A DNA stretch of 64,000 nt from Methylophilus sp. 13. GTDB lineage: Bacteria > Pseudomonadota > Gammaproteobacteria > Burkholderiales > Methylophilaceae. The stretch is taken from assembly GCF_015354335.1 (NCBI RefSeq), contig NZ_JADKYR010000004.1:62001-126000 (forward strand), read 5' to 3'. The position numbers and the translations under genes are program-made. Shown here in pieces: positions 1-64,000 of the stretch (position 1 is the stretch's first letter; every line of letters begins with the position of its first letter). Below the pieces are notes generated by a model that was given only the letters and a program-made list of their open reading frames with translations, did not search any database and was not told where the DNA came from.

Positions 1-1
1 T

Positions 2-175
2 GGCTTTACTTTTTATTTCGCGATCACTTTCCAAGTGGTCGCTTCCTTGGCCGTAGATCAGGCCGCCTCACCCATCTATTCCTCAATGAGTCATGTGCTG
101 TGGGCTGTTAAAGCATGCTGGGCCTCGACGGGGCTCTTCCTGACGCAGATGAAGACGCTTAAATCAACAATATAG
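2..175 (+). CDS. Possible C-terminal end of an unidentified gene (cut by the window edge)
   Basis: A frame open from the first bases runs 57 codons to a TAG at 173-175. The peptide is fairly hydrophobic at its start (GFTFYFAITFQVVASLAV), which could be the last membrane segment of a protein whose body lies left of the window. I do not recognise it. No start codon or other proof of coding is visible, and chance openness over this length is quite possible. A short palindrome (GTAGAG-T-CTCTAC, 175-187) directly follows the stop but lacks a T-run. Confidence 0.25.
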   Translation, partial: GFTFYFAITFQVVASLAVDQAASPIYSSMSHVLWAVKACWASTGLFLTQMKTLKSTI

Positions 176-378
176 TAGAGTCTCTACAACGGCTTGATAT
201 TCCTTTTAGTTCTACGGGAAGGTATTTGCGGGCTGTCACAGTTGCGGTGATTGATTTTCGATCAGTCTGGCGTTTTGAAAAGACGTGTTAAGGGCAGTCT
301 GGCAGGTAGCCTTTGAAGCTGTGCGTTCGCGAGACTTTCTTGTATAGTTTGCGTATTAATCAATAAAAACGGTGATGG
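176..378. other. Intergenic stretch before the diguanylate cyclase gene
   Basis: About 200 bases with no open frame of note on either strand. It must hold the promoter of the gene starting at 379, but I see no convincing -35/-10 pair. Apart from the short palindrome at 175-187, nothing structured is visible. Confidence 0.4.
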
Positions 379-1998
379 ATGATGGGGATGTTGAGTAGCT
401 TGGGCAGGGGGATCATAGCGATCATCATCGCTGTGCTGTCCATTGGCTTGGTGCAGGCCTCTCCTCAATCGATAGAGGGTGTCTGGTCGCTAGTCCATGC
501 CTATAAAGGCGGGCAAAGTCCCCAGCAGTTTCTCTCTGATCCACTGCGTCAAAAGTACGCGCCTGTTGCGACGGTGAGTCCGAGAGGCGGGCATTATCTT
601 TATATTGCTTCGTTTGAAATCAAGACAAACAACGCGTATGTGGTTGATTTCAAAAATACCAGTACCATAGAGTATTTCCAGCATCAGGTGTATGACGAGC
701 AAGGGCATGAGGTGGCGAAGCTGGAAGGGGGGATTGGCCGTCGAATTGAGAATCCCTTTTTCTTGAGGCATGGCCGCAGTGTCAATCTGGCACCAGGTAA
801 ATATGTCTTGGCTACGCAACTGATTTCTACCAATTATTTGGCGATTCCCGAGCCTTATTTAGATGATGAGGCCAGCTACATGCATGCCATCAAGCGTGGA
901 AATGCGCTGACGCTGTTTGGCTTGGGGGTCTTTTGGGGGTTGGGCATCTACTATACGGTACTGGCGACCAGCCGTAATCGTAAAGTGGAGGCCATGTATG
1001 CCATTTTTATTGCGGGTAATTTTCTTTTTAACAGTGCCGCCCTGCTTGTTCTTTCCGACCTGTTTAATCTTCACTCCATCTATTGGGCTTCGATGCCTAT
1101 CCTGTTTTCCAGTATTGCGTACATCCTGTTTGTGATGCATTTGCTGGAAATCAACCCGTATCAACACAAGCGACTCTATGCGGCGGGGCGGGTGATTTTA
1201 GTGGTGATGATATTGTTTTTGTTGTTGGCCATTGCTTTCCCCAATTGGGCATTGGAATTTTGCCGCTATGAAGTTGGGCTGTTTTTATGTTATGGGCTGG
1301 CTACGGCCATCAGGCAAAGCCAGCGTAAAAATGCCACTGCCAAACGCTATTTAATCGCGATTAGCCTGTTTTTTGTGTCGGGGATTATTACGATCAGCCT
1401 AAGCAAAATGCATCAACAGTTTGATTTGTATATCGAACATCTGGGCTTGGTGAGTGTGGCCATTGAGGTGGTATTGCTTGCATTGGTGCTTTCTTTTCAA
1501 TTTGCCCAATTGCATAAAGAAAAAGAAGAGGCATTAGAGGCGCTGGGCATGACGGAGAAAGTAGCCAATTCGGATGCTTTAACCAGCCTGCCTAATCGCT
1601 ATGCGTTTGTAAAAGCGCTGGATCGGCTACCCATGCAGAGTAGCCTGACCTTTATTGATCTGGATGGACTTAAGTTTTATAACGATCATTACGGGCATGC
1701 ACGTGGAGATGAGTTGCTGATCTGCTTTGCAAAAAAATATCAGCATTATTTAGGCAGTACGCTCATCTTGTATCGATTGGGTGGGGATGAGTTTGCCGTA
1801 TTAAGTCACAAAGGTGAGGTGGTCGTTGTAGAGCAGGCGTTGCAAGAGGCGGTTGAAAATATGCGCCGTGAGGGGTTTGAGTTTTCCGGGGCCAGCGCAG
1901 GGTCCGCCTATTATTATGAGGTTGATAATATCTCTGAGTTTATGCGTTTGGCGGATATGCGCATGTACGAAAATAAGCGCGTGCGCAAAATACAATAA
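379..1998 (+). CDS. Membrane diguanylate cyclase: 7TMR-DISM sensor plus GGDEF domain
   Basis: Predicted to make cyclic di-GMP from two GTP at the cytoplasmic membrane in response to a periplasmic signal. The 539-aa protein has a signal peptide (about residues 1-28), a periplasmic beta-rich region resembling the 7TMR-DISMED2 sensor (about 30-165), seven closely spaced hydrophobic segments (about 175-385), a short charged linker and a C-terminal GGDEF domain (about 395-539). The signature GGDEF lies at about residues 468-472 and is intact, so catalysis is expected. The RxxD inhibitory site normally five residues upstream is absent (the residues there are STLILYRL), so product inhibition at that site is unlikely. 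ATG 379 is followed directly by a second ATG; either may start. The gene stands alone, and its signal is unknown. Confidence 0.85.
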   Translation: MMGMLSSLGRGIIAIIIAVLSIGLVQASPQSIEGVWSLVHAYKGGQSPQQFLSDPLRQKYAPVATVSPRGGHYLYIASFEIKTNNAYVVDFKNTSTIEYFQHQVYDEQGHEVAKLEGGIGRRIENPFFLRHGRSVNLAPGKYVLATQLISTNYLAIPEPYLDDEASYMHAIKRGNALTLFGLGVFWGLGIYYTVLATSRNRKVEAMYAIFIAGNFLFNSAALLVLSDLFNLHSIYWASMPILFSSIAYILFVMHLLEINPYQHKRLYAAGRVILVVMILFLLLAIAFPNWALEFCRYEVGLFLCYGLATAIRQSQRKNATAKRYLIAISLFFVSGIITISLSKMHQQFDLYIEHLGLVSVAIEVVLLALVLSFQFAQLHKEKEEALEALGMTEKVANSDALTSLPNRYAFVKALDRLPMQSSLTFIDLDGLKFYNDHYGHARGDELLICFAKKYQHYLGSTLILYRLGGDEFAVLSHKGEVVVVEQALQEAVENMRREGFEFSGASAGSAYYYEVDNISEFMRLADMRMYENKRVRKIQ

Positions 1999-2103
1999 CA
2001 AAACAAGAGCCGTAACACGGCAAGATCAGTTGCGCTAAGGATGCCATGTTCATCAGTGCGCAGCATTGGGGCAACATATTGTTAGTCAATCAAGGGGGAA
2101 TTT

Positions 2104-3270
2104 ATGTTTGCAGCTGCAACAACACGTTCTGCGCTGGTGATGACCATTTTGGCGATGATACTCATCCCATTGATCTCATCCTGGTTTGCTTATCCATCTA
2201 CGCATCTTCCGCCTGGCTTCGGTATTTTTCCGCCGCAGTTTGTTGAAGACCCGCCTGGCTTTAATTTGATCGTGTTTGTTGTCATTGCTCTGCTCGAAGC
2301 CGCGGTCGCGATTTTTTTACTCTTCCCGCAATGGTTTGGCTTTAAGCCTGTCGCACCTTCTCCGCAGCCTGTCCCGCGCGCCCTGCCTTGGTGGTTTTGG
2401 GCCGGGATGGTGGTCACGCTGTTTTTCTGGTGGTTGATGTGGGCGCGTACGACCCCGTTTGGTGATCTGGTGTATTACGCGTTCACCCCCATGTGGTGGG
2501 GATTTATCTTTGTGCTCGATGGCCTGACATTCCGCTATGCGGGCGGCTACTCGCTGTTTGCCAGCCGCCCCAAGACATTTCTGATCAGTGCGGCTGTCTC
2601 GCTAGGTGGCTGGTATTTCTTTGAGTATTTTGATTATTTTGCCTTGGGTAACTGGTATTACCCCAATACAGATGATATTCCTGCATTAAGCCATGCCAAG
2701 ATCGTATGGATTTTTCTGTTTGCGTATACCACTGTGTGGCCGGCGATTTTTGAGTGGTATACCTTGCTCAATGCGTTTCCAAAATTTGTCGCACGCTATG
2801 CACAAGGTCCTGCGCTCTCACTGCCAGCCAAGCCGATGTTATATCTGAGCTTTGTCTTGTTGGCTGCCGTACCGTTCTGGCCATATCCATTATTTTGGGC
2901 CATGTGGATTGCGCCTTTAATCGGCATTAGCGCCATATTGATGCTGCTGGGCATCTGGACGCCATTTACCGATGTCGCAAAAGGCAATTGGAGTCCAGTG
3001 CTATTAATGGCGCTGAGTGCCATCATTAACGGCTTGTTCTGGGAGGTGTGGAACTATGGTAGCGCGCATCCCGTATTGCCGGTCACCAACCCTAATTATT
3101 GGGTATACGATATCCCTTACGTGAATGTAATACATATTTATGTCGAAATGCCGCTGCTGGGCTTTGCCGGGTATTTGCCGTTTGGGGTGCTCGCCTGGGT
3201 CATATTTCTCTGGGCGGGCAAGGTATTTGGATTTAATACTGACATTCTCAAGAGCGGTCAGGGACATTAA
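2104..3270 (+). CDS. Polytopic membrane protein of unknown function
   Basis: A 388-aa integral membrane protein with about ten hydrophobic segments and an unusually high content of Trp, Phe, Tyr and Pro (for example WWFWAGMV and WWGFIF). A strong ribosome site, AAGGGGGAA, precedes ATG 2104 at good spacing. I do not recognise the family and see no catalytic motif. Aromatic-rich segments with conserved-looking WYFFEYFDYF and FWEVWNYG stretches could line a pocket for a lipid or pigment, but that is speculation. It follows the diguanylate cyclase by 105 bp and converges on the FadL-like gene, with a long inverted repeat between them. Confidence 0.7.
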   Translation: MFAAATTRSALVMTILAMILIPLISSWFAYPSTHLPPGFGIFPPQFVEDPPGFNLIVFVVIALLEAAVAIFLLFPQWFGFKPVAPSPQPVPRALPWWFWAGMVVTLFFWWLMWARTTPFGDLVYYAFTPMWWGFIFVLDGLTFRYAGGYSLFASRPKTFLISAAVSLGGWYFFEYFDYFALGNWYYPNTDDIPALSHAKIVWIFLFAYTTVWPAIFEWYTLLNAFPKFVARYAQGPALSLPAKPMLYLSFVLLAAVPFWPYPLFWAMWIAPLIGISAILMLLGIWTPFTDVAKGNWSPVLLMALSAIINGLFWEVWNYGSAHPVLPVTNPNYWVYDIPYVNVIHIYVEMPLLGFAGYLPFGVLAWVIFLWAGKVFGFNTDILKSGQGH

Positions 3271-3304
3271 GGGCTGGCGCCATTGTCCAGTGAAAGTCAT
3301 CTGG

Positions 3305-3332
3305 CAGGTTAAGCTGAACTCAGCTTAACCTG
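3305..3332. terminator. Perfect 13-bp inverted repeat between convergent genes, likely bidirectional terminator
   Basis: Arms CAGGTTAAGCTGA (3305-3317) and TCAGCTTAACCTG (3320-3332) are perfectly complementary with only AC between them. The element sits in the 69-bp gap between the stops of two convergent genes, as expected of a shared terminator. No strong T-run follows on either side, so termination by this hairpin alone is uncertain. Confidence 0.55.
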
Positions 3333-3339
3333 TGTCTGT

Positions 3340-4602
3340 TTACCACTGTTTGCTCAGCATCATGTGCAGGAAAAAACCGCCGTTATTCGCTTCGGTATTT
3401 TGTCCGAACACATTGCTATTGTAAGTCACGTCTTTGGGCAGCAGCCATTCGATACCACTAGTGATTTTCCAGTTGGCATCAAGCTTGCGAGCCATGCCCA
3501 GCGTGATGTGTTGTTCTAGGGTCGCCGCCAACAGCGCGCTGGAATTTTGCCTGGGTACCGGATTCTTACCATAGTTGTAACCTGCATATAGCGTCGTTTT
3601 GTCGTCGTAGCGATAGGCCGCGCCCAGGGCGTAGACCAGTTGATCATGCCAGTTCTGCGGGTTGACCGTTCTCAGTTGACTCGCTGCTGATGGATTGTCA
3701 GGATCTTGCCAAGTGGTGGTGACATCCTTAATGGCATCGCTCCATTGTATCCAGTTGATTTTGGCGGAGAGCAGCCAACGGTCATCCGGTTTGAATGCAG
3801 CACCAATCGCTACCTCGCGCGGCAGTGCAAACCCCTTAATGCTCAAGTCACGATAACGGACCACCCCAGATGCGCCATTATTCACCAATGATGTCCCGCC
3901 AGTCAGTGGCAATTCTGTTTTTTCGGTGTAGCTAAAGCCCAGTGTCCATTGCTCATCCAGTCGATATTGCACGCCTACCTTAAACCCTGGGCGTATCGTA
4001 TCTGCACCTTTGTTTTTAAACCCTGAAAATACGTTGTTCGGGACAGAAGTGTTGTAAAAAAAACCTTGCTTGATGCTGGCGTAATTGATGCTCAGTACGG
4101 CGCCTACGGATAAACGGTCATTCACCTGGCAAGCCATGCCCGGCGTGATTTTGGCGATACCAAACAAAGAGTACATTTCGTCATTGGTGCCAAACGGCGT
4201 GTTGATATGCTTAAACACCGCCCCGGCCCCGCCTTGGGTAAAAAAGCCGATGCCCGCAGTACAGGGTAGATCCTCCAGTGCTTGTGCATATCCGCCACCA
4301 GCCAATAAGGTATAACGATTATCTGCGTGTTGGTCATTGCGCGCGTCAACCTGTTCGAGATGGGTGGTGCGCAGCAGTGAGCCGTAAGCATCGAACTGCT
4401 TGCTTTTGATTTGCACCAGCCCGGCCGGGTTGGTATTCAGTGCGCTGGTATCCCGTGCCACAGCGGTATCCGCTCCGCCCATCAGGGTGGATTCAGCGCC
4501 GTAACCAATGAGCAGAATGCCATTGGTTGCCCGCACTGGCAGGCTCAGTGCCATTAAAAGGAGTGGGAGTAAACGGATTGTGCGGAATATCATCGGTGGC
4601 AT
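3340..4602 (-). CDS. OmpP1/FadL/TodX-family outer membrane transport protein
   Basis: Likely forms an outer membrane beta-barrel for uptake of hydrophobic compounds. The 420-aa protein has a signal peptide (about residues 1-25, ending VRATNG) and the family's early pattern of a small-residue segment with GADTAVARDTSALNTNPAGL (about residues 42-61), typical of the FadL N-terminal hatch. The rest shows alternating beta-strand sequence with aromatic girdles and ends in W, as outer-membrane barrels recognised by BamA usually end in an aromatic residue. The substrate cannot be read from sequence; long-chain fatty acids or aromatics are the usual ones. The gene is monocistronic. Confidence 0.82.
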   Translation of the reverse strand: MPPMIFRTIRLLPLLLMALSLPVRATNGILLIGYGAESTLMGGADTAVARDTSALNTNPAGLVQIKSKQFDAYGSLLRTTHLEQVDARNDQHADNRYTLLAGGGYAQALEDLPCTAGIGFFTQGGAGAVFKHINTPFGTNDEMYSLFGIAKITPGMACQVNDRLSVGAVLSINYASIKQGFFYNTSVPNNVFSGFKNKGADTIRPGFKVGVQYRLDEQWTLGFSYTEKTELPLTGGTSLVNNGASGVVRYRDLSIKGFALPREVAIGAAFKPDDRWLLSAKINWIQWSDAIKDVTTTWQDPDNPSAASQLRTVNPQNWHDQLVYALGAAYRYDDKTTLYAGYNYGKNPVPRQNSSALLAATLEQHITLGMARKLDANWKITSGIEWLLPKDVTYNSNVFGQNTEANNGGFFLHMMLSKQW

Positions 4603-4868
4603 GACTGAGGTCTAATTTTGGCTAGGGTCTAATTGATAAGTTAACTTTTTAACTATGTATTCGGACCCGCCAGTTATACCGCTTTTACAACGTATTTGAT
4701 TGGGCGATTAAACAGGGATGCATGGGCCAATTTTGCAAAAGCATATCTTTTTTAAGGAAGTTTTCCTATATGTTTATAGCGGTAATCATTGTTGAGTGGT
4801 CTGTTTGAGAGGGCCTTAGGCTAAATAAGCGCATGTCAGGCATTTTTAATGGTTTAGCGTCAGTCGTA
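4603..4868. other. Intergenic region upstream of the FadL-like gene
   Basis: 266 bases between two minus-strand genes, AT-rich. It contains two copies of GGTCTAATT (within about 4607-4632) close to the FadL-like start and a GTTAACTTTTTAAC element. These could be promoter or operator parts, but I cannot assign them. No open frame or RNA gene is seen. Confidence 0.4.
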
Positions 4869-5243
4869 TTATTTGGTTAGAGCAGTTGGTTTGTGTTCCC
4901 GTTGCCAGGCATCTAATAGGGCTTCCATTCTCTGCTGGTGGTAGCCGCGCACCACCTCTCCTGCCACTAATAAGACGGGAACGCCGTTTGCCGCCAGTCG
5001 CTGGTATTGGCTGCGCGCTTCTTCTGAGGTTTCGATATTCATTTCCTTATAGGGAATGCCTTTCGTTGCCAGCAGTGCGCGCGTTTTTTCGCAATAGGGG
5101 CACCAGTCGGTGGCGTAGAGCACCACTTGCCCATGGCTAAAATCTGGTGGCGGGTTCAGGTAAAACCACCAGGTATGCCATTGCATGGCCAGCAAAATCG
5201 CTGTCCCTAAAATCAGGAAGTTTAAGCGTGGGGAAAGTTTCAT
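4869..5243 (-). CDS. Membrane-anchored glutaredoxin-like protein
   Basis: A 124-aa protein with one N-terminal hydrophobic anchor (about residues 7-24) followed by a glutaredoxin fold. The redox site is WCPYC (about residues 46-50). The later conserved cis-Pro context (NGVPVLLV) and the C-terminal GYHQQRMEALL helix fit the family. It probably reduces disulfides or glutathione mixed disulfides at the membrane surface; the side on which the domain lies is not certain. ATG 5243 is chosen over a TTG one codon upstream. It diverges from mraZ, but its start lies 330 bp away. Confidence 0.82.
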   Translation of the reverse strand: MKLSPRLNFLILGTAILLAMQWHTWWFYLNPPPDFSHGQVVLYATDWCPYCEKTRALLATKGIPYKEMNIETSEEARSQYQRLAANGVPVLLVAGEVVRGYHQQRMEALLDAWQREHKPTALTK

Positions 5244-5411
5244 CAAAAGAGTGTATGTGGGATGGCGGGCATGCTTGCCTAGACCTATTTTTTGCCTAAA
5301 AAATCGCCAGAAAATACTGTTTTTTAATTATTCAATAATTTCAATGGGATAGCTATCCTTATTAAACAACTTTATGTATTAATTGCGCCAATGCGTTGAT
5401 TTGAATTGCTT

Positions 5412-5420
5412 TGTTAAAAT
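5412..5420 (+). promoter_or_regulatory. Candidate extended -10 promoter (TGTTAAAAT) upstream of the dcw cluster
   Basis: TG-T-TAAAAT matches an extended -10 hexamer (TGnTATAAT with one change). A TTGATT lies at 5396-5401, but its spacer of 13 is too short for a normal -35, so an extended -10 reading is preferred. If used, transcription would start near 5427, about 145 bases before mraZ, and would cross the hairpin at 5459-5485. No MraZ-type TGGGN repeat array is clear in the leader. Confidence 0.35.
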
Positions 5421-5458
5421 GCTCTAAGTCATTGTCTTTAAAAGAGATTTTTTCACCC

Positions 5459-5485
5459 AAAGTGCTTGCCAAGCACTTTTTTTTT
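5459..5485 (+). terminator. Intrinsic terminator hairpin in the leader of the dcw cluster
   Basis: AAAGTGCTT (5459-5467), loop GCC, AAGCACTTT (5471-5479), then an unbroken T-run to 5485: a textbook rho-independent terminator on the plus strand. The only plus-strand transcription likely to reach it comes from its own short leader, because the neighbouring upstream gene is on the other strand. It may therefore be an attenuator for mraZ and the genes behind it, or the end of a short leader RNA. Confidence 0.65.
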
Positions 5486-5574
5486 ATCTATAGTGTGCAA
5501 AAGGGTGATTTTGTGTTGAATTGTGGGAAATTATTCCTTTTTTCAACAAGAAATAGGGTTAAGGATCAAAATTG

Positions 5575-6021
5575 ATGTTTCGCGGGGCGGTACAGTTGAG
5601 TTTGGATGCGAAGGGGCGGCTAAGTGTGCCGGCCAAGCATCGTGACGTCCTGACGGCCGGTGGGCAGGGGGAGGTTGTGCTGACTGCGCATCCTCACCGT
5701 TGCCTAATTTTGTATCCAAAAGCAGCTTGGGAGCCGATTGAGACCAAGTTGACCAGTTTGTCCAGTTTTAATCCTCAAACCAGTGGTATTCAGCGCATGA
5801 TCGTCGGTCAGGCAGATGTGATGCATCTGGATTCTGCGGGCCGCTTGCTGGTGAATGCTGTACTGCGCAAATTTGCCAAGCTCGACAAGGAGGTGATGAT
5901 GGTCGGGCAGGGTAGTCATTTTGAATTGTGGGATCTGGCCGCATGGGATCAGCAGCTGGAAAGCCTGATGGCGGCAGATCAATTACAGATTCCACAAGAA
6001 CTCGAAGGATTCTCGCTATGA
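5575..6021 (+). CDS. mraZ: Transcriptional regulator MraZ
   Basis: First gene of the division and cell wall cluster. MraZ is an AbrB/SpoVT-fold DNA-binding protein that forms rings and represses its own operon in E. coli. The 148-aa product carries the two expected repeats: the N-terminal one opens [20 protein letters not shown], and the second has [14 protein letters not shown] 5575 is chosen because AAGGAT lies 8 bases upstream and family members begin MFRG; a TTG one codon earlier is the alternative. The stop overlaps the rsmH start as ATGA. The leader with its hairpin is the obvious place for control of the operon. Confidence 0.95.
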
Positions 6022-7007
6022 CGCGGGGCGCGAAGTCAGCGCCCGCGTCCTTGACGGAAACGTCAGTGTCACCAGCTGCCGCCAGTCATATCACCGTGTT
6101 GTTGCATGAGGCGGTGGATGCCTTGAATGTGCGGGCGGATGGCGTGTATGTGGACGGGACGTTTGGCCGTGGCGGACATAGTCGCCGCATTCTTTCCCAA
6201 CTGGGTAGTGAAGGCCGTTTGATCGCGCTGGACCGTGATCTGGCGGCTGTTGCGCATGGGCAGGCGATTGCTGATGCGCGTTTTAGCATGGTGCATGCGC
6301 ATTTTTCCTCCATGGCGGGGGTGCTTGAGTCGTTGGGTGTGCAGGCGGTGGATGGCATTTTGCTCGATCTGGGGATTTCGTCGCCACAGATTGATGAGGG
6401 TGAGCGTGGTTTTAGTTTCCGTTTTGACGGGCCGCTGGACATGCGTATGGATCAAAGCCGCGGCAAGACTGCGGCACAGTGGCTGGCTGAAATGCCAGAA
6501 AAACAATTGGTGGAGGTGATTAAAGATTATGGTGAAGAACGGTTTGCTAAGCAGGTTGCAAGGGCGCTTGTTAAAGAGCGCGAAGATGGGCATGCCATCA
6601 CCACTACAGGACAACTTGCCAAGATCGTGGCAGGCGCCATCCCCAAGAATGAGCCGGGCCAGAACCCTGCAACGCGCACATTTCAGGCTTTACGGATTTT
6701 CGTCAATCAAGAGCTTGAGGAACTCTCGCTAGTGTTGCCGGATTGCTTACGTTTGTTGCGCCCGCAAGGCCGTCTGGCGGTGATCAGCTTCCATTCGCTG
6801 GAAGATCGCATCGTCAAACGCTTTATTCAGTCGGAAGCCGATCGTGACAACCTGCCCGCAGGCTTGCCTGTACGCGCCAAGGACTTGCCACAACCACGCA
6901 TGATGCCCGTGGGCAAGGCGATCAAGCCAAGCAAGGCTGAAGTGGCAGCAAATGTACGTTCACGCAGCGCGGTTTTGCGCGTGGCTGAACGCACCACGGT
7001 GCAGTAG
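6018..7007 (+). CDS. rsmH: 16S rRNA (cytosine-1402-N4)-methyltransferase RsmH
   Basis: Transfers methyl from S-adenosylmethionine to N4 of C1402 in the decoding centre of 16S rRNA. The 329-aa protein has the SAM-binding [11 protein letters not shown] near residues 50-60, then [10 protein letters not shown] and the [14 protein letters not shown] region characteristic of the family. ATG 6018 is chosen because it makes an ATGA overlap with mraZ and has AAGGA 8 bases upstream. A frame extension further 5' lies inside mraZ and is not needed. Confidence 0.95.
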
Positions 7008-7043
7008 TTAAATGATGCCATCGTTCGAACAAGGCTTAGACCA

Positions 7044-7322
7044 GTGATCCGGCTCAATTTGATTTTGTTTGCATTGACGATTGCGATGGCGCTGGGTGTG
7101 GTCACGGCCCAATACAAGGCGCGCAAACTGTATTTTGAGCTGGACCGGCAAGAAATGCTGACCAAACAGTACATGACCGAGTATGACCAGTTGCAAATTG
7201 AGCAGAGCACCTGGGCCATGCATTCGCGCCTGGAAGAGTTTGCGACCACCCGGTTGCATATGCACAGCCCGAGCATGCAGCAAACGCAGGTCATTTTGCT
7301 GGATGCGCCAGCGGCGCCCTGA
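7044..7322 (+). CDS. ftsL: Cell division protein FtsL
   Basis: Small bitopic division protein that forms the FtsQ-FtsL-FtsB complex and helps activate septal peptidoglycan synthesis by FtsW-FtsI. The 92 residues give a short cytoplasmic end, one membrane segment (about residues 3-22), then a periplasmic helix rich in charged residues and leucines, as expected of its coiled coil. Sequence conservation in this family is low, so the call rests on size, topology and position between rsmH and ftsI. The start appears to be GTG 7044, with AAGG about 9 bases upstream. Confidence 0.88.
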   Translation: MIRLNLILFALTIAMALGVVTAQYKARKLYFELDRQEMLTKQYMTEYDQLQIEQSTWAMHSRLEEFATTRLHMHSPSMQQTQVILLDAPAAP

Positions 7323-7347
7323 GCAGGCGTGACGAGGATCAACAGTC

Positions 7348-9075
7348 ATGTTGCTTAAGGAAAGCCAACACAAGCTGGTCAAGCTGCCGGCCTGGCGCAG
7401 AAGAACGCTGCTGGTCTTGCTGCTACTGAGTTTTGTCCTGTTGCTGGGGCGCGGGTTTTACCTGCAAACCTTGCACAAGGATTACCTGATTAAAAAGGGT
7501 GAGGCGTTTTCGCGGCGCAAAGTGGTGTTGATGCCACATCGCGGCAAGATTTATGACCGTAACTTCAAACCATTGGCGATCAGCTTGCCAGTGGAGTCGG
7601 TATGGGCTAACCCGACCGACGTACAGTTTACGGCGGCGCAGCTCAAGCAAATGGCGAAATTGCTCGAGATGCCACCCAAAGAGCTGCAACAGAAGTTGCA
7701 GAAAAAGAAAAAAGAATTTGTGTATATCAAACGGAGAGTGGCGCCCGATGTGGCAAAACAGGTGATGGCGATGAAAGTGCCCGGCGTATTCAGTCAAAAA
7801 GAATACAAACGCTTCTACCCAGCGGCAGAAGTGGCGGCGCATATCGTCGGTTTCACGGGCGTGGATGACACCGGCGTAGAGGGCATGGAGCTCTATCGCA
7901 ACAATGTTCTGTCTGGCACGCCGGGCAAGCGTGACTTTGTGCGTGACCGCAAGGGGCATGTTGTCGAGGATCTGGTCGCGGTCAAACTGCCGCATGATGG
8001 TCAGGATCTGGTACTCAGCATAGACCGCACCGTGCAATATGTGGTGCACCGCGAGTTGTCGCGTGCGGTAGAAAAACACAAAGCCAAAGCGGCGGCAGCG
8101 GTGGTGCTGGATGCCAAAACCGGTGAAGTGCTGGCCTTGGTTAACATCCCGACTTACAACCCGAACAATCCGGTCAATGTTGCCAGCAAATTGCGTAACT
8201 CGGCCATCGTCAATATTTTTGAGCCAGGCTCGACCATGAAGCCGGTCACAGCGGCAGCAGCCATGGAATTTGGCCCTTACCAGCCCGATACCAAAATCCA
8301 GACTGCCCCCGGCTTTTTGCGTATTGGGACCGCCACCATTCACGATGCACACCCGAATCAGGTATTGACGGTGTCACAGGTGATCCAGAAGTCCTCTAAC
8401 GTCGGTTCGGCCAAAATGGCGCTCGATTTAAACCGCGAGCAATTGTGGAACACCTATGTGCAACTCGGCTTTGGCTCACCTACCAAAATCGGGTTCCCGG
8501 GTGAGGCCTCTGGCAAGGTGCGTGATTACAAGACCTGGCGTCCGATTGAGCAGGCCACCATGTCTTACGGGCACGGTATCAGCGTGACCTTGTTGCAGTT
8601 GGCGCGTGCTTATACCGTGTTTGCCAACGAGGGCGAATTGCTGCCGGTGACACTGAATAAACTCTCCGAGCCACCTGTCGGGCGTCAGGTGTTTTCAGCC
8701 AAAGTGGCCAATTCGGTCAAGGATATGCTGGAGCTGGTCGTGCAGCCTGGCGGCACCGCGATCAAGGCGCAAGTCACCGGTTACCGCGTGGCGGGTAAAA
8801 CCGGCACGGCGCACAAACTCGGTGACCATGGCTATGAGCACGACAAATATGTGGGTTCGTTTGTTGGCATGGTGCCCGCCTCTAATCCGCGCCTGATTAT
8901 GGCGGTGATGATAGACGAACCGAGCAATGGCGAATACTACGGTGGTAGTGTGGCGGCGCCGGTGTTTAGCGCGGTGATGAATGATGTGTTGCGTATGCTG
9001 GTGATCCCGCAAGACGGCAATGCGCTGCCTGTGACGCCGCCTGCGGATGCGGCTGAAGTCAAGGAGGCGATGTGA
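7348..9075 (+). CDS. ftsI: Septal peptidoglycan transpeptidase FtsI (PBP3)
   Basis: Class B penicillin-binding protein that cross-links septal peptidoglycan with FtsW. The 575-aa protein has an N-terminal membrane anchor (about residues 20-38), the non-penicillin-binding dimerisation domain beginning RGKIYDRN, and a transpeptidase domain with all three active-site motifs: S295-TMK, S349-S-N and K484-T-G. The end overlaps murE as GTGA and includes the strong AAGGAGG that serves murE. Confidence 0.96.
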   Translation: MLLKESQHKLVKLPAWRRRTLLVLLLLSFVLLLGRGFYLQTLHKDYLIKKGEAFSRRKVVLMPHRGKIYDRNFKPLAISLPVESVWANPTDVQFTAAQLKQMAKLLEMPPKELQQKLQKKKKEFVYIKRRVAPDVAKQVMAMKVPGVFSQKEYKRFYPAAEVAAHIVGFTGVDDTGVEGMELYRNNVLSGTPGKRDFVRDRKGHVVEDLVAVKLPHDGQDLVLSIDRTVQYVVHRELSRAVEKHKAKAAAAVVLDAKTGEVLALVNIPTYNPNNPVNVASKLRNSAIVNIFEPGSTMKPVTAAAAMEFGPYQPDTKIQTAPGFLRIGTATIHDAHPNQVLTVSQVIQKSSNVGSAKMALDLNREQLWNTYVQLGFGSPTKIGFPGEASGKVRDYKTWRPIEQATMSYGHGISVTLLQLARAYTVFANEGELLPVTLNKLSEPPVGRQVFSAKVANSVKDMLELVVQPGGTAIKAQVTGYRVAGKTGTAHKLGDHGYEHDKYVGSFVGMVPASNPRLIMAVMIDEPSNGEYYGGSVAAPVFSAVMNDVLRMLVIPQDGNALPVTPPADAAEVKEAM

Positions 9076-10502
9076 GTAAATACATTATTCCCGCGCCCGT
9101 CCATGGCATCACGGCAGATAGCCGCAAGGTGGAAAAGCATGGCTTGTTCCTCGCTTATCCTGGTCAGCACAGCGATGGTCGCGATTACATTGCCGATGCC
9201 ATTGCCAAAGGTGTGAATACTGTGATCTGGGATAGTGAGGGCTTTGACTGGAACCCTGACTGGCAAGTCCACAATATTGCCATTCCCGAGCTGAAATATC
9301 AGGTGGGCCATATCGCCAGCCAGTTTTACAAAAATCCATCCGAGCAGTTGTGGTGTGTGGGTGTTACCGGCACCAACGGCAAAACCACGGTCACGCATTG
9401 GCTGGCGCAGGCTTACCGCTTTTTGCAGCGGCAGTCTGCTGTGATTGGCACACTGGGCAATGGCCTGCTCGAAGACTTGCAGCCCACGCAAAACACTACC
9501 CCGGGCCCGGTAGAGTTGCAAAACATGCTGGCCAACTTTGTGCTGGACCAGGTGCAGATGGTGGCGATGGAAGTGTCTTCGCATGGCCTGGATCAGGGGC
9601 GTGTGAATGGGGTGGCCTTTGATGTGGCTGTGTTCACCAACCTGACGCGTGATCATCTGGATTACCACCTGACCATGGAGGCTTATCAGGCTGCAAAACG
9701 CAAATTGTTTGACTGGCAGACCCTGTCAGCTGCGGTCATCAATCTGGATGATGCCTTTGGTACCAGCTTGATTGCCGAACTGCGCAAGCAGGGCAAAACC
9801 GTGATCAGTTATGGTTTGCAACCAGAGGCAGATATTTGTGCCACGGCCGTGACCATGCATGCCACCGGTTTTGAAATCAAGGTGCGTACACCGCATGGCA
9901 TTGGCGAAGTGCAATTGCACGCGCTGGGCCAATTCAATGTGTATAACGCATTGGCGGTACTGGGCAGCCTGCTGGCCAACCAGGTAGCCTTGCCTGCGGC
10001 CTTGCAGGCGGTCTCGGGGCTGGTGCCGGTGGCTGGTCGCATGCAGATGTTTGGTGGTGGCGACCTGCCTCTGGTGGTGGTGGATTATGCCCACACGCCA
10101 GACGCGCTGGAGAAAGCCCTGCATACCTTGCGCATGCAAACCCGCGGCAAGCTGACTTGTGTATTTGGCTGTGGCGGTGACCGTGACAGTGGCAAGCGCA
10201 GTGAAATGGGGCGCATTGCAGATGAATTGGCCGATCTGGTGTTGATGACCAATGACAATCCGCGCAGTGAGAATCCCTACGCCATTATTGCGGCGATTGC
10301 CGAGGGTATGCGCCGTGAAGCCGCGGTCGAGACTGACCGTGCCAAGGCGATTGCATTGGCGGTTAGCCAGGCGAGCAAAGGCGACGTGGTGTTGGTGGCT
10401 GGCAAGGGGCATGAGGATTATCAGGAAATCCAGGGCATCCGCTATCCGTTCAGTGATGCGGAGTGGGTACAAAGCGCATTGAAGAAAAAGGTGAACGCAT
10501 GA
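9072..10502 (+). CDS. murE: UDP-MurNAc-L-Ala-D-Glu:meso-diaminopimelate ligase MurE
   Basis: Cytoplasmic ATP-dependent ligase that adds meso-diaminopimelate as the third residue of the stem peptide. The 476-aa protein has the Mur ligase ATP loop GTNGKT (residues 100-105) and the DNPR motif (395-398), which marks diaminopimelate rather than lysine as substrate. The GTG start at 9072 lies inside the ftsI stop and has a near-perfect AAGGAGG 5 bases upstream. The stop overlaps murF. Confidence 0.96.
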   Translation: MSKYIIPAPVHGITADSRKVEKHGLFLAYPGQHSDGRDYIADAIAKGVNTVIWDSEGFDWNPDWQVHNIAIPELKYQVGHIASQFYKNPSEQLWCVGVTGTNGKTTVTHWLAQAYRFLQRQSAVIGTLGNGLLEDLQPTQNTTPGPVELQNMLANFVLDQVQMVAMEVSSHGLDQGRVNGVAFDVAVFTNLTRDHLDYHLTMEAYQAAKRKLFDWQTLSAAVINLDDAFGTSLIAELRKQGKTVISYGLQPEADICATAVTMHATGFEIKVRTPHGIGEVQLHALGQFNVYNALAVLGSLLANQVALPAALQAVSGLVPVAGRMQMFGGGDLPLVVVDYAHTPDALEKALHTLRMQTRGKLTCVFGCGGDRDSGKRSEMGRIADELADLVLMTNDNPRSENPYAIIAAIAEGMRREAAVETDRAKAIALAVSQASKGDVVLVAGKGHEDYQEIQGIRYPFSDAEWVQSALKKKVNA

Positions 10503-11863
10503 TTGCGCTGAAAACCATCGCCGAGGTATTGCAAGGCACTTTGCTGGGCAACGACGTCACAGTGACTTCGGTAGATACCGACAGTCGCCGCGTACTGCCC
10601 GGGCAATTGTTTGTGGCCTTGCCGGGTGAGAAATTTGACGGCCATGACTTTTTGCCGCAAGTGGCTGCGCAAGGCGCGGTGGCAGCGCTGATCAGCAAGC
10701 CCGTAGAGACCGATTTGCCTGCCGTGCTGGTGAAAGACACCCGCCTGGCGTTAGGCCAGCTGGCCAGCTGGTGGCGCCAGCAATTGGCATTGCCACTGAT
10801 TGCGGTCACTGGCAGTAACGGCAAAACCACCACCAAAGAAATGATTGCCGCGATTATGCAAGTGCATGTCGGCGGCACCGATCTGGTGTTGGCCACCGCC
10901 GGTAACTTTAATAACGATATCGGCATGCCGCTGACCCTGTTGCGTTTGCGCGCAACGCACCGGTGCGCCGTGATCGAGATGGGCATGAATCATCTCGGTG
11001 AGATTGATTACCTGACGCGTCTGGCGCGGCCAAATGTGGCGGTCATCAATAATGCGGGCACTGCGCACATTGGTGAACTGGGGTCACGGGAAAACATTGC
11101 CAAGGCCAAGGGCGAAATCTTTGCCGGATTGGCTGCGGACGGGGTCGCCGTGATCAATGCCGATAGCGACTTTGCCGATTACTGGCGCGGCTTGAATCCT
11201 GCGCGCCGGGTGTTGAGCTTTGGCATGCAGCAGGCGGCCGATGTGCAGGGTGAAATGCTGGCTGGTGACAGTCAGTTCAAGCTTAGCTTTCAAGATGAGT
11301 CTGTCGAGGTCACGCTGGCCGTGCCAGGTGCTCACAACGTGATGAACGCACTTGCCGCTGCTGCGAGCTGTCTGGCCGCGGGTGTCAGTCTGACCGAAGT
11401 GGCGCAAGGCTTGGCCCGGTTTGCAGGCGTCAAGGGCCGTTTGCAACAAAAAACCGCGGCCTGTGGTGCGCGCCTGATTGATGACACTTATAACGCGAAT
11501 CCGGATTCGATGAAGGCGGCGCTCGATGTGCTCAGCAGCCTGGGCGCGAATAGCGTGTTTGTGATGGGCGACATGGGCGAACTCGGCGCGGATGCTGAGG
11601 CCATGCACGCACAGATTGGCCGCTATGCCAAAGACCGGGGCATACGTCAGTTTTATGCACTGGGCACCCTGACTAAAGCCGCTGCGCAGGCGTTTGGGCC
11701 GCAGGCACAACATTTTGAGTCATTGCCTAGCCTGGTCGAGGCCTTAAATCAGGCGGTGACTGCGCAAGACATCGTATTGGTCAAAGGGTCACGCTTCATG
11801 CAAATGGAGCGCGTGGTACAGGCGTTGGTTGAGGCGCAAGCCACTGAACAGGTGGGGAAATAG
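10499..11863 (+). CDS. murF: UDP-MurNAc-tripeptide:D-Ala-D-Ala ligase MurF
   Basis: Adds the D-Ala-D-Ala dipeptide made by Ddl, completing the cytoplasmic pentapeptide precursor. The 454-aa product has GSNGKTTT from residue 105 and the [11 protein letters not shown] motif typical of MurF. ATG 10499 is chosen because it overlaps the murE stop as ATGA and follows AAGGTG; a longer frame starting at 10463 would overlap murE by 40 bases. The gene also runs close to mraY, only 7 bases apart. Confidence 0.95.
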
Positions 11864-11870
11864 GAAGAGT

Positions 11871-12974
11871 ATGTTACTAGAACTAACAAAATGGCTGGCT
11901 TCGGATGTGCATGGGTTTCATGTATTCAACTACATCACCTTCAGGGCCGTGCTGGCGACACTGACGGCCTTGGCGATTTCATTCCTGGTCGGCCCGGCCA
12001 TGATACGCAAGCTGACCGAATACAAAGTCGGTCAGGCGGTGCGTGATGATGGTCCACAAACTCATCTGGTCAAAGCCGGCACCCCGACCATGGGCGGCGC
12101 ATTGATTCTGGTCGCCATCGCCGTGTCTACCTTGCTCTGGGGCAATTTGCATAACCGCTTTATCTGGGTGGTGTTGATCACTACCTTGGGTTTTGGTGCG
12201 GTTGGCTGGGTCGATGACTACCGTAAAGTGGTCTTTAAAAATCCCAAGGGCTTGTCTGCCAAAGAAAAATATTTCTGGCAAAGCCTGATCGGTTTTGGCG
12301 TGGCAGGCTTTCTGTACGCGACCTCCAGCACCCCTGTAGAAACCACACTGATTGTGCCTTTCTTCAAGCACCTGGTGTTTCCGCTGAGTGCCACCGGTTT
12401 TATTGTGCTGACCTACCTGGTGATTGTCGGTAGCAGCAATGCCGTCAACCTGACCGACGGTCTCGATGGTCTGGCGACCTTGCCTACTGTGATGGTGGGT
12501 AGTGCGCTGGCGATTTTCTCGTATGTTGCCGGGCATGCCGTGTTTTCAAAATACCTGGGGATTCCCTATGTGGCTGGCGCCAGCGAGTTGATGGTGTTCT
12601 GCGCGGCAATGGCTGGTGCGGGCTTGGGCTTTTTGTGGTTTAACGCTTATCCGGCTGAAGTGTTCATGGGCGATGTCGGCGCATTGGCGCTGGGCGCGGC
12701 CCTGGGCGTGGTCGCCGTGATTGTACGTCAGGAAATCGTGCTGTTCATCATGGGCGGCGTGTTCGTGATTGAGACTTTCTCGGTGGCCGCGCAAGTGCTG
12801 TATTTCAAATACACCAAAAAAATGACTGGTACCGGCAAACGCATCTTTTTGATGGCGCCTTTGCATCACCACTACGAACAAAAGGGCTGGAAAGAGACAC
12901 AGGTCGTCGTGCGTTTCTGGATCATTACCATGATGCTGGTGCTGGTGGGATTATCCACCCTGAAATTGAGATAA
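11871..12974 (+). CDS. mraY: Phospho-MurNAc-pentapeptide translocase MraY
   Basis: Integral membrane enzyme that transfers phospho-MurNAc-pentapeptide to undecaprenyl phosphate, giving lipid I. The 367-aa protein has about ten membrane segments and the family's catalytic motifs [26 protein letters not shown] and [12 protein letters not shown] 11871 is preceded by AGGAAG at good spacing; the longer frame beginning inside murF is rejected. Confidence 0.96.
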
Positions 12975-13002
12975 GACGAAAACGTCATTGTCAGGCAAAC
13001 AC

Positions 13003-14373
13003 ATGAAAAAACACTTCGAACACCAACGCATTGCTGTCCTGGGACTGGGTGATACCGGCTTCTCGGCGTTGCGCTGGCTGCGTGGTATGGGCGCAGAAGT
13101 GGTGATGTTTGACTCACGCCCGCATCCGTCAGGCCTGGATCGCCTGCAAGAAGAATTTCCTGAGGTCGAATACCATCTTGGACCTTTTAATAGCAGCTTG
13201 CTGGCGGCGATGGATTTGATTGTGGCCAGCCCGGGTGTGGCACTGAAAGAGCCTGTATTGGCCGATCTGATGGCACAAGGCAAAGCCGTGGTCGGTGATG
13301 TCGAGCTGTTTGCGCGCTTCCGTGCGCCTTATGCCAAGGTGATTGCCATCACCGGCTCCAACGGCAAAACCACCGTGACCTCGCTGGTGGGCGAAATCTG
13401 CAAACAGGCCGGTCTCAATACTATTGTGGCTGGCAATATCGGTTTGCCCGTGCTGGATACGCTGCACATGCCCGCGCCAGACGTTTATGTGCTGGAGCTG
13501 TCCAGTTTTCAGCTGGAAACCACGCACAGCCTGGAGATTGATGTTGCCACGGTGCTCAATCTGTCCGAGGACCATATGGATAGATACGACAGCATGACCG
13601 ATTATGCGCAGGCCAAGGCCCGTATCTACCAGCATGCCCGCATTGCCGTGGTAAATCGTGATGATCCTGCCAGCATGGCCTTGGCTGGTGCCATGCCGCA
13701 GATTTCATTCGGCGTTAACCCGGCCCCTAGCATCAATGATTACGGCCTCAATGACGCAGGCTGGCTGTGCGCGGGTAATCGCCACTATATTGAAGCCGAT
13801 ACCCTGCAGATCCGCGGCAAACACAATATTGCCAATGCGCTGGCTGCCATTGCGCTGGCGCAGGCCATCGGCATAGACAAAGTTTCCATCCTGCATACCG
13901 TGCAGTCGTTTGCCGGCTTGCCACACCGCGTGGAGTGGGTGGCCAACATTGAGGATGTCGACTTTTACGATGACTCCAAAGGCACCAATGTTGGCGCGAC
14001 CTGCGCTGCCATCAGCGGCATGCTCAAACAGGGCAAACCACAAAAAGTGGTGCTGATTGCGGGCGGCGACGGCAAGGGCCAGGACTTTAATCCCTTGCGT
14101 GATGCCGTGTTGCACCATGCACGCGCTGTGGTGTTGATCGGCCGTGATGGTCCCAAAATTCAACAGGTCTTGCAGCACTTGCAATTGCCTGTGGTCGATG
14201 CCGTTGATCTAACCGCGGCAGTGCATATTGCCAAAACACTGGCTGAGGCGGGCGATGCGGTCTTGCTGTCCCCTGCCTGCGCCAGTTTTGATATGTTCCG
14301 CAACTACGAACACCGCGCACAGGTATTTGTCGAGGCTGTGAAAGCCATGGAGGCCGCATGCTTGGGCCGTTGA
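13003..14373 (+). CDS. murD: UDP-MurNAc-L-alanine:D-glutamate ligase MurD
   Basis: Adds D-glutamate to UDP-MurNAc-L-Ala in the cytoplasm. The N-terminal Rossmann-like domain opens [17 protein letters not shown], the ATP loop GSNGKTTVT begins at residue 118, and [11 protein letters not shown] marks the C-terminal domain. ATG 13003 is preferred to an in-frame TTG at 12988 because AGG sits 8 bases upstream and family members begin shortly before this point. The product is 456 aa. The 3' end overlaps ftsW by 16 bases. Confidence 0.95.
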
Positions 14374-15524
14374 TGATGTCGCGTGAGCGCTATAACTCGC
14401 CCAGCTATGATCAGTCGCTGGTGTGGGTGGTGCTGTCACTGCTGGCGTTTGGCATGGTCATGGTGTATTCGGCCTCCATCGCCTACGCAGACTCAAGCAA
14501 GATGTTTGGCCATAACAGCACCTACTTCCTGGTGCGTCAGGCTTTGTATATTTCTGTCGGCTTGGGGGCGGCCATCGTGGTGTTTCAAGTGCCCATGGCC
14601 TGGTGGCAAAAGATGTCGCCCTACCTGTTTATTGCCGGCATTGTGCTGCTGATTCTGGTGTTGATCCCCGGCATCGGCAAAGTGGTCAATGGCAGCCGCC
14701 GCTGGATTTCCCTGTTGATCATGAATCTGCAGCCTTCAGAACTTATGAAGCTGTTTATTGCCATGTACGCCTCGGACTATGCCGTGCGTAAGGCCAGCAG
14801 CATGCACAGCTTTAAAAAAGGCTTTTTACCCATGCTGGGTGTGATGGTGTTTGTCGGCGTGCTGCTGTTGAAAGAGCCCGATTTTGGCGCGTTTGCTGTC
14901 ACGGCCTCGATTGCGTTTTCCATCATGTGGCTGGGCGGCGTCAATCTCAAGGTGTTTCTGGCCATGCTGGGCGCCTTGCCATTGGCGGTGATTGGTCTGG
15001 TGGTGATGGAACCCTATCGTCTGGAGCGCATGAAAGGCTTTTTGAATCCGTTTGATGATCCATTTGATACCGGTTATCAGTTATCGCATGCCCTGATCGC
15101 GTTTGGTCGTGGTGAGTTTTGGGGTGTGGGTCTGGGCGGCAGTGTGGAAAAACTGCTCTACCTGCCAGAGGCACATACCGACTTTTTACTGGCCGTGGTG
15201 GCGGAAGAGCTGGGCTATGTGGGTGTGCTGGTCGTGGTCTTGCTGTTTGCCTGGCTGGTGATCCGCGCCTTTAGCATTGCCAAAGAAGCCGTTGCCAATG
15301 AACGTTATTACTCGGCCTTGCTGGCACAAGGCATCGGCGTCTGGATGGGTGTGCAGGGTTTTATCAATATGGGCGTGAATATGGGCCTGTTGCCCACCAA
15401 AGGCCTGACTTTGCCACTGTTGTCTTACGGTGGTAGCGGCATATTGGCTAACTGCATCGCTTTATCCGTGCTGCTGCGAATCGATTTTGAAAACCGTCGT
15501 CTGCAGAAAGGCTTGCAGTCATGA
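14358..15524 (+). CDS. ftsW: Septal peptidoglycan glycosyltransferase FtsW
   Basis: SEDS-family polymerase that builds septal glycan strands from lipid II together with FtsI. The 388-aa protein has ten predicted membrane segments and the family motif near the C-terminus, [13 protein letters not shown] 14358 has GGAGG four bases upstream within murD; ATGs at 14373 and 14376, just at the murD stop, are alternatives. The end overlaps murG as ATGA. Confidence 0.95.
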
Positions 15525-16615
15525 CCCGAGCATACACATTACTGGTGATGGCGGGCGGCACTGGCGGCCATGTCTATCCTGCGATGGCCGTGGCCGATGC
15601 CTTGCATGCACAAGGCTGGCAGATTGTCTGGCTGGCCACCGAGGGGGGCATGGAAAACCGCCTGATTGCAGACAAACCCTATGAAAAAGCCATGATGACC
15701 ATGCAAGGCGTGCGCGGTAAAGGAGTGATGGGCTGGTTGACCTTGCCAGTCAAGCTGCTGCGTGCATTTGCCCAAGCCAGGCAAGCGATTGCGCAACATC
15801 AGCCCGATGTTGTGTTGGGCATGGGCGGCTTTGCCGCGTTTCCAGGCGGCGTCATGGCCAAGCTGGCTGGCGTACCGCTGGTGATTCATGAGCAAAACTC
15901 GGTGGCGGGGTTGACCAATAAAGTGCTGGCCAAGCTGGCAAATCGGGTATTGACCGGCTTCCCCAATGCGTTGGGACCTAAAGGGGAAATGGTCGGTAAT
16001 CCGGTACGTGAAGGCATTACCACCTTGCCTACACCCGAACAGCGTTTTGCCGAGCATCACGGCGTGTTGCGGGTCCTGGTGGTTGGCGGCAGTTTGGGCG
16101 CGGTGGCATTGAACACCTTGTTGCCACAGGCTTTTGCGCAGTTGCCGACCAATGCGCGGCCACAGATCATTCATCAGTCTGGTGAAAAACAGATTGAGGC
16201 TTTGAAAAAAGCCTATGCCGAGGCAGGTGTGGCGGCTGATTGCCGCGCCTTTATTCATGACATGGCAGAAGTGTATGCCTGGGCAGATCTGGTGATTTGC
16301 CGGGCTGGAGCCCTGACCGTGGCGGAGTTGGCCAATGTGGGCGCTGCCAGCATTCTGGTGCCCTTCCCGTTTGCGGTGGATGATCACCAGACCACCAATG
16401 CCGCGTATTTGGCACAAGCAGGCGCGGCGCAGCTGATTCAACAGCGTGACCTGGACATTGGCTCATTGGCCGCCTTGTTGCAAACACTGGATAGAGCCAC
16501 TTGCCTGGCGATGGCGCAAAAAGCGCGCGCATTGGCCAGGCCACAGGCCACGCGCCAGGTGGCAGCGATTTGCCAGCAACTGGCCGAGAACAACGGAAAA
16601 CTTAAAGCACTATGA
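15521..16615 (+). CDS. murG: UDP-GlcNAc:lipid I N-acetylglucosaminyltransferase MurG
   Basis: Peripheral membrane GT-B enzyme that converts lipid I to lipid II. The 364-aa protein opens with the glycine-rich loop [10 protein letters not shown] (about residues 12-21), carries the second G-loop [12 protein letters not shown] and the donor-site region [12 protein letters not shown]. Both ends overlap neighbours by 4 bp (ftsW and murC), indicating translational coupling. Confidence 0.96.
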
Positions 16616-18021
16616 AACATAAAGTCAAAAAAATTCATTTTATCGGCATCGGCGGCTCGGGCATGAGCGGCATTGCCGAAGTGCTGCTGAACCTGGGCTT
16701 TGAAGTCAGCGGGTCAGACCTGGCCAGCAATGCCACCACCAGACGCTTGCAAGGGTTTGGCGCCACCGTGTTTCAGGGCCATGCCACCGAGCATCTTGGC
16801 AATGCAGATGTGGTGGTGGTATCCAGTGCGATCAATGAAGAAAACCCGGAAATCATCGCCGCGCGTGCGCGCAAAGTGCCCGTGATTCCGCGTGCGGTCA
16901 TGCTGGCCGAACTCATGCGCTTCAAGCAAGGCATCGCCGTGGCAGGCACGCATGGCAAAACCACCACTACCAGCCTGATTGCCAGCATTCTGGCAGAGGC
17001 CGACATGGACCCGACCTTTGTGATTGGCGGCAAGCTTGAAGCGGCCAGCGCCAATGCGCGCTTGGGTACCGGTGAATTGATCGTGGTAGAGGCGGATGAG
17101 TCTGATGCGTCGTTCTTGCACCTGACCCCGATCATGGCAGTGGTGACCAATATCGACCAGGACCACATGGACACTTACGAGCACAGTTTTGACAAACTCA
17201 AAACCGCGTTTGTCGAGTTCTTGCAGCAGATTCCTTTCTGGGGCATGGCTGTGTTGTGCATCGATGACGCCAATGTGCGTGAAATCCTGCCGCGCGTCAC
17301 CCGGCCGGTGACCACCTATGGCACGCACGAAGAGGCCGTGATTCGCGCGGAAAATATTGTTGCCGACAACGGCAAGATGCATTTCACCCTGGTGCGCAAA
17401 AACGGCGTGACCGTGCGTAATGAAGTGACTTTGAACCTGCCCGGCCACCACTATGTGCTGAATGCGCTGGCGGCAATTGCGATTGCTACTGAGTTGAATG
17501 TACCGGATGCCGCCATCCTCAAGGCGCTGGCTGAGTTCCGCGGGGTGGGCCGTCGCTTTGAGCGTTATGGTGAAATCCCGATCAGTCAAGGCGGGCCTGC
17601 CGGTGGACACTTCACGCTGGTGGATGACTACGGGCATCACCCGATTGAAATGCAGGCGGTGATTGCAGCCGCGCGCGGCGCCTTCCCGGGTCGCCGTCTG
17701 GTGCTGGCCTTCCAGCCGCACCGTTATACCCGCACCCGCGACTGTTTTGAAGATTTTGTAAAAGTACTGTCGACCGTGGATGCCTTGCTGTTGACCGAAG
17801 TGTATTCGGCGGGCGAATCACCGATTGTGGCGGCGGATACGCGCAGCCTGATCCGCGCCATCCGCGTCAACGGCAAGGTGGAGCCTCGCTTTGTGGAAAC
17901 CACCGAAGAGCTGCCTGCAGCCATTCTTGAGAGTGTGTTGCCTGGCGATGTGGTGGTAGTGATGGGCGCTGGCAATATCGGTAGCGTGGCGGCCAAAACA
18001 CGGGAAATGGCTAGCGTATGA
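16612..18021 (+). CDS. murC: UDP-N-acetylmuramate:L-alanine ligase MurC
   Basis: First of the four Mur ligases, adding L-alanine to UDP-MurNAc. The 469-aa protein has the UDP-binding [12 protein letters not shown] near its start, the ATP loop GTHGKTTTT from residue 112, [10 protein letters not shown] and [10 protein letters not shown]. It is linked to murG and murB by 4-bp overlaps. The enzymatic order of the pathway (murC before murD) is not the gene order, as is normal in this cluster. Confidence 0.96.
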
Positions 18022-18923
18022 GTGCCACCCGTGTGAAAACCTCAGGCTTGCAAGTGCTCAAGAACGAGCCTTTGGCCCGCTATACCAGCTGGCGTGTCGG
18101 CGGCCCGGCGGATCGCCTGGTGCTGGCTGACAGCGTAGAAGCCTTGCAGCAGTTTTTGCAGCAATTATCGGCCAGCGAGCCGCTGACTTTTATTGGCCTG
18201 GGTAGCAATCTGCTGGTAAGGGATGGCGGAGTGCGCGGCACAGTGGTGGTCATGCATCAGGCGCTGCAAGCGCTGGAGATGCACGGTGAGCGTATTTATG
18301 CGGATGCTGGCGTGACCTGCGCCAAACTGGCGCGCTTTGCTGCCAGCCAGGACCGCGTTGGGGCCGAGTTTATGGCTGGCATTCCGGGCACCGTCGGCGG
18401 TGCACTGGCGATGAATGCCGGTTGTTACGGAGGAGAAACCTGGCAATGGGTGGATCAGGTAAAAACGATTAACCGTGCCGGCATCGTGCAAACCCGTGCA
18501 AAAGTTGAATACCAGCCCAGCTATCGTCATGTGGCGCATCCGGCGGCAGATGAGTGGTTTTTGGGCGGCTGGTTTGCAGTGCCTGCGGGGGATGGCAAGG
18601 CCTCAGCCGAGCAGATTAAGCAGTTGCTGGCCAAGCGCTTGGCCAGCCAGCCACTGAATATGCCGAGTGCAGGGTCTACCTTTAGAAATCCTGAAGGCGA
18701 TTTTGCTGCGCGGCTGATTGAAGCTTCAGGGTTGAAGGGGGCCACCATCGGTGGCGCGCAGGTCTCTGAAAAGCATGCCAACTTTATTGTGAATCTGGGG
18801 CAGGCCAGCGCGGCGGATATTGAAGCCCTGATTGAGCACGTGAAAACCACCGTGCGCGCCAAACAGGGCGTGGCATTGATGCAAGAAGTAAAAGTAATTG
18901 GGGAAGGTGTTTTACAAGCATGA
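18018..18923 (+). CDS. murB: UDP-N-acetylenolpyruvoylglucosamine reductase MurB (short type)
   Basis: FAD- and NADPH-dependent reduction of UDP-GlcNAc-enolpyruvate to UDP-MurNAc. The 301-aa length fits the shorter type II MurB rather than the roughly 340-aa E. coli type. Motifs seen are [23 protein letters not shown] (flavin site), [27 protein letters not shown] and KHANFIVN. It is coupled to murC and ddl by ATGA overlaps. Confidence 0.95.
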
Positions 18924-19840
18924 GTACAAGTCAGTCTCAATTTGGCAAAGTGGCCGTGTTGTTCGGCGGTCGTTCCGGCGAGCGTGAAGTGTCGCTCAAA
19001 AGTGGCTCGGCTGTGCTGGCGGCCTTGCAGCGCCAGGGCGTGGATGCGCATGCCTTTGATCCGGCCAGCCAGGACTTGTCGGCGCTCAAGCAGTTTGACC
19101 GTGCCTTTATTGCCTTGCATGGCCGCTTTGGTGAAGACGGCACCATACAGGGGGCGCTTGAGTTAATGGGCATCCCTTATACCGGCAGCGGCGTCATGGC
19201 GTCGGCACTGGGCATGGATAAGTGGCGCACCAAGTTGTTGTGGACGGCTGCGGGTGTGACCACGCCTAACTATGTGCTCATGGATGACAGTACCCATGTT
19301 GAAAATGTCGTCACGGCACTGGGTTTGCCGCTGTTTGTGAAACCGGCCAATGAAGGTTCCAGCATCGGTGTCAGCAAGGTCAAGCAGGCGGGGGATTTGC
19401 AGGCAGCCTATGCATTGGCCAAACAGTCAGACCCGCTGGTGATTGCCGAGCAGTTTGTCGGTGGCGGTGAATATACCGTCGGTATTCTGGGCGAGACCGC
19501 ACTGCCTGTCGTGCGCATTGTGCCCAAAAACGAATATTACGATTACGAGGCCAAGTATTTGCGCGACGACACCGAGTACCGCTGCCCTTGTGGCTTGTCT
19601 GCCGAGCAGGAGCAACAGATCCAGGCCGAAGCCGTGCAGGCGTTCAAGGTGCTGGGCTGCAAAGGCTGGGGACGGGTGGACTTTTTGATGGATGAGGCCG
19701 GTAAACACTATTTTCTGGAGGTGAATACCAGCCCGGGCATGACCGATCACAGCCTGGTGCCGATGGCAGCAAAAGCGGCCGGCATGGACTTTGATGCCTT
19801 GGTGATCCGTATTTTGCAACAAACCTTGCGTGACGCGTAA
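18920..19840 (+). CDS. ddl: D-alanine:D-alanine ligase
   Basis: ATP-grasp enzyme that joins two D-alanines for MurF. The 306-aa protein opens with [15 protein letters not shown], has [11 protein letters not shown] (ATP-grasp lid and lysine), EYTVGIL and the metal-binding end [17 protein letters not shown]. The position between murB and ftsQ is that of ddlB in E. coli. The start overlaps murB by 4 bp. Confidence 0.95.
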
Positions 19841-19857
19841 CGAGGACGACTGAGACG

Positions 19858-20562
19858 ATGTGGGATAGACCAACATTGCTGAACTGGATCGCCAACCTGC
19901 TGTTTTCACTGGCAGTGGTGATGTTGTTGTACGCCTTGTTGTTTGTGGTGTTGCATTTGCCCATCTTCCCGGTCAAGCAGGTACAGGTGGAGGGCAACCT
20001 CGATCATGTGAACCATGAGCAGATCCAGCTCATCGTGCGCAAATACCTGAAGGGCAATTTTTATACGCTGGATTTGCAACGCACGCGTACCGCTTTTGAA
20101 AAACTGCCCTGGGCGCGCAAGGTGGCCGTCCGTCGCCAGTGGCCAGACACTATTGTGGTACAGATTGAAGAGCATCAGGCCCTGGGTCGTTGGGGTGGTG
20201 TGGCATTGGTTAACAAGCATGGCGAACTGTTTCAGGCCGCCTCAGATGAGCAATTGCCCACCTTTTATGGGCCGGGCGATGCCGTGAAAGAAGTGGCGCA
20301 AGGCTATGCCAGTTTTGCACAGATGCTGTCAGGCACACCGCTACAGATACAGCAACTGAGCCTGTCCTCGCGCCGTGCCTGGGAAATTAAAACAGCGGAT
20401 GGCCGCCAGATGATGCTGGGGCGTGAAGCCGCGAAACAAAGATTGCAACAGTTTGTGACGGCTTACCGTCAGCAAGCAAGTATTGCAGAGAGCGACTGGC
20501 GTTATGCCGATTTACGCTACCCGAATGGCTTTGCCTTGCGCATGCCACGGCCTGGGGCGTAG
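19858..20562 (+). CDS. ftsQ: Cell division protein FtsQ
   Basis: Bitopic protein of the FtsQLB complex. The 234-aa sequence has one membrane anchor (about residues 13-33), then a POTRA domain (FPVKQVQVEGNLDHV through VQIEEHQALGRW), then the beta domain that contacts FtsB and FtsL. It is about 40 residues shorter than the E. coli protein but complete in domain content. A GAGGA lies some distance upstream of ATG 19858. Confidence 0.92.
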   Translation: MWDRPTLLNWIANLLFSLAVVMLLYALLFVVLHLPIFPVKQVQVEGNLDHVNHEQIQLIVRKYLKGNFYTLDLQRTRTAFEKLPWARKVAVRRQWPDTIVVQIEEHQALGRWGGVALVNKHGELFQAASDEQLPTFYGPGDAVKEVAQGYASFAQMLSGTPLQIQQLSLSSRRAWEIKTADGRQMMLGREAAKQRLQQFVTAYRQQASIAESDWRYADLRYPNGFALRMPRPGA

Positions 20563-20598
20563 GCGGCACATTGCCAGAAAGAAGGTCAAGGAAAACAC

Positions 20599-21837
20599 AT
20601 GAGTAGAGTCAGAGAAGATAAAAATTTGATCGTGGGGCTGGATATCGGCACCTCGAAGATTGTTGCGATTGCGGCAGAGATTTTGCCGGAAGGCACCCTG
20701 AAAGTGATCGGGGTCGGGCAGCATGCTTCCCGTGGCTTGAAAAAAGGCGTGGTGGTGAATATTGACTCCACCATGCAGGCGATTCAGCGCGCGATTGAAG
20801 AAGTGGAGTTGATGGCGGATTGCAAGATCAATACCGTGTACTCCGGCATTGCGGGCAGCCACGTGAAAAGCCTCAATTCGCACGGCATGGTGAAAATCAA
20901 AGAGAGCGAAGTCTCGCAGATGGACATCGACCGCGTAGTAGAAACCGCCCGTGCGATTGCCTTGCCGGCAGACCAGCAGATTCTGCATATCCTGACCCAG
21001 GAATTCATTATCGACGGTCAGGAAGATGTGCGCGAACCGCTGGGCATGAGCGGCATCCGCCTCGAAGTGCGGGTACATATTGTGACCGGCGCCATTGCCG
21101 CGGCACAAAACATCGTCAAATGCATCAAGCGCTGCGGCCTGGAAGTCAGCGACCTGATTTTGCAGCCACTGGCTTCCAGTGAGTCAGTGCTCACTGATGA
21201 TGAAAAAGAGCTAGGCGTATGTCTGGTGGATATCGGTGGCGGTACCACAGACCTGGCGGTGTTCAAGAATGGCGCGATCCGCCATACCGCAGTGATCCCG
21301 ATTGCCGGTGACCAGATTACCAATGATATCGCGGTGGCCTTGCGCACGCCGACGCAGTCGGCAGAAGAGATCAAGGTCAAGCATGGCTGTGCCTTGCGTC
21401 AGTTGGCCGACCCACGCGAAGTGGTGGAAGTACCTGCGGTGGATGGCCGTGAGCCACGCCAGTTGTCCTGTCAGGCATTGACCGAGGTGATTGAGGACCG
21501 CGTCGAAGAGATTTACGAGTTTGTGCAGCAAGAGCTGCGCCGCAGTGGCATGGAATCCATGATTGCTTCCGGCATCGTCATTACTGGCGGCGCGGCACAA
21601 ATGCGCGGCATGGTCGAGCTGGGCGAAGAGATTTTCCATACCCCGGTGCGTCTGGGTGTGCCGCGCTATGTGGAGGGCTTGTCAGAAGTGGTGGGCAATC
21701 CACGCTATGCCACCGGCATCGGCTTGTTGCTGATGGCCAAACAGCAGGTGGAGAAACAAATGGTAGGCGATCTGCAATCCGGGTCATTTGGCAGATTGTT
21801 TGAACGAATGAAGCGCTGGTTTACCGGCAATTTTTAG
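20599..21837 (+). CDS. ftsA: Cell division protein FtsA
   Basis: Actin-like ATPase that ties FtsZ filaments to the membrane. The 412-aa protein has the phosphate-1 loop GLDIGTSKIVAI, the 1C domain after residue 85, the phosphate-2 region VDIGGGTTDLAVF and the adenosine motif ITGGAAQMRGM. The C-terminal amphipathic helix (GRLFERMKRWFTGNF) for membrane binding is intact. AAGGAAA precedes ATG 20599. An 83-bp gap, T-rich at its start, separates it from ftsZ. Confidence 0.96.
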   Translation: MSRVREDKNLIVGLDIGTSKIVAIAAEILPEGTLKVIGVGQHASRGLKKGVVVNIDSTMQAIQRAIEEVELMADCKINTVYSGIAGSHVKSLNSHGMVKIKESEVSQMDIDRVVETARAIALPADQQILHILTQEFIIDGQEDVREPLGMSGIRLEVRVHIVTGAIAAAQNIVKCIKRCGLEVSDLILQPLASSESVLTDDEKELGVCLVDIGGGTTDLAVFKNGAIRHTAVIPIAGDQITNDIAVALRTPTQSAEEIKVKHGCALRQLADPREVVEVPAVDGREPRQLSCQALTEVIEDRVEEIYEFVQQELRRSGMESMIASGIVITGGAAQMRGMVELGEEIFHTPVRLGVPRYVEGLSEVVGNPRYATGIGLLLMAKQQVEKQMVGDLQSGSFGRLFERMKRWFTGNF

Positions 21838-21920
21838 GTTTTTATTGTTTTTTTAATGTGTTTTAGGGCGAGTGTGCGGGGCAAACCAAGCACTCAAATA
21901 ATAGGCAATGGAGGGTGAGT

Positions 21921-23081
21921 ATGATTGAGATTTTTGACAAAGAGAATGATGGCGCCGTGATCAAGGTGATTGGGGTCGGTGGTTGCGGTGGAAACGCCGT
22001 AGAGCACATGATGACCAAGAGCGTGACTGGCGTTGAGTTTATTTGCGCCAACACGGATATGCAGGCCTTGAAAAAGAGCCATGCCAAAGTCGTGCTGCAA
22101 ATTGGTTCTGACATTACCAAAGGTCTGGGCGCTGGTGCCAAACCGGAAATCGGTCGCGAAGCCGCGCTGGAAGACCGCGACAGTATCGCTGAAACCATTG
22201 ATGGTGCAGACATGCTGTTTATTACCGCAGGCATGGGTGGCGGGACTGGTACTGGGGCTGCACCTATCATTGCAGAAGTGGCGCGTGAAATGGGCATCCT
22301 GACCGTGGCCGTGGTGACCAAGCCTTTTGCGTTTGAAGGCAAACGTGCCAAAGTTGCACAGGAAGGTCTGGAAGAACTTTCCCAATATGTAGACTCTCTT
22401 ATCGTTATCCCTAACGAAAAGCTGATGGACGTGCTGGGTGAAGACGTGACCGTGGTAGAAGCTTACCGTGCAGCCAATGACGTTTTGCACAATGCCGTGT
22501 CTGGCATCGCTGAAATCATCAACTGCCCAGGCCTGGTGAACGTGGACTTTGCTGACGTACGCACCGTGATGTCCGAAATGGGCATGGCAATGATGGGCTC
22601 TGCAGAAGCCAGCGGTCCGAACCGTGCACGGATTGCCGCAGAACAAGCGGTTGCCAGCCCATTGCTGGAAGACGTGAATCTGGCCAATGCGCGTGGCGTA
22701 CTGGTGAACATCAGTGCCAGCGGCAGCTTCAAGATGCGTGAATACTATGACGTGATGAACACGATCAAGGAGTTCACCGCAGAAGATGCGACCGTGATCG
22801 TCGGTAACGTGATGGATGAAAGCATGGGCGATAACCTGCGTGTGACCATGGTGGCCACCGGCTTGAATGGTTCCGTGGGCAAACGCCAGGCCAAACCTGA
22901 GCTCAAGGTGATGACGACCCTGCGTGATGGTACGACTAACCAGCCGATCTTCAACACGGTTGAAGAAGACGAGCCAGCCGTATTCACCAGCAACAGCCGT
23001 CGTGCGCAGGTCGAAGCCATGAAGAACTCCGGGATTGAGGAATACGATATTCCGGCATTTTTGCGCAAGCAGGCTGACTAA
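21921..23081 (+). CDS. ftsZ: Cell division GTPase FtsZ
   Basis: Tubulin homologue that forms the Z ring. The 386-aa protein has the tubulin signature GGGTGTG at residues 106-112 with the T7-loop region intact (NVDFADVRTVM), a variable linker, and the conserved C-terminal peptide DIPAFLRKQ that binds FtsA. ATG 21921 is preceded by GGAGGG at 5 bases; an in-frame GTG two codons earlier overlaps that ribosome site and is rejected. SlmA, an FtsZ antagonist in other bacteria, is encoded about 8 kb downstream. Confidence 0.97.
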   Translation: MIEIFDKENDGAVIKVIGVGGCGGNAVEHMMTKSVTGVEFICANTDMQALKKSHAKVVLQIGSDITKGLGAGAKPEIGREAALEDRDSIAETIDGADMLFITAGMGGGTGTGAAPIIAEVAREMGILTVAVVTKPFAFEGKRAKVAQEGLEELSQYVDSLIVIPNEKLMDVLGEDVTVVEAYRAANDVLHNAVSGIAEIINCPGLVNVDFADVRTVMSEMGMAMMGSAEASGPNRARIAAEQAVASPLLEDVNLANARGVLVNISASGSFKMREYYDVMNTIKEFTAEDATVIVGNVMDESMGDNLRVTMVATGLNGSVGKRQAKPELKVMTTLRDGTTNQPIFNTVEEDEPAVFTSNSRRAQVEAMKNSGIEEYDIPAFLRKQAD

Positions 23082-23145
23082 TGATGCCCCTGGCGGAACC
23101 GGGTGCAACACAGGGAAGGCCAGATGAATCATGAGTGAGTACAGC

Positions 23146-23169
23146 GATTGGCTTATAATGTCGCCAATC
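23146..23169 (+). promoter_or_regulatory. Candidate lpxC promoter inside an inverted repeat
   Basis: A consensus TATAAT (23154-23159) lies 29 bases before the lpxC start and is enclosed by perfect 7-bp arms GATTGGC (23146-23152) and GCCAATC (23163-23169). No good -35 is visible at 16-18 bases upstream. The palindrome around the -10 could bind a regulator, or could be a chance hairpin in the leader. Confidence 0.4.
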
Positions 23170-23188
23170 ATTAACAGTAGAGAAAACC

Positions 23189-24124
23189 ATGTTAAAGCAA
23201 CGCACGCTTAAACAATCGATCAGCGCCACTGGCGTTGGGCTGCACAGCGGTGAAAAAGTCACGCTGACGCTCAAGCCTGCGCCCGCTGATCACGGAGTGG
23301 TGTTCCAGCGCATCGATTTGCCCGATGCGCCTGCCATGCGGGTTGCCCCGACGGCAGTGAATGACACTCGCCTGAGCTCCGCCCTAGAGTTTTCAGGTGC
23401 GCGCGTGGCTACCGTGGAGCATTTAATGTCTGCCCTCGCCGGTTTGGGGGTAGACAATGTATTGATAGAACTGACGGCTGCCGAGGTGCCCATCATGGAT
23501 GGCAGCTCGGGACCGTTTATCTATCTGTTGCAAACGGCCGGACTGGCTGAGTTGGAGGCACCGAAAAAATTCGTGCGTATCCTCAAGCCGGTAGAAGTAA
23601 GCGAAGGCGATAAATGGGCAAAATTTACGCCGCACCATGGCTTTAAAGCCGAATTTACCATTGATTTTGCACATCCCGTGTTCGAGTTTTCTGGTAAAAC
23701 AGTCACCATTGATTACGACAGCCAGAGCTATGTGGACGAGATCAGCCGTGCACGCACATTCGGGTTTATGCATGAGGTCGAATACCTGCGGGCCAATGGG
23801 CTCGCCAAAGGCGGCAGCCTTGACAACGCGATTGTGCTCGATGAATACAAAGTCCTCAACGGCGGTGGCTTGCGTTATGAAGACGAATTCGCCAAACACA
23901 AAGTCCTCGATGCGATTGGCGACTTGTATATTCTGGGCTATCCGATTGTCGGACAGTTTACTGCGTTCAAATCGGGCCACGCCTTGAATAACCAGTTACT
24001 GCGCGCCCTGCTGGCCGATGAAAGCGCCTGGGAATACTGTACGTTTGATAACGACGCCCATGCCCCGGTTGGCTTTGTCAAACAACGCGACTATTTTAGT
24101 CCGGCGCCGCTGTTACCGGCGTAA
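23189..24124 (+). CDS. lpxC: UDP-3-O-acyl-N-acetylglucosamine deacetylase LpxC
   Basis: Zinc amidase that commits the pathway to lipid A. The 311-aa protein has all metal and catalytic residues in context: the first zinc His in TVEHLMSAL, the His and Asp of [11 protein letters not shown], and the catalytic His of [17 protein letters not shown] is also typical. It has its own promoter-like element behind ftsZ, the usual position at the end of the dcw cluster. Confidence 0.96.
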
Positions 24125-24145
24125 ACCGCGTCCAGGCAGATCACA

Positions 24146-24328
24146 ATGTGGTGGATACGAATCTTGTTTGCCGTGCTGGTGTTGAGCACCCTGATCCTGG
24201 GCTTGCTGAGCTGGCAGACCGGGCAGCCACGCTACTGGCGCTGGCTCAAGGCAGTCTGGCGCGGTGGGTTTGTGGTCATCCTGTTGTTGTTGCTGTTCTT
24301 TTTCCTCAGTCGATTGGCCAGAATTTGA
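24146..24328 (+). CDS. Small two-helix membrane protein of unknown function
   Basis: A 60-aa peptide with two hydrophobic segments (about residues 4-22 and 41-57) separated by a short basic, Trp-containing loop. It starts 21 bases after the lpxC stop and is followed by slt, so it is probably cotranscribed with lpxC. I do not recognise a family. The clean two-helix pattern with positively charged loop and end (RLARI) argues for a real protein. Confidence 0.6.
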   Translation: MWWIRILFAVLVLSTLILGLLSWQTGQPRYWRWLKAVWRGGFVVILLLLLFFFLSRLARI

Positions 24329-24332
24329 AATT

Positions 24333-24352
24333 GATCACGCCATCACGTGATC
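24333..24352 (+). repeat. Short inverted repeat before slt
   Basis: GATCACG (24333-24339) and CGTGATC (24346-24352) form a 7-bp stem with a 6-base loop ending 8 bases before the slt ATG, where a ribosome site would be expected. No Shine-Dalgarno sequence is visible, so the hairpin may shape initiation. It may also be an operator. Confidence 0.3.
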
Positions 24353-24360
24353 GTTAATGC

Positions 24361-26340
24361 ATGAAGACTAGATTCCCCATTTTCGTGGCACTGGCTGCCG
24401 CGCTGTTCATTTTCGCGACTGCTGCATTCGCTGGCGACGCCGAGGTCTATGCACAGGCCAAACAGGCCTATCAAACCAGAAACCTCGCCCAATTATCCGA
24501 AGCTACTGATACGCTCAGGCAAAAGCGCTCGCCGTTGCTGCCTTATCTGCAATACTGGCAGATGATCCTCACACTGGATCAACTCTCTTACAACCAGGTC
24601 CAGGCGTTTTTGCAGGAAAACAATGAATCCTTGCTGTCGCAGCGTGTGCGTGAGCTGTGGTTGAAACGACTGGGCCGCTTGCAGTTCTGGGACCAGTTTA
24701 TTGAAATGCGTGCGCAAATGCCCATGTATTACAGCCTCAACGATGTGGGTAACCAGTGTTACCAGATTCAGGCCGGGATCGCCATGGATGATCCGAATGC
24801 CTACGAGGACGGCAAGAAACTGTTGCTGGCGGGCAAAGACCTGCCGCCCGATTGTCAGGGCATGCTGGAAGCCTTGCAGCAAGTGGGCGTACTCGACGAG
24901 AAGTTGTTACTGACACTGTATCGGGACGCGCTGTTTGCCAACAAGCCCGGCTTGGCCAAAACAATGGCCAAACGCAGCAGCAAAACAGATGCTGCGCTGT
25001 TTAAACAACTGGACGAAGTCACGCAAAACCCGGCGTTGGCGCTGAAAAAAGGCACGATTCAGGACCGCAGCGCTTATGGCCGGGCGTTATACATGTATAT
25101 CATCCATAGACAGGCCAAGGCTGAGATCGAGGTCGCGCGGGCCAGTTATCAAAAATATAACGGCTTGCTGGATGCTGAAGAAAAGCAACTGGTTCAGGCT
25201 TATATCGCACTGGAGGCGGCACGTAAACACGCGCCGGAAGCCTTGCAAAGTTTTAACAAAGTGACTGCCTCTGTGCTCAATAACGAGCAGTGGGAATGGT
25301 ATGCACGGGCCGCTTTGCGTCAGCAGGACTGGAACCAGCTGCTGAAAGTGATCTCTGACATGCCGCCGGTCTTGGCCGAAGAGGCCGCCTGGCGGTACTG
25401 GAAAGCACGTGCGCTGCTGATGAAGGGAACGCCCGCAGAAGCCAATGCCTTGTTGGCTAAACTCTCGCAGGAGCGGCATTTTTATGGCTGGCTGGCCGCT
25501 GAAGAGTTGGGGCCAATGCTGGGTGAACCGACGGCCACTTATCAACCCGCTGACGACGAAGTCCGGCAGTTTGCACGGCAGCCGGCAGTCAAACGCATGG
25601 AAGCCTTGTTTGACGTCGAGGCACGCTACGAGGCCAGGCTGGAGTGGATGTACCTGCTGGAAGCGCTGGATGATCCCGGACGCATTGTCGCCGCACAATA
25701 TGCCATGCTGAAAGGCTGGTTTGACCTGGCGGTGCTGGCGGCAGACAAAACCAGCCGTACCCATAATTTTGAGTTGCGTTACCCCACGCCCTACCGCGAT
25801 TATCTGCAAAAAGCCTCTCGCAGCCGGGAGATTGATGAAGCCTGGGTCTATGGCATTATCCGGCAGGAGAGTCGGTTTATGCACTACGCCAAGTCATCGG
25901 TGGGCGCAGGTGGTTTAATGCAGGTGATGCCTGCTACCGCCAAATGGATCGCCAAAAAACTCGGCTTGAATAGCTACCATGATGGCATGCTGCATGACAT
26001 CGAAACCAATGTGAATCTGGGCACTTATTACATGCGCTACACGCTGGATACGTTTAATGGCCAGGAGGTGATGGCCACCGCCGCCTACAATGCCGGCCCG
26101 AGCCGTGCACGGCGCTGGGCGGCCACTACGCCGCTCGAAGGCGCAATTTATGCTGAAACTATCCCGTTTAGCGAGACGCGCAATTACGTGAAAAAAGTAC
26201 TGGCCAATGCGCATATGTACGCTGCGCGTCTGGGCTTGCCGGTGGTGACACTCAAAAAACGTCTGGGGACGATCCCCGCACGCAGTGTGGCAGAGGCTGA
26301 CACGGTCACCACCACGATCACGATTTCAGAGCAAGAGTAA
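24361..26340 (+). CDS. slt: Soluble lytic murein transglycosylase
   Basis: Periplasmic muramidase that cleaves glycan strands with formation of 1,6-anhydro-MurNAc. The 659-aa protein has a signal peptide (residues 1-24, ending AFAGD), a long alpha-helical superhelix of the Slt70 type (about 30-470) and a C-terminal SLT domain. The catalytic Glu is E503 in RQESRF, followed by GLMQVMPATA and AYNAGPSRA. Its position after the cell wall genes fits a role in turnover. Confidence 0.92.
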   Translation: MKTRFPIFVALAAALFIFATAAFAGDAEVYAQAKQAYQTRNLAQLSEATDTLRQKRSPLLPYLQYWQMILTLDQLSYNQVQAFLQENNESLLSQRVRELWLKRLGRLQFWDQFIEMRAQMPMYYSLNDVGNQCYQIQAGIAMDDPNAYEDGKKLLLAGKDLPPDCQGMLEALQQVGVLDEKLLLTLYRDALFANKPGLAKTMAKRSSKTDAALFKQLDEVTQNPALALKKGTIQDRSAYGRALYMYIIHRQAKAEIEVARASYQKYNGLLDAEEKQLVQAYIALEAARKHAPEALQSFNKVTASVLNNEQWEWYARAALRQQDWNQLLKVISDMPPVLAEEAAWRYWKARALLMKGTPAEANALLAKLSQERHFYGWLAAEELGPMLGEPTATYQPADDEVRQFARQPAVKRMEALFDVEARYEARLEWMYLLEALDDPGRIVAAQYAMLKGWFDLAVLAADKTSRTHNFELRYPTPYRDYLQKASRSREIDEAWVYGIIRQESRFMHYAKSSVGAGGLMQVMPATAKWIAKKLGLNSYHDGMLHDIETNVNLGTYYMRYTLDTFNGQEVMATAAYNAGPSRARRWAATTPLEGAIYAETIPFSETRNYVKKVLANAHMYAARLGLPVVTLKKRLGTIPARSVAEADTVTTTITISEQE

Positions 26341-26408
26341 GCGGCGGTTTTTCGGTACAATAAGCAAATACGAACTCAGTTAACGCAAGACGCATCAGGA
26401 ACAAGCAA

Positions 26409-27368
26409 ATGAAGACAGTCACAGTGTTGGGTGGTAGCGGTTTTGTTGGTAGCAGTGTGGTCGCCAGGCTAGATCAGGCCGGTTACCAAGTCAAAGTGCT
26501 GACGCGGCGTCGCGAGCAGGCCAAGCACTTGATTTTGCTGCCTAATGTGCAGGTGGTTGAGTGTGATATTCATGATCACGCCGCCCTCAAGGCGCAATTG
26601 CAGGGCAGTGATGTGGTGATCAACCTGATTGGCATCTTGCATCAAACCCGTGATAACGCCTTTGAAAAAATGCATCACCAGTTTCCACGCCAGGTCGCGC
26701 AATTGTGCGAAGCGTTGGGGATTCCGCGTTTGCTGCATATGAGCGCCCTGCAGGCTTCTGCCAGTGCCCCCAGTGAATATTTGCGCAGCAAGGCCGCGGG
26801 GGACAGTGCCGTCATGGCGTTCAGCAAAAAACTGCATGTGACCATCTTCCGGCCTTCAGTCATTTTTGGCACGCGTGACCGTTTTATCAACCTGTTTGCC
26901 AAGCTGATCCAATGGATTCCCGTGCTGGCACTGGCCATGCCCAATGCCAAGTTCCAGCCGATTTGGGTGGAAGACGTCGCTGCCGCCATGGTGAATGCTG
27001 TCGATGAGCCTGCGACCTATGGCAAGACTTATGAGCTGGGTGGCCCCGCCATCATGACCTTGCAGCAAATCATTGAGGCGGTCATGAAAACCATCCATGT
27101 GCAGCGCCCCATCCTGGGCTTGAGCCTGCGCATGTCCCTGCTGCAAGGCAGCTTTATGCAGCTGTTGCCCATCAAGCTGATCTCACGCGATAACGTCAAA
27201 TCCATGCAGGTCGATAATGTGTGCCAGCAACCGATGGCCAACGAACTGTGTGTGGTCCCGACGGATATGTTCGCCGTGATTTCCGGGTATCTGGTCAAAA
27301 ACAATCCGCGGGGGGCTTATGATCAGTTCCGCGCGGCCGCTGGGCGTGTCATCAACGCCAGACGTTGA
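26409..27368 (+). CDS. NAD(P)-binding epimerase-like protein of the complex I NDUFA9 type
   Basis: A 319-aa atypical short-chain dehydrogenase. It opens with the Rossmann motif GGSGFVGSSV (about residues 8-17) and has VINLIGIL and the LLHMSALQA segment typical of the bacterial NDUFA9-like group. The classical YxxxK catalytic pair is represented by SEYLRSKAAG. Bacterial members are annotated as complex I-associated from homology to the mitochondrial subunit, but their role here is unproven. It sits 21 bases before cca and may be cotranscribed with it. Confidence 0.8.
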   Translation: MKTVTVLGGSGFVGSSVVARLDQAGYQVKVLTRRREQAKHLILLPNVQVVECDIHDHAALKAQLQGSDVVINLIGILHQTRDNAFEKMHHQFPRQVAQLCEALGIPRLLHMSALQASASAPSEYLRSKAAGDSAVMAFSKKLHVTIFRPSVIFGTRDRFINLFAKLIQWIPVLALAMPNAKFQPIWVEDVAAAMVNAVDEPATYGKTYELGGPAIMTLQQIIEAVMKTIHVQRPILGLSLRMSLLQGSFMQLLPIKLISRDNVKSMQVDNVCQQPMANELCVVPTDMFAVISGYLVKNNPRGAYDQFRAAAGRVINARR

Positions 27369-27389
27369 TTGCGTACAGGGCTGCCTGTC

Positions 27390-28607
27390 ATGCAGATTTA
27401 CCAGGTAGGGGGCGCCGTGCGGGACAGCCTGCTCGGCCTGCCCGTCAAAGACCGTGACTATGTGGTGGTGGGTGCCAGCCCCGAACAAATGCTGGCCGCA
27501 GGCTACCGCGCAGTCGGCAAGGATTTCCCGGTTTTTTTACATCCCCAGACCCAGCAAGAGTACGCGCTGGCGCGTACCGAGCGCAAAACCGCCAAAGGCT
27601 ACAAGGGCTTTAGTGTTCACGCCGATCCAGACGTGACCTTGGAGGAAGATCTCGCTCGCCGTGACTTCACCATGAATGCCATTGCCCAGACCGCGGAGGG
27701 TCAACTGATTGATCCGTTCGGTGGCCAGGCAGATATTGAAAAAAGAATCTTGCGGCATGTGACAGCCGCGTTTAGTGAAGATCCGGTCAGAATCCTGCGT
27801 GCTGCCCGTTTTTTAGCCAGATTTACCGATTTTACTGTGGCACCTGAAACCATGGTGCTGATGCGCGAGATGGTCGCTGCAGGCGAGGTGGATGCCCTGG
27901 TGCCCGAGCGCGTCTGGCAAGAGATCGCCAAAGGCCTCATGGAGTCCCAACCGAGCCGCATGTTTGAGATGCTGCGTGCTTGCGGCGCGTTGAAAATCAT
28001 CTTCCCAGAGCTGGACCGATTGTGGGGTGTACCGCAAACCGCCACTTATCATCCTGAAGTGGATACCGGCATCCATATCATGATGGTGATTGATTACGCT
28101 GCGACGCAAGCCTTTAGCCTGCCTGTACGCTTTGCGGCACTGACCCATGATCTGGGCAAGGGCACTACGCCTGCTGAAGTGCTGCCGCGCCATCTTGGCC
28201 ATGAGTTGCGCAGCGTTGATCTGATTAGGGATGTCGTGGCCCGCCTGAAAGTGCCCAATGATTGCAAGGATCTGTCATTGGTGGTGGCGAAATATCACGG
28301 CAAATTGCATGCGGCGCGGCAAATGAAGGCAAGTACGCTGCTGCATTTTCTAGAGGAGCTGGACGCATTCAGACAGCGCAGCCGTTTTGAGGATTTTCTC
28401 AAGGCCTGTGAATGTGACAGCCGAGGCCGGCTGGGATTAGAGCGATGCCCACTGGAGGATGCCGAGCACCTGAGCCGCGCATTGCAGGCGGCCTTGACCG
28501 TAGACGCAGGTGCGATTGCCAAACAATGCCAGTCACCTGTGCAGATCAAACAAGCGGTGGCGGAAGCCAGAACACAGGCCATCCAGCAGGCCATGCATCT
28601 GCATTAA
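27390..28607 (+). CDS. cca: Multifunctional CCA tRNA nucleotidyltransferase
   Basis: Adds or repairs the 3' CCA of tRNAs without a template. The 405-aa protein begins MQIYQVGGAVRDSLLG, has the catalytic DRDYVV and the RRDFTMNA motif, and a C-terminal HD phosphohydrolase domain (THDLGKG), which marks the multifunctional proteobacterial form with phosphatase activity. ATG 27390 is preferred over an in-frame TTG at 27369. Confidence 0.94.
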   Translation: MQIYQVGGAVRDSLLGLPVKDRDYVVVGASPEQMLAAGYRAVGKDFPVFLHPQTQQEYALARTERKTAKGYKGFSVHADPDVTLEEDLARRDFTMNAIAQTAEGQLIDPFGGQADIEKRILRHVTAAFSEDPVRILRAARFLARFTDFTVAPETMVLMREMVAAGEVDALVPERVWQEIAKGLMESQPSRMFEMLRACGALKIIFPELDRLWGVPQTATYHPEVDTGIHIMMVIDYAATQAFSLPVRFAALTHDLGKGTTPAEVLPRHLGHELRSVDLIRDVVARLKVPNDCKDLSLVVAKYHGKLHAARQMKASTLLHFLEELDAFRQRSRFEDFLKACECDSRGRLGLERCPLEDAEHLSRALQAALTVDAGAIAKQCQSPVQIKQAVAEARTQAIQQAMHLH

Positions 28608-28629
28608 CCAGTCCGCGACCGTTTAGGGT

Positions 28630-29571
28630 CTAAACCTCTTCCTGCAAGACTATCCGGTTTCTGCCTTGATGCTTGGCGTGATACATCAGTCTGTCTACAT
28701 CCGCCAAAAAATCATTCATCTGGTCTGTTGCTGAGGGGATGATACTGCCCACCCCCACACTGATGGTGAGCAGCTGACTGACGGCTGAGTGGGCATGCGG
28801 AATCTGTGCCTTGAAAATCAGATGGCGGCAACGCTCAGCAATCTTGCCTGCGGAAACAAGATCGGTCTCCGGTAAGATCCAGGCAAACTCTTCGCCGCCA
28901 AATCTGGCAAAAAAATCATTTGCACGCACGCCGGCATGAGACAAGAGGCTGGAGACTTGCTTGAGTATCTCATCACCTTTCAGATGCCCGTAAGCATCAT
29001 TGAATTGCTTGAAATAGTCGATATCTATCATGATCAGTGCCAAGGGCTGCTGATGTCGGCTGGCTTCCAGCCATTCTTTTTCCAGCACGCTGTCAAACAT
29101 GCGGCGGTTGGCGACGCCAGTCAGGCTATCCTGATAGGACAGCACTTCAAGTTGTTTTTGCAAATCCAGTAATTGTTGTTCTGTTTGTTTGCGTTCGCTG
29201 ATATCAAACATAAAGCCAATCAGTGCCTCGGGCTCGCCGTTCGCAGCACGGATCACATGTACCACATCGCGTATCCAGACAAAGCCACCGTCAGCCGTCA
29301 GTGCGCGGTAGTCGGCTTCATGATCCAGGCCTTGCAGTGATTGCGAGATACAAAAATTGAATACCCGATCGCGGTCTTCCTCGTGCATGCGTGCGGCCCA
29401 GTCCCCTGCGGATTGCCAGCTGTCCTGTGTCCAGCCGAGTAAGGACTCAATTTGTGGGCCAATATAAGTGAACCGTTTGGAGGCCCAGTCTAATTTCCAT
29501 GGAATGGCTTTGGTGGATTCCAGCAATGTTTTATAAGTATCGTTATCTTGAGGGGGCAGTACGTGATCCAT
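28630..29571 (-). CDS. PAS-GGDEF diguanylate cyclase
   Basis: A 313-aa cytoplasmic protein with an N-terminal PAS domain plus PAC segment (about residues 15-140), a short coiled linker and a GGDEF domain (about 145-310). The active-site motif is GGEEF (about 225-229), and an RxxD inhibitory site (RAND) lies exactly five residues upstream, so it should be an active, product-inhibited cyclase. It has no membrane segment. The gene is convergent with cca and has no clear ribosome site. Confidence 0.88.
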   Translation of the reverse strand: MDHVLPPQDNDTYKTLLESTKAIPWKLDWASKRFTYIGPQIESLLGWTQDSWQSAGDWAARMHEEDRDRVFNFCISQSLQGLDHEADYRALTADGGFVWIRDVVHVIRAANGEPEALIGFMFDISERKQTEQQLLDLQKQLEVLSYQDSLTGVANRRMFDSVLEKEWLEASRHQQPLALIMIDIDYFKQFNDAYGHLKGDEILKQVSSLLSHAGVRANDFFARFGGEEFAWILPETDLVSAGKIAERCRHLIFKAQIPHAHSAVSQLLTISVGVGSIIPSATDQMNDFLADVDRLMYHAKHQGRNRIVLQEEV

Positions 29572-29638
29572 GGCGAAAACGGTGGTGTGATAAATTGATT
29601 AAGGGTAGCGGACGGACAGCAGGATCGCAATAGCCAAT

Positions 29639-30286
29639 TCAGGCTTGCTGCCCAAGAAACGCGTTCACTTCATGGGCCAGGGCTTGCCCTAATTGCAGAT
29701 GTTGTGTTACATCCAGATGCACGCCATCTATTTCACTGGCGGTGACGATGCGCCCTGCATCGACAAACAGGCAATCCATCGCCTGGCTGACTGCGCGGTA
29801 AGCCGTGGCCAGTCCCTGGCATTTTTGTGCGGCGCCAGCAAACTTTTCTGCAATCGGTCCTTGTGGTTGAGTGATGAGTGGTGGTGCCACGATCATGACT
29901 TGTGGGACAGGCATGCCTGATTCTATCGGGGCTTGCCGTATGGTGGTGACCAGGCTGGCCATGCCTTGCGCGGCGTGCCAGGCGGTGTGCGGATGCATGG
30001 ACTGAAAGTCATTGGTGCCCAGCATGAGGATGACCAGCGCCAGCGGCGAATGGATTTCGATACGCTGCGCCAACCCTTGCTGGCCGTTGCGTCCGGGTTT
30101 GAACGGGTCTTCGAACACCGTGCGCCTGCCATTCAGGCAATCTTCAATCACGCGCACGCGTTGCTGCATTTGACTCAGGCTGATTTCGAGGACCCCAGGC
30201 CAGCGCTGCTCAAACGGCAGGCGCTGACGGGTATTGGGGATGATGCCCCAGCTTAACGAGTCTGAGTAAACCAGGATGTGCTGCAT
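29639..30286 (-). CDS. SGNH/GDSL-family hydrolase
   Basis: A 215-aa probable esterase or lipase without a signal peptide. Block I carries the nucleophile Ser in YSDSLSWG (about residues 7-14), LGTNDF is block III, and DGVHLD near the C-terminus supplies the Asp-His pair. The closest known types are arylesterase or acyl-CoA thioesterase-like enzymes; the substrate is unknown. GAGG lies 7 bases before the ATG. Confidence 0.85.
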   Translation of the reverse strand: MQHILVYSDSLSWGIIPNTRQRLPFEQRWPGVLEISLSQMQQRVRVIEDCLNGRRTVFEDPFKPGRNGQQGLAQRIEIHSPLALVILMLGTNDFQSMHPHTAWHAAQGMASLVTTIRQAPIESGMPVPQVMIVAPPLITQPQGPIAEKFAGAAQKCQGLATAYRAVSQAMDCLFVDAGRIVTASEIDGVHLDVTQHLQLGQALAHEVNAFLGQQA

Positions 30287-30357
30287 TGCTTCACCTCACC
30301 AAGGGAGCATGCAGTATAAAGCAGACGCTGGTTTTGATAAAACAGGTGAATATTCAG

Positions 30358-30582
30358 CTAGTGAATATTCAGATAGTGCTGAATGGCAAATTTGGCCAGG
30401 AATCCGACCAGCCCCAGCGTCAGGGCCAGAAATAAGGCAAAAGTGCCGGTTTTGCCCGCTTTGGATTTCCAGGCCAGGTTGCCCACAATAAAGACAATAA
30501 ACAGCATGAGGAACGCGAGGCCCCAGGACATGCCAAACTCGGTGAGTTGGGCTTCATTCATGCCAAAAATAGTGGTTTCCAT
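30358..30582 (-). CDS. Small membrane protein resembling DUF2788
   Basis: A 74-aa protein with two membrane segments (about residues 16-33 and 46-66) around a basic loop KSKAGKTGTF. The pattern resembles the DUF2788 family of short proteobacterial inner-membrane proteins, from memory. An internal ATG (MNEAQL) seven codons in is an alternative start. It lies 22 bases behind slmA on the same strand and may be cotranscribed. Function unknown. Confidence 0.7.
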   Translation of the reverse strand: METTIFGMNEAQLTEFGMSWGLAFLMLFIVFIVGNLAWKSKAGKTGTFALFLALTLGLVGFLAKFAIQHYLNIH

Positions 30583-30604
30583 CCGTGATACTTTCTGTTG
30601 AAAC

Positions 30605-31198
30605 TTATTGCAGGCAGCCCGTAATCAGCTGGGCCAAGTGTTGCTCAAGATTGTCGCTCGGTTTGCGTTTGAATCCGCTTTTGGCAAAAGTATGCCAGCG
30701 GCCCAGCACAAAACTGATCATGGTATTGGCCGCCGTGCCGGCATCATTGATTTTGTGACCCTGAGCTTCGGCAATGCGCAACGATTGCTTGAGGCTGGCT
30801 TCTAACCTGTCCAGCAATTGGTTGATACGTAATTGCAAGGCGTCATCTTCATTGACCAGGGCATCGCCAATCAACACCCGTGACATGCCGGGATTGCGCT
30901 CGGCAAACTTGAGCATGGTTTGCAGCATCAGCTGTACTTGCTTGAGGCCATCGGTTTCGTCGGTGGTGATTTTGTTCATGACACCAAACAACGCGCTTTC
31001 AATAAACTCGATCAGGCCCTCAAACATTTTGGCCTTGTTGGCAAAGTGGCGGTAAAGTGCCGCCTCGGAAACATCGAGTTTGGCAGCCAGGGCTGCCGTG
31101 GTGACTTTTTCGCCACGTGGTGTTTGCAGCATGCCTGCCAGGGTTTCCAGAATTTGCTGTTTACGGTTTGCGCGTGCTTCTTTATTGATGGTAGCCAT
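30605..31198 (-). CDS. slmA: Nucleoid occlusion factor SlmA (TetR family)
   Basis: Binds chromosomal sites and blocks FtsZ ring assembly over the nucleoid in studied species. The 197-aa protein has an N-terminal TetR helix-turn-helix (TTAALAAKLDVSEAALYRHF, about residues 33-52) and a helical C-terminal domain with the SlmA-type segments MFEGLIEFIES and NPGMSRVLIGDAL. The latter distinguish it from generic TetR repressors. It is encoded in a different transcription unit from the dcw cluster. Confidence 0.9.
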   Translation of the reverse strand: MATINKEARANRKQQILETLAGMLQTPRGEKVTTAALAAKLDVSEAALYRHFANKAKMFEGLIEFIESALFGVMNKITTDETDGLKQVQLMLQTMLKFAERNPGMSRVLIGDALVNEDDALQLRINQLLDRLEASLKQSLRIAEAQGHKINDAGTAANTMISFVLGRWHTFAKSGFKRKPSDNLEQHLAQLITGCLQ

Positions 31199-31256
31199 AA
31201 TGATGTGGGAGCCTGAGCCTGATCGTTAGGTGGTTATTTTGACCCGTATTTTAACC

Positions 31257-31922
31257 TTATTCACCGGCGGCGGGAATGTAAAGCGGCCCTTTTTTCAGGC
31301 CACTGTGAGTGAGCGCCAACATATGCGCTAACCTATATTGCACAAAGTTTGGTTTGCGTAACTTGCTGCTGATCCACACCGTGCGCATCCCCAGCCGTTT
31401 GGCCGTCATCAGTGCGGGCAGGCTGTCTTCAAACAAGGTGCAATCTGCCGCACGGCATTTAAGCTGGCGTAGTAGCAATTGAAACCCGCGCACGCTGGGC
31501 TTGGCGTGAAAGCCACTGGATTCCACACTGAAGACCAGTGAAAAGCAATCCTCAATGCCCAGCACTTGCAGCACGCGCAACGCATAGTGACGCGGTGCGT
31601 TGGTGAAGACGCATTTACGTCCCGGCAGTTGCTGCAATAATTGCCTGAGCTGTTTGGTGGTATGCACCATCTCGTCCGTCAGAAAGGCATGGGTTTCTGC
31701 AAGAAAATGATGCGGGTTGACCCCGTGGTGGCGCATCAGCCCTTTGAGGGTGGCGCCATAGACCTGCCAGTAATGCTGGCGCAAGGCGCAGGCGGCTGGT
31801 TCATCCAGTTGCAAGTGATCCTGGATATATTGGGTCATGGCCCGGTTCATCACCGGGAAGATATGCGACGAGGCGTTGTGCAGGGTGTCGTCCAGGTCAA
31901 AAATCCACACCCTGCGCGTCAT
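31257..31922 (-). CDS. HAD-family hydrolase, pyrimidine 5'-nucleotidase type
   Basis: A 221-aa haloacid dehalogenase-like phosphatase. Motif I is FDLDDTLHN (about residues 7-15), motif II is VFTNAPRHY, and motif III with acidic FEDSLPALMTAK is complete. The alpha-helical cap after motif I fits the pyrimidine 5'-nucleotidase (SDT1/Phm8) group. ATG 31922 is chosen over a GTG one codon upstream. It runs 12 bases behind the GST gene. Confidence 0.87.
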   Translation of the reverse strand: MTRRVWIFDLDDTLHNASSHIFPVMNRAMTQYIQDHLQLDEPAACALRQHYWQVYGATLKGLMRHHGVNPHHFLAETHAFLTDEMVHTTKQLRQLLQQLPGRKCVFTNAPRHYALRVLQVLGIEDCFSLVFSVESSGFHAKPSVRGFQLLLRQLKCRAADCTLFEDSLPALMTAKRLGMRTVWISSKLRKPNFVQYRLAHMLALTHSGLKKGPLYIPAAGE

Positions 31923-31937
31923 CACTGCCGTGCCAGA

Positions 31938-32555
31938 TTAAAGAGCATCTGCCCGCAATTTGGCCGGGCGGTGCAGCAGGCGGTTTAAGTAGTCGTCAAA
32001 GACGGCACGCGGCGGATAGGCTTTGGTGTAACGCATGCCAAACGCAAGATGGGTCGCCAGATAGACATCGGCGGCGGTGAACTCGTCGCCACACACATAG
32101 GCATGCTGGCGTAAATGCGATTCCAGGGTATCTAGCGTCAGTGTCAGTGAGCCAAAGCCCAGAAAAGCCTGACAAGGCGTACCCAAAGGTGTTTTTTCCG
32201 GCGCTTGCCAGCCCAGAAACTCAGCCGTGGTTGCCGCTTCCAACGGACCGGCGATAAAAAACATCCAGCGGTAAAAAGCGGCCCTTTCCGGGGTGCCTGC
32301 GGCTGGAATCAAGCCCTTGTCGGCAAACGTGTCTGCCAGATAGGTCAGGATCGCAGCCGTCTCGGTGACCACGGCCCCGCCATGCTGGAGGGCAGGTACT
32401 TTGCCCATGGGGTTGATGGCCAGGTAGTCTGCTTTTTTCATGGCCGGACCAAAGTCCAGCCACACCGCCTGATACGCAATGCCCAACTCTTCGAGCAGCC
32501 AGTGCACGGCACGGCCACGCGACAGTTTGTTGCTGTATAAAATAATCTCAGCCAT
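31938..32555 (-). CDS. Glutathione S-transferase family protein
   Basis: A 205-aa cytosolic GST. The N-terminal thioredoxin fold (about residues 1-80) shows NPMGKVPALQ with the cis-Pro and the GSH-binding VTETAAILTYLAD; the C-terminal helical domain has FTAADVYLA. The substrate is unknown. It lies between argB and the HAD gene in a tight minus-strand run, so it may be cotranscribed with either. Confidence 0.87.
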   Translation of the reverse strand: MAEIILYSNKLSRGRAVHWLLEELGIAYQAVWLDFGPAMKKADYLAINPMGKVPALQHGGAVVTETAAILTYLADTFADKGLIPAAGTPERAAFYRWMFFIAGPLEAATTAEFLGWQAPEKTPLGTPCQAFLGFGSLTLTLDTLESHLRQHAYVCGDEFTAADVYLATHLAFGMRYTKAYPPRAVFDDYLNRLLHRPAKLRADAL

Positions 32556-32588
32556 GGTTGGGCACTGCTGATGAGCGTGGCTGAATGG

Positions 32589-33491
<903 letters not shown>

Positions 33492-33520
33492 TCAAAACAG
33501 CGTGAATTTTACCGCAGAAA

Positions 33521-33553
33521 TGTGAAGCGCTGATTAAAAAACAGCGCTTCACA
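33521..33553. terminator. 12-bp inverted repeat between argB and the Tim44-domain gene
   Basis: Arms TGTGAAGCGCTG (33521-33532) and CAGCGCTTCACA (33542-33553) are perfectly complementary around a 9-base A/T loop. Read from the minus strand it follows the Tim44-domain gene and precedes argB by about 50 bases, so it could end the former transcript or attenuate argB. Only three T residues follow the stem, which weakens a simple terminator reading. Confidence 0.45.
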
Positions 33554-33581
33554 TCATGCGAATTTAGGGTAGCCAGTGGCT

Positions 33582-33606
33582 TAATCTGGATGCATCATCC
33601 AGATTA
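33582..33606. repeat. 11-bp inverted repeat overlapping the Tim44-domain gene stop
   Basis: TAATCTGGATG (33582-33592) and CATCCAGATTA (33596-33606) are perfect arms with a 3-base loop. The right arm contains the stop codon of the minus-strand gene ending at 33604. Together with the hairpin at 33521-33553 it gives two strong hairpins in tandem before argB. Confidence 0.4.
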
Positions 33607-34440
33607 GGCTTGCTGAATCCCTGCCAATAACCATGGCGCATTGCTTGGCTGTAGCGCTTTTTGCAAGTGCCAGATTTCATTGATGTGTTCAATCGCACCA
33701 TTGTTTTCGCGCAACTGACCCGAGTAACGCACACTGGCAATGGTGTAAGCGCCTTCATTGACCACCTCAATCAGCTCGGCATCAATATTCAATACCTCGG
33801 TTATTTGTGGGGCATCGCCGCGTTCTTGCAATTGCAGGCTGATTTCAGCATAGACCTCAGGGGTGGTGTATTCACGAATGTCTTGGATGTCTTTGCGGTC
33901 GTTGGCGGCTTGCAGACGAATAAATGAAGCTTTGGCACCACGTAAAAAACTATCCACCGGAAAATCGGCAGGAATATCAGCTTTTATTGTGGATGCAGCG
34001 CTGGCGTTGTATGCGGATTCAGATTGAAATCCGGCGGGGGCGTACGGTGCGCCTGCGCCGGCGTATTGCGGCGGCGAGGCTTGCACATTTTTGTAGCGAC
34101 GCACTAAAAACATCAGCAAGGCAAAGCCTGCAACCACCATCAATAATGTGCTGAAATTATTGGCAAAATCGCCTAATCCGCCGTGTGAAAACAGGGTTGC
34201 CAAGCCGGCACCAATGGCAAGACCGGCCAATGGCCCCATCCATTTGCTCATCCCGTTGCGTGGTGCAGCCGCAGGGGCTGGTTGTGGCGTCGCTTCAGGC
34301 GCACGTTGCATTTGTTTGGCAGGCGCAGGCCGATTTTTACCAAAACTGCCGCCACCGCCCAATCGCTTGGCTTCTGCCACACCAGAGAACAAACTCATGC
34401 AGACCATCAACACCATCAATAGCTTCCAAAACTGTTTCAT
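33604..34440 (-). CDS. Secreted or membrane-bound Tim44-like domain protein
   Basis: A 278-aa protein with a signal peptide (about residues 1-24, ending AEAKR), a low-complexity Gly/Pro/Ala-rich stretch, one or two hydrophobic segments (about 72-108, LAGLAIGAGLATLF and STLLMVVAGFALLMFLV), and a C-terminal Tim44/NTF2-like domain (about 150-275). The domain in bacteria has no settled role. AAGGA precedes ATG 34440. Its insertion between argA and argB is not obviously functional. Confidence 0.82.
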   Translation of the reverse strand: MKQFWKLLMVLMVCMSLFSGVAEAKRLGGGGSFGKNRPAPAKQMQRAPEATPQPAPAAAPRNGMSKWMGPLAGLAIGAGLATLFSHGGLGDFANNFSTLLMVVAGFALLMFLVRRYKNVQASPPQYAGAGAPYAPAGFQSESAYNASAASTIKADIPADFPVDSFLRGAKASFIRLQAANDRKDIQDIREYTTPEVYAEISLQLQERGDAPQITEVLNIDAELIEVVNEGAYTIASVRYSGQLRENNGAIEHINEIWHLQKALQPSNAPWLLAGIQQA

Positions 34441-34612
34441 GTTTTCCTTTTGTTTCTGTGTTTTAAATAAATGCTTGATTGGCAGAGCGCTTGCACGGCA
34501 ATCGGATATCCAATGTAACGTAAGTGGGCATGAAATGGTTGCATTTCAAGAAGCTAAGGCCATTGTTTGTTTTTGTAGGGGCAATAAAAGGGTCAGCCTT
34601 TTGGCTGCGTCC

Positions 34613-36181
34613 TTACAAAGGTTTCACAAACACCTTGGACTTGCGCTGGAAATTATAGAACTTGAGTTTCTCTTGCGGCAGTTGCTCCACACTTTGTTCG
34701 CTAAAGCCGCGCTCCAGAAACCAGTGCTCGGTGCGGGTGGTCAGGCAAAACAGCTGTTTAAAGCCTTTTTGACTGGCTTGTTGCTGGCAAAAGTTAAACA
34801 GCTTGTCACCGCGGCCACCGCCACGGTAAGCGGGATCTATCGCCAGGCAGGCGAACTCTACCATTTTTTCCTCGTGAAACGGATATAAAGCCGCGCAACC
34901 GATGACGCGGTTATCGTGTTCCATCACATAAAAATAGTTGATCTCCATCTCGATGCGTTCGCGGCCGCGCCGCACCAGAATGCCCTCATTCTCCAGGGGT
35001 TCAATCAACCGCAAAATACCGCCTACATCTTCGATATTGGCCTGACGCATGGTTTCCAGTGACAGTTCAGTGATCATGGTGCCTATGCCCTGGCGCGTAA
35101 ACAGCTCCTGAATAATGGCGCCATCAATGTGGCGCGAGATCAGGTGGGTTCTGGCCACGCCATGCTCGCAGGCTCGCACGGCGGCGGGCAGGTAATAATT
35201 GACGTCCTCGGAATAGAAAATCGGCTCATCACTTTCCTGCACGTTACGTAGCAGGTTGCGCGCCTTGGCCGAGGTCATTTCGCGCAACAATTCGCCGCGC
35301 AGATTCTGGATGCCTTCTGAGTCCATCAGGAAAATCAGTTTTTCTGCATCCAGCGCAATCGCGGCACTCACGGCGACATCTTCCAGGGTCAGGTTAAAGG
35401 TCTCGCCGGTGGGCGAGTAACCCATGGGCGACAACAACACCATCTCGCCATCGTCCAGCCGTTTCTGGATGCCGACCGCATCAATCTTGCGCACTTCGCC
35501 GGTATGTTGCAGATCCACACCGTCGCGTACGCCCAAGGGTTTGGCAGTGACAAAATTACCACTGGCAACACGGATGTCGCTGCCTGCCATCGGCGAGTTG
35601 GCAATGCCCATGGATAACAGCGATTCAATCTCTACCCGGATGGCGCCATTGGCCTCTTTTACCGCCTCCATGGCGGCATCATCGGTAATCCGCAAGCCGT
35701 TATGCAGTTTGGGGGTGAGGTGATCACGTTTCAGGCGTTGCTCAATTTGCGGCCGGGCACCATGGACTAATACCAGTCTGACTTCGAGGCTGGCTAGCAG
35801 GTTGAGGTCGTGCGAAAGCGCCACAAACTGTTGTTCACTGACGACTTCTCCGCCAAATGCAATGACAAAGGTGCTGCCGCCAAAGGCGTGGATATAAGGC
35901 GCCGCAGAGCGAAACCAATGCACAAACTCTTTGCTATTCGTGCTAGAGAGGATGGCGGGTGGCGTGTTGGTCAGTGAGACGGGGGTTAGGTTGGCATCAT
36001 AGAGCCGGCCAGGCGTGGTATGCAGCGCCTGTGCGGCGGCGCGTAGCAGGGCTTCAGAGATGCCAATCTCACCGCGTTCAATGCGCGATAAATTGCTGGC
36101 ATCTGTGCCCATGCGGGCAGCCAGTTGCTGCAAGGTTAAATTTTGCGATTTACGCAATTCCCTGATGTTTGAGCCGAGCAT
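34613..36181 (-). CDS. argA: N-acetylglutamate synthase with N-terminal XRE-type HTH domain
   Basis: Catalyses acetyl-CoA plus glutamate to N-acetylglutamate, the first step of arginine synthesis. The 522-aa protein is about 80 residues longer than usual ArgA. Residues 6-60 form a Cro/C1-type HTH (IRELRKSQNLTLQQLAARMG, then DASNLSRIERGE); residues 61-84 are a linker; from about residue 85 the sequence is classical ArgA, FVHWFRSAAPYI, with an amino acid kinase-like domain (to about 350) and a GNAT domain with acetyl-CoA loop YRGGGRGDKLF. No stop or frameshift separates the parts, and no usable ATG lies near residue 85, so the fusion looks genuine. The HTH may let the enzyme bind DNA and regulate arginine genes; this is inference. 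Confidence 0.88.
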   Translation of the reverse strand: MLGSNIRELRKSQNLTLQQLAARMGTDASNLSRIERGEIGISEALLRAAAQALHTTPGRLYDANLTPVSLTNTPPAILSSTNSKEFVHWFRSAAPYIHAFGGSTFVIAFGGEVVSEQQFVALSHDLNLLASLEVRLVLVHGARPQIEQRLKRDHLTPKLHNGLRITDDAAMEAVKEANGAIRVEIESLLSMGIANSPMAGSDIRVASGNFVTAKPLGVRDGVDLQHTGEVRKIDAVGIQKRLDDGEMVLLSPMGYSPTGETFNLTLEDVAVSAAIALDAEKLIFLMDSEGIQNLRGELLREMTSAKARNLLRNVQESDEPIFYSEDVNYYLPAAVRACEHGVARTHLISRHIDGAIIQELFTRQGIGTMITELSLETMRQANIEDVGGILRLIEPLENEGILVRRGRERIEMEINYFYVMEHDNRVIGCAALYPFHEEKMVEFACLAIDPAYRGGGRGDKLFNFCQQQASQKGFKQLFCLTTRTEHWFLERGFSEQSVEQLPQEKLKFYNFQRKSKVFVKPL

Positions 36182-36255
36182 TTTGCGTTTAATTTAAGGT
36201 TAATTTGCAAAATAATAAATAAAAATGGTTTTTATTGCAAATATTGGGGTGTTGA

Positions 36256-36400
36256 TTTTTCACCGATGAAAGCAGATAAACGTCGATCAGGCGAGACCCG
36301 GTGTGAGTTTTTAGCGTAAGCAAAGCGCGCGCAGTTTCAAGCGCAGCAGAATGTTAGCAGGGCAGTCCGCGCTCATCGGCGTGTATCGGCGCTTAAAAAT
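36256..36400. repeat. Imperfect inverted-repeat element, possibly a dispersed intergenic repeat
   Basis: The left end carries CACCGATGAAAGCAGATAAA and the right end CGCTCATCGGCGTGTATCGG. The reverse complement of the right end, CCGATACACGCCGATGAGCG, matches the left in its repeated CGAT-N5-GC-GAT pattern. Short GAT-centred units alternating with GC steps of this type occur as dispersed intergenic repeats in other bacterial genomes, from memory. The interior is GC-rich with no coding frame. Copies elsewhere in the genome cannot be checked here. Confidence 0.4.
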
Positions 36401-36436
36401 TTTTGTGGTTGTAGATTTTCAAGGGTAACGGCACAT

Positions 36437-36462
36437 AAAAAAATGACGGCCAAGGCCGTCAT
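36437..36462 (-). terminator. Intrinsic terminator of cfa
   Basis: On the minus strand ATGACGGCC, loop TT, GGCCGTCAT is followed by a run of T (plus-strand A-run 36437-36443). The stem of 9 bp, 36 bases after the cfa stop, is a standard rho-independent terminator. Confidence 0.85.
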
Positions 36463-36497
36463 ATTAAGGTCAAGAACACAGAGAGACTACGTCAACA

Positions 36498-37670
36498 TCA
36501 ACTGACTGGCTGCGGGCGGATTGAGCGATAGACACGGTTGCTCTGCCGTTTGCTCAATACCAGCTGCCAGAGTTGCCCTTGCCGGGCGCGGAAATAGCCT
36601 GCACAACACATCAGGTAGTATTTCCACATCCGGTAAAAACTTTCATCATACTTAAACTGCAATTCAGGCCAGGCACGGTTGAATTTGTCCCACCAGGCCA
36701 TCAGGGTGCGGTCATAATCCGGTCCGAAGTTATGCCAGTCTTCAATTAAAAACTTTTCTTCAATCGCCCCAGTGATTTCGCTGGCCGAGGGCAATTTGCC
36801 ATTCGGAAAAATATAGCGGTCTATCCAGGCGTCGGTATGCAGGGCGGTTTTATGATTGCCTATGGTATGCAACAAAAACAGCCCGTTATCCTTAAGCAAA
36901 CGCTGTGCGGTGGCAAAATACGTTTCGTAGTTCTTTTGGCCCACATGCTCAAACATGCCGACCGAGACAATTTTGTCGAATTGACCATGCAACTCGCGGT
37001 AGTCCTTGAGCTGGATATCCACCGGCAATCCTGCACAACGTTCTCTGGCTAAGGCCTGTTGCTCAACTGACACCGTGATGCCGAGCACCTGCACCCCATA
37101 ATGTTGTGTCATATGCTTGGCCAGCCCACCCCAGCCACAGCCGATTTCCAGCACGCGGTCGCCGGGTTGTAAATCCAGCTTTTGGCAAATCATATCCAGC
37201 TTGTGACGCTGGGCTTCTTCCAGCGTTTGCGCATGTTGCCAGTAGCCGCAAGAGTAACTCATGCTCGAATCCAGCATGGCTTCAAACACATCATTGCCAA
37301 TATCGTAATGTTGCTGCGCCACCTGATAAGCCCGGTGCGGCGCTTGCAGGTTAAACAGGGTATGACGAATGATCTCAGCCAATAATTTGAGTCTGGCCGT
37401 CCCGCCCATTTTTTCATCCAGGTCCGCCCGCATGACGCGATGGAAAAACTCGTCCAGTCGGTTGCAGCCCCAGCGGCCCTCGATAAACGCCTGTCCCAGT
37501 CCGAGCGAGCCTTTGGTCAACACATCGCGGTAGACGCTTTCTTCATACACCTGGATATCCCAGGGCGCGTTGCCGTTAATCGTGATCCCAGCGCCCGCCA
37601 GCAAACTGGCCAGCGTATCCGGTGGCGCGGGATGCGCACTGAGGTAATGGTTGGTCGTGGTTTTCGGCAT
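36498..37670 (-). CDS. cfa: Cyclopropane-fatty-acyl-phospholipid synthase
   Basis: Transfers methylene from S-adenosylmethionine to the double bond of unsaturated phospholipid acyl chains, usually in stationary phase or stress. The 390-aa protein has the N-terminal domain seen in Cfa, the segment AMLDSSMSYSCGYW, the SAM loop LEIGCGWGGLAKH (about residues 175-187), and SVGMFEHVG and HTIGNHK in the catalytic half. The gene stands alone with its own terminator. Confidence 0.93.
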   Translation of the reverse strand: MPKTTTNHYLSAHPAPPDTLASLLAGAGITINGNAPWDIQVYEESVYRDVLTKGSLGLGQAFIEGRWGCNRLDEFFHRVMRADLDEKMGGTARLKLLAEIIRHTLFNLQAPHRAYQVAQQHYDIGNDVFEAMLDSSMSYSCGYWQHAQTLEEAQRHKLDMICQKLDLQPGDRVLEIGCGWGGLAKHMTQHYGVQVLGITVSVEQQALARERCAGLPVDIQLKDYRELHGQFDKIVSVGMFEHVGQKNYETYFATAQRLLKDNGLFLLHTIGNHKTALHTDAWIDRYIFPNGKLPSASEITGAIEEKFLIEDWHNFGPDYDRTLMAWWDKFNRAWPELQFKYDESFYRMWKYYLMCCAGYFRARQGQLWQLVLSKRQSNRVYRSIRPQPVS

Positions 37671-37832
37671 GATCGTTTGATAATCCCTAATAACACTTCA
37701 CGTAGGCATGACTGATGGATTGCATCATAAAAACAGTTGCGCTTGCAGACAACTCGTCATATGACGTATGACAGATTTGATGGCAAAGATTCCGTCGGGC
37801 AGGATGGTTTTAACGAGCTAAAGCGGTTGCTG

Positions 37833-38762
37833 TCAGGGCTGCAATGCTGCAAACCATACTGACAGGCTGGCGATGCTGAGCAGGGTACTCAAAAACACGG
37901 CCGCGGCATACAGTGCGCCATCCAGGTGATAGCGCTCGCAGATGATAATGCCAAATACCATGGTCGGCATGGCAGCCAGCAAAATGCAGGCGGTCAGGGT
38001 GTCACCCGAGATGCCCAGCCATTGTGCAAAGCACCAGGTCACCAGCGGTGCGACGCACAGGCCAATGGCACACACGGGCAATAACAAGGGCATGAATTTC
38101 AGTTTAAAAGTATCCCAGCGGATGCTCATGCCCAGTGCAATCAACATTAAGGGCACCACGCCCCCCGCCAGGGTATGCAAGGCATGTGCAACCATGACCG
38201 GTTGCGGAATGTGACACAGATTGAGGATGGCCGCCAAGAGCAAGGCCCATAACGGTGGCACGCGCATGAGTTCCTTGAGCGGGTGCGAGCGTTGTTCTGC
38301 ATGGCCAAAATGTTGCGCCATGAGCATGCCCAGGCTGAGCAAGATCGGCGTGCAGGCAAACAGGTCAAACTTGAGCACGATCTCATGCGTCCAGTCACCC
38401 AAAACCTCGCTGGTCACCGGTAGTCCAAGGTAGGTTGCGTTCGGGAAAGTGGCCGCCAGCATCAGTGCGCCTTGCTGGGCACGGTTCACGGTCGTCAGGC
38501 GCTGCAATAATTGCAGTACCAGCCACATGCACGAGGCCGCGACCGTCAGCCGGCACACGGCGGTCAGCGCAATCTTGACTGCACTCAAATCAAACGGCGC
38601 CTGCCATAAAATATTGAGCACCAAGGCTGGCAATAGCACATAAAACACCAGATCTGTCAGCGCACGTCGGTGCGACAGGGCGGTGATATGTGAGGGCGCC
38701 CACCGTTGCCAGAGCATGCCTGCCATAATCAGCAAGGCCATTTGCAGCATGACTTGAAACAT
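37833..38762 (-). CDS. AEC-family permease (auxin efflux carrier type)
   Basis: A 309-aa membrane protein with about ten hydrophobic segments in the five-plus-five arrangement of the AEC family. Typical features are FYVLLPALVLNILW after the second segment and ATFPNATYLGLPV in the middle. Family members export or take up organic anions such as malonate or malate; the substrate here is unknown. It starts 8 bases after the NTF2-like gene on the same strand, with AAGG upstream, so the two are probably cotranscribed. Confidence 0.85.
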   Translation of the reverse strand: MFQVMLQMALLIMAGMLWQRWAPSHITALSHRRALTDLVFYVLLPALVLNILWQAPFDLSAVKIALTAVCRLTVAASCMWLVLQLLQRLTTVNRAQQGALMLAATFPNATYLGLPVTSEVLGDWTHEIVLKFDLFACTPILLSLGMLMAQHFGHAEQRSHPLKELMRVPPLWALLLAAILNLCHIPQPVMVAHALHTLAGGVVPLMLIALGMSIRWDTFKLKFMPLLLPVCAIGLCVAPLVTWCFAQWLGISGDTLTACILLAAMPTMVFGIIICERYHLDGALYAAAVFLSTLLSIASLSVWFAALQP

Positions 38763-38770
38763 GTGCCGCC

Positions 38771-39238
38771 TTATAAACCGAGCGCGGTCAGTCCGGGGTG
38801 CTCATCCGGGCGTCTGCCCAAGGGCCAGAAGAATTTGCGGTCTGCTTCTTTAATCGGCAGGTCGTTAATACTGGCGTGGCGCTGCATCATCAGCCCGGCG
38901 TCGTTAAACATCCAGTTTTCATTACCGTAGCTGCGATACCAATTGCCCGCGTCGTCGTGCCACTCGTAGGCAAAGCGCACAGCAATCTTGTTATCCAGAA
39001 ACGCCCAGATTTCCTTGATCAAACGGTAATCCAGTTCGCGCGCCCATTTGCGCGTTAAAAACTGATGTACCTCTGTACGCCCCACCGGAAACTCGGCACG
39101 GTTACGCCAAACTGTATCTTCCGTGTAAACCTGAATCACGCGATCCGGGTCGCGGCTGTTCCAGGCATCTTCGGCCATGCGTACTTTTTGCATGGCAGTT
39201 TCCAGGGTAAAGGGCGGTAAGGGTGGGCGGGGTTCCAT
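38771..39238 (-). CDS. NTF2-like protein of the DUF1348 type
   Basis: A 155-aa soluble protein of the SnoaL/NTF2-like fold. Features are [24 protein letters not shown] and the aromatic [18 protein letters not shown], then [10 protein letters not shown], which fit DUF1348. The biochemical role of the family is unknown. ATG 39238 is chosen because AAGGAGCC lies just upstream; a longer frame to 39295 lacks a ribosome site. Confidence 0.83.
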
Positions 39239-39279
39239 AGAGGCTCCTTGGGTTGCTAAGTGTGCAGTGTCAGACCTGC

Positions 39280-40014
39280 TTAAAAGTCTCCCCACAGTGA
39301 CTGCATCACGCTCATGGCAGTCAATGCAGCAGTTTCGGTGCGTAAAATCCGTGGGCCAAGCACGATAGACTGGAAGTGATGTTGCGAGGCGAGCGCAATT
39401 TCTGCCGCGCTCAAGCCGCCTTCCGGGCCAATTAATAAATGAATGGCGTTTTTTTGCGGGTTTAGTGATGCCAGCCTTTGTGCACCGACAGGATTCAATA
39501 ACAGGTTAAGGCTGTCAGCGGTCGCGTGCTGGCTCAGCCATTGTGCAAGCGTGAGAGGCGCGTGTACTAACGGAATTATGGCACGGCCACTTTGCTCGCA
39601 GGCGGCAATCACCACGCCTTGCCAGTGTTCGACGCGTTTTTCGGCGCGGTCGCCACTGAGCTTGGTCACGCAGCGCTCGGTGCTTAACGGGAAAATTTCG
39701 CGCACACCCAGTTCCACCGCTTTCTGGATGGTGTAATCCATGCGGTCGCCGCTGGAAATACCTTGTAGCAGGCGGATATTCAGTGGCGATTCATTGCTGA
39801 CCTGTGTGCGGCTGAGGACTTCAACGGTAGCGGATTTTTTCTCGACCTGCGTCAGCGCGCAGAGATAGTCAAAACCATCCCCACAAAACAACATCAACGT
39901 GTCGCCTACTTTGAGCCGCATGACTCTGACTGCATGCGCCATGGCGTTATCACTGAGTGGGACTGATTGGCCCACAGTCAATGCAGCCGGGCTATGAAAG
40001 CGTAAATTACTCAT
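39280..40014 (-). CDS. rsmE: 16S rRNA (uracil-1498-N3)-methyltransferase RsmE
   Basis: SPOUT-class enzyme that methylates N3 of U1498 in the 30S subunit. The 244-aa protein begins [11 protein letters not shown], has the PUA-like N-terminal barrel with [12 protein letters not shown], and the knotted C-terminal domain with [13 protein letters not shown] and [13 protein letters not shown], the SAM-binding loops. ATG 40014 is chosen from resemblance to family starts; ATG 40023 is possible. Confidence 0.92.
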
Positions 40015-40125
40015 GACTGGCATTGTAACCAAAATGCCTCTGTGCGGGCACGGTGGTGACAAGATTCACCTTGACGTCTTAATCACGTACCATAATGGTT
40101 TGATCTAATGGCAGGAGCAACGCTG

Positions 40126-40677
40126 ATGGCAAGTATTAGCCCCCCCGTATGTGATTTTGGCTGGAAAGCACCGGCATTCAATTTGCCTAATGTAGATGGC
40201 AAGCTCGTCAATCTTGAAACCAGCATGGGTCCAAATGGTCTGCTGGTGATGTTTATCTGTAACCATTGCCCTTACGTGAAAGCCATCTTGCCTCGCCTGA
40301 TCGCTGACGTAAAAGAACTACAGACGCTGGGCGTGAATACGGTGGCGATTATGTCGAATGACCCTTCCGATTATCCGGAAGACAGCCCTGAAAACATGCG
40401 CAAAATTGCCACCGAGATGGCGTTTCCGTTTCCTTATCTGTTGGACGAAACTCAGCAAATTGCCAAACTTTATGATGCCGTGTGTACGCCGGATTTTTTT
40501 GGATTTAACAAAGACTTTGAATTGCAATACCGGGGTCGGTTTGACGAGAGCCGCAAGGAAACCGCTCCTGAGAGTAACCGTGAATTGTTCAAAGCCATGA
40601 AGCAGGTGGCCGAAACTGGGCAGGGGCCAAAAGAGCAAATCGCCAGTATTGGTTGTTCTATCAAGTGGAAAGAATGA
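40126..40677 (+). CDS. Thioredoxin-fold (AhpC/TSA-like) protein with CPYV motif
   Basis: A 183-aa cytoplasmic protein of the peroxiredoxin/thioredoxin superfamily. It has FICNHCPYVKAI (Cys in CNHCPY, about residues 44-49), SNDPSDYPEDSPENM, CTPDFFGF and the C-terminal SIGCSIKWK. The CxxCP arrangement fits a widespread thioredoxin family protein of unknown substrate. AGGAG at 40113-40117 supports ATG 40126; ATG 40108 upstream is less likely. It converges on the NnrS gene with only 3 bases between stops and no visible terminator. Confidence 0.85.
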   Translation: MASISPPVCDFGWKAPAFNLPNVDGKLVNLETSMGPNGLLVMFICNHCPYVKAILPRLIADVKELQTLGVNTVAIMSNDPSDYPEDSPENMRKIATEMAFPFPYLLDETQQIAKLYDAVCTPDFFGFNKDFELQYRGRFDESRKETAPESNRELFKAMKQVAETGQGPKEQIASIGCSIKWKE

Positions 40678-40680
40678 GCG

Positions 40681-41892
40681 TTAACCGGGCGTGCCGTCAA
40701 TGCGTGGTTGACTGAGGATCGGCCAATAGACAAGCGTAAATAATGTGAATGCGGCGATCCAGGTGCTGGCCGCCAGCATCACTGACAAACGGTAAAAGTC
40801 TGGTAGCACGATAGGCAATAACACCCGACTCAGGGTAGCAAAAATGACCAGGCTAAATATCCATACCAAGCTACGCGGTGGGTTGTGAATATTGCGGCCT
40901 GTGTGCCCTAAAGAGACCCTAGCCATCATCGCCAGCGTAATCACGCCGATACCACCAATCGCCCAGCAATGGATGGCCAGAATCACCGAAATGCTTGGTA
41001 GCAAAAAACTCAAGGCATATAGCAAAAAGCCCAGGTTGATGAGCCACAGCCCCAGATAAAAACTCCACAGTAGCGGCAGCTGCCAAATGCCGGGGGTATG
41101 CCAGCGCCATAACCTAAAGCTTGCGCTGATGCTGATAGTAAGTCCTAACACTATATTCAGTATTTCAGCATTGGCGGTTAATATATTGATCAACAGTGCG
41201 GCCAGGCAGACCATCAACAGACGGTCTATCCAAACTGAATTTTTGAGCGTCACCTGTTCTTTCACGCCGCGCTCAATAAACATGGGCAAAATGCGGCGGC
41301 TCATCACCATGATCAGGCTGACATTGAGCAGTAAACCCATCCATAGCGCGGCAGATGCGCCTTGGTTTGTCCAGCCCAGCGCTTGCGAATAAAAGGCCAG
41401 GTTGCCAACCGACAGCAACAGTACTTTTGACAGTACGCCCAGCTGGCGCCATTGCTTCACCTGAATAATCGGTCTGGCAATCGCGATGAGCAGCCACAGG
41501 TTGAATAGGCCGTCAAACGCAGCTGCCAATGCGATCAGGGAGGGTGCCATCAGCATGACGGTGCGGGCCAATGCCCAGCAGGTGACCAAGCCCATGAGCG
41601 GGCGACCATGCAAGGTCTGCAGACCGGTCCAGTTTTTGACCGCGGTCAGTAAAAATCCGGCAATCACGGCAAAGGCAAAACCATATAGCATTTCGTGTGC
41701 ATGCCACTGTGATGCGGTCACGGTGTTCAACACTGGCGCCGAAAGCGTTGCATATTTCCACACCCAGAGGCCAATCGAGAGCACCGCAAAACCGGCAGCT
41801 AACAAGAAAAAAGGCCTGAAGCCCAGGTTGAACAGGGCAAACTGCTTAGCCGGTACCTTGCGGCTGGGAGGTGAAATGGTGAGTGGTTGCAT
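40681..41892 (-). CDS. nnrS: NnrS-family membrane protein
   Basis: A 403-aa protein with about twelve membrane segments. It starts MQPLTISPP, and has FRPFFLLAAGFAVLS and WHAHEMLYGFAFAVIAGFLLTAVKNWTG-type sequence (first part only within the motif), the family signature whose His residues are thought to bind heme or copper. NnrS proteins in other proteobacteria protect against nitric oxide. GAGGAGG precedes ATG 41892; a longer frame to 42036 lacks this support. No denitrification genes are nearby. Confidence 0.9.
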   Translation of the reverse strand: MQPLTISPPSRKVPAKQFALFNLGFRPFFLLAAGFAVLSIGLWVWKYATLSAPVLNTVTASQWHAHEMLYGFAFAVIAGFLLTAVKNWTGLQTLHGRPLMGLVTCWALARTVMLMAPSLIALAAAFDGLFNLWLLIAIARPIIQVKQWRQLGVLSKVLLLSVGNLAFYSQALGWTNQGASAALWMGLLLNVSLIMVMSRRILPMFIERGVKEQVTLKNSVWIDRLLMVCLAALLINILTANAEILNIVLGLTISISASFRLWRWHTPGIWQLPLLWSFYLGLWLINLGFLLYALSFLLPSISVILAIHCWAIGGIGVITLAMMARVSLGHTGRNIHNPPRSLVWIFSLVIFATLSRVLLPIVLPDFYRLSVMLAASTWIAAFTLFTLVYWPILSQPRIDGTPG

Positions 41893-41985
41893 GCAGGCCT
41901 CCTCAAAAGCGTATAGCGAATAATAAGGCGCTGAGGTGCCCGCATATTGCGCTGACGCAAACATGATGCATGCAAAAATGCCAAT

Positions 41986-42010
41986 TAAAAACCCCGCGCT
42001 GAACGGGGTT
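41986..42010 (-). terminator. Intrinsic terminator downstream of the first PEP-CTERM gene
   Basis: On the minus strand AACCCCG, a 7-base loop and CGGGGTT are followed by TTTTT. The stem (41990-41996 with 42004-42010) lies 38 bases past the stop of the gene ending at 42049. Confidence 0.8.
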
Positions 42011-42048
42011 AAATCAACATCAGGCCTGATGGCCAAGGTGTCGGTGAG

Positions 42049-42732
42049 TTATACACGCAGCGGTTGTTTTCTAAACAGGCACAAGCCTGCGACCCCCAGG
42101 CCAAGCAGGCTGGCGGATAACGGCTCGGGCACTGGCGTCGCCAGCGTCGTCGCATAGGTGACATCGTCTACGGCAAACGTACTGGAGCAGCAACCGGTGC
42201 CAGCAAAGACGATGCGATTAAACGCCACATCGGAGGTGAACCCAATAAAGCCATTTAGAGTTTGATTGCTGACGTAAGGGTCTGGCGCGGCATAGGTGGC
42301 AATATGATGGTATTCACCATAGGCTGGGCCGATACGGGCCAAGCTGATGGAGAGCAATTGTAGCCGACTATTGTTCATGGTGAGCCCAAAGGCAGTGATT
42401 GGCTGACTAAATATCAGATCCGCCCAGCCGCCGTATGAGCTGTTGAAATAGAGGTTGGTTGTGCCATTAATATCTATCGCTGAAGAAGGTGCATCGACAC
42501 TGACACTGCCGCTCAATGTGAAGTCATTTAGGTGGATGCCGGTGCTGCTGGGATCGAGGTCTGCCGTCACTGCGTCAAAGGTTTCGCTAGACACCGTACC
42601 CGCTGCAGTCAAAAAGCTGGCTTTATCCGTGTATACCGTGAAGGCTGCCATCGTGGGCATGCTAGTCAGGCCAATAGTAAAAAGCGTAACGAGTTTGATA
42701 AACCAAGCTGGATTAATCACTGGGGATGACAT
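42049..42732 (-). CDS. PEP-CTERM sorting-domain protein, 227 aa
   Basis: An exported protein tagged for the exosortase pathway. It has a signal peptide (about residues 1-30, MAAF at the cleavage site), a beta-rich body with an F-x-A-V-T-x-D start seen in many small PEP-CTERM proteins, and the C-terminal tripartite signal: VPEP, hydrophobic LSASLLGLGVAGLCLF, then basic RKQPLRV. The body contains a CC pair (GTGCCSSTF). ATG 42732 is chosen with AAGGAG 6 bases upstream. The exosortase itself is not in the window. Function unknown, probably surface or exopolymer associated. Confidence 0.86.
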   Translation of the reverse strand: MSSPVINPAWFIKLVTLFTIGLTSMPTMAAFTVYTDKASFLTAAGTVSSETFDAVTADLDPSSTGIHLNDFTLSGSVSVDAPSSAIDINGTTNLYFNSSYGGWADLIFSQPITAFGLTMNNSRLQLLSISLARIGPAYGEYHHIATYAAPDPYVSNQTLNGFIGFTSDVAFNRIVFAGTGCCSSTFAVDDVTYATTLATPVPEPLSASLLGLGVAGLCLFRKQPLRV

Positions 42733-42815
42733 CACATGCTCCTTTTAAATAAATGATGGGATGAGAATGCTTGTATGTGTGTTAAAGCGACCTGGCAAAA
42801 TATGCCTGTATTTTC

Positions 42816-44384
42816 TCAAGCGCTTTGACGACGCCATAACAACAGCGGCAAGCCCATCATGAGCAGCCAGGCCTGGCTTGGCTCTGGCACTGGGGTCACT
42901 GCCCAGCTGGCGACGACCAAAAACTGGTTGCTGTATATATTGTTGAGTTGCAAGCGCGAGGCCGTGCTCTGTCCGCTGAGTTCTAGCAAACCACTTGAGA
43001 TTTCGCCGATATAGACTTCACCTTCACCTTGCAACACTGCCGAACCGGCATAATCGCTGTTACCAATCACCGTCAGGCCATTTCCCTCCAGCAAACTGAT
43101 GCGATCATATAATCCATTCCGTAACAGAGCATAGCGAGCAGCATCTGGCAGGTTGAGTTCTACCAAGCCGCTGCTGCTATTGCCTAAGTAATAGATGGAG
43201 AGCATGGCGTCAGTCAACCCAAGTAATGCCCCATCCAGCGTCAATTGAGGGGCGGCACTTGTCGTGAGCGGCATGCCCAGCGCTTGATCCAGTTGCGAAG
43301 CAAAATCATGCTCATTGCTGCCGCTGGCAATCAGTGATAATGCCGCCAGCGACAGGGCTGCATTATCACTGGTCAGGTCTTCGCTGCTAAAGCCAGCCGT
43401 TGAGCGTCCCAGAGAGGGGTTCACGGTTGCGGTGACGTTCCATAGCTGGCGCATGAGATCGAAGGGTGAGTTGAACGTGGTAGGGGCTGTCGCGCCTGCA
43501 TTAAGCAAGGTTGCACTGTCTCTGGCGGCTGCGAGCAGTGTTTGTGCATCTTTTAGCTCGGGCGTGCGGGCGATTTTCAGGGTATTTTCGACTGCGACAT
43601 CCGTCAGTACGCTATTGCGCAGGGATTGAATATCGGTTGCGGCAGCATCCCAGCGAGCGGCTGCGACTCCGCCACCTGCCCCTGGGGTGGCGGCGAGGGC
43701 ATCTGCCACATATTGGCTACGTGTTTTGGCGGTAAAGGTGGCATTCACATTGACTGTGCCGGATAAAGAGAGCCCGGCATAATTGATGCTCACCCCATCC
43801 GCGGTAAACGTGGGTGCGCCACTGGCTTGCAAGCGTATGGGTTGCACCAGTGCCGCTGCACTGGTGGTTGAGTTTGAGAGCGGAGAGAGAAATTTTAACG
43901 TGCTATAGACTTCGTCGCGGGTACAGGAAAGCGCGGTTGCACGGCAAAACCAGGTGGCATCGAGGTTGAGTGACTCGGTGGTGGTCAGTAGGCCGCCGCT
44001 TAATGTGGCGCCGGCTTCTATCCGCGTCAGTGTGCGTTGGCTATCTGGCAATACTGAAACCCCAGGGTCATTTAGTGAAATAAATTGATTTCCTCTTAGT
44101 TCAATCGTCATGCTGCCGCTACTGAACGTTCCAAGTCGGGTGCTCAAAAACCGCGCATTGGCAATACTTGGGTCCAAGGTCAACAGCTTGTCAATCTGGT
44201 TGCTGTAAGTGGTGATATCCACGCCATCGACAGACACCGAGGTGGTTCTGTTCATGATGGCAATCTCGTTAAAGTTTAGCCGCATGTTAGTTGCGATTTC
44301 TGTGGCGAGGGCCTGGAAAGGCAGGCAAGCAGCCAACACAATGATGGCGGCAGATGGTTTAGCGTAGCGCTGCAAGGTCAACAT
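42816..44384 (-). CDS. PEP-CTERM sorting-domain protein, 522 aa
   Basis: A larger exosortase substrate. It has a signal peptide (about residues 1-28, ending QALATE), a long beta-rich and Ser/Thr/Asn-rich body with no domain I recognise, a pair of Cys (FCRATALSC, about residue 155), and the C-terminal signal TPVPEP, LLMMGLPLLLW, RRQSA. ATG 44384 is chosen with AAAGGG at 7 bases; a longer frame to 44411 is unlikely. It lies between two other PEP-CTERM genes on the same strand. Confidence 0.84.
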   Translation of the reverse strand: MLTLQRYAKPSAAIIVLAACLPFQALATEIATNMRLNFNEIAIMNRTTSVSVDGVDITTYSNQIDKLLTLDPSIANARFLSTRLGTFSSGSMTIELRGNQFISLNDPGVSVLPDSQRTLTRIEAGATLSGGLLTTTESLNLDATWFCRATALSCTRDEVYSTLKFLSPLSNSTTSAAALVQPIRLQASGAPTFTADGVSINYAGLSLSGTVNVNATFTAKTRSQYVADALAATPGAGGGVAAARWDAAATDIQSLRNSVLTDVAVENTLKIARTPELKDAQTLLAAARDSATLLNAGATAPTTFNSPFDLMRQLWNVTATVNPSLGRSTAGFSSEDLTSDNAALSLAALSLIASGSNEHDFASQLDQALGMPLTTSAAPQLTLDGALLGLTDAMLSIYYLGNSSSGLVELNLPDAARYALLRNGLYDRISLLEGNGLTVIGNSDYAGSAVLQGEGEVYIGEISSGLLELSGQSTASRLQLNNIYSNQFLVVASWAVTPVPEPSQAWLLMMGLPLLLWRRQSA

Positions 44385-44448
44385 GACAAACCCTTTGCCC
44401 TGGTTGGGCACGATATTAAGAATGTCCCTAGACTAGTGCAATCATCCG

Positions 44449-44478
44449 AAAAAAGGCACCCCCAGTTCAGGGGGTGCC
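44449..44478 (-). terminator. Intrinsic terminator after the third PEP-CTERM gene
   Basis: On the minus strand GGCACCCCC, loop TGAACT, GGGGGTGCC is followed by TTTTTT (plus A-run 44449-44454). It is 69 bases past the stop at 44547. Its core CACCCCC-N6-GGGGGTG (44457-44476) recurs at 45288-45307, and it also lies 73-92 bases upstream of the next gene, so a second role as operator is possible. Confidence 0.8.
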
Positions 44479-44546
44479 ATCACAGTTACTCAAAGGGTGA
44501 AACAGTCATTTTATTTTTACTAGGATTTTGGCGCGTGACAGCGCCT

Positions 44547-45230
44547 TTATTCTGTAGTCGATTTGCGCGTGCGCCTGTATCCAACCACGCCCAGCAAGCC
44601 CAGACTGAGCATGAGCGCCGAGGTGGGCTCTGGCACACTGCTCACCATTTGCCCATACTGGATATGATCGACTTCAATGCCGCCCCCGGTGCCTATGGTG
44701 ATTGATTTTATGCCACCGGCAAACTGCACACCAAAGAAACGGTCATCGCCGGTGGTGCCGCCAAACGTGCCATCAGGAATGCCCGTATACGACTGTGAAC
44801 CCAGTGATTGCCCCAGTGCATCTGTTGCGCTGAACGTAATGGTGCCAGAGCCATCCGTCCAGACCACACCAAAGGCTGTTGGCAGAGGTCCGCTACCCGT
44901 GTAAGTGAAGGTCACATTGCCTGAAAACCAGCTACGTCCTGCGGTGCCAAAGCCATCAATGTTGCCATCATCGGCATCCACCGAGTCGGCAATGCCAGTG
45001 GGTCCATACACTGAACCGTTACTGGCACTGATAGACGCATCCAGCGATCCATCTTCCAGATTATCTAGTAAGACAGGATTGTCTCCCAGGTAAAAGCCAG
45101 CCGGGATGTCACTCGAGGATAGGTAGGGCGTGGGTCCCCAGAAGATCGCGGTACTACTCATGGCATGTGCCATATTGGCACTGGCAAATAAACAGCCAGT
45201 GAGTGCGGTCACTATTGTTAATCTGTGCAT
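44547..45230 (-). CDS. PEP-CTERM sorting-domain protein, 227 aa (second small one)
   Basis: Exosortase substrate with a signal peptide (about residues 1-23, MAHAMSS), a beta-rich body with many Gly, Ser and Asp residues and the segment NVTFTYTGSGPLPTAFGVVW, and a C-terminal signal SVPEPTSALML, hydrophobic SLGLLGVVGY, RRTRK. AGGAGGAGAG lies just before ATG 45230. It is directly downstream of the histidine kinase gene on the same strand, separated by the C5/G5 inverted repeat. Confidence 0.86.
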   Translation of the reverse strand: MHRLTIVTALTGCLFASANMAHAMSSTAIFWGPTPYLSSSDIPAGFYLGDNPVLLDNLEDGSLDASISASNGSVYGPTGIADSVDADDGNIDGFGTAGRSWFSGNVTFTYTGSGPLPTAFGVVWTDGSGTITFSATDALGQSLGSQSYTGIPDGTFGGTTGDDRFFGVQFAGGIKSITIGTGGGIEVDHIQYGQMVSSVPEPTSALMLSLGLLGVVGYRRTRKSTTE

Positions 45231-45287
45231 GTCTCTCTCCTCCTGATGATTGGAGTGCTCATCTTAGAGACTTTGCCATTTTGCTTG

Positions 45288-45307
45288 CACCCCCTGGATA
45301 GGGGGTG
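45288..45307. promoter_or_regulatory. C5/G5 inverted repeat upstream of the third PEP-CTERM gene
   Basis: CACCCCC (45288-45294), TGGATA, GGGGGTG (45301-45307): a perfect palindrome of the same form as 44457-44476. It touches the histidine kinase stop (45308) and lies 58-77 bases before the PEP-CTERM start. There is no T-run on the minus strand, so it is a weak intrinsic terminator and may be a regulator site. Confidence 0.45.
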
Positions 45308-47191
45308 TTAATGGGGAGCTTGCGCGAATGCTTGCAACGGCAGTTGCAGACAGAGCTTGAGCCCGCCTGCGGACAAGGCTTCAAAGTGCACTTCACCGCC
45401 CAGCAGCGTCGCGCGTTTCTGAATATTGTTCAAACCGCGGCCTTTGTTTCTGGCCGACTCGGCGGGCAGCCCGATGCCATTGTCACTCACCGTCAGTAAC
45501 AGCTGCCTGTCGCTACAACGCAGGTTGACTGTGACCTGGCTTGCCTGGGCGTGGCGGATCACATTTGAAACCGCCTCGCGGATAATGCGGCCCAGGTTGA
45601 GGACTTGCGGTTGCGTCAGGAGCAGGTGGTCTTCCTTCATCTCAATCTGCCAAACCAGCTGGATATGGACATCACTCAAGCGTTTTTCGCACTCGATACG
45701 GTAGTCGGCCATGGCATCCGTCAATGGGATATGTTCTGTCCCGGCCCGTGAAACCACATCGCGCAGGTCTTGCAGGGCAGACCTGGCAAGTTCGGCATTG
45801 TTGCTGTCTTGGGCGCGGTATACCAGAGTCAGCAGTTTGGCTCCCAAGTCGTCATGCAGGTCCTGGTAAATCCGCTCGCGCTCCTCCAGTGAGGCCTGCT
45901 CTTTGAGAATGGACTGCAATTGCTGAAAGTTTTGATTCAGCTCTTCATGCTTGGAAACCACGCGTTGTTCGAGTTGCTGATTCAGTTGCTCGTAATCATT
46001 GAGGGCCCCCACATACCTTGAAGTCATCATGAGCCCGACAATCAAAAACAGCACGGGGGCCGAGAATTGCATCAGATATTCCTCATTGCTCACCCAGTGG
46101 TTGAGTGCAGCAATATTGGTGTGGATCAGCCAGTCATGAAATGCAAATAGCAGGATCAAACTCAAGGTTAGCAACAGTAAGTTGGCGTCCTTATTGCGGT
46201 GCAAAATGCCTTCTTTTGCCAGCAAGCAGAGGCCGAACACCACCACACCCATGGTCACCAGGTGCCATACATCGGTGACGTCAGTAAAGTAGGCGTCGGG
46301 AGTGCACAGCAAAGTCAGCGGCGACATGATGAGGATCGCCCACAGTAACTGATTGAAACGCTTGAGTCGGATGCCGACAAAATCAAGCAGTGAGATGAGC
46401 CACAAGGTGGCAATCGCCTGAAAACTCGCATTCACAAACAACTCCCATTGCGGGGTCGGCAACGGCGCTGTGATGATGTAAAAATTGAGGGATTGCAGTG
46501 CCCAGACAAAGGCTGCCAGTCCAAACAGGCCGTAGGCGGTATCCTGCTTTCTGCGCCACCACAGGCTCAGCATCAGCAGCCCAATCCCCACGATCAGCAA
46601 GCTTGACGTCTGGTTCAGTGTGATACGGATAAATCTGGCTTCTTCAAAGCGCGGTTGCAGATGCTCTAATGTATCTATTTGCGGCGGAGCGAGCATGCCT
46701 TGAGAGTGTGCGGGGGCAATGACTCTTACGAGTAACAGATTGTCGCGGGGCTTGAGCAGGTGGGGCGGGATGGCAAATAACAAGGGGCGGTTCCAGTGCC
46801 TGGCGACGGGCTCTTCAAACGCACCGCCAGAGCCTATCTTCTCACCATTGAGAAACGCTTCCGCATTCAGGCTGAGCCTGGAAAGGTAGAGTCCATACAA
46901 AGCCTTCTGGCTGAGTGTCGGGTAATCAAACTGAAAGCGATACCAGCCTATGCCCTCTGCCGTCGGATGAGTGATCTTCCAGATGTCCGGCAGGCTGGCA
47001 GTTTGCCAGTCTGCATGGTCACCTGGGGGCTGGGGAGCGGCACTCTGGACAAACTCTCCTTGTTTCATGCTGACTAGAGCGTTGCTGGTCACCTCAGGGG
47101 TTGCAAATGTGCTTAGGGAGGCGAACAACAGCCACAAAAAAATGCAGCTATCGCGCAATGGTTTTAACAGGGCATGCACGGAAAAGCTCAT
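45308..47191 (-). CDS. Membrane histidine kinase with 7TMR-DISM-like sensor
   Basis: A 627-aa NarX-type (HisKA_3) kinase. It has a signal peptide, a periplasmic beta-sandwich sensor (about residues 40-190, with WYRFQFDYP and LNGEKIGSGG), seven membrane segments (about 195-395), a coiled coil (about 400-440, rich in Gln and Glu), the phosphoacceptor His in LHDDLGAKLL (about 445) and a C-terminal HATPase with NVIRHAQA, DNGIGLP and GRGLNNIQKRA. It is coupled by an ATGA overlap to the barrel-protein gene upstream. Its likely partner is the NarL-type regulator encoded divergently at 48602. Confidence 0.88.
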   Translation of the reverse strand: MSFSVHALLKPLRDSCIFLWLLFASLSTFATPEVTSNALVSMKQGEFVQSAAPQPPGDHADWQTASLPDIWKITHPTAEGIGWYRFQFDYPTLSQKALYGLYLSRLSLNAEAFLNGEKIGSGGAFEEPVARHWNRPLLFAIPPHLLKPRDNLLLVRVIAPAHSQGMLAPPQIDTLEHLQPRFEEARFIRITLNQTSSLLIVGIGLLMLSLWWRRKQDTAYGLFGLAAFVWALQSLNFYIITAPLPTPQWELFVNASFQAIATLWLISLLDFVGIRLKRFNQLLWAILIMSPLTLLCTPDAYFTDVTDVWHLVTMGVVVFGLCLLAKEGILHRNKDANLLLLTLSLILLFAFHDWLIHTNIAALNHWVSNEEYLMQFSAPVLFLIVGLMMTSRYVGALNDYEQLNQQLEQRVVSKHEELNQNFQQLQSILKEQASLEERERIYQDLHDDLGAKLLTLVYRAQDSNNAELARSALQDLRDVVSRAGTEHIPLTDAMADYRIECEKRLSDVHIQLVWQIEMKEDHLLLTQPQVLNLGRIIREAVSNVIRHAQASQVTVNLRCSDRQLLLTVSDNGIGLPAESARNKGRGLNNIQKRATLLGGEVHFEALSAGGLKLCLQLPLQAFAQAPH

Positions 47192-48489
47192 TTAAACAAG
47201 GCCGTCACTTGCAGGTAAATATCGCGCACATCGACAAAGTTGCGCCCGGAAAACGTATCCTGCATTTCGAGCCTGACGATGAGCGGCAGCGGTAATTTGC
47301 CTTGTTGCCAGGCCTGGATGCCACTCCAGGTCGCACTGAGCCGGTATTGGTCTGCGCGGGTGTAGGTGTTCGTTTCCAGGCTGCTGGTATCGGTGCCAAG
47401 GTTAGAGCGGTAAGTGTCAGACTGCTTTTCATAACGGTGCCAGGTAGCCGCCCAGCGCCAGTTGGACCAGCGATATCCCAACTCAATATCGGTTTCATAA
47501 AAGTCCCCCAGGTCGCGCTGTAATCTTTGTTTGCTACTGGCGAGGGCCAGTAACTGGCCTGATGAGGGGATGCGCATGCTGGCTTTGTCGCGGGTTTGCC
47601 AGTTGTAATCGGCCAGCAAGCGCAAGTCGAGGTGGCTGCCTATATTCTTGAAATATTCTATGCGGGTGCGCAGGTCGTCGCTACCGTCGCCGGGCGGCGT
47701 ATCCAGCAAGTTATCCGGGTCGTCTTTTCTGGCCAGACCCACTCGCCAGCCGATGCCCACAATCAGGCTCTGGTCTGCCGCCTTATAAGCCCGCCAGAGC
47801 ACGCCTATGGTCGGGTCGCTAAATCCCTCTGACTGTTGAGAAGCAATCCGCTTGTATTGATAACCATACGCCGGGTTCGTCAGGATATTTTGCACGCCAG
47901 CCGTATCCATGGGAGCCACCGCGCCACCCGCAGGCGCAAACGGAAAGTTGCCTGCGCTAATCGGTTGGCTCGCATCGAATCCCGGATTGGCACCAACGGT
48001 CGCCCCGCTGACGTCAAAACTGACACGGGTGTGTGATTTTACATAAGGGATAATCGCGCCTATGGTGATATCCGGCGTGATGCCATAGCCGATGGTCAAT
48101 GTGCTGATCTGGTTACGCACCTCACTCTTGAAGCGCGTCGTTCCCAGCGAGGCACCGGGACCTAATAGTGCGAGTGAAGGGAAAATGCTGCTATTTAATT
48201 GAATGCCGTCAAAGCTGGCGCCTAGTCCCTGCAAGTTGCCATGTTGATCATAGGTCTGGTGGTAGTCGTTGTTGCGTTGCTCAAAGCGGATGCCCCAGCT
48301 ACTTTCAGGCGCCATGGTGTTGAGGCCAAATGCCGTGGGTATGGGTAATTCATCCATGGCGAATGCCTGTTGGGTTAGAAAGTTACCCAGCAATAGCCCG
48401 CCCATCAATAAACTGATCAAGTTCAGGCGTAATAGGGGGCGCATTCGATTCGGCAACAAAACAGGCAAACACAAAAGAGTCTTGGTCAT
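47188..48489 (-). CDS. Predicted outer membrane beta-barrel protein
   Basis: A 433-aa exported protein with a long signal sequence (about residues 1-44, ending QQAFAMDE; an internal ATG at residue 16 may be the true start) and a barrel-like body of alternating strands (LTIGYGITPDITIGAIIPYV, IGVLWRAYKAADQ, DIELGYRWSNWRWAATW). It ends VTALFK, close to the usual aromatic terminus. It may belong to the MetA-pathway phenol-degradation porin group, but I am not sure. It is first gene of an operon with the histidine kinase, suggesting that it feeds or is controlled by that sensor. Confidence 0.68.
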   Translation of the reverse strand: MTKTLLCLPVLLPNRMRPLLRLNLISLLMGGLLLGNFLTQQAFAMDELPIPTAFGLNTMAPESSWGIRFEQRNNDYHQTYDQHGNLQGLGASFDGIQLNSSIFPSLALLGPGASLGTTRFKSEVRNQISTLTIGYGITPDITIGAIIPYVKSHTRVSFDVSGATVGANPGFDASQPISAGNFPFAPAGGAVAPMDTAGVQNILTNPAYGYQYKRIASQQSEGFSDPTIGVLWRAYKAADQSLIVGIGWRVGLARKDDPDNLLDTPPGDGSDDLRTRIEYFKNIGSHLDLRLLADYNWQTRDKASMRIPSSGQLLALASSKQRLQRDLGDFYETDIELGYRWSNWRWAATWHRYEKQSDTYRSNLGTDTSSLETNTYTRADQYRLSATWSGIQAWQQGKLPLPLIVRLEMQDTFSGRNFVDVRDIYLQVTALFK

Positions 48490-48519
48490 GAGTGTATTCG
48501 AATTATTTTTTGATCGGAG

Positions 48520-48538
48520 CCCCCTGTTTGCGGGGGTG
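48520..48538. promoter_or_regulatory. C5/G5 inverted repeat between the barrel-kinase operon and the response regulator
   Basis: CCCCC (48520-48524), TGTTTGC, GGGGG (48532-48536) then TG: the same form as the palindromes at 44457 and 45288 except for a 7-base centre. It lies in the 112-bp divergent gap, 31-49 bases before one start codon and 64-82 before the other, a natural place for regulator binding. Confidence 0.45.
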
Positions 48539-48601
48539 TTATACGTTGAATTTGGTATATAGTTTTTATCCCAACGCTATTGCTGTCCTAGCCACTGCCC
48601 T

Positions 48602-49240
48602 ATGATGAAAACTGCTTTTATTCTTGAGGATACTCCCGAGTCACAATTGTGGCTGTCTGAGGTCCTGCAACAGAGTTTTCCAGATATCCAGATACACGCA
48701 GCCAATCACATCGCGCAGGCACTCACTGCGTTGAACCATCTATCAGCAATCGATATCGCGCTCATTGATTTGAGTCTACCAGATGGTAGCGGGGTTGCGG
48801 TGATTGAATGGTTAAATCGTCATTCACCGCAAACAATTTGTGTGGTAGCCAGCATATTTGATGATGATAGCCACATTTTCCCGGCATTGCGCGCAGGGGC
48901 GCATGGTTATTTACTGAAAGACCAGCCGCAAACCGCTATCGTGCAGGCGCTGAATGGCATTGTGACGGGGCAGCCGCCACTGTCACCCGCGATTGCGCGC
49001 AAGTTATTGCGGCATTTTCACGAGCCCTATGTCGAGGCGACTGCGCAAGGCGTTCTCACCGAGCGTGAAAAAGAAGTGTTGTCGATTATTGCCAAAGGCA
49101 TGACCATGGCAGAAACCGCCAATATCCTGGGTCTCAAGCGCAATACGGTGGCGGGGTACGTCAAGGAAATCTACCGCAAATTAAATGTTTCTTCGCGGGC
49201 TGAAGCCGCCATCACGGCACAACGCATGGGGCTGATTTAA
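48602..49240 (+). CDS. NarL/FixJ-type response regulator
   Basis: A 212-aa two-component regulator. The receiver domain (about residues 3-120) has the acidic pair ED (residues 9-10), the phosphoacceptor D56 in IALIDLSLPDG and the Lys in LLKDQ. The LuxR-type HTH (about 150-212) shows LTEREKEVLSIIAKG and the recognition segment GLKRNTVAGYVKEIYRKL. It is divergent from the barrel protein and histidine kinase and is their probable partner. No ribosome site is seen before the double ATG. Confidence 0.9.
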   Translation: MMKTAFILEDTPESQLWLSEVLQQSFPDIQIHAANHIAQALTALNHLSAIDIALIDLSLPDGSGVAVIEWLNRHSPQTICVVASIFDDDSHIFPALRAGAHGYLLKDQPQTAIVQALNGIVTGQPPLSPAIARKLLRHFHEPYVEATAQGVLTEREKEVLSIIAKGMTMAETANILGLKRNTVAGYVKEIYRKLNVSSRAEAAITAQRMGLI

Positions 49241-49352
49241 TCTTTCAGGGCACTTACAAAGCCCTTGCCCTGTCTTTCTTAATGCAAAGGCGCATGACCC
49301 CGCCATTTTCTGCAAGGTATAATCAGCCAAATTAAAACATGGGAAGAGCATC

Positions 49353-50366
49353 ATGACGACAAAACTAAAATGGGGCATTCTCGGTGCTGCGCGTGTGAAT
49401 GAGCGCCTGCTACCTGCGATTGTAGAGGCCAGCAACTCACAACTGGTCGCCATCGCCAGCCGCCGCCCGGGCGCCGCCAAGGCCACGCTGGATAAATACG
49501 CACCCAATGCGGGTGGTGTTAGTTGTTATGACGATATGGAGAGCCTGCTCACAGACAGCAATGTTGAAGCTGTCTATTGCCCCATGGCCAACGAAGAGCA
49601 TGCCGAATGGGCGCTCAAGGCGATTGCGGCGGGCAAGCACGTGCTGATTGAAAAGCCGATGACGACCAAGTTGGCAGATATTGATGCGATTGAATCTGCC
49701 GCCAAAGCCAGAGGGGTGACAGTGATGGAAGGCTTTATGTACCGCTTTCATCCGCAGCATGCCAAGGTTAAAGAATTAATCGACAGCGGGCTGATCGGCG
49801 ATGTGCTGTCATGCCGTGCCAGTTTTTCTTTCCTGATGGCGCCTGCACGTATGTACCGCATTACCCGTGATATGGCCAACGGTGGTGGTGCCATGTGGGA
49901 TATTGGGCCTTACGCCATCCATGCCTTGCGCTGGTGTTTTGCGCAAAACGGCGTCCCTGCCGAACCTAAAGATGTATTGGCCTATGGCAAACTCAACGAG
50001 CATGGCGCCGATGTGGTTGCCAGTGGTGTGCTCGATTTTGGCCATGATGCACAGGGACGTGCGCGTTTCGGCCACTTTGATGTGAGTTTTGAGCGTGGCC
50101 GCAAAGCCGAGTATGAGCTGATTGGCGATAAGGGCTGGATCAAATGCCACAATATGTGGTCTTATCCCGGCGATGACCCGGTCATTAGCTGGGAAGCGGG
50201 CGGCAAGTCAGAAACGATTGTGCTGCCCAAGGCTAACCACTTTAACCTTGAGATCGAGCACTTTGGTGATTGTGTGCTCAATGGCAAAGCGCCTTTGCTC
50301 ACTTTTGATGATGCGCGTGGTAATTGCAAAGCAATTGAAGCGGTGATTGCGGCGTTGAAACGTTAA
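49353..50366 (+). CDS. Gfo/Idh/MocA-family oxidoreductase
   Basis: A 337-aa NAD(P)-dependent dehydrogenase. The N-terminal Rossmann domain opens KWGILGAARVNERLLPAI, with the EKPMTT motif carrying the conserved Lys-Pro at about residue 103, and the C-terminal alpha/beta domain has GGGAMWDIGPYAIHAL with the catalytic His region. The substrate (sugar, inositol or diol) cannot be told. GGGAAGAG precedes ATG 49353. It ends at a bidirectional terminator. Confidence 0.87.
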   Translation: MTTKLKWGILGAARVNERLLPAIVEASNSQLVAIASRRPGAAKATLDKYAPNAGGVSCYDDMESLLTDSNVEAVYCPMANEEHAEWALKAIAAGKHVLIEKPMTTKLADIDAIESAAKARGVTVMEGFMYRFHPQHAKVKELIDSGLIGDVLSCRASFSFLMAPARMYRITRDMANGGGAMWDIGPYAIHALRWCFAQNGVPAEPKDVLAYGKLNEHGADVVASGVLDFGHDAQGRARFGHFDVSFERGRKAEYELIGDKGWIKCHNMWSYPGDDPVISWEAGGKSETIVLPKANHFNLEIEHFGDCVLNGKAPLLTFDDARGNCKAIEAVIAALKR

Positions 50367-50379
50367 GGCTTTGCACAAT

Positions 50380-50409
50380 AAAAAAAGGATGCCTTGGCAT
50401 CCTTTTTTT
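50380..50409. terminator. Bidirectional intrinsic terminator
   Basis: AAAAAAAGGATGCC, TT, GGCATCCTTTTTTT forms a 7-bp GC-containing stem with A- and T-runs on both sides. It lies between the convergent dehydrogenase and Fae-like genes and should stop both. Confidence 0.9.
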
Positions 50410-50460
50410 ATTGCTGAGTTGGTGTTTTAAAACTTGCCATGCTCTAAATCTTATTAGGCT

Positions 50461-51012
50461 CTAAATCTTATTATCTAGGCCCATCTGGTAATACTTATGC
50501 ACAATCTTCTCCTGGTTTTCTAACAACCAGTCTATGCTAGGCTCATTGCGCAAGGCTTTTTGAATCGCCTTGAAGGTTGCCTCACGGTGAATATCAAACA
50601 GCGCCTTGTGGTCGATTTTCTCTTGTTCCAGAATGGCCGGGCTTAACCATACGGAAACGATAATCCCCAAATCATTGGCTTTTTCTTTGGGGATATCGCC
50701 ACTACGTACGGCATCGAGTACGCCGTTGGCAATGGCGCCTTGCACTGTGCCCATTAAAATATTGGTATAACGCGGGTCTTTCACGGTCACTTTGCTCACC
50801 ATCAGCGTCGCTGGGCGCACCATAATGTCGGTGTTCATAATCGCCAGTACGCGGGTATGGCCTTTGACCTGGTCGCCCAGCAGGTTGGCAAATGCCGTGC
50901 CCATCGGGCCATTCATTTCACCAATCGCCACCTCGGGTTCAGCGGCCGTGCCGGGTGGGCCGCCTGCCACCAGTGCTTCACCCACACGCATAATAATTCG
51001 ATCATCAGACAT
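50461..51012 (-). CDS. Formaldehyde-activating enzyme homologue (Fae-like)
   Basis: A 183-aa protein of the Fae fold. Fae joins formaldehyde to tetrahydromethanopterin in methylotrophs. Shared features with authentic Fae are RVGEALV at the start, the GPMGTAFANLL segment, KPATLMVSKVTV-like sequence (here VRPATLMVSKVTV) and AVRSGDIPKEKANDL. The region that holds the active-site His in studied Fae (AHIDLIIG) reads AEPEVAIG here, so that His is missing and its role may differ. Such paralogues are common in Methylophilaceae. ATG 51012 is chosen with AAAGGAG 9 bases upstream. It diverges from tkt across a structured 273-bp spacer. Confidence 0.82.
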   Translation of the reverse strand: MSDDRIIMRVGEALVAGGPPGTAAEPEVAIGEMNGPMGTAFANLLGDQVKGHTRVLAIMNTDIMVRPATLMVSKVTVKDPRYTNILMGTVQGAIANGVLDAVRSGDIPKEKANDLGIIVSVWLSPAILEQEKIDHKALFDIHREATFKAIQKALRNEPSIDWLLENQEKIVHKYYQMGLDNKI

Positions 51013-51285
51013 CTTTGGAGCTCCTTTGCTATCAATGTATTGCAACATGGTAGGGGAATTCTCCCACCATGGCTAGTTGCATGCGCTCGGTATCGCGGTT
51101 TTACCGCTTGAGGCACCAAGCGCATGCATGAATTTAATAACCATTAACGCTTGAAGAAAAGCAGGTTCTAGGGAATAATCTAGCCTTTCCGTAAAAGGCT
51201 GGTTTTCTGGCTTTTTTAAAGAATTCAATCAAGGTTTTGCAGCTTTTTGTGTAAGACCGTTCACTTTCACTCTAGGGAGAAAACA
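51013..51285. promoter_or_regulatory. Structured divergent spacer between fae-like gene and tkt
   Basis: Contains a 26-bp near-palindrome (51046-51071, ends CATGGT and ACCATG), a nested hairpin (outer arms TGCATGCGCT 51078-51087 and AGCGCATGCA 51119-51128; inner arms GCGGT 51095-51099 and ACCGC 51103-51107) and a third hairpin (AGCCTTT 51182-51188, AAAGGCT 51194-51200). The first two lie in the probable 5' leader of the fae-like gene, the third nearer tkt. No clear sigma-70 promoter could be assigned. No ORF is present. Confidence 0.5.
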
Positions 51286-53271
51286 ATGGCAACTCGTGTC
51301 GACTTGTGCAACGCCATCCGTGCTCTGAGCATGGACGCTGTACAAAAAGCAAACTCCGGCCACCCAGGCGCACCTATGGGCATGGCTGAAATTGCTGAAG
51401 TATTGTGGAACCACAATCTGAGCCACAACCCAAACAACCCACAATGGGCTAACCGTGACCGTTTCGTATTGTCCAACGGCCATGGCTCTATGTTGATCTA
51501 CTCCTTGTTGCACCTGACTGGTTACGATGTGACCATGGACGACATCAAGTCATTCCGTCAACTGCACTCCCGTTGCGCTGGTCACCCAGAGTACGGCTAC
51601 GCACCAGGCGTTGAAACAACCACCGGTCCATTGGGCCAGGGTATTGCGAACGGTGTTGGTTTTGCCATGGCAGAAAAACTGCTGGCTAGCCAGTTCAACA
51701 AGCCAGGCCACGACATCGTTGACCACTACACATACGTGTTCCTGGGCGACGGCTGTATGATGGAAGGCGTTTCTCACGAAGCTTGTGCACTGGCTGGTAC
51801 ATGGGGCCTGGGCAAACTGATCGCTTTCTGGGATGACAACGGTATTTCTATCGACGGCCACATCGAAGGCTGGTACACAGACGACACTGCAGGCCGCTTC
51901 AAAGCTTACGGCTGGCACGTTGTTTCAGTAGATGGTCACGACCAGGCTGCGATTCAAAAAGCCATCGACGAAGCTAAATCAGTGACTGACAAACCATCAC
52001 TGATCTGCTGCAAAACCATCATCGGTAAAGGTTCTCCTAACAAGTGCGGTTCACACGACTGCCACGGTTCTGCATTAGGCGAAGCTGAAGTTGCTGCTAC
52101 CCGTGAAGCTATCGGCTGGCCACACGCACCATTCGAAATTCCTGCTGACGTATACGAAGGCTGGAACCAAAAAGACAAAGGCGCAAAACGTGAAGCTGAC
52201 TGGAACGCTAAGTTCGACGCTTACGCTAAAGCTTACCCAGCAGAAGCTGCAGAATTCAAACGCCGTATGGCCGGTGAATTGCCAGCGAACTGGAAAGCAC
52301 TGACTGACGCAATCATCGCTGAAACAAACGAAAAAGCTGAGAAATTGGCCACTCGTCAAGCTTCACAAAAAGCCATTACTGCGTTGGCGCCAATCTTGCC
52401 AGAATTCCTGGGCGGTTCCGCCGACTTGACAGGTTCTAACCTGACAGCTTCTAAAGACTTCAAACACGTAAGCGGCAAAGAGCCAGGCAACTACATCTCT
52501 TACGGTGTACGTGAGTTCGGTATGGCTGCGATCATGAACGGTATGGCATTGCACGGTGGCTTGTTGCCATACGGCGGTACTTTCCACATGTTCTCTGACT
52601 ACATGAAAAACGGCATGCGTATGTCTGCGTTGATGCATCAACGTGTGATCTACGTGCTGACCCATGACTCTATCGGTCAAGGTGAAGACGGTCCTACCCA
52701 CCAACCAGTAGAAAACACTTCTGGTCTGCGTATGATTCCTCGTATGGATGTATGGCGTCCAGCTGACTCTACAGAAACAACCGTTGCATGGGTTGCTGCT
52801 GTTGAGCGTACTGAAGGCCCAACCAGCTTGGTATTGAGCCGTCAAGCTGTGCCAGGCATCAAGCACGATGCTAAAGACTTTGAACTGATCCGCAAGGGTG
52901 GCTATGTGTTCTCTGACGCTGCAGGTAAAGCGGATGTGATCATCATTGCTAACGGTTCCGAGTTGGATCTGGCGATTCAAGCGGCTGCTGAATTGAACGC
53001 TGCGGGTACTAAAGTGCGTGTGGTTTCCATGCCATCCACCAACGTATTCGACCGTCAAGACCAAGCTTACAAAGACAGCGTATTGACTCCAGGCGTTAAA
53101 CGCGTGGCTGTTGAAGCTGCTCACCCAGACTTCTGGCGTAAGTATGTAGGTATTGAAGGTGCCGTTGTTGGTATCGATACCTTCGGCGAATCCGCACCAG
53201 GCGGCGCACTGTTCAAACACTTCGGTTTCACCGTAGAGAATGTTGTGAACACAGTGAAATCTGTTTTGTAA
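51286..53271 (+). CDS. tkt: Transketolase
   Basis: Thiamine diphosphate enzyme that moves two-carbon units between sugar phosphates; in ribulose monophosphate methylotrophs it regenerates the formaldehyde acceptor. The 661-aa protein has [15 protein letters not shown], the ThDP motif beginning GDGCMMEG and ending at the NG-type DDNGIS, and [15 protein letters not shown]. Codon use is strikingly restricted, with a marked preference for GAA, AAC, GGC/GGT and CGT and few rare codons, unlike its neighbours, which signals very high expression. AGGGAGA precedes ATG 51286. Confidence 0.96.
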
Positions 53272-53291
53272 TTTAGACCAGATTGCTGCAT

Positions 53292-53324
53292 AAAAAACCG
53301 CTTCCTCGTGAAGCGGTTTTTTTT
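53292..53324 (+). terminator. Intrinsic terminator of tkt
   Basis: ACCGCTTC, loop CTCGT, GAAGCGGT is followed by eight T residues, 20 bases after the tkt stop. The preceding A-run makes it potentially effective also for the convergent transglutaminase genes. Confidence 0.92.
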
Positions 53325-53371
53325 CGCCTATATGCCGTGAAACAACCCATCCACGGCAAGGTTACTCTTGC

Positions 53372-54232
53372 TTAGCTTGTGAGCAAATTCACTTGTACAT
53401 TCACAATCAACTTAGGCTGAATATTGGGGCCGATAAAGCTGCCAGCCACTGGCGGGATCGTTTCCGGGTTACGGGAAACCGCCACGGCAATATGTTGTGT
53501 GCCGGTCACCTTGCCTGCGGTGGGGTCAAAGCCTTTCCAGCCGGTGCCTGGCAAATATACCTCAGCCCAGGCATGCGTGGTGGCGTTACCGGCCTCAGTC
53601 GCCGGGGCATGCAAATAGCCACTGACAAACCGGCTGGCCAGTCCCAAGAGGCGGCAAGCTTCAATAAACAAGGTGGCATAGTCACGGCAAGAGCCACTCA
53701 GCTTATTCAAGGTGGTGGCCGGGGTCTGCACGCCAGGTTCTTCGCGAATCTGGTAGCGAAACTGGGTATAAATCGCCTGATTCAGGCGGGTCAGCAGTTC
53801 AAATGTATTGATACTGCCGTTTCTCAGCCCCAGTTGTAGCAGCCACTGGCTCACCGCATCTTGATCATCCACAAATGTGGGGCGCTGAAAAGCCGCCAGG
53901 TCTTCCCAGTCAGCCTGCGCATAGGCAAACGGATAATTCACTGCATAGGGTTCAATCCAAAAATCCAGTGGGGCCTCTTCATAGTGTTGAATCACCACTT
54001 CACTTGCAATGGTGAGTCTGTCGCTCGCTTGCAAAAACGTGACAGCCGCCAGCGAGTTATCAAACACATCGCGATACCATTTGATCTGATAGGCAGGCGT
54101 AATGTTAAGGATGGAAGACTCGATACGCAAATCGTGCCCCTCACGCGGCCGCAGCAATAAATAATGCTGCTGCAGTGTGACTGTGCCCGAGAAGAGATAT
54201 TCAGTCAGATGTTTGATTCTTAATCGTTTCAT
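53372..54232 (-). CDS. Transglutaminase-like family protein, 286 aa
   Basis: A cytoplasmic papain-fold protein with an N-terminal beta domain (about residues 1-130, MKRLRIKHLTEYLFSGTV) and a transglutaminase-like core. The catalytic Cys is in GSCRDYATLFIEACRLLG (about residue 183), the His in THAWAEVYLPG and the Asp in GFDPTAG. Members may act as proteases or amidases; the substrate is unknown. ATG 54232 is chosen over a longer frame to 54283. It follows the 54252-55049 gene by 19 bases on the same strand, and the two encode related proteins. Confidence 0.85.
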   Translation of the reverse strand: MKRLRIKHLTEYLFSGTVTLQQHYLLLRPREGHDLRIESSILNITPAYQIKWYRDVFDNSLAAVTFLQASDRLTIASEVVIQHYEEAPLDFWIEPYAVNYPFAYAQADWEDLAAFQRPTFVDDQDAVSQWLLQLGLRNGSINTFELLTRLNQAIYTQFRYQIREEPGVQTPATTLNKLSGSCRDYATLFIEACRLLGLASRFVSGYLHAPATEAGNATTHAWAEVYLPGTGWKGFDPTAGKVTGTQHIAVAVSRNPETIPPVAGSFIGPNIQPKLIVNVQVNLLTS

Positions 54233-54251
54233 GGTGTGTTTCTCGCACCGC

Positions 54252-55049
54252 TTAAATCGGTGCGGCGGCCAATTGCGTGACACGCACCTGCATCAGCGCC
54301 GGGTACAAGGCCGGGCCAAACTGGTTAAAAATGGCAACATCGGCCGCATCGCGCCCATAGGCCACAGTAATGCGTCCGCCCATTGATTCTGACTGGCTCG
54401 GGTCAAACGTGTACCATCCCCCATTCACATACGCTTCAAACCAGGCATGAAAGTCCATCGGTTGTAGCCCGTGCAAATACCCCACCACCATGCGTGCCGG
54501 GATGCACAACCCTCGGCACAAGGCGATGCCCAAATGCGCCAGCTCACGGCAAACGCCTTCGCGCTGCTGATTCACCTCAACCGCAGACAGCTGAAAATGT
54601 GGAGAATCCGGATTGAAACGAATATTCTGGCGTATCCATTGCTCGATGGCCTTTACCTGGTCGTATCCAGGCAACACGTTGGCGACAATTTGCTGGCCCA
54701 GATCAATGAATTTATCTGACTCACAATAGCGTGACGGCAGTAAATAAGTCAGCACATGGTTAGGCAAATGCTGAACCTCTTCAAACCGCCCGCCGGGCGC
54801 AGTCTCAAGCTTGTCAGCGGTCAAAATATCCGCCGATGTGCTGATATAAAACTCATCCACAGGCGCAATCAGGCGCTGGCAAAGATTGCCATAAGTGTCG
54901 GTATATTCTTCCACCGGCACACTGGGCTTAAGCGTATAAGACTGCCGAGCCACCCACTGATGCACCCCACTGCGCGGCCTCAGCATCAAAATAAACGGTG
55001 TGGGAATACTGACAACAAAGCTGATATCACATTCAGTACGTAACCACAT
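54252..55049 (-). CDS. Transglutaminase-like family protein, 265 aa
   Basis: Second papain-fold protein in the pair. The N-terminal beta domain (about 1-130, RTECDISFVVSIPTPFIL) is followed by the core with Cys in EGVCRELAHLGIALCRGL (about residue 173), His in DFHAWFEAYVNG and Asp in TFDPSQSES. AAGGAT lies before ATG 55049. The tandem layout suggests one operon with the downstream 286-aa protein and possible joint function. Confidence 0.84.
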   Translation of the reverse strand: MWLRTECDISFVVSIPTPFILMLRPRSGVHQWVARQSYTLKPSVPVEEYTDTYGNLCQRLIAPVDEFYISTSADILTADKLETAPGGRFEEVQHLPNHVLTYLLPSRYCESDKFIDLGQQIVANVLPGYDQVKAIEQWIRQNIRFNPDSPHFQLSAVEVNQQREGVCRELAHLGIALCRGLCIPARMVVGYLHGLQPMDFHAWFEAYVNGGWYTFDPSQSESMGGRITVAYGRDAADVAIFNQFGPALYPALMQVRVTQLAAAPI

Positions 55050-55189
55050 GTGCAATCCTTAAGTGATGCAAGCCAACCCATTCTAGCCTGCTTTCAAGAC
55101 ATATGTGCAAAAGTGAATGAATAACTAAGACATATCAATAATAACCCTGTAAAATTTATGGTTTTACAGTTTTAGCCAGAAAGTTTTTT

Positions 55190-55525
55190 ATGTCATTACC
55201 AGCCTGCCCAAAATGCCAATCCGAATACACCTACGAAGACGGTGATAACTACGTCTGCCCAGAGTGCGCGCATGAGTGGAGCAAAGTGGCCACTGCCGAA
55301 TCAGAAGAACTCAAAGTCGTGCGCGATGCCAACGGCAACGTGCTGCAAGATGGCGATACCATCACCGTGATCAAAGACCTGAAAGTCAAAGGTTCTTCAT
55401 CCGTCGTTAAGGTCGGCACTAAAGTGAAAAACATCCGCCTAGTCGATGGCGACCATGATATCGACTGCAAGATTGATGGCTTTGGCGCGATGAAGCTGAA
55501 GTCGGAGTTTGTGAAAAAGGCTTAG
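55190..55525 (+). CDS. yjdM: PhnA/YjdM-family zinc-ribbon protein
   Basis: A 111-aa protein with an N-terminal zinc ribbon (CPKCQS and CPECAHEW, about residues 7-29) and a C-terminal PhnA/YjdM domain ([21 protein letters not shown] and then [15 protein letters not shown]). The E. coli relative was once linked to phosphonate use, but its real function is not established. It is monocistronic. Confidence 0.9.
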
Positions 55526-55594
55526 TTGGTTTTATTGGCCGGCTCTTAAAGCCGCTCGATCTAGCTGTATAGCGAGCATATTTCAATACGATAC

Positions 55595-55993
55595 TTATTT
55601 CTTTTTTAGTCCCAATTGTTGGTTCTCAAGGATGTCTGACAGATTGACTTCTATCCAATCTGTCAGCGCCTCCACTTTCAGGCTGATGCCTTCGCCTAGC
55701 GGTGTCAGCGAGTATTCCACATGCGGCGGTACAACCGGGTAAGACACGCGTTGTACAAAGCCATCCTGCTCTAATTGTTGCAGCGTTTGTGTGAGCATTT
55801 TTTCACTGATCACCCCCACTCTTCGCCGCAGCTCACTGAAGCGGAGCGTCCCGCCCAACAACGCCACCAATACCAATACCCCCCATTGGCTGGTCACGTG
55901 CTTCAATATTTCTCGTGACGGGCAATCAGGCGAGAGCACTTCTCCGCGTCGCATGGCATTGGCCAATACACCTGTCTTCTGATCTATTTTCAT
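55595..55993 (-). CDS. HxlR-family transcriptional regulator (QorR-like)
   Basis: A 132-aa winged-helix regulator. The HxlR signature is SREILKHVTSQWGVLVLVAL, then RFSELRRRVGVISEKMLTQTLQQLE with recognition helix, and RVSYPVVPPHVEYSLT for the wing. A single Cys in SPDCPSRE near the N-terminus occupies the place used for redox sensing in studied QorR-type proteins (inference). It is divergent from a QorB-like gene, and the operator palindrome at 56011-56029 lies between them. Confidence 0.88.
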   Translation of the reverse strand: MKIDQKTGVLANAMRRGEVLSPDCPSREILKHVTSQWGVLVLVALLGGTLRFSELRRRVGVISEKMLTQTLQQLEQDGFVQRVSYPVVPPHVEYSLTPLGEGISLKVEALTDWIEVNLSDILENQQLGLKKK

Positions 55994-56029
55994 ACTTACC
56001 TTTTTGTGCGTACTTACTTTTAGTAAGTA
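55991..56029. promoter_or_regulatory. Operator of the HxlR regulator: palindrome plus half-site
   Basis: TACTTAC (56011-56017), TTTTA, GTAAGTA (56023-56029) is a perfect 7-bp palindrome, and a half-site ATACTTACC (55992-56000) overlaps the regulator's own start codon. Position in the divergent gap supports autoregulation and control of the QorB-like gene. Confidence 0.75.
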
Positions 56030-56082
56030 TAGGTGATAACCTGCGCGTTCTCAATTTATTTCATGTGTTGAAAGGGAATATT

Positions 56083-56931
56083 ATGATTGTTGTTACCGGC
56101 GCTACGGGCCAGTTGGGTCGTTTAGTCATTGAACATTTACTCAAAAAAGTGCCTGCAAGCAGTATTGTGGCTGCTGTGCGTAATGCTGAAAAAGCGCAAG
56201 ACATTGCGGCGTTGGGCGTGCAGGTACGCTTTGCCGATTACAACCAACCTGAAAGCTGGGATGCTGCATTGTCTGGCGCAGAAAAAGTCTTACTGATCTC
56301 ATCGAGCGAAATCGGCTTGCGCGTGAAGCAGCATCAAGCCGTGATTGATGCCGCCAAGCGAGCAAATGTGCGCTTATTGGCTTACACCAGCCTGTTACGC
56401 GCGGATACTTCGTTACTGGGCCTAGCTGTCGAACATAAGGCGACCGAAGCTGCGATACAAAAAGCGGGCTTGCCGTTTGTCATATTGCGAAATGGTTGGT
56501 ACACAGAAAACTATGCCGCGGGGATTCCAGCGGCATTAGCATTGGGCGCAGTGTATGGTGCGGCTGGAAAAGGCAAGATCTCAGCTGCAGCACGCGCTGA
56601 CTATGCAGAAGCGGCCACTGTGGTACTGACCACGGATCACCACACAGGCAAAGTGTATGAGCTGGCAGGGGACACGGCATTTACGCTGGAAGAGTTTGCC
56701 GCCGAACTCTCACGTCAAACCGGTAAAGCGATCCCCTACGTCAATCTACCCCAAGCCGAGTATAAAAAAGCATTACTCAATGCCGGCTTGCCTGAGCCCA
56801 TTGCCGAGTTGTTGTCTGACTCGGATACTGGCGTATCAAACGGTCAGTTGTTTGATGATGGCAAGCAATTAAGCCAGCTCATTGGTCGCCCAACTACGGC
56901 ATTAGAGGAGGTCATCAAAGCTGGTCTATAA
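56083..56931 (+). CDS. qorB: NAD(P)H-binding protein of the NmrA/QorB type (quinone reductase-like)
   Basis: A 282-aa atypical SDR. It opens MIVVTGATGQLGRLV, the nucleotide-binding loop, and has VLLISSSEIG and RLLAYTSLLRAD, with VILRNGWYTENY in the middle, as in E. coli QorB (YtfG), which reduces quinones. The divergent HxlR gene is the same arrangement as ytfG/ytfH in E. coli. ATG 56083 has AAAGGGAA upstream; a longer frame back to 55915 would overlap the regulator gene and is rejected. Gene symbol by similarity. Confidence 0.83.
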   Translation: MIVVTGATGQLGRLVIEHLLKKVPASSIVAAVRNAEKAQDIAALGVQVRFADYNQPESWDAALSGAEKVLLISSSEIGLRVKQHQAVIDAAKRANVRLLAYTSLLRADTSLLGLAVEHKATEAAIQKAGLPFVILRNGWYTENYAAGIPAALALGAVYGAAGKGKISAAARADYAEAATVVLTTDHHTGKVYELAGDTAFTLEEFAAELSRQTGKAIPYVNLPQAEYKKALLNAGLPEPIAELLSDSDTGVSNGQLFDDGKQLSQLIGRPTTALEEVIKAGL

Positions 56932-56990
56932 ATGAAGATGACGCTGAGCCCAATGACTCTTGTTCTGTCATTTAAAACAGCTTGACCGAT

Positions 56991-57020
56991 AAACACCGCC
57001 TCCCACAGGGCGGTGTTTTT
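56991..57020 (+). terminator. Intrinsic terminator after the QorB-like gene
   Basis: AAACACCGCC (56991-57000), loop of 8, GGCGGTGTTT (57009-57018), then more T residues. It lies 60 bases past the stop at 56931. Confidence 0.87.
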
Positions 57021-57118
57021 TATGGTAATTGGCAGATAAACACGTCACGCACACTGCAATCACGCCTCTATCCTCCGGTTTAATGGTAGTCTGACCAAAA
57101 TTATTATTAGCCCGTAAG

Positions 57119-57994
57119 ATGAAAACCCCAAAAAGATTAGAGCCGCTGCTTGAAGATGGCGTGATAGATGAAGTGATGCGCCAGTTGATGAGCGGTAAAG
57201 AAGCCACGGTGTACGTGGTGCGCTGCGGTGAAGAAACACGCTGTGCCAAGGTGTATAAAGAAGCCAACAAACGCAGTTTCCGCCAAAGTGTCGTTTACAC
57301 CGAAGGCCGCAAAGTTAAAAGCAGCCGTCAGGCGCGGGCCATGGCCAAAGGCTCAAAATACGGCAAACAGGCACAAGAAGAAGCCTGGCAAAGTGCAGAA
57401 GTCGATGCGCTGTACCGGCTTGCTGCCGCAGGTGTCAGCGTGCCCACCCCCTATCAATTTTACGAAGGGGTGTTGATCATGGATTTAGTCACCGACGCCC
57501 AAGGCAATGCCGCGCCAAGGCTCAACGACGTGGTATTCACCGCCGAACAAGCCCGCCAGCATCACCAATCGCTGCTCAAAGAAGTCGTGCGCATGCTATG
57601 CGCTGGAATCGTCCACGGCGACCTTTCCGAATTTAATATCCTGCTGAGTAGCGATGGCCCCATCATCATCGACTTACCCCAAGCCGTCGATGCCGCAGGC
57701 AACAACCACGCCATGAGCATGTTAGAACGCGATGTCGGTAATTTGGCTGATTTTTTCGGCCAATTTGCGCCTGAACTGCTAATCACGCAATATGGCAAAG
57801 AAATCTGGGCGCTCTACGCAAAAGGCGCACTCACGCCAGAAACGGTGCTGACTGGACAATTCAAACAAGACAGTAAACCGGTAGATTTAAAAAGCGTGGT
57901 GCGTGTGATAGACGCCGTGCGTGAGGATGAAGCCAAAAAGCAAATGCGGCTGGCAGAAGCCAAAGCCGCGCTGCCTAAGCCTAAACGATTTTAA
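57119..57994 (+). CDS. RIO1-type serine protein kinase
   Basis: A 291-aa atypical protein kinase. It has the nucleotide loop GKEATVYVV with the ATP-binding Lys in CAKVYKE, the long RIO flexible loop (about residues 60-95), the catalytic HGDLSEFNILL (Asp at about residue 168) and the metal motif IIDLPQAVD. RIO1 in eukaryotes and archaea matures the small ribosomal subunit; bacterial members are found in proteobacteria but are little studied. It lies between the QorB-like gene and the OLD gene, convergent with the latter. Confidence 0.88.
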   Translation: MKTPKRLEPLLEDGVIDEVMRQLMSGKEATVYVVRCGEETRCAKVYKEANKRSFRQSVVYTEGRKVKSSRQARAMAKGSKYGKQAQEEAWQSAEVDALYRLAAAGVSVPTPYQFYEGVLIMDLVTDAQGNAAPRLNDVVFTAEQARQHHQSLLKEVVRMLCAGIVHGDLSEFNILLSSDGPIIIDLPQAVDAAGNNHAMSMLERDVGNLADFFGQFAPELLITQYGKEIWALYAKGALTPETVLTGQFKQDSKPVDLKSVVRVIDAVREDEAKKQMRLAEAKAALPKPKRF

Positions 57995-58050
57995 GAACGG
58001 TAACTATTGAATGTTTAAGTAGTACGAGCTTGAGCAAGCTACTTTTCTAG

Positions 58051-58060
58051 ACCTGACCCC
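58051..58060 (-). repeat. GGGGTCAGGT motif (left copy) near the OLD gene
   Basis: Plus strand ACCTGACCCC, i.e. GGGGTCAGGT on the minus strand. Related copies in the opposite orientation lie at 60075-60084 and 60182-60191, so the OLD gene is enclosed by inverted copies. Similar GGGGTCAG(G/A) sequences border RAYT/IS200-like elements and integrated cassettes in other proteobacteria, from memory. Confidence 0.4.
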
Positions 58061-58085
58061 GAGGTATGCGATATTTGAGTTATGT

Positions 58086-59900
58086 TTATAAGTTTGCAAG
58101 GGATAAAAAATCTGTAAACATTTCCGTAAACTCGAATCGATCAGTTCCATTTTCGACATACTTTTCCGCTAGACGAATTTGCTCACATGACATGCGAACC
58201 CAATAATCCTCTATGACTGTTGTACGACGAGTTCCTTTTATATCCCCAATTTTAACCTTTGCATCATCAGTGTCTGTAATTGAAAATACTGTACCTGCTG
58301 GTAAGTTTAAGCAAGACACGTCAATATAGTTTTCAGGCTCACGTTTTCTAGTGACATAGGCCTTGATGTTATCTGCTCTCAGCTCTGCGATCGCATCTGC
58401 ATTTTTTGATGCTTCTGGAGTACCTAAGTCAGAGTCCAGTAGCACGCCGTAAGGAATGCCAAATTGAGTTATGATTTTCTTTGTTTGCCAATGTTTGATA
58501 TTTCCACAACCTCCAATTGGAACAAGAGCAATACGGCATTCTTGGAAAGTGGCTGGGATATATCCTCCTTCTCTTAGTTTCTCTGCAGCGTGTGAAATGA
58601 AAGTCAAATCTCCTTTACCTTCAACAAGAATTACCGCATTTGCATTGTTTGGTATAGGGTGAGGAAGTACCCCCAATGTCTCGACGACCTTTTGGAATAC
58701 CTCTTCTGTTCCTGAGCTGACAATACGAGAATGCTGCCCTCTTTCGATAAATCTCAAGCTGTTCAGTGGAAGAAGCCCAGCCAATGCTGGAGTATGTGTT
58801 GTGAGGACGATTTGACTAGAAGGCGACTCAGATAATTGCAAAAACGCTTGTATGAGAATTTCTTGATGATCTGGATGCTGAGAAGTTTCCGGTTCCTCAA
58901 ATGCATAAATTACATTATTGCCAATATTCCCCGCTCTTCTTCTTTCGGCTTCGGCACGGAAGAAACTTAATAAAACTAACCGCCTTACTCCGCTGCCTCG
59001 CTTATTAATAGGAATGTTATCTTCTGCTTTGATGGATAGTTTAAATTGCGATGCGAAATTAGGTTCTGACCTGAACTCTGGAGTTAACTCACGTGCAAGC
59101 TCAGGGGCCATTTCTTGAAGTTTCGCTAAAGTTCTGTTTGCTGTTTCAATGGCTTTTTCTCTGACTTGAACTTTTATCTCTTCTAATTGAGCTTCAAGTT
59201 CTTGTAGCGCCTGTTGAATGGCTATTTTCATCGGGTCTACAACCTCTTTATCATCATCACGGCTTTGTCTGTCGGATTGAAAAAGGGCAAATATGGGTAA
59301 GTAATTACTAATAGCTTCGTAGACTTTTTTTGTATCTTCTTTGTCTACCAAGAGTTCGGTACCACTGATTTGTAAGTCTGCAATATGATTGCGAATTGCG
59401 GCTCGTATTGAGGCATTTACATTTGCATTGTAGTTCGCCGCTGGAATGCCCATATTTATTGCTCTTTGCCGAAGCTCAGCTCTTTTAAGATCTAGTAAGT
59501 CATTTGCATTTTGTGCCGCGGGGTGTTGGCAAACAAAATATACTTTCTCTTTTGGTTTTGCTGCCGTTGCCGGAAATACTTTCTTAATGTGTAGCAATTG
59601 CTGATCATTTAAAAGATATTCTGCAGCAAGGCTGGTTGGATTGGCTGTATCAATTACAACCTCATTTGGTGCCCCTGAAAATATACAACCGATCTCAATT
59701 AAATTATTAGTTGAATTAATTGATAAATCATCTTTTTCGCAAACAACTTGCTCATTGTTGAAAAATATTTCTAAAGCCTCTAGAACTGTGGATTTCCCTG
59801 CATCGTTGCGACCAATAAAGGCAGTTAATCTTTCAAATGAAATTTCCGTTTCATCACGATAGCCACGAAAATTTTTAAGAATGATTTTTTCTAGTTTCAT
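58086..59900 (-). CDS. OLD-family ATPase-TOPRIM endonuclease
   Basis: A 604-aa class-1-like OLD protein, probable phage-defence or DNA-repair nuclease. The ABC-type ATPase has Walker A GRNDAGKST (about residues 30-38), a coiled insertion (about 220-270), the signature-like RGSGVRRLVL, Walker B VIYAFEEPE and the switch HTPALAGL. The TOPRIM nuclease has the catalytic Glu in VILVEGKGDL (about 425) and LLDSDLGTPEA (about 488), so metal-binding residues are intact. The gene is AT-richer than neighbours and carries rare codons for this genome, a sign of transfer. No UvrD-type helicase (GajB) or other partner is adjacent, so it is not a Gabija pair. Confidence 0.86.
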   Translation of the reverse strand: MKLEKIILKNFRGYRDETEISFERLTAFIGRNDAGKSTVLEALEIFFNNEQVVCEKDDLSINSTNNLIEIGCIFSGAPNEVVIDTANPTSLAAEYLLNDQQLLHIKKVFPATAAKPKEKVYFVCQHPAAQNANDLLDLKRAELRQRAINMGIPAANYNANVNASIRAAIRNHIADLQISGTELLVDKEDTKKVYEAISNYLPIFALFQSDRQSRDDDKEVVDPMKIAIQQALQELEAQLEEIKVQVREKAIETANRTLAKLQEMAPELARELTPEFRSEPNFASQFKLSIKAEDNIPINKRGSGVRRLVLLSFFRAEAERRRAGNIGNNVIYAFEEPETSQHPDHQEILIQAFLQLSESPSSQIVLTTHTPALAGLLPLNSLRFIERGQHSRIVSSGTEEVFQKVVETLGVLPHPIPNNANAVILVEGKGDLTFISHAAEKLREGGYIPATFQECRIALVPIGGCGNIKHWQTKKIITQFGIPYGVLLDSDLGTPEASKNADAIAELRADNIKAYVTRKREPENYIDVSCLNLPAGTVFSITDTDDAKVKIGDIKGTRRTTVIEDYWVRMSCEQIRLAEKYVENGTDRFEFTEMFTDFLSLANL

Positions 59901-60074
59901 TCCATCCCCTTCGTTCGGAAATTGAGATTCCTATTCTTAGTTTGACCTAGTTTTTGTCTATAGAGCGATTGATTTAAGTTTTAATTCTTTTACTAGCCAT
60001 AGTCGTAAAGTAAAGCAAATTTCAAAAAATTCAAATAGGCTTCTATCGGAGCTATAGTGGGGATTTCGAAAATT

Positions 60075-60191
60075 GGGGTCAGAGTAAAATTAAACTTGAT
60101 TCACTTTCTTTAAGGCTTCATTAATCCGAGTCTGCCAGCCTGAACCAGTCGCCTTAAATTTTTTCACCAAACAGAGTCATCGGGGTCAGAG
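60075..60191 (+). repeat. Two GGGGTCAGAG motifs (right copies)
   Basis: GGGGTCAGAG is found at 60075-60084 and again at 60182-60191, with a third degenerate GTCAGGTCTTGCA at about 60201. The copies bracket the antitoxin remnant and face the left copy at 58051-58060. I see no intact transposase nearby. Confidence 0.45.
60090..60167 (-). pseudogene. 3' remnant of a BrnA-type antitoxin gene
   Basis: Twenty-five codons on the minus strand read VKKFKATGSGWQTRINEALK and then KVNQV before a stop. The FKATGSGWQTRINEAL core matches the C-terminal DNA-binding segment of BrnA-type antitoxins (pattern FKA-G-GWQTRIN-AL). In the same frame the codons upstream hit a TGA three codons before this GTG (at about 60177-60179), so the rest of the gene is gone. 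No BrnT toxin is seen. Confidence 0.65.
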
Positions 60192-60311
60192 GTCGCCGGA
60201 GTCAGGTCTTGCAAAACAACAAAATTTTTCAAACAATTGAGGTCATAATGACTCATCCATTCTAATCATGGATAGCAAGTGGGCCAGCCCTAGCTGTCAA
60301 TGTATAAGCTG

Positions 60312-60467
60312 CTACTGACTTTCTTTTGAGGACTTAGCCAAGCGCAAAAAATAAGCTACCTGCTCGACCCACTGCAACCGTTGCAATGGGGTTAAAGCCA
60401 TAAAGGCCCGTAAGCGTTCTTCACTCACATGGTAAGTTCGGTCGGCTGGATTAAAAGGCCTGTTCAT
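60312..60467 (-). CDS. 51-aa partner protein of the nucleotidyltransferase
   Basis: Too short to stand out on its own, but its ATG overlaps the stop of the nucleotidyltransferase gene as ATGA, which indicates coupling. The protein starts MNRPFNPADRTYHVSEERLR, has a compact helical segment LTPLQRLQWVEQVAYFLRL and a basic end with KSSKESQ. Similar short proteins with an LTPxQRLxWxEQ-type helix accompany nucleotidyltransferase-like genes in other genomes, from memory. It may be an antitoxin or a structural partner. Confidence 0.6.
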   Translation of the reverse strand: MNRPFNPADRTYHVSEERLRAFMALTPLQRLQWVEQVAYFLRLAKSSKESQ

Positions 60468-60949
60468 AGTGATTTTATTTTCTCTAAATGCTCAATGTCG
60501 CTCAGGTCTATCGGGCGACCAGCAGCACGTTTCATCGCGATCAAATCATCCACGCAAGCCACTGCTACTGAGACGTCACCCAAGTTAAATTGCACAGCGC
60601 GTGTATGCATCTCGTTAAAATCTAAAGGTGGGAACAACAGAATATCAATCGTCACGCCAGCCAGGGCTTGTGTGCGTAATGCAAATGCCAGCATGTTTTT
60701 TTCAGTGTGCCATTGACGCAATAACGCGAGATTGGTCAGGCTTTCCAGCGGCACAGGCGCAACGGGCGTCAACTGCAACGCTTTTGCACATTGCAACATG
60801 CCTTCAAGGTTTTCTGGCTGCATGGCGACTGTGATATCCACATCCATGGTTGCTCGCTCAACGCCATGTAAAGAAACAGCCAATCCGCCGATTAACAGGT
60901 AATCGACATCAAATTTTTTCAGCGCTGCAAACAGGTCTAAATAAAACAT
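60464..60949 (-). CDS. Nucleotidyltransferase-fold protein, possible toxin-antitoxin component
   Basis: A 161-aa minimal nucleotidyltransferase-like protein (similar to DUF6036/AbiEii-type proteins). The NTase motif GGLAVSLHG (about residues 22-30) is followed by the metal-binding DVDITV (Asp residues about 37 and 39) and a third acidic VTIDILLF (about residue 99). The catalytic set appears complete, so transfer of a nucleotide to a tRNA or protein is plausible. The gene overlaps its 51-aa downstream partner by 4 bp. The OLD nuclease gene is 0.4 kb further down the same strand. Confidence 0.72.
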   Translation of the reverse strand: MFYLDLFAALKKFDVDYLLIGGLAVSLHGVERATMDVDITVAMQPENLEGMLQCAKALQLTPVAPVPLESLTNLALLRQWHTEKNMLAFALRTQALAGVTIDILLFPPLDFNEMHTRAVQFNLGDVSVAVACVDDLIAMKRAAGRPIDLSDIEHLEKIKSL

Positions 60950-61161
60950 AGCTGCAGTTTAAAGCAGGTGACTGAAAAAAAGAATTGCTTTTAATTCCAC
61001 GCGCTTTACCTCGTTATGGCTTGGGATTGTTTAATCAAGAACACGCAGTCTATTTGGCGAAGATTTCATGGAAAACCGTAGCCAATTGGATTAAACCAAT
61101 TCAAAGATGGCTACTCTCAAATATAATCCTTACTTAACTCTAAAAACTCTCAGGTAAATCC

Positions 61162-63768
61162 ATGCGAACCGAAAACGCTGTTGCACCAAAAACCATCTAT
61201 CTTAAAGACTACACGCCCGCGCCATATCTGGCGAAGCAGGTGAATTTGAGTTTTAACCTGTTGCCGGGCAAAACCATCGTCACGTCTGAAGTGAAGTATG
61301 TGAAAAACCCGGCCGGGTTATCGAGCGACTTGGTGCTGGACGGTGAAGAGCAGACGATTGTTTCAGTGGCAAAAAATGGTGTGCCATTGAGCGACTATAC
61401 GGTGGCCGATGGGCAGATGACGATTGCGAGTCCGGGGGATGAATTCACGCTCACCATCGTGAGCGAGATTAACCCCGAGGCCAATACGGCGCTGGAGGGG
61501 TTGTATCAATCACAAGGCACTTATTGCACACAGTGTGAGGCAGAAGGCTTTAGACGCATTACGTATTATCAGGACAGGCCGGATGTGTTGAGTGTGTTTA
61601 CGGTGCGTATTGAGGCGGATGCCAAGGCGTATCCGGTGATGTTGTCGAATGGTAATTTGCAGGAAGAGGGCGGCTTGCCGGATGGCAGGCATTACCGTGT
61701 CTGGCATGACCCATTCCCCAAGCCTTGTTATTTGTTTGCGCTGGTGGCGGGCGACTTGGTGCGGGTGGCGGATACGTTTACCACTATGACGGGCCGCACC
61801 GTAGATTTGCATATTTACGTGCGTGCGGGCGACGAAGGGCAGTGCAGTCATGCCATGGAGTCACTGAAAAAATCCATGAAGTGGGACGAAGAGGTGTATG
61901 GCCGCGAGTATCAGCTCGACCTGTTTAATATTGTGGCGGTGAGCGACTTTAATATGGGCGCGATGGAAAACACCTCGCTCAATGTGTTTAACACCGCGTT
62001 GGTGCTGGCACATCAAGAGACCGCGACCGATAGCGATTTTATGAGCGTGGAAGGCGTGATTGGTCACGAATACTTCCACAACTGGACGGGTAACCGCGTG
62101 ACTTGCCGCGACTGGTTTCAATTGTCCTTGAAAGAAGGGTTTACTGTGTTCCGCGACCAGGAGTTTAGTGCAGACTTGAACTCGCGCGCCGTGCAGCGGA
62201 TTGACGATGTGAATGGCTTGCGCCGTTTGCAGTTTCCTGAAGATGGCAGCCCGCTGGCGCATTCGGTGCAGCCGGACCAGTTTATCGAGATCAGCAACTT
62301 TTACACCAAAACTATCTACGACAAAGGCGCTGAGCTGATTCGCATGCAGCATACCTTGCTTGGGCCACAGACTTTCCGCAAGGCCACCGATTTGTATTTT
62401 GACCGTTTTGACGGTCAGGCGGTGACCTGTGATGATTTTGTGCAGTGCATGGCTGACGCTTCTGGCCGTGACATGACGCAGTTTTTCAGGTGGTATAAAC
62501 AGGCAGGCACGCCGACCTTGGTCGCCAGCAGCCATTACGATGCGGCCCAGCAGCGTTATACGCTAAGCTTTAAACAATCGCAGCCGGAGACGCCGGGTCA
62601 GACCGACAAGCAGCCCTTGCATATCCCGATTGCGGTGGGTTTACTGGCCGCGGACGGCAGTGAGATTGTGCCTACGCAAGTGCTGGAAATGACTGCCCGT
62701 GAGCAATCATTCACTTTCGATGGCATTGCCGCCAAACCAGTGCCTTCGATCCTGCGTGGCTTCTCAGCACCGGTCAAACTGGAAACCGATTTAAGTGACG
62801 ATGACTTGCGCCTGTTGCAGGTGCATGACACCGATGGCTTTAACAAATGGGAGGCCGGGCAGACGCTGGCGCTGCGCACCATACAGCGTGTGATGGCAGA
62901 TCCGCAGGCGGATATCAGCCAGTTTATTGTCGATGTGGGCACCTTGATTGCGCAAGGCTTGAGCGGACAGGGTGACAAAGCCTTGCTGGCGCGCGCCTTG
63001 AGTTTGCCCATGATAGGTGTGATTGGCCAATATCTGCCGGTGATAGACCCGGCAGCCATTGATGCGGCGCGTAGCAGCATACTTACCCAGATCAAGCGTG
63101 CGCATAAAGACGCTTTGGCTGCGCTGTATGAGGCCAACGCCAATCCGGGCGAGTTCATCATTACCCCGCAAGCCATGGGCCGCCGTGCTTTACAGGCCGC
63201 CGTGTTAGAGATTCTGACCACCACCAATGGCACTGGTTGTGCCGCACGCGCCAAAGCGCATTATGACGCAGCAGATAATATGACGGATCGGGTGACTGCA
63301 TTGTCGTGCCTGTCTGACAGTACACAGCCGCAACGGGCCGAGGTGTTTGCAGACTTTTATACCCGCTTTGAAAAGTATCCGCTGGTGGTCGACAAGTGGT
63401 TCTCATTGCAAGCGATTGCCAACCGCGAGCAAATTTTTGATGACCTCGCCTTATTGCGCGCGCACCCCGATTTCAACATCAAAAATCCTAACCGCGTGCG
63501 TTCACTGTATAGCGCGTTTGCCATTAACAATCCGGTCAAGTTCCATGATCCTAGCGGCAAAGGGTATGCCTTTTTACGTGATGCAATTATCGAGCTCAAT
63601 AGCATCAACCCGCAAATTGCCGCGCGCCTTGTGACGCCGTTGCGTGAGTGGAAGCGCTACACACCTGCCTTGCAGGCGCAGATGAAAGCGGCGCTACAAG
63701 CGGTGCTGGATACGCCTAATTTGTCGGGTGATGTGTTTGAAGTGGTGAGTAAGAGCTTGGATGGCTAA
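61162..63768 (+). CDS. pepN: Aminopeptidase N
   Basis: Zinc metallo-aminopeptidase (M1 family) that degrades peptides in the cytoplasm. The 868-aa protein has the exopeptidase motif GAMEN from residue 266, the zinc site HEYFH from residue 302 with the third ligand Glu about 19 residues later, and C-terminal helical domains. Length and motifs match E. coli PepN. AGGTAA lies before ATG 61162. It is followed by a strong terminator and converges on psd. Confidence 0.95.
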   Translation: MRTENAVAPKTIYLKDYTPAPYLAKQVNLSFNLLPGKTIVTSEVKYVKNPAGLSSDLVLDGEEQTIVSVAKNGVPLSDYTVADGQMTIASPGDEFTLTIVSEINPEANTALEGLYQSQGTYCTQCEAEGFRRITYYQDRPDVLSVFTVRIEADAKAYPVMLSNGNLQEEGGLPDGRHYRVWHDPFPKPCYLFALVAGDLVRVADTFTTMTGRTVDLHIYVRAGDEGQCSHAMESLKKSMKWDEEVYGREYQLDLFNIVAVSDFNMGAMENTSLNVFNTALVLAHQETATDSDFMSVEGVIGHEYFHNWTGNRVTCRDWFQLSLKEGFTVFRDQEFSADLNSRAVQRIDDVNGLRRLQFPEDGSPLAHSVQPDQFIEISNFYTKTIYDKGAELIRMQHTLLGPQTFRKATDLYFDRFDGQAVTCDDFVQCMADASGRDMTQFFRWYKQAGTPTLVASSHYDAAQQRYTLSFKQSQPETPGQTDKQPLHIPIAVGLLAADGSEIVPTQVLEMTAREQSFTFDGIAAKPVPSILRGFSAPVKLETDLSDDDLRLLQVHDTDGFNKWEAGQTLALRTIQRVMADPQADISQFIVDVGTLIAQGLSGQGDKALLARALSLPMIGVIGQYLPVIDPAAIDAARSSILTQIKRAHKDALAALYEANANPGEFIITPQAMGRRALQAAVLEILTTTNGTGCAARAKAHYDAADNMTDRVTALSCLSDSTQPQRAEVFADFYTRFEKYPLVVDKWFSLQAIANREQIFDDLALLRAHPDFNIKNPNRVRSLYSAFAINNPVKFHDPSGKGYAFLRDAIIELNSINPQIAARLVTPLREWKRYTPALQAQMKAALQAVLDTPNLSGDVFEVVSKSLDG

Positions 63769-63770
63769 TA

Positions 63771-63800
63771 AAAAAGCGGAGCTTAAACTCCGCTTTTTTT
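63771..63800. terminator. Bidirectional intrinsic terminator after pepN
   Basis: GCGGAG (63776-63781), loop CTTAAA, CTCCGC (63788-63793), with A5 before and T7 after. It lies between the convergent pepN and psd stops and should end both. Confidence 0.9.
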
Positions 63801-63815
63801 AATGGTCTGTTCGCA

Positions 63816-64000
63816 CTATTTCCCCATGGCCTCGCCCAGGCGTATCGGTTTGCCTGGGTGCCAGCTGGCATTAAACTCCAGTACGTCTTTTTCAAATAAC
63901 ATCACCACGGTAGAACCCAACAGAAAACGACCCATTTCTTCGCCTTGTTTCAAGATGATGTGTTGGTTGCTGTAATCCCAATGGATGACTTTGCCCGGAC
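63816..64000 (-). CDS. psd: Phosphatidylserine decarboxylase, C-terminal part (cut by window edge)
   Basis: Sixty codons end at TAG 63816-63818; the gene continues beyond 64000. The sequence contains the cleavage motif LGST in GRFLLGSTVVMLF, where the proenzyme cuts itself to form the pyruvoyl group, followed by LFEKDVLEFN and the usual short basic tail. It makes phosphatidylethanolamine from phosphatidylserine at the membrane. The frame is fixed by the motif; the start is outside the window. Confidence 0.9.
   Translation of the reverse strand, partial: PGKVIHWDYSNQHIILKQGEEMGRFLLGSTVVMLFEKDVLEFNASWHPGKPIRLGEAMGK

Follow-up and report, generated by a model that had tools for sequence, protein, structure and literature searches.

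N-acetylglutamate synthase (NAGS), which catalyses the first step of arginine synthesis, is a classic example of feedback inhibition. Elsewhere in metabolism, enzyme and DNA-binding functions meet in one protein: NadR of enterobacteria carries an XRE-type helix-turn-helix (HTH) ahead of its NAD-pathway enzyme domains and represses genes of its own pathway, while the DNA-binding fold of PutA is a ribbon-helix-helix. An account of the trigger enzymes of E. coli lists BirA, NadR, PepA, PutA and PyrH, with NadR described as multi-target and PutA and PepA as single-target (PMC8249747). For NAGS itself, a description of the Neisseria enzyme reports that arginine displaces the N-terminal helix and makes the hexamer ring wider, names K201 and E270 as key residues of the N. 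gonorrhoeae protein (ngNAGS), and presents ArgH-fused NAGS (H-NAGS) and NAGS/K as enzyme-enzyme combinations (PMC4490483). A survey of proteobacterial regulons reports the repressor ArgR as absent outside the gammaproteobacteria among the classes that it studied (PMC5343134).

The locus described here lies in the window, by which we mean the whole 64,000-nucleotide stretch of Methylophilus sp. 13 DNA that was analysed, and encodes a NAGS with an XRE HTH at its front (HTH-ArgA). It is like NadR in placing an HTH on a biosynthetic enzyme; unlike multi-target NadR, it is a NAGS, and the sole target seen for it is its own promoter, through putative sites. With PutA of E. coli it shares the addition of a DNA-binding domain to an enzyme and, as we propose, action at its own locus, but PutA is a catabolic proline dehydrogenase and its DNA-binding fold is a different one. 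Compared with ngNAGS (PDB 2r8v, 3d2p) it has the same AAK and NAT domains, 37% identity and the same key arginine-site residues, whereas ngNAGS has no HTH and its chain aligns from residue 85 of the window protein on. As in H-NAGS and NAGS/K, NAGS is joined to another arginine-synthesis function; here, however, the partner is a transcription factor domain. The job to be expected of such a protein, arginine-dependent repression of arginine synthesis, is that of ArgR/AhrC, to which it is unrelated. A literature search of open-licence papers turned up no title or abstract that deals with a NAGS fused to an HTH.

We consider it likely that HTH-ArgA acts as an autoregulating enzyme-repressor and belongs with trigger enzymes such as NadR and PutA, with arginine as its probable signal. 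If this is true, a self-repressing NAGS would show how one betaproteobacterial family controls argA, no ArgR having been found above cut-off in the genomes sampled, and allosteric inhibition and gene repression would be joined in one protein with one effector site.

One frame for an XRE domain and a complete ArgA

The HTH-argA gene (34613..36181, minus strand) is a single frame of 522 codons that runs from an ATG at 36181 to a stop at 34613 without an internal stop. A first-pass annotation, made by a model from the letters and their open reading frames, had read an XRE HTH and a complete ArgA in this frame; Pfam and NCBIfam confirm both parts. The Cro/C1 (XRE) HTH domain takes up residues 2-61 (35999..36178, minus strand) and is matched by Pfam HTH_31 at residues 2-57 (44.7 bits against a cut-off of 27) and HTH_3 at residues 6-58 (43.4 bits against 23). 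In an AlphaFold2 model of the window protein (63-sequence alignment, mean pLDDT 88.8, pTM 0.73) its predicted helices span residues 2-12, 17-24, 28-35, 43-52 and 57-60, with pLDDT of about 87-94. The domain is followed by a linker (residues 62-79; 35945..35998, minus strand) that is predicted to be flexible; residues 67-79 fall below pLDDT 50 and are predicted to be disordered.

The NAGS core opens with an N-terminal helix (residues 80-97; 35891..35944, minus strand), seen as a helix in the model and corresponding to the one displaced by arginine in ngNAGS. Further along the same strand come the amino acid kinase (AAK) domain (residues 104-349; 35135..35872; Pfam AA_kinase), the arginine-binding motif ELFTRQGIGT (residues 359-368; 35078..35107), which fits the pattern E-(L/I)-(F/M)-(T/S)-X-X-G-X-G-T, and the GNAT (NAT) catalytic domain (residues 377-522; 34616..35053; Pfam and NCBIfam), within which the Pfam GNAT match covers about residues 411-494. 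Two ArgA equivalogs span the enzyme part, NCBIfam NF003641 at residues 80-522 (687 bits, cut-off 344) and TIGR01890 at residues 86-522 (580 bits, cut-off 203). When the model core is compared with native structures, the TM score by target length is 0.90 for 3d2p, which contains arginine, and 0.65 for 2r8v, the first-ranked hit. By sequence, the catalytic domain is kept and shares one chain with a DNA-binding domain, which is the layout of a trigger enzyme.

The annotation's remark that no ATG near the junction could give ArgA alone holds for the window gene, in which the stretch from about residue 54 to the ArgA junction contains no ATG, GTG or TTG. Across 100 representatives the same stretch contains an ATG in 8, and in none of the 100 does a start codon stand behind a Shine-Dalgarno-like stretch near the junction, which rules out an internal start yielding ArgA alone. 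An assembly or frameshift artefact as the source of the fusion is ruled out by its conservation across the genus and the family. The HTH is under purifying selection in the two groups in which this was measured: for the HTH, pairwise dN/dS has a median of 0.036 in 16 Methylophilus genes and of 0.141 in 30 Methylotenera-like genes, and for the linker the medians are 0.073 and 0.498, respectively (66-119 pairs per value after removal of those outside the usable range).

The fusion is a fixed trait of the Methylophilaceae

All 22 genomes of the genus Methylophilus have an HTH-argA match that begins at residue 1 or 2. In the family as a whole, an argA match (E<=1e-60) was obtained in 175/187 Methylophilaceae genomes, including 118/119 of the more complete and cleaner ones, and the HTH coding sequence is present in 174 of the 175. 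The match tables cover the HTH in 171/175. Each of the other four genomes has its own explanation: G068 keeps the HTH in frame, G181 contains the HTH coding sequence in a gene that holds an N-run, and G077 has the HTH together with a frame change near residue 173, so that all three were rejected as HTH-less members, while in G119 argA is cut by a contig end, making it the one family exception to HTH coverage. The fusion is a fixed trait of the Methylophilaceae, a family of methanol users, and its named carriers are species of Methylophilus and Methylotenera together with family MAGs. Genomes of only ~1.2-1.4 Mb (groups g2 and g15) also retain the HTH. The HTH-argA of G077 (locus L251) appears as two frames split near residue 173, either through an assembly error or as a broken gene.

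In the order Burkholderiales, argA was found in 281/300 genomes; among the matches listed for these 300, all those outside the Methylophilaceae start at residue 57 or later and none covers the HTH. Pfam HTH_3 is present in 49/63 members of the alignment used (A1), and these 49 are all of its family members, the 14 members from elsewhere giving no HTH match. Altogether 0/17 genes from outside the family (the 14 in A1 and three further ones) gave a Pfam HTH when taken from the match start on, with three of them extended 66-100 codons upstream. L108, L116 and L119, outside genes with an early match start, were considered as possible carriers and rejected, as there was no Pfam HTH in their frames extended by 66-100 codons; their upstream extensions resemble run-on G+C-rich frames. 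The domain order that had been proposed for a search among relatives is found throughout the Methylophilaceae and, among the listed matches, nowhere else in the order. HTH-less homologues of the otherwise conserved gene, which the first-pass annotation had held to count against its reading, do occur outside the family; within the Methylophilaceae none was seen.

Two putative operator sites lie over the argA promoter

Upstream of HTH-argA there are two similar sites, spaced 29-31 bp or about three helical turns. In the window, where all four elements are on the minus strand, putative operator site 1 (TTTGCAATAAAAACCAT, 36225..36241) overlaps a -35 hexamer TTGCAA (36235..36240), and putative operator site 2 (TTTGCAAATTAACCTTA, 36195..36211) lies 30 bp from site 1 and directly after a -10 hexamer TATTAT (36212..36217) set off by a 17-nt spacer, both hexamers being consensus matches only. 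A repressor on both putative sites would cover the argA promoter. As the two sites are located to the base, binding with and without arginine is directly testable.

The form of the sites differs between groups. In Methylotenera-type genomes each putative site is a dyad, TTTGTA-N5-TACAAA, and in several deeper genera its form is closer to TTTGCATTTAAACGCAAA. Beyond the Methylotenera type the pair is only loosely similar, and the sites of the window's own genus are the least convincing. Methylophilus sites retain one half, TTTGCA, which is present at site 1 in 16/16 Methylophilus sequences, and the two are mostly exactly 30 bp apart; since these are mainly half-sites, the operator case is weaker in the window's own genus. 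The small genomes of group g2 (L135-L159) have argA promoters with TTTGTATAAATTACA-like dyads, the second site lying at other spacings or positions and overlapping the start codon in some.

The strict form of the pair occurs in 49/187 family genomes, belonging to 4/24 genera, at one place in each, and all 49 places are 18-62 bp upstream of HTH-argA; a reversed-pattern control gave 0 matches in all 187 genomes. It is missing from the remaining 138/187, of which 12 have no argA match. Among 300 genomes of the order a single match was obtained, outside the family and in a G/C-containing sequence unlike the family's. Apart from this one match, every strict pair found in these searches stood at the argA of a genome that has the fusion.

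We also scored the best pair in the 110 bp upstream of argA against 200 dinucleotide shuffles (p<=0.05), dropping identical upstreams and those shorter than 80 bases. With a consensus read from part of the tested set, largely the Methylotenera-type sequences, the test was passed by 58/77 sequences from other Methylophilaceae (38/39 of the Methylotenera-type ones and 20/38 of those from deeper genera), by 14/25 from g2, at varied positions, and by 4/16 from Methylophilus, the window's own site giving p=0.08. Only 1/46 HTH-less argA promoters passed; for these controls the start codon was assumed to be the final Met ahead of the core, and three family loci (L132, L133 and L144) among the 49 loci without a matched N-terminus were excluded.

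Within the genus, the half-site pair TTTGCA-N24-TTTGCA stands at argA in 13/22 genomes. It has 85 matches in the 22 genomes (13 in the reversed control), of which 14 are at argA, and is therefore not specific. The genome that contains the window has two such pairs, one at argA and one elsewhere, the former being the only one in the 64-kb window. HTH residue 39, which is two after ERG and is either L or one of Q, I and V, varies along with operator type, TA or GC, L going with TA in 40/41 cases and Q with GC in 32/38; on the tree, operator type changes 9 times and residue 39 changes 3 times, and as this leaves 2-3 independent pairs and no significance, the association is only a hint.

These results lend support to the regulation of its own gene that the first-pass annotation had suggested for HTH-ArgA: the argA promoter carries paired putative sites, and these accompany the HTH fusion. 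If the HTH did not bind DNA and served, for example, as a scaffold for the hexamer, the paired sites would belong to another regulator or be a feature of the promoter. The overlap of site 1 with the -35 box and the degenerate dyads in the window's genus would fit such an explanation. We nevertheless regard it as very unlikely, since the strict sites accompany the fusion and, in matched genomes, are found only at its own gene, since site 2 is situated past the -10 box, in a place not expected to hold a promoter element, and since the NLSR-x-E core of the HTH recognition helix is widely conserved.

The strict pair was found at argA alone

The first-pass annotation had further proposed control of other arg genes, which is not borne out: the strict pair is at argA alone in the 49 genomes, and upstream regions of argC show nothing comparable. 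In 16 of the latter (14 from the family, 2 from outside) the best pair scores 12-16, compared with medians of 13.5 for HTH-less controls and, for argA, 20 in other Methylophilaceae and 17 in Methylophilus. As these scores are near those of the HTH-less controls, argC was rejected as a target. A regulon of single sites was rejected as well: in 10 genomes such sites had 141 matches, and the reversed control had 145. Eight places away from argA were inspected; six lie within open frames of at least 100 aa, and two (L186 and L188) between frames.

It appears most improbable, then, that HTH-ArgA is a wider regulator of the arginine genes in the way of ArgR. Pathway logic would favour such a role, which would also be compatible with weak sites, or single ones, at the promoters of other arg genes, argC alone having been individually inspected. 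Against it stand the single occurrence of the strict pair per genome and always at argA, argC pair scores that are mostly below those of argA, single sites no more frequent than in the control, and the location of most of the inspected places inside open frames.

Key arginine-site residues are conserved and no ArgR was found above cut-off

The residues K281 and E359 of the window protein, which align with K201 and E270 of ngNAGS, are invariant in 63/63 sequences of the alignment, and some 18 residues connect the HTH to the counterpart of the arginine-moved helix. With the arginine-site residues kept and the HTH joined at the helix that moves in ngNAGS, arginine sensing by HTH-ArgA is plausible by analogy, and we infer that arginine would change its DNA binding. 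ArgR (PF01316) was found above cut-off in 0/120 family genomes and 0/120 genomes of the order, while 8/14 control genomes gave a match above cut-off; weak partial matches below cut-off numbered two in the family and one in the order. The window protein itself has no PF01316 match at E up to 1.

We propose that ArgA would assemble as the usual hexamer and that pairs of its HTH domains would occupy the two sites, one of them over the -35 box and the other immediately past the -10 box. The bound pairs would exclude RNA polymerase and so repress argA, together with argB where it is close behind. By extension from the Neisseria enzyme, arginine may move the N-terminal helix and widen the ring, and this could set the HTH domains for binding, so that a single arginine-driven change would bring about both enzyme inhibition and gene repression. 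HTH-ArgA would then do for argA in the Methylophilaceae what ArgR does in the gammaproteobacteria. This account in its entirety, with the NAGS hexamer itself as the arginine repressor of argA, one allosteric site, HTH pairs on two operators and a single origin at the root of the family, from a lineage that lacked ArgR, is put forward tentatively, and we would stop a little short of calling it probable.

HTH-ArgA might also repress its own promoter in answer to something other than arginine: constitutively, as negative autoregulation that steadies the enzyme level, or in response to its substrates glutamate or acetyl-CoA, or to the concentration of the protein by way of its oligomer state. The operator evidence for this would be identical, and the long linker, if disordered as modelled, could break the link between the HTH and the helix that arginine displaces. 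However, the key arginine-site residues are conserved, the HTH is attached immediately ahead of the helix whose Neisseria counterpart is displaced by arginine, and no ArgR above cut-off was found that would sense arginine for the cell, making a signal other than arginine rather unlikely in our judgement.

Neighbourhood and origin of HTH-argA

The nearby argB on the same strand that the first-pass annotation had noted is present: the acetylglutamate kinase gene (TIGR00761) occupies 32589..33473 on the minus strand, like argA, and a Tim44-domain gene (33604..34440, minus strand) lies between the two. The gap between argA and argB matches is below 300 bp in 18/22 genomes of the genus and above 1 kb in the other four (G000, G002, G013 and G019). 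On the other side of argA, a cyclopropane fatty acyl phospholipid synthase gene (36498-37670, minus strand) separates it from the rsmE side (39280-40062).

A search of 150 order genomes for a donor of the HTH (E<=1e-7) gave as non-ArgA matches only two XRE frames, 44% and 46% identical, and no clear donor. Most simply, argA gained the HTH at its front where it stood, in a single event in the ancestor of the family. An rsmE-like end (LWGDF-stop, recognised by eye and by pattern) lies at most 400 bp upstream of HTH-argA in 53/118 loci. In Methylotenera mobilis (L083) an rsmE-like frame is followed by two further genes and then by argA and argB, which are 61 bp apart, and an HTH-less betaproteobacterial argA (L102) is immediately preceded by an rsmE-like frame.
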